A DNA stretch of 32,266 bases from an uncultured Cyclobacteriaceae bacterium (GTDB lineage: Bacteria > Bacteroidota > Bacteroidia > Cytophagales > Cyclobacteriaceae). The stretch's first letter is position 1. Each line of letters begins with the position of its first letter. This document shows positions 1 to 32,266 of the stretch, piece after piece. The notes under the pieces were generated by a model that saw nothing but the letters and a program-made list of their open reading frames with translations, had not been told where the DNA came from and ran no database searches. A program made the position numbers and the translations under genes. The stretch covers positions 1 through 32,266 of the forward strand of contig CALGOB010000195.1 of NCBI GenBank assembly GCA_937958005.1, written 5' to 3'.

Positions 1-302
1 GCAATATAGGGCCAGTAGGTTTTCTTCACTTGGCTAAATATAGTCGGGCTCGAAGCCCGATTATATTTAAAGAAGACACCTTCGGTATAAAATATCGCCG
101 TTGGTTGCCCCACTTGGCTGTGGTATTGATCTATAAAAACACCCTTCTATCAACGGACATTATTTAAGCCGCATATCTGTGTTCAATTTTTATAGGTAAG
201 AGCTGTAGCCTGAGTTAAACAGACACCATAAAGGGCTGCAGGGTTATTATAACAGTCTCTTGTTTACCAGAAAGGTTTTCATCTATCAATCCACTTATTC
301 CT
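1..302 (-). other. Non-coding 3' flank of the IS110-family relic
   Basis: This stretch follows the transposase relic on the minus strand and holds no convincing ORF. It contains a strong hairpin at 36-68: arms AAATATA (36-42) and TATATTT (62-68), a G-T pair at 43/61, an inner 7-bp stem TCGGGCT/AGCCCGA and loop CGA. The 9-mer CACTTGGCT occurs twice in direct orientation (27-35 and 111-119). Some IS110-family members (the IS1111 group) carry their structured bridge RNA downstream of the transposase, so this could be the relic of such a region. That is inference: no element end or core was identified, and the window starts inside the region. Confidence 0.35.
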
Positions 303-1329
303 TTATTCAACAACCGAGCGGACATATTCCTGTTGGTTGAGTAATACAAACCTTATCCTGTTCAACATTTTCTTTGCTATCCTTATAATTGCTTCATTGG
401 GTTCCATTCTGCTACGGGGTTGGTTGTACTTTAAGGTCAGTGCGGGGTCATAGCGGATGGCTACCCAAGCTGACTCCACAATGGCCGACCTACAAGGCCC
501 TATTGGTCCTTTTTGTTATGCTTCCAGAGATCTCCTTTTCCCCAGATGAATGTGTCGAAGAGACCAGCTCAGAAAGGAAGGTCACCGCTACAATAAGCCC
601 GACACCTGGTATGCCCCTCAAGTATCCCAGGTCTTCGGCATATTGTGAATCTTTCTCCAATGAGCGCAATTGGCGGTTTACCTTTAAGAGTTTGCCCCTT
701 AAAAACCCTGCGGTCTCAATTGTTTCCCCAAGGACCATATTACCATATTGAGTAACCAAGGTTAGTTCCTTTAGCCAATTGGTAAACCTGCTTGACCAAT
801 ATTTTGAAGCCGTATTGAGTTCTTGGGGTATAGAAATCCCTTTTAAATAAAGCAACGGTTTAATCCTGTTCTTGTGCCTAAAGATCTCTTTCATTGTTGT
901 TTTTCTATACCTGACCAGGTCCCTTAATTCTTCCTGCTCCCTGCCCATGATATAAATCCCTGTCAATTCCCCGCTTTTCAGACCTTTTGCCAATTTTCGG
1001 CTGTCCCTTTTGTCCTCTTTTTGCTTCCTTTCCTTATCAGTGGTGGGAACATCTGCAGGATTGACCACTAGGTTAACAATATGGTTTTCCTCTAATTGGC
1101 GGTGTACACTAAAGCCACAAAAACCAGCTTCATACACTGAAAAATAACTGCCCCCAGGAAAATTCCTACGTAAATAGGCAGTCAGTAAATTGGCACTTGG
1201 GTCTTGTGAAAAGGATTTATAGATGACTTCACTAACTATAATTGTTATCGTCCAACTCTTCAAATGTACATCAATGCTCACATCAATGTTTGGTCCTTTG
1301 AAACTAATTGTTTTAACTTTCTTTTGCAT
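303..1329 (-). pseudogene. IS110-family transposase, broken (deletion and frameshift)
   Basis: The first part (1329 down to 490, 279 codons) encodes a DEDD RuvC-like N-terminal domain with likely catalytic residues D20 (IDVHLKSW), E67 (YEAG), D106 and D109 (DKRD), followed by the helix-hairpin-helix-like RGIPGVG motif of the Transposase_20 domain. Two lesions are visible. Near residues 255-259 the sequence jumps from TFLSEL to STHSSGEKE, skipping roughly 25-30 residues normally found there. An extra base at 492 then creates a TAG stop after KRTNRAL. Removing it restores 62 more codons, RSAIVESAWVAIRYDP through to a stop at 303-305, with the family's conserved MEPNEAIIRIAKKMLNRIRF stretch. IS110 recombinases move DNA using a bridge RNA; this copy should be inactive. 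The start ATG at 1327-1329 lies in a hairpin arm. Confidence 0.9.
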
Positions 1330-1394
1330 AAGCTTTATCTAGTCTGGAAAGAAATATTGACTAATCTCTAATTTACAGGTTTGAAAGCTTATGC
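1326..1394 (-). promoter_or_regulatory. Stem-loop sequestering the transposase start codon
   Basis: A perfect 11-bp inverted repeat, GCATAAGCTTT (1326-1336) and AAAGCTTATGC (1384-1394), flanks a 47-nt loop. The transposase ATG (minus strand, 1329-1327) sits inside one arm, so the leader transcript would fold and hide the start. Insertion sequences often limit their own transposase this way. It might alternatively be part of an upstream bridge-RNA region, as in the IS110 group proper. The fold is seen; the role is inferred. Confidence 0.5.
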
Positions 1395-1519
1395 TCCCTT
1401 TTACAAACATACAGCCTGAGAAGAGTAGTAACTGGACTTTTTTTCTGGGATTGGGATGATGTCACCACTTTCTACAGCAGGCATCTACCTAGGAAATCAG
1501 ATATTATCATTAATTAACT

Positions 1520-1675
1520 ATGACAAGAGAAGAACATTTAAAATTTTGCAAAACTTGTCTCAACCGTAAAACAGATATGCACAAAGGATTAGTGTGCGGA
1601 TTAACCAATGAGATAGCTGACTTTGAGGGGAGTTGTCAATCTTTTAACCCGAATAATTCAGGAAATAATTATTAG
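1520..1675 (+). CDS. Small Cys-rich protein (51 aa), C-terminus replaced by a repeat
   Basis: The ORF begins ATGACAAGAGAAGAA and ends TAG at 1673-1675. The protein starts MTREEHLKFCKTCLNRKTDM and has four cysteines at 10, 13, 26 and 39, an arrangement (CxxC plus two more) suggesting a small metal-binding knuckle. It resembles the short hypothetical proteins with an MTREEHLKFC start that are common in Bacteroidota, whose function is unknown to me. The last nine or so residues (NPNNSGNNY) and the stop codon come from repeat family C, which begins at 1646, so the native C-terminus seems to have been cut off by that repeat. All four cysteines are kept, so it may still work. It stands alone between the IS110 relic and the repeat. 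Confidence 0.65.
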   Translation: MTREEHLKFCKTCLNRKTDMHKGLVCGLTNEIADFEGSCQSFNPNNSGNNY

Positions 1676-1828
1676 AAAAGCTAAATAGTAGACCATCAAC
1701 GTAATCGATTCAGTAGAGTAAAACTGACATTCCTCAAATTTGGGCTATGTCAATTTTTAAGCCTTTCATCATAAAACTAAGTAAATCAATTACTTACTAC
1801 GAAAGGTCATGGTTTGTCATGAATAATG
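1646..1828 (+). repeat. Family C repeat, copy C1
   Basis: About 183 bp, closely similar over its length to 31719-31914 in the same orientation. It begins AACCCGAATAATT and ends near TCATGAATAAT. It lacks a short segment of about 13 nt present near the start of C2. Internal structure includes TGACAT...ATGTCA around a CAAATTTG palindrome, and the stem TAAGTAA/TTACTTA. Its first 30 nt supply the C-terminal codons of the small gene at 1520-1675. Confidence 0.8.
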
Positions 1829-1901
1829 CAGGTTAATAATGAAAGATAATTATTGTGTCTAAAATTTAACTATCACTGATATTTATGCTGCATATCCTAT
1901 A

Positions 1902-1939
1902 AAAAAAGCTCAGGTTAATTAAATAACCTGAGCTTTTTT
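1902..1939 (-). terminator. Rho-independent terminator of the S8 protease gene
   Basis: A perfect 16-bp stem, AAAAAAGCTCAGGTTA (1902-1917) and TAACCTGAGCTTTTTT (1924-1939), encloses a 6-nt loop. Read on the minus strand it ends in a T-tract about 20 bp after the protease stop codon. The A/T flanks make it usable in both directions. Confidence 0.85.
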
Positions 1940-1959
1940 AACTTCACTTTGCTGGAAAT

Positions 1960-4900
1960 TTATTTTTTGGTAAACTTAATTGTATGTCTATCAGTATCAG
2001 AAATTAACTGTATCAAATATGCTCCATTTGCTATGTTACTTATGTCTATTTGATTTCCTTCTATTGATCCTTTGTGAACTTCTCTTCCTGACATGCTGAT
2101 GATGTTAAAATTAACATTATCTCTAGAAGAATTTACCTGAAGTACATTGCCTGTCGCTGGATTTGGATAAATGCTAATTTCAAATGGGCCACCAAAAGCT
2201 TCATTAGTGATTGCATAAGCATTAATAGATGTTTGAGAACAACTTCCTAAGTTAGTCCAATCTGAACCATTTCTTTCATAAAGGTCTCCTTCGAAAGTAA
2301 CTCTATCTCCAGTGTTGTAGGTTTGACCACTTACAAACTCTTCTACACCATCACAAATACTAGTAGGTGTAGATGAATCACTTAACGATATATCGTCTAT
2401 AGCAATGTCTCCCTGCCATGTATCTCCTGATATTGTATTGAACCTTAGTTGAACACTACCTCCTGCATAAGATGATAAATCAATAGTAGCAGATTCCCAA
2501 GAATTACCCTGATTTCCTGATCTTGTCCAAACGCTTGTCCAGGTAGAACCGTTATTAGCACTTGCTTCTACGGTCAAACTTCCCATATTAGCAGCACCGA
2601 ACATGTGATATTTGAAGCCGAAGAAAGCACTATTTTGTCCGCTCAAATCAAAACAAGGAGAATTAAGAATTGCTTGTTTAGATGGGAAACCAGTACCATT
2701 TCCTGAAACCTCCACGAATAAATAATATGTACCTTCTGTGGCGCTACTAGGTCCTGTATTGTTAGATGGAGTGCCACTTGCATCAGCCTCCCAATTTAAA
2801 TCATCCCCAGTTGCATTAGTCCATGCACCTAAAGTATTCTCAAATCCTTCTGAATAAGGAAATGAGCTAATTCCACTCACACATCCTGAAGGAGGAGGAG
2901 AAGTAGAGCCACTTGTGATCGCTAAATTATCAATTGCAATATCACCTTGCCAAGAATTTCCAGATACACCGTTAAACCTAAGTATGATTGAGCTTCCCGC
3001 ATAAGCATTCAAATTAATATTAGCACTGTTCCAACTAGCCCCCTGATCTCCTGACTCATTCCAAATACTAGTCCAAGAACCTCCATTGTCGCTACTTACT
3101 TCTAAAGCTACTGACCCAACAGCGTTTCCGGTCATTTGATAATCGAAAGTGATACTAGCTGCTGATTGTCCACTTAAATCAATGCATGATGAATTTAAGA
3201 TTGCTCTTTTGTTAGGGAAACCAGTACCGTCCCCAGACACTTCCATATAGATGTAATAAGTTCCATCATTTGCACCAGCAGGGCCTGTACTATTTGATGG
3301 TGTTCCTCCTGAGTTAATCGTCCAGTTAATGTCATCTGCACTTGACTGAGACCAAATTCCCAAGGTGTTCTCAAAACTCTCCGCGTATGGGAAAGAAGAA
3401 ATTCCTCCACTACAAACTGTAGATCCAGTTGTAAATGATGTTGAAGAAGAATAGGAAGAAGTAGTACCATCTGGACAAATGCTTCTTACTTGCGCTTCAT
3501 ATTGTGTGTTTCCTGCTAAACCAGAGAGGTTTGTAGAGGTTCCTGAAGCAGCAAGGGTAGTCCAATTAGAAGTTCCTGCTGCTCTATACCTTAGTTGATA
3601 AGTAGTGCCTGATACACTGTTCCATCCCAAGCTAGCTGAAGTGGTGCCTACTGTTGATGCTCCTAAACCTGTTGGTGTAGTTGCGTTACAAGCAACAGTT
3701 GCACCTGTAAGACCTGTTACAATCAACGAGAAATCTTGACTTCCAGTAGCTAAGGTACCTTTATGTGTAACAGTGATCGTATAAGATCCACTAGCATTAT
3801 TAATATCTACTCTTTCAAAAGGATCTACCACGTTGTTTCCTCTAGTATTTGAATTTAACCCAGTCAACAAATATGGTTCAAAGGTGCTTCCTCCTTGTGT
3901 AACCCTGATATCAAGGTCATTCACTAAAACAGGTGTTGTAATATTTGCCGTGCCAGGATTTATAGTTCCTGCAAGGTCTGTCCATGAAATGGAAGCAAAT
4001 AATGGACTGCTTCCATCTGAGTTCACAGTAATGGTGTAAGATTGTCCTGAAGAAAGTGTCAGTTCGTTTAGGATAGACTGACCTCCATTTTGTGTAATTG
4101 CCTGTCCAGCGGCTCTACCATTCAGCAAGCCCCAACCATAAATTGCATCAGGACCACTAATTCCTGCATCATCAGCAGTATGAAGTGCAAGTCCTTTTAG
4201 GGTGGCAGCTTTCATGAAGTTACCATTTACATTATTATAATGCTGCTGAAGAAGTAACAAAGTTCCACTTACATTAGGAGAGGCCATTGAAGTACCCGAG
4301 ATTGAATTATAGGCGACATCACTGTTGTCATAAGTAGAAAACAAATTAGTCCCATTACCAGTAATATCTGGCTTAATTCTTAAATCATCTGTAGGCCCTT
4401 CACTACTGCTGCTATTAATACTCACACTATTAAATGTTCCGTCATTGTTTATGCTGGCATCTTGTCCATTAGCAACAACCATACTGTTTTTAGCAGTTGA
4501 ATGACCTGTTAATTTATCAAAAGATGAATTTCCATTTAGTGGTTGGGCATTAGAACTGTTGTTATTGCCATCATTACCAGCCGCTACTACCATAAGATAA
4601 AACGGAGAATTGTACATTAAATCATCCCAGTCACGTGAATCCTCAATATAAGCACCAAACCACCAGTCAGGTACTTGATCCGCCCTAAAACCATATGAAT
4701 GATTGGATATCAACATTCCGTTTGAAGCTTCGGCTGCAGCTTCTGCTAAGTCATTATCCCATACATGGGTTTTGGCTCTTGCTTGCGGGGCCATTCCTTT
4801 TGCCCTTGAATCTACCCCAGAGGCTAGAATAGTACCTGTTACATGCTGTGCATGAAAGCTATTGCCATTTAAAGCGGTGTTGCCGTCATTGTGTGACACA

Positions 4901-5352
4901 CGGTTATTTCCACCGGGTCCATCAAATTCTTGGTGAGTAAGTCTTGTTGGTCCTCCGTCCCAAACGTGGGCGGTCATGTTTTGACCATCTAAATTTAACC
5001 CAAGATTTCCACCTGTATTTAAGTGGTTGGCACGTGTTGACCTTGCCGCAGCTACATTATAAATCGTGTAATATACTGGACTGCCGTCTGAGGCTACTCT
5101 AATTAATTCATCATAAGAACCATCTGAATTAGCCTTGAATACTTCCCAGCCATTTGCGTTAGCCATTTGAACGGCTTTTTGCTTATCTGCAAAGGCTCTT
5201 TTTTGGAATTCTTTTTGTAATGATGAAAGCTTGTTCTTGTCGTAATTATTGGTGATTACTCTTTTCTGCGAATCTGTTTGAGCTAGTGCAGTAGCAAAAG
5301 AGGCGAAAAGAATAACGAGCGCCAATCCAAGGCGCTTGATACTTGTATTCAT
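1960..5352 (-). CDS. Secreted S8 (subtilisin/KP-43-like) protease with FN3, two MAM-like repeats and T9SS tail
   Basis: This 1130-residue exported serine protease has an N-terminal signal peptide (about 1-25, cleavage after TALA-Q), a short pro-region, and an S8 catalytic domain around 120-420. The triad is D132 (HVWDGG), H167 (SFHAQHV) and S355 (GTSMASP), with oxyanion Asn N260 (VAAGN). A beta-sandwich like that of KP-43 proteases follows (about 425-550). Then come a fibronectin type III domain (about 555-642), two tandem MAM/jelly-roll-like repeats (about 647-813 and 824-992) each ending in WQGDIAID, a short CBM5/12-like segment (about 1000-1038), and a type A T9SS sorting domain from about 1058 (IYPNPATGN to IKFTKK). 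It should cross the inner membrane by Sec and the outer membrane by the type IX system, to be released or anchored at the surface. It is transcribed alone and has a strong terminator. Confidence 0.95.
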   Translation of the reverse strand: MNTSIKRLGLALVILFASFATALAQTDSQKRVITNNYDKNKLSSLQKEFQKRAFADKQKAVQMANANGWEVFKANSDGSYDELIRVASDGSPVYYTIYNVAAARSTRANHLNTGGNLGLNLDGQNMTAHVWDGGPTRLTHQEFDGPGGNNRVSHNDGNTALNGNSFHAQHVTGTILASGVDSRAKGMAPQARAKTHVWDNDLAEAAAEASNGMLISNHSYGFRADQVPDWWFGAYIEDSRDWDDLMYNSPFYLMVVAAGNDGNNNSSNAQPLNGNSSFDKLTGHSTAKNSMVVANGQDASINNDGTFNSVSINSSSSEGPTDDLRIKPDITGNGTNLFSTYDNSDVAYNSISGTSMASPNVSGTLLLLQQHYNNVNGNFMKAATLKGLALHTADDAGISGPDAIYGWGLLNGRAAGQAITQNGGQSILNELTLSSGQSYTITVNSDGSSPLFASISWTDLAGTINPGTANITTPVLVNDLDIRVTQGGSTFEPYLLTGLNSNTRGNNVVDPFERVDINNASGSYTITVTHKGTLATGSQDFSLIVTGLTGATVACNATTPTGLGASTVGTTSASLGWNSVSGTTYQLRYRAAGTSNWTTLAASGTSTNLSGLAGNTQYEAQVRSICPDGTTSSYSSSTSFTTGSTVCSGGISSFPYAESFENTLGIWSQSSADDINWTINSGGTPSNSTGPAGANDGTYYIYMEVSGDGTGFPNKRAILNSSCIDLSGQSAASITFDYQMTGNAVGSVALEVSSDNGGSWTSIWNESGDQGASWNSANINLNAYAGSSIILRFNGVSGNSWQGDIAIDNLAITSGSTSPPPSGCVSGISSFPYSEGFENTLGAWTNATGDDLNWEADASGTPSNNTGPSSATEGTYYLFVEVSGNGTGFPSKQAILNSPCFDLSGQNSAFFGFKYHMFGAANMGSLTVEASANNGSTWTSVWTRSGNQGNSWESATIDLSSYAGGSVQLRFNTISGDTWQGDIAIDDISLSDSSTPTSICDGVEEFVSGQTYNTGDRVTFEGDLYERNGSDWTNLGSCSQTSINAYAITNEAFGGPFEISIYPNPATGNVLQVNSSRDNVNFNIISMSGREVHKGSIEGNQIDISNIANGAYLIQLISDTDRHTIKFTKK

Positions 5353-5560
5353 AGTAAGATTATTTAGGTTAGCAATAAAAATGTGTTCACAAATATCCTC
5401 AATTTTCTCGCTTTAATAACTACGGATGTATTTATTTTTTTAAAAATTAAAACATTATGCTTATTAATTAGTTAACACAATATTTTTGATGGTTTTATGA
5501 TAAAATACAATATTTCCTGTGGGCGCAAAATTAAAAGAGATGTCATTTTTCTGACAAATT

Positions 5561-5631
5561 AGAATTTAAGCAGCTATCTAACTGCCATTTATGATTTTCT
5601 CTTAAAAGTCTAATGCATTATTCGGGTTAAA
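5561..5631 (+). repeat. Family B repeat, partial copy B1 (right end)
   Basis: It carries the family B core TTTTCTCTTAAAAGTCTAA and the right terminus ending ATTCGGGTT. The left half with the opposite inverted repeat is absent. Instead it shares the run AGAATTTAAGCA plus TATCTAA with the rearranged copy at 22883-22952, so these two form a subfamily. It ends 13 bp before family A copy A1. Confidence 0.75.
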
Positions 5632-5644
5632 TCAACCTTAGGTA

Positions 5645-5755
5645 AAATGAACCAACCTCGACCCAAGGGTACGGGGTATCTATGGGCAATAATTTAATGA
5701 TCGACTCAAGTCGGGGCGCCCGGCCAGGGGAATTAATATCCCTTAGGGATTAAAA
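5645..5755 (+). repeat. Family A structured repeat, copy A1
   Basis: About 111 bp, starting AAATGAACCAACC and ending GGGATTAAA. Hairpin 1 pairs CCTCG with CGGGG around ACCC/GGGT (one T-G pair). Hairpin 2 is shortened to GACT/AGTC. Hairpin 3 is ATCCC/GGGAT. It carries an extra GC-rich piece (GGCGCCCGGCCAGG) after hairpin 2, similar in place to the extra piece in A3. The rest of the 5353-5967 gap shows nothing else I can support. Confidence 0.85.
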
Positions 5756-5967
5756 GATGGTGATTGTTTGGTAATTATCTGTGAAAAGGAATGAACGTTA
5801 ACATAATTTGAAAAGAAGTTATAGAAAATTGGATTGATTAACGGATTATGTTATCAACACATCTCAATAAGTAGGGTTTCCACACTATGTTCAGAAATAG
5901 CAAGAAGTTTCCTACTGTTTTTTTTGGATAGAGTAAATTGAGACCTGGTATAAATCAATATACGGTT

Positions 5968-6318
5968 TTAAGAGAGCTCTTTTTTAATTGCCTCTACATT
6001 TTTCTTTGAATTCCCAATAAAAATACGATCATTAATTAGGAAGACTGGCCGTTTAAGGAAAGTATATTCCTCTAATATGTATTTTTTATAATCGCTTTCA
6101 TTCAAGGTCATTTCATTAAGTCCCATAGACCTATATTTCATTGCTTTTTTACTAAAAAGTGATTCGTAACTTCCAGCTAATACGTGCATTTCACTTAACT
6201 GTTCTTCAGTTATTGATTCATTTTTGATGTCCTGCTGAGTAAATTCATCATTGACTCCTACTTCCTTTAAAATGCGTTGACAAGTACTGCAAGTAGATAA
6301 GTGGTACACTTTTTTCAT
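5968..6318 (-). CDS. ArsC/Spx-family thioredoxin-fold protein
   Basis: At 116 residues this is the usual length for ArsC/Spx/YffB-type proteins. The N-terminal motif STCSTCQ gives C10 and C13 (CxxC), the redox position of the family. The C-terminal part FLKRPVFLINDRIFIGNSKK matches the family's LxRPxx...IG pattern. Thioredoxin-fold ArsC relatives act as glutaredoxin-linked arsenate reductases or, as in Spx, as RNA-polymerase-binding regulators. No arsenic genes lie nearby, so an arsenate role is not supported and a stress-related redox function is equally possible. It is apparently monocistronic, starting with ATG at 6318. I am confident of the family but not of the activity. Confidence 0.85.
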   Translation of the reverse strand: MKKVYHLSTCSTCQRILKEVGVNDEFTQQDIKNESITEEQLSEMHVLAGSYESLFSKKAMKYRSMGLNEMTLNESDYKKYILEEYTFLKRPVFLINDRIFIGNSKKNVEAIKKELS

Positions 6319-6450
6319 TTATTCTCTAACATTTTTAGTTCTGCTAAAATAGATGATTCTTTCTGAAATGAATTGTTTTGAGTATTAAATTTGGTTTTGA
6401 TAGTGCTATATGAAAGTTAACTAATAGACATTATCACAGTTGGTTTTTTA

Positions 6451-6591
6451 TAGTCCTACTTTGTCATCTTAGACAAAAGTAGATACTTCATGCCTTTGGC
6501 TGTGTCTTCACAGCCAACCTTTACAATCTGCCAAGGTGGCAAGGCCTGGAAACAGGTTGGGGTATTTTAGTAAGGTGACAAAGTAGGAATA
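6451..6591. mobile_element. 141-bp inverted-repeat element with internal hairpins (family D, single copy)
   Basis: Its terminal inverted repeats are 21 bp and match at 19 positions: TAGTCCTACTTTGTCATCTTA (left, 6451-6471) and the reverse complement of 6571-6591. Inside lie a perfect hairpin TTGGCTGTG-TCTT-CACAGCCAA (6496-6517), a CCTG-GAAA-CAGG hairpin with a GNRA-type loop (6545-6556), and CCAACCT/AGGTTGG (6514-6520 with 6554-6560), which would compete with or enclose these. It has no ORF. It looks like a MITE or a structured RNA element, and no second copy is in the window. It fills most of the 6319-6776 gap. Confidence 0.6.
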
Positions 6592-6776
6592 GATAAAACT
6601 CCTTCTGAATTTCACTTTTTTGAGCCTTTCAAAGTAATTATGAATTACTAATTATTTGTTGATAAACTTGAGTAAAAAGGCAACAAAGCAATCATAATAC
6701 CGTGATAAACTCTGATTATCAAAAACACATCACAAATTCTTGATACTTTTTGAGATCATCAACTCTCATTGAATGC

Positions 6777-7685
6777 TTAATGTTTATGAATTACTTGTTT
6801 CTCAATGAATTTGAAAAGCCGCTCTTTATAGGCTTTGCCACCAGTTTCAAATAACCCCCAATGTTCGCCCCCTTCTACAATAATCAATTCTTTTTCAGGT
6901 GAAGCGAGTGATTCATAAAGTGCTTTGCCGTAATCAACTGATATGTTTTGGTCAGCACTACCATGGGTAATCAAAACAGGTTGTTTGATGTTTTTAACAG
7001 ATTCAATAGGCTTAACTTTTTCAGGATCAAAAGCAGCTATTTTGGCAGCTTGTTCAAGTGAATAATCAGTCAGCGCTTTGATTCCAAATCCACCCATAAA
7101 TCGTTTCTGATAATCGATAACTATTTGATCTAATTCAGTGAATGTACTTTCTATGATTCCAAATTGGATCCTCTGGTCTATTGCCAAGGTTTGAAGAGCA
7201 ACAGCGCCACCTAATGAATTTCCCCAAACCCCAATGGGTATAGAGTCAGGGCCTGCCAATTGTTTTTCCTCGACGTAGTCCACAATTTTTGAGATATCTC
7301 CTTTTTCATAGAAGCCATAAGTACAAAATTGCCCACCACTTTTACCGTGCGCTCTCAAGTCAAATAAAATAGACTCATAGCCCTGTTTACTTAGATTAGC
7401 AGATAGGCCTACCATGTGCTCCTTGCACCCGCCTATCCCGTGAATAAGGATGATGGTAGCTTTTTTAATTCCTTTTGCTTTTACATGATAGCCCTGCAGT
7501 TTGATAGAGTCATTAGTCGTTATTTTAACATGATCCCAGTTAAGACTATAATCATTGAGGTCAATTGGCTCACTTAAACGTTGGGGTGAAATGATCATAT
7601 AAGGAGCAACATGCGTCAAAAGATACCAGACGAGGATGCCCAGTAAAGTGACAGTGATTAAAGTGAAATTCAAGAATTTGTTCAT
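6777..7685 (-). CDS. Membrane-anchored alpha/beta hydrolase
   Basis: The 302-residue protein begins with one hydrophobic segment (about 5-25), a membrane anchor or uncleaved signal. The alpha/beta-hydrolase core follows: HGIGG oxyanion-hole region (82-86), the RAHGKSGG strand-loop (111-118), nucleophile S157 in GNSLGG, acid D245 (HGSADQ) and base H275 (GGEHWG). The layout matches the YqkD/BEM46-like group of serine hydrolases, commonly annotated as alpha/beta hydrolase or prolyl-oligopeptidase-like; the substrate cannot be predicted. It probably faces the periplasm or the outer side of the inner membrane. It is preceded upstream by family B copy B2, whose insertion left about 134 bp before the start codon, so transcription may have been affected. 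Confidence 0.9.
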   Translation of the reverse strand: MNKFLNFTLITVTLLGILVWYLLTHVAPYMIISPQRLSEPIDLNDYSLNWDHVKITTNDSIKLQGYHVKAKGIKKATIILIHGIGGCKEHMVGLSANLSKQGYESILFDLRAHGKSGGQFCTYGFYEKGDISKIVDYVEEKQLAGPDSIPIGVWGNSLGGAVALQTLAIDQRIQFGIIESTFTELDQIVIDYQKRFMGGFGIKALTDYSLEQAAKIAAFDPEKVKPIESVKNIKQPVLITHGSADQNISVDYGKALYESLASPEKELIIVEGGEHWGLFETGGKAYKERLFKFIEKQVIHKH

Positions 7686-7819
7686 ATGGATTCTAAGAGG
7701 ATGTTTTTGATTATGAATGAAAATTGATACGGTAGAGCGCTAATAGGCCATTCTTGTTTACGTTTTTTTGTGAGATTGTTTGCCCCCTTAATTATAACCT
7801 TAAATCCGCAGATTTTTTT

Positions 7820-7913
7820 TAACCCGAATGATGCAATAGAAATTTGACGCAAACCATAACTAACAGCCATTTATGATTTTCTCTTAAAAGTCTAATGCAT
7901 CATTCGGGTTTAA
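7820..7913 (+). mobile_element. Family B MITE-like element, full copy B2
   Basis: About 94 bp with perfect 15-bp terminal inverted repeats: AACCCGAATGATGCA (7821-7835) and TGCATCATTCGGGTT (7897-7911). It has no coding capacity and shows the internal core TTTTCTCTTAAAAGTCTAA. The flanking TT/TAA suggests an AT-rich target, but a clean target duplication is not obvious. It lies between the divergent hydrolase and accD genes. Confidence 0.8.
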
Positions 7914-8371
7914 GTTCAGGTTCAAATCATCTCGTAGGAAGTTTATTAATAAATTTCATTACAATTGATATTCACTCTATGGATTGAAAGTGATTTATCT
8001 GAGAATATATGATTCTACCTTGTATCTAAAGATTTTGACCCATTTTGGGAAAACACTTGCGGATTTAATGCCTGAATTACAAATAATGGAGACTAAAAAA
8101 AGCACTAATCCCTTAAGAAGACTTCCTTGATAATGAGTAAATAACGATACTCTTTTGGGAAATTTTTGTACCCTTAAGAAATGAAAGGCCTTTTAAAACA
8201 GCATGAACTCCAGTTTAAAATGAGTCTTTGATTGAAGAATTTTTTCAAATCTATTTCATCTTTTTTTAAAAGATTGATGGCATACTTGTTATCTAGAATC
8301 GGTCAGATACCCAGATTTTTTTCCTTTTAATTCTGACTGAGTTAAATAAAATAAGTATGTAGATGCACCTA
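7914..8371. other. Upstream region of accD, nothing recognised
   Basis: AT-rich intergenic DNA with no ORF that looks coding and no strong hairpin. Nothing can be assigned here apart from the promoter and inverted repeat just downstream. Confidence 0.5.
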
Positions 8372-8405
8372 TTTGTAGACTATCTCAATAAATATAATAT
8401 CTTTG
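8372..8405 (+). promoter_or_regulatory. Predicted accD promoter (Bacteroidota type)
   Basis: The -33 box TTTG (8372-8375) and -7 box TATCTTTG (8398-8405, fits TAnnTTTG) are separated by 22 bp. The -7 box ends 27 bp before the accD ATG. The nqrF promoter has the same boxes and the same spacer. Confidence 0.7.
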
Positions 8406-8424
8406 TTTCCTCTTTTAAACAAAG
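8401..8424 (+). promoter_or_regulatory. 8-bp inverted repeat at the accD transcription start
   Basis: CTTTGTTT (8401-8408) and AAACAAAG (8417-8424) are perfect inverted arms around 8 nt. They overlap the -7 box and run into the short leader. This could be an operator or a leader hairpin; the role is inferred from position only. Confidence 0.35.
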
Positions 8425-8432
8425 AATAAAGC

Positions 8433-9275
8433 ATGACTTGGTTTCAGAGAAAAGATAAGGGTATTAGTACTCCCACAAAAGAAAAAAAGGAAGCTCCAGA
8501 TGGCCTGTGGTATAAAACGCCTAGTGGAAAAATCATACACATCAGAGAGCTAAGAAGTAATCAATATGTTTGCCCCGAAGATGACTATCATGTAAGGATA
8601 GGTTCTAAGGAGTACTTTGAGATACTCTTCGATGACAATCAATTCAAAGAATTAGATGAAGGGTTAACCTCAGGTGATCCATTAGATTTTAAAGATTCCA
8701 AAAAATATCCTGATAGAATAGCTGCTTCACAAAAGAAAACAGGGCTGAAAGATGCTGTGCGATCTGGGGTAGGTAAAATAAATGGTTATGACTTGGTTAT
8801 CTCTTGTATGGATTTCTCATTTATAGGTGGATCTATGGGGTCTGTTGTAGGAGAGAAAATTGCTAGGGCAATTGATTACTCATTAAAGCACAAGATACCA
8901 TTTCTAATGATTTCAAAGTCAGGAGGAGCAAGAATGATGGAAGCCGGTTTTTCTTTGATGCAAATGGCTAAGACTTCTGCTAAATTGGCATTATTATCAG
9001 AGGCAAAAGTACCCTATATTTCATTGCTGACGGACCCAACTACTGGTGGTGTTACAGCTTCTTATGCTATGTTGGGAGATTTTAACATCTCTGAACCAGG
9101 TGCATTGATTGGTTTTGCTGGCCCTAGGGTAATTAGAGAAACGATCGGAAAAGATCTTCCTAAAGGATTTCAGAGTTCAGAATTTGTTTTAGAGCATGGG
9201 TTTCTTGATTTTATTGTAGATAGAAGAAATTTAAAAGCTAAATTGACAAGTCTGATAAAACTTTTGAAAAACTAA
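8433..9275 (+). CDS. accD: Acetyl-CoA carboxylase carboxyltransferase subunit beta
   Basis: AccD, with AccA, transfers the carboxyl group from biotin on AccB to acetyl-CoA to make malonyl-CoA, the first step of fatty-acid synthesis in the cytoplasm. The 280-residue protein has the crotonase-like carboxyltransferase core: [48 protein letters not shown] and [13 protein letters not shown]. The N-terminal zinc ribbon seen in E. coli (four cysteines) is degenerate: only C47 (VCPEDDYH) remains and the first CxxC is replaced by YKTPSGK. This seems usual for the phylum (from memory). accA is not adjacent, and nqrF follows after 131 bp with its own promoter. Confidence 0.96.
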
Positions 9276-9340
9276 TAACAATTAAAAAAAACACTTCGTT
9301 ATATCATTAAAAATGAATGTAAGTGAATTAATTCTTCATC

Positions 9341-9374
9341 TTTGCAGTTGAGAAAGAGAGTTCGCTTATATTTG
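9341..9374 (+). promoter_or_regulatory. Predicted nqrF promoter (Bacteroidota type)
   Basis: TTTG (9341-9344) and TATATTTG (9367-9374, fits TAnnTTTG) are separated by 22 bp, ending 32 bp before the nqrF ATG. It matches the accD promoter architecture exactly. Confidence 0.65.
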
Positions 9375-9406
9375 TAATAGATTTTAAAAATAAACATTTT
9401 TAATAA

Positions 9407-10711
9407 ATGTCTACAATTGTAATATCAGCAATTTTGGCTTTTACAATAGTCATTTTGCTACTGGTTTTCATGCTTTTGTTTGCTCAGTCGAAATTAGTTC
9501 AGTCAGGACCAGTCAAAATAATCGTAAATGGAGATGAAGCAAACCCAATAGTTGCTTCAGCAGGTTCTTCTCTTTTGACAACTTTATCATCTCAGAAAAT
9601 ATTCTTGCCATCAGCTTGTGGCGGTGGTGGAACCTGTGCGATGTGTAAGTGTACTGTTGCTGATGGTGGCGGTGATGTATTACCTACAGAAGTTGGTCAT
9701 CTAAGCAGATCTGAACAGAAAGAGAATGTGAGGTTATCATGTCAAGTGAAAGTAAAGCAAGACATGAAAATAGAAATTCCGGAAGAGATTTTTGGAATTA
9801 AGAAATGGGAATGTGAAGTAGTTTCTAATTATAACGTGGCCTCTTTTATTAAAGAGTTTGTTGTGAAATTACCGGAAGGTGAGACATTAGACTTCGAAGC
9901 TGGTGGTTATATCCAAGTTGATGTACCTCCTGTATTGTGTGAGTTCAAGGATATGGATATTGCTCCTCATCCGGATGACCCTGCAGGAAAAGATAAGTTT
10001 AAGGGAGATTGGGACAAATTTGGTCTTTGGGATCTTAGAATGGAAAACAAAGAAGAGATTTTTAGGGCTTATTCAATGGCTAACCACCCTGCAGAAGGAA
10101 ACATAGTGATGTTGAATATCAGAATTGCTACCCCACCATGGGACAGAGCTAAAAACCAATGGATGGAAGTAAATCCTGGCATTTGTTCTTCGTATGTCTT
10201 TACTAGAAAGCCTGGAGATAAAGTGACTATTTCTGGCCCATATGGAGAATTCTTCATTAAACCTACAGAATCAGAAATGTTGTATGTAGGTGGTGGCGCA
10301 GGAATGGCTCCTATGAGATCTCACTTATTTCATTTGTTTCACACATTAAAGACAGGTAGAAAAGTTTCTTACTGGTATGGAGGAAGATCTAAAAGAGAGT
10401 TATTTTATCTAGATGATTTCCAGAAGATTGAGAAAGAATTTCCAAATTTCAAATTTCATTTAGTATTATCAGAGCCAATGCCTGAAGATAATTGGGTAGA
10501 GAAGAAAGATGTGGATGATAAAGAAGGGGACGGATTTTTAGGTTTTGTGCATCAAGCAGTAATAGATCAATATTTGAGCAAGCATGAAGCACCTGAAGAT
10601 ATAGAGTTTTACTTTTGTGGCCCTCCTATGATGAATGCTGCAGTGATTAAGATGTGTGAGGATTGGGGTGTTCCTGATGAGAATGTATCTTTTGATGATT
10701 TTGGAGGATAA
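9407..10711 (+). CDS. nqrF: Na+-translocating NADH:quinone reductase subunit F
   Basis: NqrF is the entry subunit of the sodium-pumping NADH:quinone reductase: it oxidises NADH, passes electrons through FAD and a 2Fe-2S centre, and is anchored in the inner membrane by one N-terminal helix (about 4-26). The ferredoxin cysteines are C71, C77, C80 and C112 ([12 protein letters not shown]). The FAD-binding RAYSMAN motif is at 220-226, and the NADH-binding [11 protein letters not shown] motif is at about 295-305. The C-terminus [13 protein letters not shown]...FDDFGG is diagnostic. At 434 residues it is somewhat longer than the Vibrio protein, partly from an insertion at about 180-200. Unusually, nqrA-E are not next to it: the gene is monocistronic, with its own promoter and terminator. 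Confidence 0.97.
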
Positions 10712-10796
10712 TCAATTAAATAGAAAATTATCCCAGACTGGGAATATGAAGAAACAAGTTGTCTACTACTTGTTAACTTCAAAATAAAATTGAATT

Positions 10797-10834
10797 AAAG
10801 GGCTCCTATTTAAAATAGGAGCCCTTTCTTTTTT
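10797..10834 (+). terminator. Rho-independent terminator of nqrF
   Basis: A 13-bp stem, AAAGGGCTCCTAT (10797-10809) and ATAGGAGCCCTTT (10815-10827), with a 5-nt loop and a following CTTTTTT tract. It lies about 85 bp after nqrF and only 17 bp before the next start codon. Confidence 0.9.
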
Positions 10835-10851
10835 ACATAACATAGCTACAT

Positions 10852-12006
10852 ATGGATCCAAAACTCTTTTTTAACGCAATATCAGACAATATCGAATTTG
10901 ATAATTATAAAAAGAATAGCGTTTATAATTCTATTTCTATCAACAGAGGCAGGTTGCCAGAATTAGATGGAGTTGATTTAGCAATTGTAGGTCTTGTTGA
11001 CAATAGGTCTGGGGGAAATGCAAGATTGGTTGAAGAAGGGCCCATGCGTATTAGGGAGAAGTTTTATAACCTTAAAAAGGGAAGTGGAAGATATCGTGTG
11101 GTTGATCTTGGAAATCTGAGAAATGGGATAGAGCTTGAAGATACTTATTTGAGGTTAAAGGAGGTATGTGAGCACTTATTAGAGAATAACATATTGCCTC
11201 TAATCATTGGGGCCGGGCAGGATTTTAGCTATGCGCAATATTGCTCATATGAGTCAATGGATAAGCTAGTAACATTTATCAATATAGATGCTTCTTTTGA
11301 CTTGGAAGATTCTGACAATTTGAGGGAATCCCACCTTCATAAGTTATTTACCCATGAACCTAATTTCTTGTTTAACTATAGTCATATTGCCCACCAGAGC
11401 TACTTGGTAGATGAAAAAGAAAATCAACTGTTAGAAAGCCTTTCTTTTGACACCTACCGCCTTGGGGTAGTTAAGGAAAACCTTAAAGAGATGGAGCCTA
11501 TACTTAGAGATGGTGATTTACTATCTTTTGATTTGTCTTCCATTAAATCAAGTTACCTGCCAGGAACCTCAAGAAGATCCGTTTATGGGTTGACAGGTGA
11601 AGAAGCATGTCAATTGTGCTGGTATGCAGGGCTTAATGATAAGTTAAGCAGTGCCGGGTTCTATGAGTACGATCCAGGCTATGACACAGAAGACTATCAG
11701 TCAGCGTTTGTGATTGCTACTATGATGTGGTATTTTATTGAGGGGTTCTATCATAGGAAAAAAGAGAGTATCTTTAGATCTAATGACTATTTGGTATATG
11801 AGGTGGCTACGGGAATGGAACCAGAAACCATCCGCTTTTACAAGAGTAAGATATCAGAAAAGTGGTGGATGGAAGTGCCCTACTTGAGTGATGATAGAAC
11901 TATAAAAAGGAATAAAATAGTGCCTTGCAGTTATGGGGATTATGAAACTGCCTGCAAGGGTGAATTGCCAGAAAGATGGATTAATATGCAGTCAAAAGTG
12001 ATTTGA
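10852..12006 (+). CDS. Ureohydrolase-fold (formimidoylglutamase-like) protein with degraded metal site
   Basis: The 384-residue protein aligns by motif with arginase/formimidoylglutamase enzymes, which use two Mn2+ ions. The family's GGGHD becomes GAGQD (120-124, His to Gln at 123). DAHFD becomes DASFD (146-150, His to Ser at 148). The DxD of the third motif becomes FDLSS (D227 kept, second Asp to Ser at 229). Thus three of six expected ligands are substituted and hydrolysis of a guanidine-type substrate is unlikely as drawn. The C-terminal extension (about 305-384) is outside the usual catalytic core. Orthologues in Bacteroidota are often annotated as formimidoylglutamase, but no histidine-degradation genes are nearby. 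It is probably a pseudoenzyme with a binding or scaffold role. The ATG lies directly after the nqrF terminator. Confidence 0.85.
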   Translation: MDPKLFFNAISDNIEFDNYKKNSVYNSISINRGRLPELDGVDLAIVGLVDNRSGGNARLVEEGPMRIREKFYNLKKGSGRYRVVDLGNLRNGIELEDTYLRLKEVCEHLLENNILPLIIGAGQDFSYAQYCSYESMDKLVTFINIDASFDLEDSDNLRESHLHKLFTHEPNFLFNYSHIAHQSYLVDEKENQLLESLSFDTYRLGVVKENLKEMEPILRDGDLLSFDLSSIKSSYLPGTSRRSVYGLTGEEACQLCWYAGLNDKLSSAGFYEYDPGYDTEDYQSAFVIATMMWYFIEGFYHRKKESIFRSNDYLVYEVATGMEPETIRFYKSKISEKWWMEVPYLSDDRTIKRNKIVPCSYGDYETACKGELPERWINMQSKVI

Positions 12007-12217
12007 CATGGCTGATAGGTCGGTGGATCCAATCTGTTAATGAACTTACTCTACCTATCTGATCAATTGGATTGATGTCTTCAAAAATTAAAGCTGGGTT
12101 TGATTCGGATGAAAGCAGATCACCACTGCTTAAGGTAATGATCAAAGCTAGAATAACGCCAATAATTAGAATGAACGTCTTCCTATTAAAAAAAAAGCTA
12201 TTGCGTAGATTGAACAT
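11981..12217 (-). CDS. Possible small membrane protein (78 aa)
   Basis: Starting at the ATG at 12217, the product MFNLRNSFFFNRKTF... has one clear transmembrane helix (about 14-33, ILIIGVILALIITL) and a polar tail. Its 3' end overlaps the convergent ureohydrolase-like gene by 26 bp. A longer in-frame start exists at 12262, but the preceding 15 residues look less natural. No relatives are recognised. It could be a real small inner-membrane protein or a chance ORF. Confidence 0.35.
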   Translation of the reverse strand: MFNLRNSFFFNRKTFILIIGVILALIITLSSGDLLSSESNPALIFEDINPIDQIGRVSSLTDWIHRPISHVKSLLTAY

Positions 12218-12440
12218 GATAGGAATTATACTACAATAACCGCGCCAAAGTGGCAATTTCATTACAATTGACTATAAATTAATAACCTTAAGATAAGTCT
12301 GTACGTATACGCACAGTTAATTGGCCATTATTATACATCTATTTCCATAAAAATAGGCTCAAGCAATATTCTTGTGGGGAATTCAGCCTTATCAAATTTT
12401 CCTGATAATATAAAGTTTAAATGACTGAGACAAGCTTTAA

Positions 12441-12538
12441 AAATGAACCAACCCCGACCCAAGGGTACGGGGTATCTATGGGCAATAATTTAATGATCGA
12501 CTCAAGAGTCGGAGAATTAATATCCCTTAGGGATTAAA
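12441..12538 (+). repeat. Family A structured repeat, copy A2
   Basis: At 98 bp this is the compact form. Hairpin 1 is CCCCG-ACCC-AA-GGGT-A-CGGGG (12452-12472). Hairpin 2 is GACTC-AA-GAGTC. Hairpin 3 is ATCCC-TTA-GGGAT. It sits alone in the 12263-12676 gap, between the convergent ureohydrolase-like region and the DUF58 operon end. Nothing else is recognised in that gap. Confidence 0.88.
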
Positions 12539-12676
12539 GTATTGATTCTCTAATAGTTAAGATCGTTTAAACTGGATATTAGTATTTACTTTTTAAAATG
12601 GTGTGAGTTTCAGAGTGAGTATAGAGTGGTTTCTCCACAGATTTCTTGCTTGATCCTAAAAATATAGGCTGGTAGA

Positions 12677-14008
12677 TTATAACATCCCTCTTGCTTTGAT
12701 CTCTAAATATTTATTGATGGTATTTACCGTGAGATCCTGCGGTTTTGTCAAAATGGTTTTAATCCCGAACTGGTTCAATTCTTTTACAATTTGCTTTTTT
12801 TCGTAGGCAATTTTTTGCGCGATTGTTTTGGTATAAATTTCGTCCAGATCTTGTGCTGGTTGTTGTATGATCTCATCCAATTCTGTGTTTTCAAACAATA
12901 TGCAAACCAATAAATGACTGCTGCCCATTTTTTTAAGATAAGGTAATTGCTGCCTCATGGAAGATAAAGATTCAAAATTAGTGTAGAGGAGTAATAAGCT
13001 TCTTTTCTTTATTTTGTTCTTGACTATATTGTACAATCTAGAATAATCAGATTCTTTGAAACCTGTTTTTTCTCTATAAAGTACATCCATGAAATACCTG
13101 ATCTGTGCAGCCCTTTTGGAAGCTGGTAAAACAGTTGCTATTTTATGCTGAAAAGTAATTAACCCAGGACGATCATCCTTTTTTAAGGCAATATTTGAGA
13201 TCGCTAAGCTTGCATTGATCGAGTAATCCAATAAAGTTAATCCATCAAATGGCATTTGCATAACCCTGCCTTTGTTAATCAAGCTATAAACCTGTTGAGA
13301 TTTTTCATCTTGGTAAGTGTTGACCATCAACTTATTTACCCGGGCTGTTGCTTTCCAGTTAAGAGTTCTAAAATCATCTCCTACTACATAATCCTTTATT
13401 TGCTCAAACTCTTGATTCTGACCTATTTTTCTTATTTTTTTGATTCCTTGATCTTGTAACTTGAATGAAATAGCCAGTAACTCATATTTCTTCATTTGAA
13501 TAAATGAAGGGTATACCATGGCAACGTGGTCTTTGTCAAAGGTATATTTCCTTTCTAAAAGCATTAAAGGAGACTTCACAAATGCAATGACAGAACCAAA
13601 ATGATAATCACCTCTTTTGGTTGGCTTTACCAAATAACTGATTACTTTTTTATCTCTTTCCTTCAAAGTCAGTGAGAATTGTTGATCCCTGATTTGTAAT
13701 TGCTCAGGTAATTCATCGATCACCCTGATTTTGGTTAGAAAAGAGTAATAATTTTCTAGATTGATTTTAATTTCATTTTCATCCCCATTGGAAAGCTTAT
13801 CAGCAATAATCCGCTGCCCATGAATCCCTTCTGATTTACCAAATAAAAGAAGCATGTCTAGTAAGGCTAAAACTGCTAAAACTATTAGAGCAAGTTTACC
13901 TATGCTAAAAAAAATATCCACTGTAAAGCCAATCAGGAAGCAGGCAATTACTCCTAAGATGCAGTATAGTAATAAATTGGTAAGAAAGAGTCTTTTGAAA
14001 AATTTCAC
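12677..14008 (-). CDS. DUF58 family membrane protein
   Basis: The 443-residue protein has two N-terminal transmembrane helices (about 8-30 and 36-57) and the DUF58 signature around 200-223 (EFEQIKDYVVGDDFRTLNWK, then ATAR). A von Willebrand A-like segment follows (YSLINKGRVM, 241-250). In many relatives the first position there is Asp (DKGRVM or DTGRSM) and here it is Asn 245, so metal binding at that site may be weakened. DUF58 proteins nearly always accompany MoxR AAA+ ATPases and are thought to work with them in membrane-linked complex assembly. It is the last gene of the operon, and its GTG start overlaps the moxR stop (TAGTG). The actual process is unknown. Confidence 0.9.
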   Translation of the reverse strand: MKFFKRLFLTNLLLYCILGVIACFLIGFTVDIFFSIGKLALIVLAVLALLDMLLLFGKSEGIHGQRIIADKLSNGDENEIKINLENYYSFLTKIRVIDELPEQLQIRDQQFSLTLKERDKKVISYLVKPTKRGDYHFGSVIAFVKSPLMLLERKYTFDKDHVAMVYPSFIQMKKYELLAISFKLQDQGIKKIRKIGQNQEFEQIKDYVVGDDFRTLNWKATARVNKLMVNTYQDEKSQQVYSLINKGRVMQMPFDGLTLLDYSINASLAISNIALKKDDRPGLITFQHKIATVLPASKRAAQIRYFMDVLYREKTGFKESDYSRLYNIVKNKIKKRSLLLLYTNFESLSSMRQQLPYLKKMGSSHLLVCILFENTELDEIIQQPAQDLDEIYTKTIAQKIAYEKKQIVKELNQFGIKTILTKPQDLTVNTINKYLEIKARGML

Positions 14009-14985
14009 TATCTAGGAACTTCAATTTTATTGACAATCATGTCTATGATTTCATCAGTTGTCTTTCCTTCCATTTCTCGCTCAGGTGTTAGTATAATCCT
14101 GTGCCTTAAGACTGGTTTTACTAAAAACTTAATGTCTTCAGGTGTAACAAAGTCTCTTCCATTGATAATTGCTAACGCTTTTGATGCCTTCAATAGTGCA
14201 ATGGAAGCCCTAGGTGAAGCACCGAGAAATAAAGAAGAATTATTTCTTGTTTCAGCTACGATGCTAGTGATGTAGCTCAGTAATTTTTCTTCTACATGAA
14301 TTTGATGCACAGTGCTTCTAAATTCTGCTACTTCCTCCCTAGAAACAATCTCTTGCAAAACTTTCACATCGTCATGCTTTTGTTTCGTATTTACATTGGT
14401 TAAAAGTTTTAGTTCATCTTCTTGTGAGGGATAATCTACAATTGCTTTAAAAATAAACCGATCTAATTGAGCTTCAGGAAGTCTATAAGTACCTTCTTGA
14501 TCTACGGGGTTCTGTGTCGCTAATACAAGGAATGGAAGATCCATTGGGTAGGTCACGCCATCCATAGTAACTTGATACTCTTCCATTACTTCAAATAAGG
14601 CTGCTTGAGTTTTCGCAGGCGCTCTATTAATCTCATCTATTAAGACAATGTTAGAAAAGATGGGACCCTTTTTATATTCAAATTCACCAGCTTTCATATT
14701 GAAAATTGATGTTCCTATCACATCCGAAGGCATCAGGTCGGGGGTAAATTGAATTCTTGAGAAGTCTACATTTAAGGTTTTGGCCATGAGTTTTGACGTA
14801 AGGGTTTTGGCAATACCTGGAACCCCTTCTATCAGTACATGACCATCAGATAACAGGGCAACAATCATCAGATCTACCAATTGCTGTTGGCCAATGACTA
14901 CTTTTCCAATTTCTTCTTTTATTTGGCTAATCTTCTCTTGAATGTGTTGAAGGTCTAACCTACTTTCAAATTGCTCTTCACTCAT
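14008..14985 (-). CDS. MoxR-family AAA+ ATPase
   Basis: The 325-residue AAA+ protein has Walker A GVPGIAKT (54-61), Walker B NIVLIDEINRA (112-122, D117 and E118), the sensor region LATQNPVDQEGTYRLPEAQLDRF, and the C-terminal lid with GASPRAS. This matches the MoxR/RavA group that act as chaperone-like ATPases on membrane or vWA-domain partners. It is encoded between the DUF4350-like gene (8-bp overlap, ATGAGTGA) and DUF58 (1-bp overlap), which indicates translational coupling. It is cytoplasmic. The assignment is secure, but the client is not visible from sequence. Confidence 0.95.
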   Translation of the reverse strand: MSEEQFESRLDLQHIQEKISQIKEEIGKVVIGQQQLVDLMIVALLSDGHVLIEGVPGIAKTLTSKLMAKTLNVDFSRIQFTPDLMPSDVIGTSIFNMKAGEFEYKKGPIFSNIVLIDEINRAPAKTQAALFEVMEEYQVTMDGVTYPMDLPFLVLATQNPVDQEGTYRLPEAQLDRFIFKAIVDYPSQEDELKLLTNVNTKQKHDDVKVLQEIVSREEVAEFRSTVHQIHVEEKLLSYITSIVAETRNNSSLFLGASPRASIALLKASKALAIINGRDFVTPEDIKFLVKPVLRHRIILTPEREMEGKTTDEIIDMIVNKIEVPR

Positions 14986-16144
14986 GGTTTTGATTAATAT
15001 AAAATTCTTCTAGTTTCTTATTAAAATGAATTAGTTGATTTTTATCAACATATTTTAAATGATTCAATTGTTGAACTGCAAAAAATAAAGTTGAAATTGA
15101 ATCTACTTCTTTTCCGGTTTTATTAGCCACTTTCTCTATTTCTTCATTTTGAAAAGTGACGTTTAATAAATATTTGCTTTTAAAATATTCCTTTAAATAG
15201 CGTATTTTCTTATCCACAATATCTTGATGATTACCAAATTTCAAATACAATTGTCCCACAGTCTCAGCAAACTCAATAGAGGTGTTTTTAGGCGGTTTTA
15301 TTGTTGGGATCTGTCGTTGTTCCCTTTTAGTTTTAAATATCATAAATAAGAGCAGGGTAATCATTCCCACGGCATAAGCCCACCTCAGTGCAGGCTGCGT
15401 TAATAAATACCTGATGCTAGTTTGTGGCTCAAAACGGCCACTGGTGTATAAACTGGCCCAAGTTGTTTTCTTGTCAGGAAGTTTGGCAATAAGCCCTTCC
15501 AGTAAACTAGCATTTTCGCCACTTAAAAGAGTGAAATTTGTTACTAATAATGGAGCAGAGCAAACGTAGAGTTTTCCTTTCCCAATTTTTTTCTCAATGA
15601 AAAAAACATCACTCTCGCTGGTTCTGCTTAAGATCTCTGCCTCATTGTCATTTCCCAGGGTTGAGCTTATAAATGAAGTAGGAACTTCGTAATACTTTCC
15701 ATTGAATCTGATTTCTAAAGAATCTATTCTTGCCTGTAGCTGATCGGTGCTGAAATAATTATGATTGAACGCTATGTCAAATGTATCTCTAACCCCTACA
15801 CTAGACCCTTCGGAAATTAAAAGACATTCAGCTCCATTATTAATGGATTCTACTAGTGAGTTTAGGTCTTCATCACTAGGCTCAAAGATTTTAGATACAA
15901 TGATTAAGTTACTGTTTTCTTCTTCTTTCAGAATTTGATAAATACTATTTTCACTAATAGTTAATTGAGAAGCAGGGAATAAATCTTCCAATAAGTCTCG
16001 AAATACATAAGTACCAAATGGAATCTTATCATTAGGCGATAGAGTAACATTCCAATCAGTAGGCTTTGGTTTTAGGATCTCAAACAAGATGAATATGAGA
16101 AAGGTGGATCCCAGTAAAATTTTGTACTTTAAATTCCCTTTCAT
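14978..16144 (-). CDS. DUF4350-like membrane protein
   Basis: The 388-residue protein has an N-terminal transmembrane helix (about 8-24, ILLGSTFLIFILFEIL), a large extracytoplasmic domain (about 30-250) and a second helix near 252-270 (AYAVGMITLLLFMIF), followed by a cytoplasmic tail of about 115 residues. The first domain contains a GEGSSVGVR-like glycine/serine stretch (LLISEGSSVGV), as in DUF4350 proteins, whose fold resembles glutamine-amidotransferase/ThuA-like domains. Members of this family sit in MoxR/DUF58 clusters. The start ATG overlaps the upstream DUF4129-like stop by 4 bp (ATGA). The function is unknown. Confidence 0.75.
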   Translation of the reverse strand: MKGNLKYKILLGSTFLIFILFEILKPKPTDWNVTLSPNDKIPFGTYVFRDLLEDLFPASQLTISENSIYQILKEEENSNLIIVSKIFEPSDEDLNSLVESINNGAECLLISEGSSVGVRDTFDIAFNHNYFSTDQLQARIDSLEIRFNGKYYEVPTSFISSTLGNDNEAEILSRTSESDVFFIEKKIGKGKLYVCSAPLLVTNFTLLSGENASLLEGLIAKLPDKKTTWASLYTSGRFEPQTSIRYLLTQPALRWAYAVGMITLLLFMIFKTKREQRQIPTIKPPKNTSIEFAETVGQLYLKFGNHQDIVDKKIRYLKEYFKSKYLLNVTFQNEEIEKVANKTGKEVDSISTLFFAVQQLNHLKYVDKNQLIHFNKKLEEFYINQNHE

Positions 16145-16857
16145 TTAATGGATCCGTTAATTTGCTCAAATAGATCTTCGGAAGATTTTGCAAGATTTTC
16201 AGAAACTTGAAATTCCCCATAAACTGCATATTCAAAAAAATGGTTGAGTGAGGAAAATTCTTCTTTAGCTGGACTTTTAGATACTTCATTTAAGTAATCA
16301 TAATTAGTCTTGCCTTTTTTCCATTTAATAACTCCTTTATCATCTAGTTGTTTCAGGGCAAATAGATAGTAGTTTCTTACAACCTCTCGGTAATTTTTAT
16401 TTTGGTAAGCCTTTTGGATGATTGCCTGAAAATCAATCCCCTTAATGTCATCAATGCCCCCTTCACTATGATCTTTAAGCCCAGTCCTCCTGTTTTTATA
16501 AAGCCCAAAATTTTTGTCTAGATCAAATAATTTAATAATGGCAAATATGATTACCCCTGTAAATAACATGATGGTAATAATTTGCGCTAAGCTACCTGTT
16601 TTGGTAACTCCTGAGATAAAACCTAAAAAATTTTCAACAACCCATCTCCAAATACGTGATAATGGGTCGTCTGAAACCTCATAATTAACGGCATAACTAA
16701 AGTCTGCATCCTGCCGAAATGTTTCTACTTTTACCTGATCAACTACCCTTTCGTTTTCTTGAGAAAAGGCATTTGGAGTGCTTAACCCTAAGCAGTTGAG
16801 CAGGAGGAGAAATATAAAAGTTTTTACTCTTTCCAAATCAGTAGGTTTCTTCTTCAT
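16141..16857 (-). CDS. DUF4129-like membrane protein
   Basis: The 238-residue protein has a hydrophobic N-terminal segment with a possible signal cleavage after NAFSQ (about residue 33), an extracytoplasmic stretch with a DPLSRIWRWV motif, one transmembrane helix (about 91-110, IITIMLFTGVIIFAIIKLF) and a C-terminal domain with the pattern YREVVRNYYLFALKQL...YLNEV, typical of DUF4129. These proteins recur in MoxR/DUF58/SpoIIM clusters across Bacteroidota and Actinobacteria. Its start overlaps the end of the upstream membrane gene by 20 bp. It probably forms part of a membrane complex with its neighbours. Confidence 0.75.
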   Translation of the reverse strand: MKKKPTDLERVKTFIFLLLLNCLGLSTPNAFSQENERVVDQVKVETFRQDADFSYAVNYEVSDDPLSRIWRWVVENFLGFISGVTKTGSLAQIITIMLFTGVIIFAIIKLFDLDKNFGLYKNRRTGLKDHSEGGIDDIKGIDFQAIIQKAYQNKNYREVVRNYYLFALKQLDDKGVIKWKKGKTNYDYLNEVSKSPAKEEFSSLNHFFEYAVYGEFQVSENLAKSSEDLFEQINGSIK

Positions 16858-17734
16858 CTATTGAATTACCACCCATTTGCGCAATTTGATCTATTAGACC
16901 AGTAGATTCTTTTTCTTCTTTAAGATTGAAGTATTGAATGCCCACAGCTACATTAGGGATTACACTTAGCAGATAAGAGCCTATGTTGGCAATTACTCCT
17001 GTGATTAAGAAAGAGATTCCAAATACACTGGTGCTATCAATACTGTTTACTTCACCGGATTGAATGCTATTAAAACTATGAATCCCACTTAGAAGAGCAT
17101 TTGGAATGCTGAATGCAAAACCGATCAACCAAGATATAAGACCCGTTACAAAAAGAAAACCAAATGTACTCCAGAAATTATCTGTGATCATTTTGATGGA
17201 TTTTGAGAATGCTTCTCCAAAAGAAAGGTCTTCTATAATAATCAAAGGGTTGATGACAGTCAAATAAATAGCTAGGGCAATACCAGGAATAATGAAGAAA
17301 ATGGTACCAAAACCAACAACTAGTGCGACTATAAATGAGGAAAAAAATATGGGCAAAATGTATTTCTTAGATTTTTGCCAAACCATATCAGTTGTGATTA
17401 TGGTACTCGCAGGCTGGGTCAAGTATATTTTAATGTAGGAGAAAGTGATCGTGGTAACTATGATGTATATAAACCAGGAAGCAAGTCCACTAATGGCTAC
17501 GGTAGAGTATAGAGAGATCATTTGATTCAGTACATCGCCCCCAGGAGCTAATCCAAGACCACTGATATCCAGTGCTAAATAGGCAACTGCAATAGATATA
17601 ATAAGAATGATTGGCCCACCAATTAGAATGAGCGCTCCAAAGAGTGGTTTAAAGTTCTGTCTAAGAAAGTCAAATGTAGCGGATATTTTCTCGCTAAAGT
17701 CTCTCTGTTTTTGAAGTATGATTCGCTGTTGCAT
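16838..17734 (-). CDS. Multi-pass membrane protein of the MoxR/SpoIIM operon
   Basis: The 298-residue protein has about six predicted membrane helices: near 35-57, 77-98, 130-160, 189-213, 233-253 and beyond. The layout resembles the DUF4013 or glycerophosphodiester-phosphodiesterase membrane-domain type (GIALAIYLTVINPLIIIEDLSFGEAFSKS). No catalytic residues are evident. The ATG start gives a 41-bp overlap with the SpoIIM-like gene, unusually long but with no later plausible ATG near the N-terminus. It probably assembles with the SpoIIM-like and DUF4129-like proteins. Confidence 0.8.
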   Translation of the reverse strand: MQQRIILQKQRDFSEKISATFDFLRQNFKPLFGALILIGGPIILIISIAVAYLALDISGLGLAPGGDVLNQMISLYSTVAISGLASWFIYIIVTTITFSYIKIYLTQPASTIITTDMVWQKSKKYILPIFFSSFIVALVVGFGTIFFIIPGIALAIYLTVINPLIIIEDLSFGEAFSKSIKMITDNFWSTFGFLFVTGLISWLIGFAFSIPNALLSGIHSFNSIQSGEVNSIDSTSVFGISFLITGVIANIGSYLLSVIPNVAVGIQYFNLKEEKESTGLIDQIAQMGGNSIDEEETY

Positions 17735-18686
17735 GTAGTTTGCGATGGGATTTTAGAGGCAAAATGCCAAAATAGTAAATAATCAAAAATAATGAAGCTA
17801 AGATAATGCTTAATTTAATACTCCAATGCCAATTGCTATATCTGGTGACGAAGGATTCTAAGAAGCCGGCCAAGATAAAAAAAGGAATTAACCCAATAAT
17901 CACTTTAATTCCATTAACAGCTCCTTTTTTAAAAGATTCCAAACGAGGAAGTGTCCCTGGATAGAGATAACTATTGCCTAAAGCAATACCAGCACCTCCA
18001 GCTATAATAATGATGGAAATTTCTACAGTACCATGAATCCAGATACTTAAGAAGCTTGCGATTAAAAGACCCTTTTGGTGAAAGAAATACTGAAATGCAC
18101 CCAGCATTATGCCATTCTGTAATAAAATAAAACCACTACCAATAGAAAAGAATAGGCCTAAAGCAAAAGCAGCAAAAGCGACCCTAATGTTGTTAACCGT
18201 AATATAGGCAAACATAAATCCACGGGACATACTGCTATATACTCCAGTAGGATCTCCTTTTTCAATATTTTTTAAAGTCATGTCAACATATGAGTCTCCT
18301 AAAATAAGACGAGTAAAAGTAGCATCATTTTTAGCTGAAATAACTCCTATTAATACAGCAATAGAAAATACAATTAGCGCTATTAATAGTTCTTTTCGCA
18401 TATTGTAAACAACCAATGGGAGTTCTTTTGTCCAAAAGGTTAGAATTCTACTGCTTTTTTCCTTTTTGTTTATATAAATAGAATGATGAAGTTTTGAAGC
18501 AATGGAATTTAAATAATTCGTCACATTACTTTTAGGATATTGGGTTCTTGCAAATGAAAGGTCATCTGTTAATTGGATGTAATATTCAGCAAGAGTATCA
18601 GGATTTTTGGCTTGATCGAAGTTGACATAGCTTTCAATCTCTTTCCATTTATCACCATTTAATTTCACAAAGACAGCTTCTCTCAT
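17694..18686 (-). CDS. SpoIIM-like (stage II sporulation protein M family) membrane protein
   Basis: The 330-residue protein has a soluble N-terminal domain of about 95 residues with a WKEIESYV start, then five or so membrane helices: near 103-121, 168-190, 195-210, 213-236 and 257-310. The conserved SpoIIM features are GFMFAYITVNNIRVAFAAFA and the WIHGTVEISIIIIAGGAGI stretch. The organism is not a spore-former in any evident way; in Bacteroidota this family travels with MoxR, DUF58 and DUF4129 genes and often an RDD membrane protein, which is absent upstream here. It is the first gene of the six-gene operon. No clear TAnnTTTG box was found just upstream. Confidence 0.9.
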   Translation of the reverse strand: MREAVFVKLNGDKWKEIESYVNFDQAKNPDTLAEYYIQLTDDLSFARTQYPKSNVTNYLNSIASKLHHSIYINKKEKSSRILTFWTKELPLVVYNMRKELLIALIVFSIAVLIGVISAKNDATFTRLILGDSYVDMTLKNIEKGDPTGVYSSMSRGFMFAYITVNNIRVAFAAFALGLFFSIGSGFILLQNGIMLGAFQYFFHQKGLLIASFLSIWIHGTVEISIIIIAGGAGIALGNSYLYPGTLPRLESFKKGAVNGIKVIIGLIPFFILAGFLESFVTRYSNWHWSIKLSIILASLFLIIYYFGILPLKSHRKLHATANHTSKTERL

Positions 18687-18854
18687 TTTACCACATTTTT
18701 GCTTCTTATATTGAGGTGTGTTTTATTTCTATTTAGCAGGATGAATAGAAATTGTCTGTCAATATAAGCATTGCTTGTAAATCTAATGATCAATTGTCTA
18801 AAAAATAAGACTTCTCAGAATTATTGATGCATGGTTTTTAATTTTCACAATTCA

Positions 18855-19012
18855 AAATAAACCAACCCTGACCCAGTGGCTCTGCTGAGAAAGCTACGGC
18901 ACTCGCAGAAGGGTACGGGGTATCTATGGGCAATTATTTAATGATCGACTCAACACCCGTGGATGAGTCGGGGTACCAGACCAGGGGAATTAATATCCCT
19001 TAGGGATTAAAT
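18855..19012 (+). repeat. Family A structured repeat, long copy A3
   Basis: At about 158 bp this is the longest copy. The extra sequence sits at hairpin tips and one junction: about 38 nt replaces the AA loop of hairpin 1, the hairpin 2 loop grows to about 11 nt while the stem lengthens to GACTCA/TGAGTC, and a CCAGACCAGG piece follows. Hairpin 3 (ATCCC/GGGAT) is unchanged. Hairpin 1 arms are CCCTG/CGGGG with one T-G pair. It lies 23 bp before family B copy B3, in the 18687-19316 gap upstream of the SpoIIM operon. Confidence 0.85.
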
Positions 19013-19035
19013 GATAAAGTAGTTCTTGTTCAATT

Positions 19036-19129
19036 TAACCCGAATGATACAATAGAAATTTGATGCAAACCATAACTAACCGTCATTTATGATTTTCTCT
19101 TAAAAGTCTAATGCATGATTCGGGTTTAA
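19036..19129 (+). mobile_element. Family B MITE-like element, full copy B3
   Basis: 94 bp, nearly identical to B2 over its full length. The terminal inverted repeats are AACCCGAATGATACA (19037-19051) and TGCATGATTCGGGTT (19113-19127), matching at 13 of 15 positions. It has the same core, TTTTCTCTTAAAAGTCTAA, and no ORF. Confidence 0.8.
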
Positions 19130-19239
19130 TACATGATTTGCGAAGGAATCAGGTAGTTGTGATCTAATGCCTGTCTAATAATTTGTAAATAATTGAGATA
19201 CAGCATGATAAAATTTCTAGATTGAGTGATTGCTGTGAA

Positions 19240-19285
19240 TTATCTAAACATTACTTTAATGTTATCTAAATGTTAATTACTTTTG
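19240..19285 (+). promoter_or_regulatory. Candidate promoter/operator of the small membrane gene
   Basis: TACTTTTG (19278-19285) fits the -7 box TAnnTTTG, 31 bp before the ATG; only a weak TTTA is found at a suitable -33 distance. Upstream, TTATCTAAA occurs twice in direct orientation 22 bp apart (19240-19248 and 19262-19270), and AACATT/AATGTT forms an inverted repeat (19247-19252 and 19258-19263). These look like possible regulator sites. Confidence 0.4.
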
Positions 19286-19316
19286 TTGTCCGACCGATCA
19301 GAAAAAAGCAAAACTT

Positions 19317-19673
19317 ATGGAAGACAAAAGAGTAATAGACAATAGAATTATTGATTTAAATTGGAGAGCCTTGCCTCTTTATGACCGTCTAATGTCAAAA
19401 AAAATAGCGCTCAGAGATTGTAAGCATTGTTGTAAAGATAGAAGAAGGGAACTTCGTTCTATGCTTAGGATGAGCAATCTATCGCTGATTATATTTTTGG
19501 GTTGTTTAAGTTTTATTGTGTTATTCACAGCAGACTATAGCCAAAGTTTATGTTGGTTATTTATCTGCGGTATTGTTACGTTGTTGCTTCAGCGAATAGA
19601 ATTCTCTTATCAGTTGATGTGTCTAAAAGAAGTAAAGTTTCTTAAAAAAGTTAAAAAGAGAATTTCTCACTAA
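19317..19673 (+). CDS. Hypothetical small membrane protein (118 aa)
   Basis: A basic N-terminal half (about 1-52) with a cysteine cluster (DCKHCCKDRRRE, 34-45) is followed by two transmembrane helices (about 53-71 and 77-93) and a Lys-rich tail (KKVKKRISH). It belongs to no family I recognise. The cysteines could bind metal or be incidental. It is flanked by the A3/B3 repeats upstream and converges on the ABC transporter operon. The promoter-like box just upstream and clean codon structure support a real gene. Confidence 0.6.
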   Translation: MEDKRVIDNRIIDLNWRALPLYDRLMSKKIALRDCKHCCKDRRRELRSMLRMSNLSLIIFLGCLSFIVLFTADYSQSLCWLFICGIVTLLLQRIEFSYQLMCLKEVKFLKKVKKRISH

Positions 19674-19796
19674 ATACTTCTTCTACGTGATCTTACTTTA
19701 AGACACAGCTCAAAGCATGAAACACTTTTTTTCTATGATGATAATGTAAGAATACTCATCAAATCTTGCGGAAATGTTTCGAAGCGATTGGGTTAT

Positions 19797-20849
19797 TCAG
19801 ATTTTTTTTTCAGAAGGGTCATCAAATACTATTAATCGGTCTATGCCTAAGTCAAAGTGGATTACATCAGAAATCTCATACAGTTTATGTTGAGATCTAA
19901 GGTGAATATGCTCTCCCCCATCTTCAGCTGCTACTTGGTATTCGAAATGAGCTCCTAAGTATTGAATTGAATTTACTTTGCCTTTCAATTTCTCTTCATC
20001 TGTGGTGATGGATACTGCTTCTGGTCTAATTCCAATTTTTATCGTATTTTTAGCAGCCTTAAGTTGAATGAGACCAAATTTAGTTTGTATTCCTCCTTCC
20101 TTTTTTACTCCAGAAATAATACTGATTTCACCAAAGAAACGTGCAACATAAGGGTTTTGAGGTTGATTATACAATTCAATAGGATTTCCTATTTGTATCA
20201 TTTTACCATTTTTTAAAATGGCAATTTTGTCAGCCATGCTAAATGCATCCTGAGAATCATGAGTTACCATGATGGTTGTGATACCACTTTTGCTTAATAT
20301 GCCTTTGATTTCATGTCTTACCTTTACACGCAAAATTTCATCAAGGTTGCTAAATGGCTCATCCATTAACAGGATTTTGGGCTTTGCAACTAATGCCCTT
20401 GCTAGGGCAACTCTTTGTTTTTGTCCACCTGATAATTCGTGTGGATACCTTTTTTCAAGGCCGGTTAGATTGGTAAGTTCCATTACCTCATCTGTCCTCA
20501 CTTTTCTTTCAGTATTACTCAGTTTGGAAATTCCGTAAGCAATGTTTTTAGAAACAGTCATGTGAGGAAATAATGCCAAGTCTTGAAAAACCAAACCTAC
20601 GTTTCGTGCTTCAGGTTTTACGGTCTTGGTTGAGTTGCTCATTGTTTCATTTAGGATAGAAATGCTTCCTCCCTGTATGTTTTCAAAACCGGCAATAGTT
20701 CTAAGCAAAGTAGTTTTTCCACAGCCGCTTTCCCCCGTTAGTGCTAGAATTTCTCCAGAATTAACTTCTAAGGATATTCCTTTAAGTACAAAATCCTTTG
20801 CACCTTCAAACTTCTTGTTTAAATCCCTGATTGATAGTGCCGAACTCAT
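19797..20849 (-). CDS. ABC transporter ATP-binding protein, Fe3+/FbpC type
   Basis: The 350-residue ATPase has Walker A GESGCGKTT (39-47), Q-loop Q89, signature LSGGQ (139-143), Walker B ILLMDEP (159-165) and the switch His H197 (VTHDSQD). A C-terminal TOBE-like beta domain (about 245-345) is typical of the FbpC/PotA group that drives uptake of ferric iron, polyamines or similar solutes. The upstream permease gene overlaps it by 4 bp (ATGA), so both are made together. The permease's fused FbpB-like form favours iron(III), but this is inference. No substrate-binding protein gene is present on either side. Confidence 0.92.
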   Translation of the reverse strand: MSSALSIRDLNKKFEGAKDFVLKGISLEVNSGEILALTGESGCGKTTLLRTIAGFENIQGGSISILNETMSNSTKTVKPEARNVGLVFQDLALFPHMTVSKNIAYGISKLSNTERKVRTDEVMELTNLTGLEKRYPHELSGGQKQRVALARALVAKPKILLMDEPFSNLDEILRVKVRHEIKGILSKSGITTIMVTHDSQDAFSMADKIAILKNGKMIQIGNPIELYNQPQNPYVARFFGEISIISGVKKEGGIQTKFGLIQLKAAKNTIKIGIRPEAVSITTDEEKLKGKVNSIQYLGAHFEYQVAAEDGGEHIHLRSQHKLYEISDVIHFDLGIDRLIVFDDPSEKKI

Positions 20850-22465
20850 TTATTTTGTTTGGTTAACCTGTTAAGTAAAAATATAGGAATCATGCCAATG
20901 AAAATAATCATCAGGCTAGCTGGGGCTGCTTTGTCTACCATTTCATCATTGGCATATTGAAAGGCACTGGTCGCTAAAGTCGTAAAATTGAAAGGGCGTA
21001 ATATTAAAGTCAGTGGAAGTTCTTTCATCACATCCACAAATACAATTAATAGGGCCGCAACAATCCCTTTTTGCAGAATAGGAAGGTCTATTTTGATCAG
21101 GTTTTCCCATGGTTTAATTCCTAATGACCTACCAGCTTCATTGAGATTATGTGGTAGACTTTTGAAAGCAGCCTCTAATGGCCCAAAGCCGACTGCGAAA
21201 TACCTGACTAAATAGGCATAAATTAAAGCAAAAATGCTTCCTGTAATGAGCAATTTGATTTTTATGGAAAAGGTTTCTTCTAAGAAATTTAGAAGGTAAC
21301 GGTCTATCCCTATAATTAAAATCATAATGCCAACTGCTATGACCGCCCCTGGTACTGAATAGCCAAGCATAGTAATCTTGGCAATACTGTCCCATTTTTT
21401 GGATTTAAGCATCTTGGTAGCATAATTTAAAATGATTGCCAAAAGAACAATTAGGACAGCAGCACTTGCTGATAGGGCAAAACTATTTAGAATGGCTTCT
21501 ACTAAGCTGCTTTGTAACACTTCTTTCCAAGTAAAAACTGTCCAATAAATTAGTTGGAAGACTGGTACGACTAGTCCGAAAATTATGGGGAATATACAGA
21601 CAGTGACTGCGGCCAATTTTGTCAACCCTTTTGGCTTAGTCGTTCTTAACTGTTGATTGCTTGAACTAGATTCGTATTGTGCTTTACCGCGTTGCCACTT
21701 TTCAATGAGTATGATACTGAAAATGACAGTCATTAACATGGAGGCAAGGTAAATGGCCGATTGTAAATCACCCAATGAAAGCCAAGATCTAAATATTCCC
21801 GTTGTGAAAGTGTTAACACCATAATATTTTACCGTACCATAATCATTTAATGTCTCCATGATAACGAGAAGTAGTCCAGCAACTATAGCAGGTCTAGCGA
21901 TGGGTAGTACAATAGTAAAAAAGGTCTTTTTCGGAGAAATACCTAGAGAGGATGAGACTTCAGTCAGGTGGCTATTTTGTCTTCCAAATGCAGACCTAGC
22001 TGATAGATATATATAAGGATATAGTACAGTAGCCATTACCCAGATAACACCATAGATATTTTGAATATCAAAATAAACATCATTAATCGCGAACTGATTT
22101 CTGAGAAGAGAGCGAATAGGCCCCGCATAGTCTAGTAATCCACTATAGGCAAAAGCGTTGATATAGGTAGGTATTGCTAAAGGAAGGATCAATAGCCATT
22201 CAATAGTCTTTTTATAGGGGATGTCGTATTTAGTCACAAACCATGCTGCACTTATGCCCATAGTAAGAGCAAGTAGGCTGATGCCGCTTACTAAAATAAC
22301 TGAATTCCAGATATATTCATTCAGTAAGTAGTTGTAGATATGGAGCCAAGTATCAGATGGTTTTTGAAAAAGATAAGAAAAGATGATGAAAATAGGGATA
22401 CACAACAGCAGGATGATTCCTGCTATGGCACTCTGTCTGATTCCTATGCGCTTACCTATATTCAC
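20846..22465 (-). CDS. ABC transporter permease, fused Fe3+/FbpB type
   Basis: The 539-residue inner-membrane protein has about twelve helices arranged as two tandem BPD_transp_1 permease domains (about 50-255 and 320-530), as in FbpB/SfuB iron(III) permeases. Each half has an EAA-like loop that contacts the ATPase: SSLGISPKKTFFTIVLPIARPA (about 166-187) and NEAGRSLGIKPWENLIKIDLP in the second half. Its stop overlaps the ATPase start by 4 bp. No periplasmic binding protein lies in the window, so the partner must be encoded elsewhere or be absent. Transcription would start in the gap containing family B copy B4. Confidence 0.92.
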   Translation of the reverse strand: MNIGKRIGIRQSAIAGIILLLCIPIFIIFSYLFQKPSDTWLHIYNYLLNEYIWNSVILVSGISLLALTMGISAAWFVTKYDIPYKKTIEWLLILPLAIPTYINAFAYSGLLDYAGPIRSLLRNQFAINDVYFDIQNIYGVIWVMATVLYPYIYLSARSAFGRQNSHLTEVSSSLGISPKKTFFTIVLPIARPAIVAGLLLVIMETLNDYGTVKYYGVNTFTTGIFRSWLSLGDLQSAIYLASMLMTVIFSIILIEKWQRGKAQYESSSSNQQLRTTKPKGLTKLAAVTVCIFPIIFGLVVPVFQLIYWTVFTWKEVLQSSLVEAILNSFALSASAAVLIVLLAIILNYATKMLKSKKWDSIAKITMLGYSVPGAVIAVGIMILIIGIDRYLLNFLEETFSIKIKLLITGSIFALIYAYLVRYFAVGFGPLEAAFKSLPHNLNEAGRSLGIKPWENLIKIDLPILQKGIVAALLIVFVDVMKELPLTLILRPFNFTTLATSAFQYANDEMVDKAAPASLMIIFIGMIPIFLLNRLTKQNK

Positions 22466-22777
22466 GAATAAACTAAAATAAACGTGAAATTATATAAATA
22501 ACAGTTAACTAAAGGTAGAAATTGGGGTGATTTAACCTAAGGGGCATTAAACTTCCGCCTCTTTTTTTTAATCAGTCCAAAAAGGATAGGTTCTTAAATT
22601 TGATTTGAAATTTTGACCAAAAGAATTTTTCTGTGGCAAGGTATAAAAAACGGAATTTAGTGATCTAAATGAGTATTTTAATAATGCAATATCAGGGAAA
22701 AAGATCGGGTCAAAAAGTAATAGGAGTTTTTAGAAATTCCCTAAAATAAACCTATTTTTTGTAGACTTTTGCCCCGC

Positions 22778-22952
22778 TTAATGCATTGAAATTTTGACGC
22801 ATGGCTTAACTAACAATCATCTAATCGTTTAGTTCCTAATTTCCTCCTCATCATCATGGAGACTATGTCTGCGCTGTAAACAAGAATTTAAGCAATTATC
22901 TAAAAGCTATTTGTGATTTTCTCTTAAAAGTCTAAGGTATCATTCGGGTTTA
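22778..22952 (+). repeat. Family B repeat, rearranged copy B4
   Basis: The left half (22778-22814) matches the B2/B3 left interior (TTGACGCA...TAACTAAC) but has lost the AACCCG terminus. About 68 nt of unrelated sequence follows, and then the right half (22883-22952) with the core and the CATTCGGGTT end. The right half shares AGAATTTAAGCA plus TATCTAA with B1. The rest of the 22466-23015 gap shows nothing but the terminator. Confidence 0.7.
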
Positions 22953-22956
22953 ACAT

Positions 22957-22988
22957 AAAAAAGACTATCTCTAAAATAGAGATAGTCT
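22957..22988 (-). terminator. Rho-independent terminator of the 138-aa gene
   Basis: The stem GACTATCTCTA (22963-22973) pairs with TAGAGATAGTC (22977-22987) around loop AAA. On the minus strand it is followed by a T-tract of six. The opposite flank is also A/T-rich, so it may act on both strands. It starts 2 bp past the end of repeat B4. Confidence 0.85.
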
Positions 22989-23015
22989 CAAAAAAAGGAG
23001 TTAAACTATAAACGA

Positions 23016-23432
23016 CTAAATATTACACAGCTGAACTTCGCAATTCAGTTTCTTACTAAAACCAGAAGCAATTTTATTGATCTCTTGATTATCCATTGTA
23101 TTCCAATAAATTGATATATATTTTTCTTCTAAAATTGCCTGGTTAATAATGGGATATAAAGTGAGTAATTTTTTTATTCCATCTAAATCAAATTGACTCA
23201 ACTTGATATAGATGTTTAAGTGACTTGCAAGCAAAAAATGATCTTTGATGCTTTTTATTAAATCGTTTAATTTATAATCATATTGTTTCCCATAAAGAGC
23301 ACCACGTATGGTGACTAGGTTCAGCTGTTCCGATAAACTAATGCGTAAACTGCTATTTTCTTTAGCTAGCATACGTCTTGTGGTCATTTCTGACTCCATC
23401 CTATTAAAAGTTTTTTTCCTACTATTTTCCAT
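23016..23432 (-). CDS. Small soluble protein, possibly SiaC/DUF1987-like (138 aa)
   Basis: After a basic, polar N-terminus (about 1-33) the protein has an alternating strand/helix pattern: LNLVTIRGALYGKQ, LNIYIKLSQFDLDGIKKLL, KYISIYWNTMDNQEI and a C-terminal CEVQLCNI. The order and the W.....D.E pattern recall SiaC (DUF1987) partner-switch regulators, but the phospho-acceptor Thr/Ser motif (YFNTSS-like) is replaced by QFDLDG, so the match is weak and phosphorylation at that site is unlikely. There is no neighbouring SiaA/SiaB gene. It has its own terminator. A plain hypothetical protein is the safe label. Confidence 0.65.
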   Translation of the reverse strand: MENSRKKTFNRMESEMTTRRMLAKENSSLRISLSEQLNLVTIRGALYGKQYDYKLNDLIKSIKDHFLLASHLNIYIKLSQFDLDGIKKLLTLYPIINQAILEEKYISIYWNTMDNQEINKIASGFSKKLNCEVQLCNI

Positions 23433-23617
23433 CTGTTGTTCTTTTTCACATATTTACTATGGTAATTTTCTTGAGAGGTGTCTTATTTTGCGTGAAATCA
23501 GAGCTCAACCCATGAGGTTTTGGCCTTCTTAAACCTGTCAAGATCTACACCTACACAGCCATGCTATGATCATGTGAGTTAAATGATCTACCAGCAAGGC
23601 AGCATTGTTTACTGTTA

Positions 23618-23803
23618 TTATTCGAATTTAGAAACTTGAATTACCTGATTGGATCTATTCCCTAAAATACCTCCAATAATCAATTTGACAATGTCTGTTT
23701 CTTGAAAATCCGTTGCAGTAGATCCTAACAACTCTTCTTCAGTACAAGATAAAGTTGCCTCTGTTATTTCAGTTCTTAAATGATAATTTGTGTGTGTGCT
23801 CAT
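23618..23803 (-). CDS. Hypothetical small protein (61 aa)
   Basis: The ATG at 23803 gives MSTHTNYHLRTEITEATL..., a more natural start than the in-frame ATG 12 codons upstream (23839). The product is acidic, with a single cysteine and a short hydrophobic stretch (VKLIIGGILG). It has no signal peptide and no family I recognise. It may be a small cytoplasmic protein or a peptide precursor, since a GG lies within KLIIGGILGNRSNQ; the sequence does not settle this. No neighbouring export genes are seen. Confidence 0.45.
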   Translation of the reverse strand: MSTHTNYHLRTEITEATLSCTEEELLGSTATDFQETDIVKLIIGGILGNRSNQVIQVSKFE

Positions 23804-23839
23804 TAGTTTATGATTTTTTCTAAATTGTCTACTTAGCAA

Positions 23840-24190
23840 ATTTGGAGAGTTTCTCCTTTGTATTTCAGCGTAAAATGCTCATTAGTTAATCTGGTTAATT
23901 CACTTACTATATTTACGTGAATTACTTAGAAAAATAATTCATTTAATCAATTGATTATCAATTGTTTGATAAATTATTAAGACCCTATTTTGTCTTGTGT
24001 GAGTGTGTATGAAATTCATTAAGATAGAATAGTATTTTGTTCTTGCGTTTTTTCAATTTTCTATGACTGCTTCAACTGTCTTTATTCTGACGAATTAGAA
24101 TTACTGGCATCCAACTAAATTTCAATTTTAAGAAAAATGTCTCCTGAGTCAATTTAAATAAGGGTCTTTCCTTATCCTGAAAAACACCGT
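23840..24190. other. AT-rich gap, nothing recognised
   Basis: The only structure seen is a minor hairpin, GGAGA-GTT-TCTCC, close to the start of the small gene. No coding signal is seen on either strand. Confidence 0.4.
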
Positions 24191-24420
24191 TCCACGGCGG
24201 CCCTCTAGAATTGAGTAATCCTAAAATTAGAGGCTTTCTGCGGCGGCAGTCCGATTCATTTTTTCCATGCCGCGGGGGCGGACCCCTGAAAAAACAGAAC
24301 CGCGCGGACCGTCAAAAAAATCTACAAGGCCGCTTGGCGGTCAAAAACAACATGGTACGCCATCTCGGCTCTGCCGGGGTTTTTGACAGGCCAACCCTCC
24401 TGCATGAATATCTAAAAGTA
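24191..24420. other. GC-rich, highly foldable island of unknown origin
   Basis: Bases 24241-24400 are about 57% G+C, far above the surrounding AT-rich DNA. Hairpins include GCGGCA/TGCCGC (24243-24248 with 24268-24273) and, as an alternative, GGGG-CGGA-CCCC (24275-24286). A three-way junction is closed by GTCAAAAAC (24340-24348) and GTTTTTGAC (24379-24387); inside are ATGG-TACG-CCAT and CGGC-TCT-GCCG. An ORF reads through on the plus strand (24211-24447) but its product is low-complexity, matches nothing I know and runs into repeat A4, so I do not call it a gene. It could be a foreign element end, a structured RNA or a MITE. Confidence 0.5.
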
Positions 24421-24441
24421 GAAGTTTCGGGTAGGAAAACA

Positions 24442-24544
24442 CAATGAACCAACCCCGACCCAAGGGTACGGGGTATCTCTATCGGCCAAAAGCTTTTTTA
24501 TCGACTCAAGAGTCGGGGAATTAGGTATCCCTCAGGGATTAAAT
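24442..24544 (+). repeat. Family A structured repeat, copy A4
   Basis: About 103 bp. Hairpin 1 is CCCCG/CGGGG, hairpin 2 is GACTC-AA-GAGTC and hairpin 3 is ATCCC-TCA-GGGAT. The single-stranded middle differs most (ATCGGCCAAAAGC in place of ATGGGCAATAATT). It follows the GC-rich island with a gap of about 20 bp. Confidence 0.85.
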
Positions 24545-24993
24545 TATTTAATTGGATACCAGTAAATTAGAATTTTATAGTATTTGGAAAAAATAAGTCA
24601 AACTAATAAACCCACACAGCTCCGAGAAATACCAATCTAGATTTATAAGAAATCATTAGCAGAAACATCTTTATTCATTCAAATTTTCAAGTTATTGAAA
24701 TCAAGGAGAATTACTAGAGTTTATCACGATCTATTTTTATACTCTTAGGTTGCTGGCGAATGGTCTCTACAAAGGTGTTGACCTAACGGTGTTTTATTCC
24801 CTAGTAAATCTATTGTGATAATGATGGACGTAGTTTATACAAAAAGTATGAAAAAGATTAGAAAATATGCCCATGTACGTCCTATAAAGTTTATTAATTT
24901 CATATCGTTAGTATTTTAATTTGATATAAAATTAGCTCGACACCAGTTGATTTCTTAGCGTGTTTTTCTGAATTGGTTAAATACTGAATTCAC
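24545..24993. other. AT-rich gap downstream of the kinase operon, nothing recognised
   Basis: No ORF, no clear terminator and no repeat from the other families is visible. The kinase gene at 24994 therefore has no obvious intrinsic terminator. Confidence 0.4.
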
Positions 24994-27900
24994 TTAGTGG
25001 GCTTTCGTATCCTCACTTTTTATGGGCAGGTAAAATGTAAATTTAGCGCCCTCACCTAAAGTACTTTCAGCCTCTATGCTCCCACCGTGCCTATTAATGA
25101 TTTTTTTCACAATGGCAAGTCCTACTCCAGTTCCCTTAAATTCACTTTCATTATGCAATCTTTGGAAAACCCCAAATAGTTTTCCTAAATATTTATTATT
25201 GAAACCCGCTCCATAATCCTTAATACTATATTGAATAAAACGTTCTTTAGTAACTGAAGTAATTTCAATCTTAATCACTTCTTTTTTTGAAGAGTACTTA
25301 AAGGCATTTGAAATAAGGTTTATCCAAACTTGTTTGAAAATTTTCTGATCAACTTCAGCATCCAATATCGTCGTTTTGCTGATTTCTATTTTAGAGTCTT
25401 TGTAGTTTTTCTTTTCTTCAGCAATAATTTCATCAATCATTAGCTCCATTTTAACTGGATTCTTTTTGACTTGATATCTAGCGACTCTCGAGAATTCCAT
25501 CAGGTCTTTGATTAGGTGATCCATTTTCATTGTATTGTCATTAATGAAATCAAGCCATTTCATCCCTCGCTCGTCTATTTTATCTTTATACTCATTGCTT
25601 AACAAAAGGGAAAAGCCTTCCAAAGCTCTCAATGGTGCTCTTAAATCATGGGAAACTGAGTAACTAAAACTTTCTAATTCTTGATTAACAACCAGTAGCT
25701 GCTCACTACTCTCCTTTAATCTTTCTTTCTGTTTCCTAAGTATTTCATTTGATATCTTAAGTTCTTCTGTTTGAAAAATTAAGCGTTCTTCTTGCCTCTT
25801 CCTCAAAGTAATATCAGTTGATACACCTCCTATAGAAATTATTTCACCGGCTCTGTTATGGAGAGGAAACCTAACTGACATGTAATTATGCGCTTCATCA
25901 TTTAGCCAAATCATCTCTTCTTGCTCTACAATAGCATTATTATCGCGTACATTTTTGTCTGACTGTATTAATTCTTCCACTACCTCTACAGGAAATAGTT
26001 CAGCGTCTGTTTTACCAATTACCTGTTGTTCAGTAAGTCCAAACACTTTTATAAATTCTTTATTGACAATTTGATACTTCCCTTCTATGTCTTTTAGAAA
26101 AATCATTGATGGGGTAATATTGATAAAACTTTCCAGTAAGTTTTTCTGAGCTAGCATTTCATTGGAAATCCTCATTATCTCGGCAGTTCTCTGTTTCACC
26201 TTGCTTTCTAAGCTTTCATTCAATTTATAAATTCTGTTTTCAACCTCTTTTTCCTTAGTGATATCCGTAATAACAACTGACACTTTTAATAAGGCCCCCC
26301 ATATATCTGTATCACAAATAGCAGAAAATAACACTTCTACTAACTCTCCTGACTTTTTAAGATATTGCATAGGAATGTTAAGGCATCTTCCCTCTTTCAT
26401 AAATATCGGGTAAAGTTCATTTCTAAAGACCTGACATGAATCTTCAGTCATAAAATCCGTAATATCCCTACCCAAAACTTCTTCTAAGTGATAACCCATT
26501 TCTACTAACCAATATTTACTAACACTAACAACTTTTATGTCACTATCTATAGAAAATAACATCGCAGGAGTTTCGTTATATAGCTTTTGATACATCTTTT
26601 GACTATCAATTAGCTTAGTTTTAGCTTTTCTTTCAATAAAAGAATTTAAAATCATGAAATAGGAAGTCTCTAGAAATCTTAATTCTTGCTTGGTCCAAAT
26701 TCTTTCATCAGATTTATCTTCAAAAGCTAAGAATCCAGTAAATTCTTGGTCTATTAAAATTGGAGATAAAAGAACAGTACCTGCTCCCCAACTATAAAAT
26801 GTAATACTAATTGAAGTTGGTAATTCTGTCAGGCTTCTCATTTTTCTTTGGCCTTGGAAAAACGTTACAAATTCCTCCAAATAAAAACTACTTATTACCT
26901 TAAGTTTTCGGTCATCTTTAGTTTGTTTATTCCAACGAAGAGCCGGAATCAAGTTACTGTTAAATGGGTCTTTCTGATAAATATATACTTTATTAAGGCC
27001 CAAACTATTTCCGATTATTTGCATGGTTTCAGTGAAAGCTTGATCAGATTCTATTTGCTTATTTAATTTATGTGAGATTAAGGTTAGTGTTTTTTGAAAT
27101 GACAGGTTTGAAATCAGTCGTTTCTCATGCTGTCTCTCTAAAGTCAGATCGTGTACGGTTCCTATAATTCTTGAAGGGACACCAAATTTATCATAATAAA
27201 TATGTGCATTTTGAACTACTATCTTTTCATACCCTTGATACTGAATTAGCCTATGTTCTATTTTAACAGCATGGCCATCAATAATTATATTCTCAAAATA
27301 TTTTTCAACTTTCTCTCTATCTTCCTGATGTACAGCATCCATAAAAACTTCAAAACTTATTTCAGAGCCTATTTCTCTTCCATAAATCTGATACATTTGT
27401 GGTGACCACTCCACCTTTTCATGAATCATGTCATAGTCATATGAGCCGTATCTAGCAATGGATTCAGCTTTGGCTATTACCTCATTGTATTTATTGATTC
27501 TCTCAGTTTCCAGAAAATCGGCTGTCACATCCCAATTTACGCCTATCAAATTAATAGGTACTCCAGCCACATCACGGTGTACTTCCGCCACTGCCCTAAT
27601 CATTCTAATATCACCTGACGGTTGCAAAATTCTGAAACGTGTATCAAACTTACCTCCTTCTATCGCCTTATTAATTTCTTCTTCTACCTGTTCTTTATCT
27701 TCACTATGTATGCTTAGCTTCCAGTCTTCAAAATTTAAATTTTCTTTATCTGATTTCAACCCATATATTTCTAAGATCTTAGCACTACAGTCAATAAAAC
27801 CTTTTTGTATATTCCAGTCCCAGATTCCGAACTTTGCTGCATTTTGTGCTGTTTCAAATTTTTCCCTTAGCTTCTGAATTAACTGGTTGCTTCTAATTTC

Positions 27901-28614
27901 TTGATCTACATTTAAAAATAACCCTTCTGCAGCCACTACTTTTTTATTTTCAAATACAGGGTAACCAACTATTCTGATCCATATTTCCCCATACTTCTCT
28001 GAGGTTACCTGAAGTGTTTTGTCAAAGGCCATGCCTTTATCAAGAATCTCGACAAAGGCTCCTAAAAGCTCTTTTTGATCCTTTCTATTAAAACTTTTCA
28101 AAAAATTAGAAAGGTAATTATTCTTTCTTGCCTTTTCTCCACTAGTCTCAAACCAGGATTCAGCTATCCAGATCTCCCCATGTACTGTAGTGAGGGTCCA
28201 ATTTCCAACCCCGCTATTCACATAAATATCGCTTTGAATAAACGGTTTATTCGATTTTTTCCCTTGTAGATTTCCAAACAGGTCGTAATCATTATTGACG
28301 TTTTTAAAACTAACAAAATGGTCTTCACGCACTTCAGACACCGAATAAGTATCTTTTTTTGACCTAGAAAGCAATACGAATAGACCAAGAATAACAGCCC
28401 CTAGGATTACTTTGACCCTTAAATCTTCTATAGTTGAAAACTCTCCTTCTAAATAAGTCCCATCAGAATCTTCTGCTTGGTACATTGTAAGTGTATTGAC
28501 CTCATCATTAAAGTTTTCTAATGATTCAGAAGCTGAGATAATGATTCCCCCAAGGGCGATCATTAAAAGTAGAATGATTAAGAATAGATAGGAAAAATTC
28601 TTTAGAATAGTCAT
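24994..28614 (-). CDS. Membrane-bound multi-PAS/GAF sensor histidine kinase (1206 aa)
   Basis: Two transmembrane helices (about 8-27 and 67-83) flank a short extracytoplasmic loop of about 40 residues, too small for a normal sensor domain. The cytoplasm holds a run of PAS-type domains (about 130-240 divergent, 258-370, 385-495), a GAF domain (about 510-650) and two more PAS domains (about 665-930). A coiled-coil precedes a HisKA domain with H989 (SYSVSHDLRAPLRALEG) and an HATPase_c domain with N-box N1103 (NLISNAFKYSS), DYGAG and GTGVGLAIV. It senses mainly intracellular signals (redox, light or ligands), which cannot be told from sequence. No receiver is attached. It is the last gene of a three-gene operon, 20 bp after the regulator gene. 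Confidence 0.93.
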   Translation of the reverse strand: MTILKNFSYLFLIILLLMIALGGIIISASESLENFNDEVNTLTMYQAEDSDGTYLEGEFSTIEDLRVKVILGAVILGLFVLLSRSKKDTYSVSEVREDHFVSFKNVNNDYDLFGNLQGKKSNKPFIQSDIYVNSGVGNWTLTTVHGEIWIAESWFETSGEKARKNNYLSNFLKSFNRKDQKELLGAFVEILDKGMAFDKTLQVTSEKYGEIWIRIVGYPVFENKKVVAAEGLFLNVDQEIRSNQLIQKLREKFETAQNAAKFGIWDWNIQKGFIDCSAKILEIYGLKSDKENLNFEDWKLSIHSEDKEQVEEEINKAIEGGKFDTRFRILQPSGDIRMIRAVAEVHRDVAGVPINLIGVNWDVTADFLETERINKYNEVIAKAESIARYGSYDYDMIHEKVEWSPQMYQIYGREIGSEISFEVFMDAVHQEDREKVEKYFENIIIDGHAVKIEHRLIQYQGYEKIVVQNAHIYYDKFGVPSRIIGTVHDLTLERQHEKRLISNLSFQKTLTLISHKLNKQIESDQAFTETMQIIGNSLGLNKVYIYQKDPFNSNLIPALRWNKQTKDDRKLKVISSFYLEEFVTFFQGQRKMRSLTELPTSISITFYSWGAGTVLLSPILIDQEFTGFLAFEDKSDERIWTKQELRFLETSYFMILNSFIERKAKTKLIDSQKMYQKLYNETPAMLFSIDSDIKVVSVSKYWLVEMGYHLEEVLGRDITDFMTEDSCQVFRNELYPIFMKEGRCLNIPMQYLKKSGELVEVLFSAICDTDIWGALLKVSVVITDITKEKEVENRIYKLNESLESKVKQRTAEIMRISNEMLAQKNLLESFINITPSMIFLKDIEGKYQIVNKEFIKVFGLTEQQVIGKTDAELFPVEVVEELIQSDKNVRDNNAIVEQEEMIWLNDEAHNYMSVRFPLHNRAGEIISIGGVSTDITLRKRQEERLIFQTEELKISNEILRKQKERLKESSEQLLVVNQELESFSYSVSHDLRAPLRALEGFSLLLSNEYKDKIDERGMKWLDFINDNTMKMDHLIKDLMEFSRVARYQVKKNPVKMELMIDEIIAEEKKNYKDSKIEISKTTILDAEVDQKIFKQVWINLISNAFKYSSKKEVIKIEITSVTKERFIQYSIKDYGAGFNNKYLGKLFGVFQRLHNESEFKGTGVGLAIVKKIINRHGGSIEAESTLGEGAKFTFYLPIKSEDTKAH

Positions 28615-28634
28615 CTTTTCAGATATTTACAGTG

Positions 28635-29273
28635 TTAAACTATCTCCCTTTCAACTGCATACATTACCAGTCCTGCTACATTTTTACAACCGGTCTTTTC
28701 CAATAAGTTTCTCTTATGGGTTTCAACAGTACGTATGCTAATGAATAACTTATCAGCAATTTCTTGGTTGGTCATTTCATTAGCGATCATCACTAGAATC
28801 TCCTGTTCCCTACTACTAATTGGGGTTTCTTTGGTCAGTCTTTCTTTAGGCTTTCTTTTAGATATGTTTCTTATTAACGTATCATAAACTTCTTTTGAGA
28901 AGTAGTCTTCTCCTGAAATAATTTGAGACATGGCAGTAAAAAGTTCAGTTTTAGTGACATTCTTAAGAACATAACCATTAGCCCCTAATTCTATCATATT
29001 TTTAATATGGATACTTTCATTATGCATAGAAAGTACTAAGGTTTTATGAGCTGAACCCATTTCGTTTAATTTTTTAAGAAGCTCTACTCCATCCATCTTA
29101 GGCATATTAATATCCGTAAGGATGAGGTCATAACTTTTTTTAGCTAGATACTCCAGTGCTATAAGGCCATTCTCTGCCTCATCTGCTAAATTAAAATCAT
29201 CGCTTTCATTGAAATAATTCTTGATTGCATCACGGATCATTTCATGATCTTCTACTAGTAAAATATTATACAT
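28635..29273 (-). CDS. NarL/LuxR-type response regulator
   Basis: The 212-residue protein has an N-terminal receiver domain with phospho-acceptor D54 (ILTDINMPKMDG), acidic pair E8/D9, Thr/Ser at LSMHNES and the LKN lysine. A C-terminal LuxR-type helix-turn-helix follows (about 148-205, SSREQEILVMIANEMTNQEI then IRTVETHKRNLLEKTG). It should bind DNA when phosphorylated. The upstream kinase (HisKA_3 type) is its likely partner; its start overlaps that kinase's stop by 8 bp (ATGTATAA). The target promoters are not identifiable here. Confidence 0.95.
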   Translation of the reverse strand: MYNILLVEDHEMIRDAIKNYFNESDDFNLADEAENGLIALEYLAKKSYDLILTDINMPKMDGVELLKKLNEMGSAHKTLVLSMHNESIHIKNMIELGANGYVLKNVTKTELFTAMSQIISGEDYFSKEVYDTLIRNISKRKPKERLTKETPISSREQEILVMIANEMTNQEIADKLFISIRTVETHKRNLLEKTGCKNVAGLVMYAVEREIV

Positions 29274-30996
29274 TTTGATTGGGGATTTGTATGTGGATTG
29301 CAGTTCCTTTATTTATTGTTGATTCTATACGGAATTCGCCATTACAGTTCCTGACTCGTTCCTTCATATTCCTAATGCCGTTTCCTAATTTTGCATTATC
29401 CATGCTAAATCCTTTTCCATTGTCCACAATGGATACGTTCAGAAAATAAGCATTTTCTATGATCTCTAAATTAATTTTAGAAGGGCAAGCATATTTCATT
29501 ATATTGTTAAATGCTTCTTGCATAATTCGATACAATTGACCTCCGACAAAATCAGATATGCTTTCATCTTTGAAATTTGTATTCAATTCGATTATCTCTT
29601 CGTTTGGTGTATTTTCTATTAAAAACTTAAGTGCAGTAGAAAATGATTGGTTTTCTAAAATGCTGGTTGTTAGCAATCTTGACAATCCTCTTATATCATT
29701 AATGGAATCATTTAAAAGTCTTTGAACTTTTACTTCGTCTCTAACTTCAGCGTTTAAAAACATGCTCAATGCACTTAGCTTGGGTCCCACATTATCATGT
29801 AACTCTTTAGAAATCTTATTTCTTTCATTCTCCTGAATGTTTAACAGTGCCAAGCTTGTTTCTCTACTTTCGGTAGTTTCTACGATGGTTCCATAAAATA
29901 TAGTTCCATCTGAATTTGGGTTAGGTTTAACTATGGTCTTGCAATATTTAACTCCTTTAGTAAAGCCCACTGGTATATAGCGGTGTTCCATCTCAAAGTC
30001 TAAGGATAATTCTATAGATTGTTCAAACCTTTTAATAAAGGTTGGTTGGTCTTGCGGGTGTACAAACTTGATTAATCTTGACTGCGAAATGTAGTTATTA
30101 TTAGGGTTCAAGTTTAAAAGCTTGATAAAATTGGCAGAAACTGACAGAATATCATTCTCCTTATCAAATTCAAAGCTTCCGCAATTACTCTGGTTTTCTG
30201 CTTGCTGAAGAATAAACTGGTCTTTGGCATTCTGTTCTTCCAGAGCTTTTTTTTCTGTTACATCACGGATTACAGAAACTATTCCCTTTACCTCAGTTAA
30301 AGAAGAAAGTGGAGATTTAATAATTTCTAATATTTTCGTTTTTCTGACTTCATTAAAATAAGATCCTTCATAAGTATAGCTTTGGTTTCTGGTCAATACA
30401 TAGTTATCTGCTATCTTAAATTCAGCACTCTTCATGAAGTTCTCTTCTCTCTTTCCTATTACATTTGCTTCTGTAGTTTTGAAAAATTGGCAAAAAGCAT
30501 TATTCACTTTTGATATCCGTCCGTCCGTAGATTTCAACATTACCAAGTCAGTCAAACTGTTAAACAAGGTATCTAAAAGCTCATTTTTTTGAATTAATTC
30601 ACTTTCAAATTGCTTAATTTCACCTTGCAACTTCATCTCCTTCATGGCTCGGTCAATAGCTAAGGGAATTTTTCCGATGTTATCTTTTAAAATAAAATCA
30701 GTAGCACCCCTTCTTATGAGATCTACAGCCTTTTCTTCACCGATAGTAGATGAGAAGAATATAAATGGAACTTCAGGGCTTACTTCTTTTACGACTGACA
30801 GCACATCTAATCCATCAAAACCATTTAAATTAAAGTCCGAAATAACTACATCTACCCCTCGTATAAGGTGCGATTCTATATCAGATAAATGATCTGTTAT
30901 ATTTAAATTGATCTGCTTGGTTCCTGATTCAGTAGCTATTTTAAACAGCTCGATGTCTGAGGGGCTATCCTCTATGTATAAAACTTCAACTTTCAT
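29266..30996 (-). CDS. REC-PAS-PAS-HisKA_3 hybrid histidine kinase
   Basis: The 576-residue soluble kinase starts with a receiver domain (about 4-120) with D54 (VISDFNLNGFDG) and the C-terminal lysine K104 (LKDN). Two PAS domains follow (about 138-250 and 262-380), then a HisKA_3 dimerisation helix with H400 (KELHDNVGPKLSAL) and an HATPase_c domain (DNGKGFSMDN, then LGNGIRNMKERV). HisKA_3 kinases pair with NarL-type regulators, which fits the adjacent gene. The leading receiver lets another kinase tune this one, possibly the 1206-aa kinase downstream. It is the first gene of the operon. No clear TAnnTTTG box was seen upstream. Confidence 0.93.
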   Translation of the reverse strand: MKVEVLYIEDSPSDIELFKIATESGTKQINLNITDHLSDIESHLIRGVDVVISDFNLNGFDGLDVLSVVKEVSPEVPFIFFSSTIGEEKAVDLIRRGATDFILKDNIGKIPLAIDRAMKEMKLQGEIKQFESELIQKNELLDTLFNSLTDLVMLKSTDGRISKVNNAFCQFFKTTEANVIGKREENFMKSAEFKIADNYVLTRNQSYTYEGSYFNEVRKTKILEIIKSPLSSLTEVKGIVSVIRDVTEKKALEEQNAKDQFILQQAENQSNCGSFEFDKENDILSVSANFIKLLNLNPNNNYISQSRLIKFVHPQDQPTFIKRFEQSIELSLDFEMEHRYIPVGFTKGVKYCKTIVKPNPNSDGTIFYGTIVETTESRETSLALLNIQENERNKISKELHDNVGPKLSALSMFLNAEVRDEVKVQRLLNDSINDIRGLSRLLTTSILENQSFSTALKFLIENTPNEEIIELNTNFKDESISDFVGGQLYRIMQEAFNNIMKYACPSKINLEIIENAYFLNVSIVDNGKGFSMDNAKLGNGIRNMKERVRNCNGEFRIESTINKGTAIHIQIPNQNV

Positions 30997-31594
30997 TCCG
31001 TGCGTATTTAATTCAGATTAAAGAATAGAGGTAATGATGATAATCCTACTTATCATTTCTACCTGTTAATCGCTCGGAATCTTTATCTTGTTGATATTAT
31101 GAGGTCAAGTTATCGAATTTAGAATTCAACTGTTTTAACTATCGATGAATTGTTTCAAATTATCGACCAATAAGCAAGTAAATTGAGTCTTAGAAAACAG
31201 CAACCAATTGATATCTTGTTAGTATTTTAATTATAACTATCTATACATTAAGTTTTTATCTATGCTTATTTAAATTATCGCTTTATAGAAAAGGTACTTT
31301 AACAAGAATAATCAAAGACGAGAAAATACCAATTCAAATGCATTATCATTTGATGATACTTTTTTTACATTTCAAATAAACCAATTGATTTAGGCACTTA
31401 ATAAATATGACGTTTTTCTATTTATTAACCTGACAACTATTTTCGTCTAAGCAAGGTCTTCTGCAAGAGATTTTGCTTTTTTTAGTCTCACCAGTCATGG
31501 TTGTTTAGAGCTTCACAACCTTATTTTTTGTGATTTCAACAGCATTTATTTGATTGAATTGATTTAAACAAGACGATCTATCAACATCCTATAT
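30997..31594. other. AT-rich region upstream of the kinase operon, nothing recognised
   Basis: About 600 bp between the kinase start and repeat A5. The operon promoter must lie here, but no convincing box pair was found. No ORF looks coding. Confidence 0.4.
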
Positions 31595-31694
31595 TTTTAA
31601 TCCCTAAGGAATATTAATTCCTCGACTCTTGAGTAGGTCATTAAATTATTGCCCATGGACACCCCGTACCCTTGGCTCGGGATTGGTTCATTGA
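31595..31694 (-). repeat. Family A structured repeat, inverted copy A5
   Basis: The only copy on the minus strand, 100 bp. Read on its own strand, hairpin 1 is TCCCG/CGGGG (one T-G pair, plus a mismatch in the inner stem AGCC/GGGT), hairpin 2 is ACTC-AA-GAGT, and hairpin 3 is ATTCC-TTA-GGGAT (one T-G pair). It ends 24 bp before family C copy C2. Confidence 0.85.
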
Positions 31695-31718
31695 CCCCAT
31701 CCTATCTGTTACTCATCT

Positions 31719-31914
31719 AACCCGAATAATTTGGGGTGTCAGACCAGAGAAATAATTATTAGAAAAACTAAATGATTGACTATCAACTTATTCGATTCAG
31801 TAGAGTAAAATTGACATTCCTCAAATTTGGGTTATGTCAATTCTTAAGTTTTTCATCATAAAACTAAGTAAATCAATTACTTATTACGCAAGGTCGTGGT
31901 TTGTCATGAATAAT
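31719..31914 (+). repeat. Family C repeat, copy C2
   Basis: About 196 bp, in the same orientation as C1 at 1646-1828. It begins AACCCGAATAATT and carries about 13 extra nt near the start. The internal stem AATTGACAT/ATGTCAATT is a perfect 9 bp here (6 bp in C1), around a CAAATTTG palindrome. The AACCCGAAT start is shared with the family B terminus. Confidence 0.8.
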
Positions 31915-32266
31915 TCCATCTAACTTCCATTTCAAGTTATAGTTATTTCAGTGAGTGATGTACCTAATCGTTGCATTTGTTTTCTAATAGAAGCTCCAGT
32001 TTTCATTTTGATGGTTTCTTGATAAATGGTTGATTCAATGGATCACCAATTAATGTTTCTAAGCCTGGTGAACTATCGCCAGGGTTTTATATCTCATCCA
32101 AAATACGGGTGGGGATAACCTCACCATTACATCCATAGGCTTTGACATGACTGCTAGTAACAAGTTAGCTCCTTTATGTTACTTTGCTCAAGTACTGAAA
32201 TATGGGTTTAATGTTGTCATAGGGAATAAAGAATAATAACAGAACGGTAATACAATTCGGTTTGAT
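31915..32266. other. Window end, possible decayed coding DNA
   Basis: Only short ORF fragments are seen, for example a 24-codon minus-strand stretch starting MKTGASIRKQMQRLG, and none belongs to a family I recognise. A CTGGTG/CGCCAG hairpin with a following TTTT lies near 32064-32087. This may be decayed coding DNA, but that cannot be confirmed. Confidence 0.3.

Follow-up and report, generated by a model that had tools for sequence, protein, structure and literature searches.

Among described systems, the GC clusters of yeast mitochondria appear to be closest in behaviour to the small GC-rich modules reported here. With the clusters covered in PMC4478555, the modules share a short, GC-rich and palindromic sequence in AT-rich DNA, a scattered presence and absence, a constraint on the stem, changes in adjoining bases that are tied to presence, and merging and shuffling. 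The cluster treated in PMC4478555 is 42 nucleotides long, has a putative AG duplication and belongs to an organelle, whereas the modules are 12-17 bp long and bacterial, were seen only inside other repeats in the loci viewed, and often replace one base. By description rather than by sequence, the cyanobacterial small dispersed repeats (SDR; Elhai et al. 2008, as cited in PMC3116915) seem to be the closest bacterial system, the likeness lying in very small, possibly mobile repeats. SDR reportedly measure 21-27 bp and are said to nest in other repeats. A size of some 20 bp is given in PMC2884548. Since no insertion into single-copy DNA was seen in the loci viewed, the modules were not classed as GC clusters or as SDR.

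Other repeat families are comparable in single respects. REP sequences and REPINs, as presented in excerpts of PMC3733652 and PMC3116915, have in common with the modules a short palindrome with a short tail, and one type of module (type U, below) often stands as an inverted pair in a genome of the same order; in contrast to these elements, no GTAG or CGTC tag was seen in the modules, which measure 15-17 bp against 20-40 bp. No description of such modules in Bacteroidota was found in the literature available as openly licensed papers, among which PMC3733652 names Bacteroidetes at one point. The element that carries the modules resembles miniature inverted-repeat transposable elements (MITEs) in being short, non-coding and multicopy and in having terminal inverted repeats (TIRs) and target-site duplications (TSDs) of fixed length, but it differs from them in the optional hairpin modules of its interior, and its parent transposase was not found in the families searched.

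The DNA analysed here (the window) is a stretch of 32,266 nucleotides from an uncultured Cyclobacteriaceae bacterium, assembled as a draft of 267 contigs. Positions 24241-24400 are 57.5% G+C, which is the highest value among all 160-base stretches of the window taken in 10-base steps (mean 35.2%, sd 5.2%); just two stretches reach 56% or above. This agrees with the island of about 57% G+C in AT-rich DNA that a sequence-only reading had pointed out. The unit to which the island belongs exceeds the span considered in that reading, as the island is the interior of a 463-bp MITE-like element, A, which extends on the forward strand from 24102 to 24564 (about 368 bp without a nested element, B) and is flanked on each side by a 9-bp duplication. 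The left TIR, TACTGGCATCCAACTAAAT, at 24102-24120, has its inverted partner at 24546-24564 (TACTGGTATCCAATTAAAT as read on the reverse strand), so that the element runs from TACTGGCATCC to GGATACCAGTA, with ends of the type TACTRG...CYAGTA. The same nine letters, AATTAGAAT, stand at 24093-24101 and at 24565-24573, and duplications of this length are found at many sibling copies; the bounds of A were taken from the TIRs and TSDs and are borne out by copies elsewhere in the genome. A lies between a gene for a PAS histidine kinase and, downstream of it, a gene for a SiaC-like regulatory protein (23016-23432, reverse strand; 21.2 bits against a Pfam cut-off of 24.5). Elsewhere the window has a fragment of an IS110-type transposase gene (490-1329, reverse strand; Pfam DEDD_Tnp_IS110, E 1.2e-11) and, among its proteins, a Por secretion tail, which suggests Bacteroidota.

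Copies of A are dispersed through its own genome. A query with positions 24150-24560 gave at least 48 matched pieces among the 40 candidates scored out of 675; 33 of these pieces, counting the window's own, touch the A part and 15 represent B alone. The TIR motif was found at 170 sites genome-wide, compared to 11 for the reversed control pattern. When TIR pairs were called permissively in the fetched loci, 80 were obtained, of which 19 had identical flanking 9-mers and 5 more had 9-mers matching at eight of nine positions, while many of the remaining 56 are spurious chance pairings; some copies with good TIRs have no TSD. Exact 9-bp duplications surround the copies L180, L098 and L176, and they also surround L172, L090 and L051, which have little except B between the ends of A. 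Since such near-empty elements and short ones sit between exact duplications (L172, L090, L051, L176 and L180), the TIRs alone seem to be enough for mobilisation of A. A pattern for the intact TIR pair matched 1 of 293 genomes and the core motif (at most two mismatches) 1 of 98, in both cases the window's own, and as far as tested the A family appears to be limited to the source species.

The search for a transposase sharing the ends of the island, which the sequence-only reading had called for, gave none in either of the two families covered or beside lone TIRs. None of nine DDE_Tnp_1 (PF01609) loci had A-type ends around the transposase gene, although two of these nine stretches had such ends elsewhere, and none of 12 Y1 (PF01797) loci had A-type ends as its own. 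Three candidates near A ends were rejected. An ORF beside a TIR in L091 encodes a DUF6909 protein (Pfam), has no second TIR and was taken for a host gene. In L165, a Y1 gene found between A ends is part of another IS200-type element (L165:484-1345, equal to L151:1146-2007), which is nested in the right half of an A copy that has an exact 9-bp duplication; other copies match only that stretch. The OrfB-like gene beside a TIR in L192 is part of an element, its type judged by eye, that cut into A. L010, L184, L192 and L023 contain a piece of about 50-70 bp that matches the end of an element with an OrfB-like transposase (IS3-like by eye), or are cut by that element. Another copy, L193, consists of a subfamily-2 end joined to a subfamily-3 interior, which suggests recombination between copies of A.

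Nested within A is B, an element of about 95 bp at 24444-24538 on the reverse strand. In copies of A without B, position 24443 is joined directly to TTAAATT, which in the window stands at 24539; B is present at this identical point at three places (the window, C8 and C19) and other copies read through. B has at least 42 matches in the genome among the 40 candidates scored out of 587, and the window itself has further copies at 5647-5754, 12443-12538 and 31596-31691 (reverse strand), which are 74%, 85% and 78% identical in alignments of some 100 bases, as well as three short fragments around 18857-19012. None of 63 distinct copies in the fetched loci has a 4-bp duplication, and in 62 of the 63 a base A directly precedes ATG(A/G)ACC. 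In L152, a 151-aa ORF for a Y1 transposase (Pfam E 7.4e-34) is flanked by B-like ends, one of 35 bp at 97% identity and the other of 42 bp at 81%. B is thus a PATE-like, transposase-less relative of an IS200-type (Y1/HUH) element, to judge from the ends that it has in common with L152 and the lack of a TSD. With PATEs and other end-only elements of IS200/IS605, as outlined in PMC7290912, B shares palindromic ends of a Y1 element only, with no TIR and no TSD; it differs in its high copy number, and its putative target motif, TTTAA(T), which precedes B on the reverse strand and exists in copies of A without B, rests on one comparable empty and filled site. B has an optional GC piece of its own, CGCCCGGCCAGGGG, in 3 of 28 subfamily-1 and 13 of 30 subfamily-2 copies (L063, L074, L088-L090 and others; 5 of the 63 were unassigned to a subfamily), and the IS200-type L152 is without it.

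Six modules of 12-17 bp, mostly hairpins, account for nearly all of the island's G+C richness, which is thus probably not a property of the MITE itself. M1 (GTTCCACGGCGGC, 24189-24201) occupies site S1, M2 (CTGCGGCGGCAGTCCGA, 24238-24254) site S2, M3 (CCGCGGGGGCGGACCCC, 24270-24286) site S3, M4 (CGCGCGGACCGT, 24301-24312), which contains GACCG, site S4, M5 (CAAGGCCGCTTGGCG, 24325-24339) site S5 and M6 (ATGGTACGCCATCTCGG, 24352-24368) site S6. Removal of the six lowers the span of the sequence-only reading from 52.2% to 36.2% G+C, and A without B and without its modules is 33.9% G+C, similar to the window. Presence and absence were scored in 33 sequence contexts of the window's type, many of them cut by contig ends, so that any two may be halves of one copy. 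The module was absent from 4 of 23 readable contexts at S1 (filled in 19; 10 unread), 9 of 32 at S2 (filled in 23; 1 unread), 6 of 30 at S3 (24; 3), 14 of 28 at S4 (14; 5), 5 of 32 at S5 (27; 1) and 4 of 26 at S6 (22; 7), where the S2 count takes as empty three alleles ending in CTTTG (L175, L196 and L254) that had been captured too long. Single, partial and complete absences of modules were all seen among these contexts, and the empty alleles are alike across subfamilies, with a lone G at S2, A at S3 and C at S6.

Comparison of close sister copies showed that modules can differ with little change in the backbone. Thirteen short copies were each set against their best longer sibling, gaps of at least 8 bp being counted; three pairs were module-clean and tested statistically, and in the other ten the differences were larger or mixed blocks or pieces of other elements. 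L050 (293 bp) and L007 (368 bp) have an identity of 99.7% in 293 aligned positions (99.3% in 301 when flanks are included) and L180 and L098 one of 98.9% in 271, with five module gaps in each pair. The gapped segments are 72.5% and 79.7% G+C, respectively, compared to 34.1% and 36.8% for the short copies, which exceeds random segments of the longer copy (P 0.0008 and 0.0001), and a 4-bp stem without mismatch occurs in four of the five pieces of either pair, more than in length-matched random segments (P 0.0008 and 0.0012). The third pair, L176 and L030 (94.1% over 270, seven gaps), is weaker, with 61.9% G+C in the indels (P 0.003) and a perfect stem in one of seven (P 0.46); L176 has no modules but does have TIRs and an exact TSD. 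The copies closest to L050 all carry modules, in a comparison whose pattern strings show S2 of L196 and L254 as filled and to which L170 was added by hand; this argues for a loss of modules in L050. At the place of S3, 10 of 18 listed subfamily-2 copies have a module of the M3 type, and in 8 of the 18 a reverse-complemented M5, either exact or altered, stands three bases off; L180 has neither.

A few formats recur among the modules, two of which are defined here. Type U has the form N4-TNCG-N4'-CGCGG, with the stems GGGG/CCCC, ACGG/CCGT, ATGG/CCAT and GCGG/CCGC; all four stem pairs are formed in 54 of 69 contexts, many of which are copies of one another. M3 is of type U on the reverse strand, and M6 is one change away from the type U form ATGGTACGCCATCGCGG. 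Type R, to which M5 belongs, has the form N4-RNCG-N4'-tail, with the stems CAAG, CAGG, CTGC, CTGT, TGGG and CGGG, and as only perfect stems were listed for it, its count is no test of pairing. A perfect 4-bp stem is present in 12 of 15 module sequences, compared to 4.0 expected from summed shuffle rates, and two interleaved inverted repeats in 10 of 15, compared to 1.9 expected, in a set where several sequences are homologous and the boundaries were set by the analyst. In an alignment of 22 copies (23 core copies had passed and L128, with an extra insert, was left out), 95.0% of the stem cells are paired, and pairing drops to 35-50% when partners are slid by 1-3 columns. Both sides have changed in 8 of 29 stem pairs, which 2 of 500 shuffles reached, and the covariation score of the proposed stems was reached by none of 500, in shuffles that ignore the relatedness of the copies; pair types are no more numerous than in shuffles (323 of 500). 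Four of the six proposed local helices covary, and in the stems of M2 and M6 no pair is altered at both positions.

Within the genome, the same modules recur at unrelated sites. The type U pattern has 115 matches with at most one mismatch (reversed control 0) and the type R pattern 93 with at most two mismatches (control 2). M5 and its exact reverse complement stand at two different sites, the latter in subfamily-2 copies, and the common form of M6 reappears elsewhere, inverted, as a subfamily-2 module, with two changes that leave the stem intact. Type U is found across sites of A and, like type R, also in a repeat, C, whose backbone is by eye unlike that of A. Repeat C (L242-L246 and L252) is a third GC-rich repeat with variable GC pieces of its own, and its ends, CCTGAGTTCGATT and AATCGAGCTCAGG, resemble inverted repeats. 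Among 48 loci viewed, 47 of them with a type U match, no match lies in single-copy DNA and all lie in or beside A- or C-type repeats, as judged for this subset of the 115 matches by permissive TIR matches and shared flanks.

Further analysis of related genomes showed that the exact type U 15-mer pattern occurs in 27 of 117 genomes, including the source genome (89 matches, control 0), and is absent from 90. Of the remaining 26, the majority have between one and six matches, in some cases with no excess over the control (G071, with 4 and a control of 5); G218, which belongs to a different family of the order, has 33 (control 1), G076 has 12 (control 1) and G031 has 6 (control 0). Nine inverted pairs of type U in G218, 50-110 bp apart, form nine long hairpins (L320-L328), at places picked because they matched, with the 15-bp motif in both arms and the rest of the arms varying by place. 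Since these arms differ elsewhere and carry the same motif, type U is probably a unit beyond the source genome.

Taken together, the island is best explained, with a probability of about 0.7, as the core of the non-autonomous transposon A, in which B was nested later and whose G+C derives from modules, mostly hairpins, present in some sister copies and absent from others. The TIRs, the TSDs, the nesting, the presence and absence of modules, the covariation of stems and the recurrence of formats across sites, orientations and another repeat are seen directly in the copies. A would have been spread in trans by a transposase that acts on TACTRG...CYAGTA ends and makes 9-bp target duplications, and B would have inserted into A later. 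The modules may originally have been short mobile hairpins that were inserted into the AT-rich backbone, often replacing one base, and that would then have multiplied along with transposition of the MITE. Recombination between module-bearing and module-free copies could subsequently exchange modules or remove them together, as modules that loop out of a heteroduplex may all be repaired to one strand. Such an exchange is favoured by the fact that several modules change together on a constant backbone and that the same residual base returns, since repair to one strand would take several modules at once and let the same G, A or C reappear. The shared residual bases also argue that the empty form is old. 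Counting against this explanation, only 3 of the 13 short copies are module-clean, and the L176/L030 pair fits less well. The restriction of modules to repeats in the loci viewed likewise counts against free mobility, since mobile snippets should also strike unique DNA.

Several other explanations bear on the same observations. The modules could be original to the element, with short copies arising when hairpins are skipped and deleted in single-stranded replication, transposition or reverse transcription, which we regard as a possible but doubtful alternative. The simultaneous absence of five modules from L050 amid module-bearing nearest copies would fit such skipping, as would the homologous sites of modules in several subfamilies, and simple deletion could account for the L050/L007 junctions at S4 and S5. 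However, the junctions at S2, S3 and S6 in this pair hold a base for which simple deletion would not account, and it is the same base across subfamilies; skipping is disfavoured, as it would not restore this residual base. In addition, the hairpins have little stability when four modules are folded as DNA (-2.5 to -4.1 kcal/mol, the best fold mostly not being the drawn 4-bp stem), and different modules stand at nearly one place in otherwise similar copies. A far more improbable explanation is that short copies are collapsed or skipped reads, an artefact of assembly or sequencing. The draft state of the assembly is compatible with this, and L050, L034, L042, L164 and L170 are near contig ends and L180 begins 177 bases from one, but exact 9-bp duplications on both sides of L176, L180 and L098, several intermediate combinations of modules and the weakness of the hairpins speak against it.

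The sequence-only reading had proposed a switch-like RNA, and a cis-acting structured RNA (switch or small RNA) that is incidentally copied around would be compatible with some of the folding results. The compact three-way junction proposed for 24340-24387 was recovered on the forward strand by folding of 24326-24400 (z -1.9; 6 of 200 shuffles equal it), with the stem GTCAAAAAC/GTTTTTGAC enclosing the M6 and CGGC hairpins (arms ATGG/CCAT and CGGC/GCCG), and the covariation of stems would also fit a structured RNA. The strong hairpins held for this segment and for 24296-24400 (z -2.33; 5 of 200 shuffles as good) but not for 24238-24300, which alone folds at chance level (z -0.27; 79 of 200); the 260-nt island folds modestly beyond chance on the forward strand (z -1.53; 13 of 200) and at chance on the reverse strand (z -0.57; 50 of 200). 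The near repeat GTCAAAAA is indeed present at 24311 and 24340, as are GACCG (24307-24311) and CGGTC (24338-24342), and three terminator-like sites were found against 1.0 expected (sd 0.9), one being the M1 hairpin on the reverse strand and one the end of B. The helix between GACCG and CGGTC, however, is gapped on one side in 9-10 of 22 copies, and 74 of 500 shuffles reach its pair counts. The six promoter-like sites represent a chance number (mean 5.3), no Rfam family matches at gathering level in the whole window, and at E<=1 the island's sole match is to a snoRNA of nematodes (E 0.69; 17 bits, where the cutoff is 75). A single RNA read in a fixed sense does not agree with covarying helices that can be absent and are found in either orientation, and module-free L176 retains TIRs and an exact TSD. 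A stand-alone riboswitch or small RNA was thus rejected by Rfam, shuffled folding and the pair counts of the switch helix, and the copied-along variant is judged highly improbable.

The hallmarks of a mobile element would also be expected of a fragment of a known insertion sequence or of coding DNA, which is an unlikely source of the island: no ORF of at least 80 aa over the island or covering A is listed, plasmid, phage and viral-contig records gave no match to the island, and neither transposase family searched has its ends. The simpler explanation offered in the sequence-only reading, a foreign insertion, was half right. The island lies within an inserted transposable element with TIRs and a 9-bp TSD, while a foreign origin is not supported, given the window-like G+C of the 33.9% backbone and a family found only in its own genome among those searched.

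MITEs and IS200 relics are common, and the uncommon part of this locus is the removable GC hairpin modules. Ordinary deletion or transposition does not readily explain how, in a bacterial MITE, sisters with about 99% identity in their aligned parts can differ by five tiny GC pieces, each at a fixed site. A broader reading, offered tentatively, is that Bacteroidota carry mobile micro-hairpins of 15-17 bp as a bacterial counterpart of the mitochondrial GC clusters, which would be inserted in repeats with one base replaced, spread across backbones and be gained or lost jointly, possibly by repair of heteroduplex loops; in each, a 4-bp stem may be closed by an NNCG loop and followed by a tail that can pair with the side of the loop, which would give two interleaved inverted repeats. 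Should the modules prove mobile, few mobile DNA units described so far would be as small, and the movement of GC clusters, raised for yeast mitochondria in the 1980s according to PMC4478555, would become testable in a bacterium. The modules also represent a route by which structured GC-rich islands may arise in an AT-rich genome with neither foreign DNA nor an RNA gene involved.
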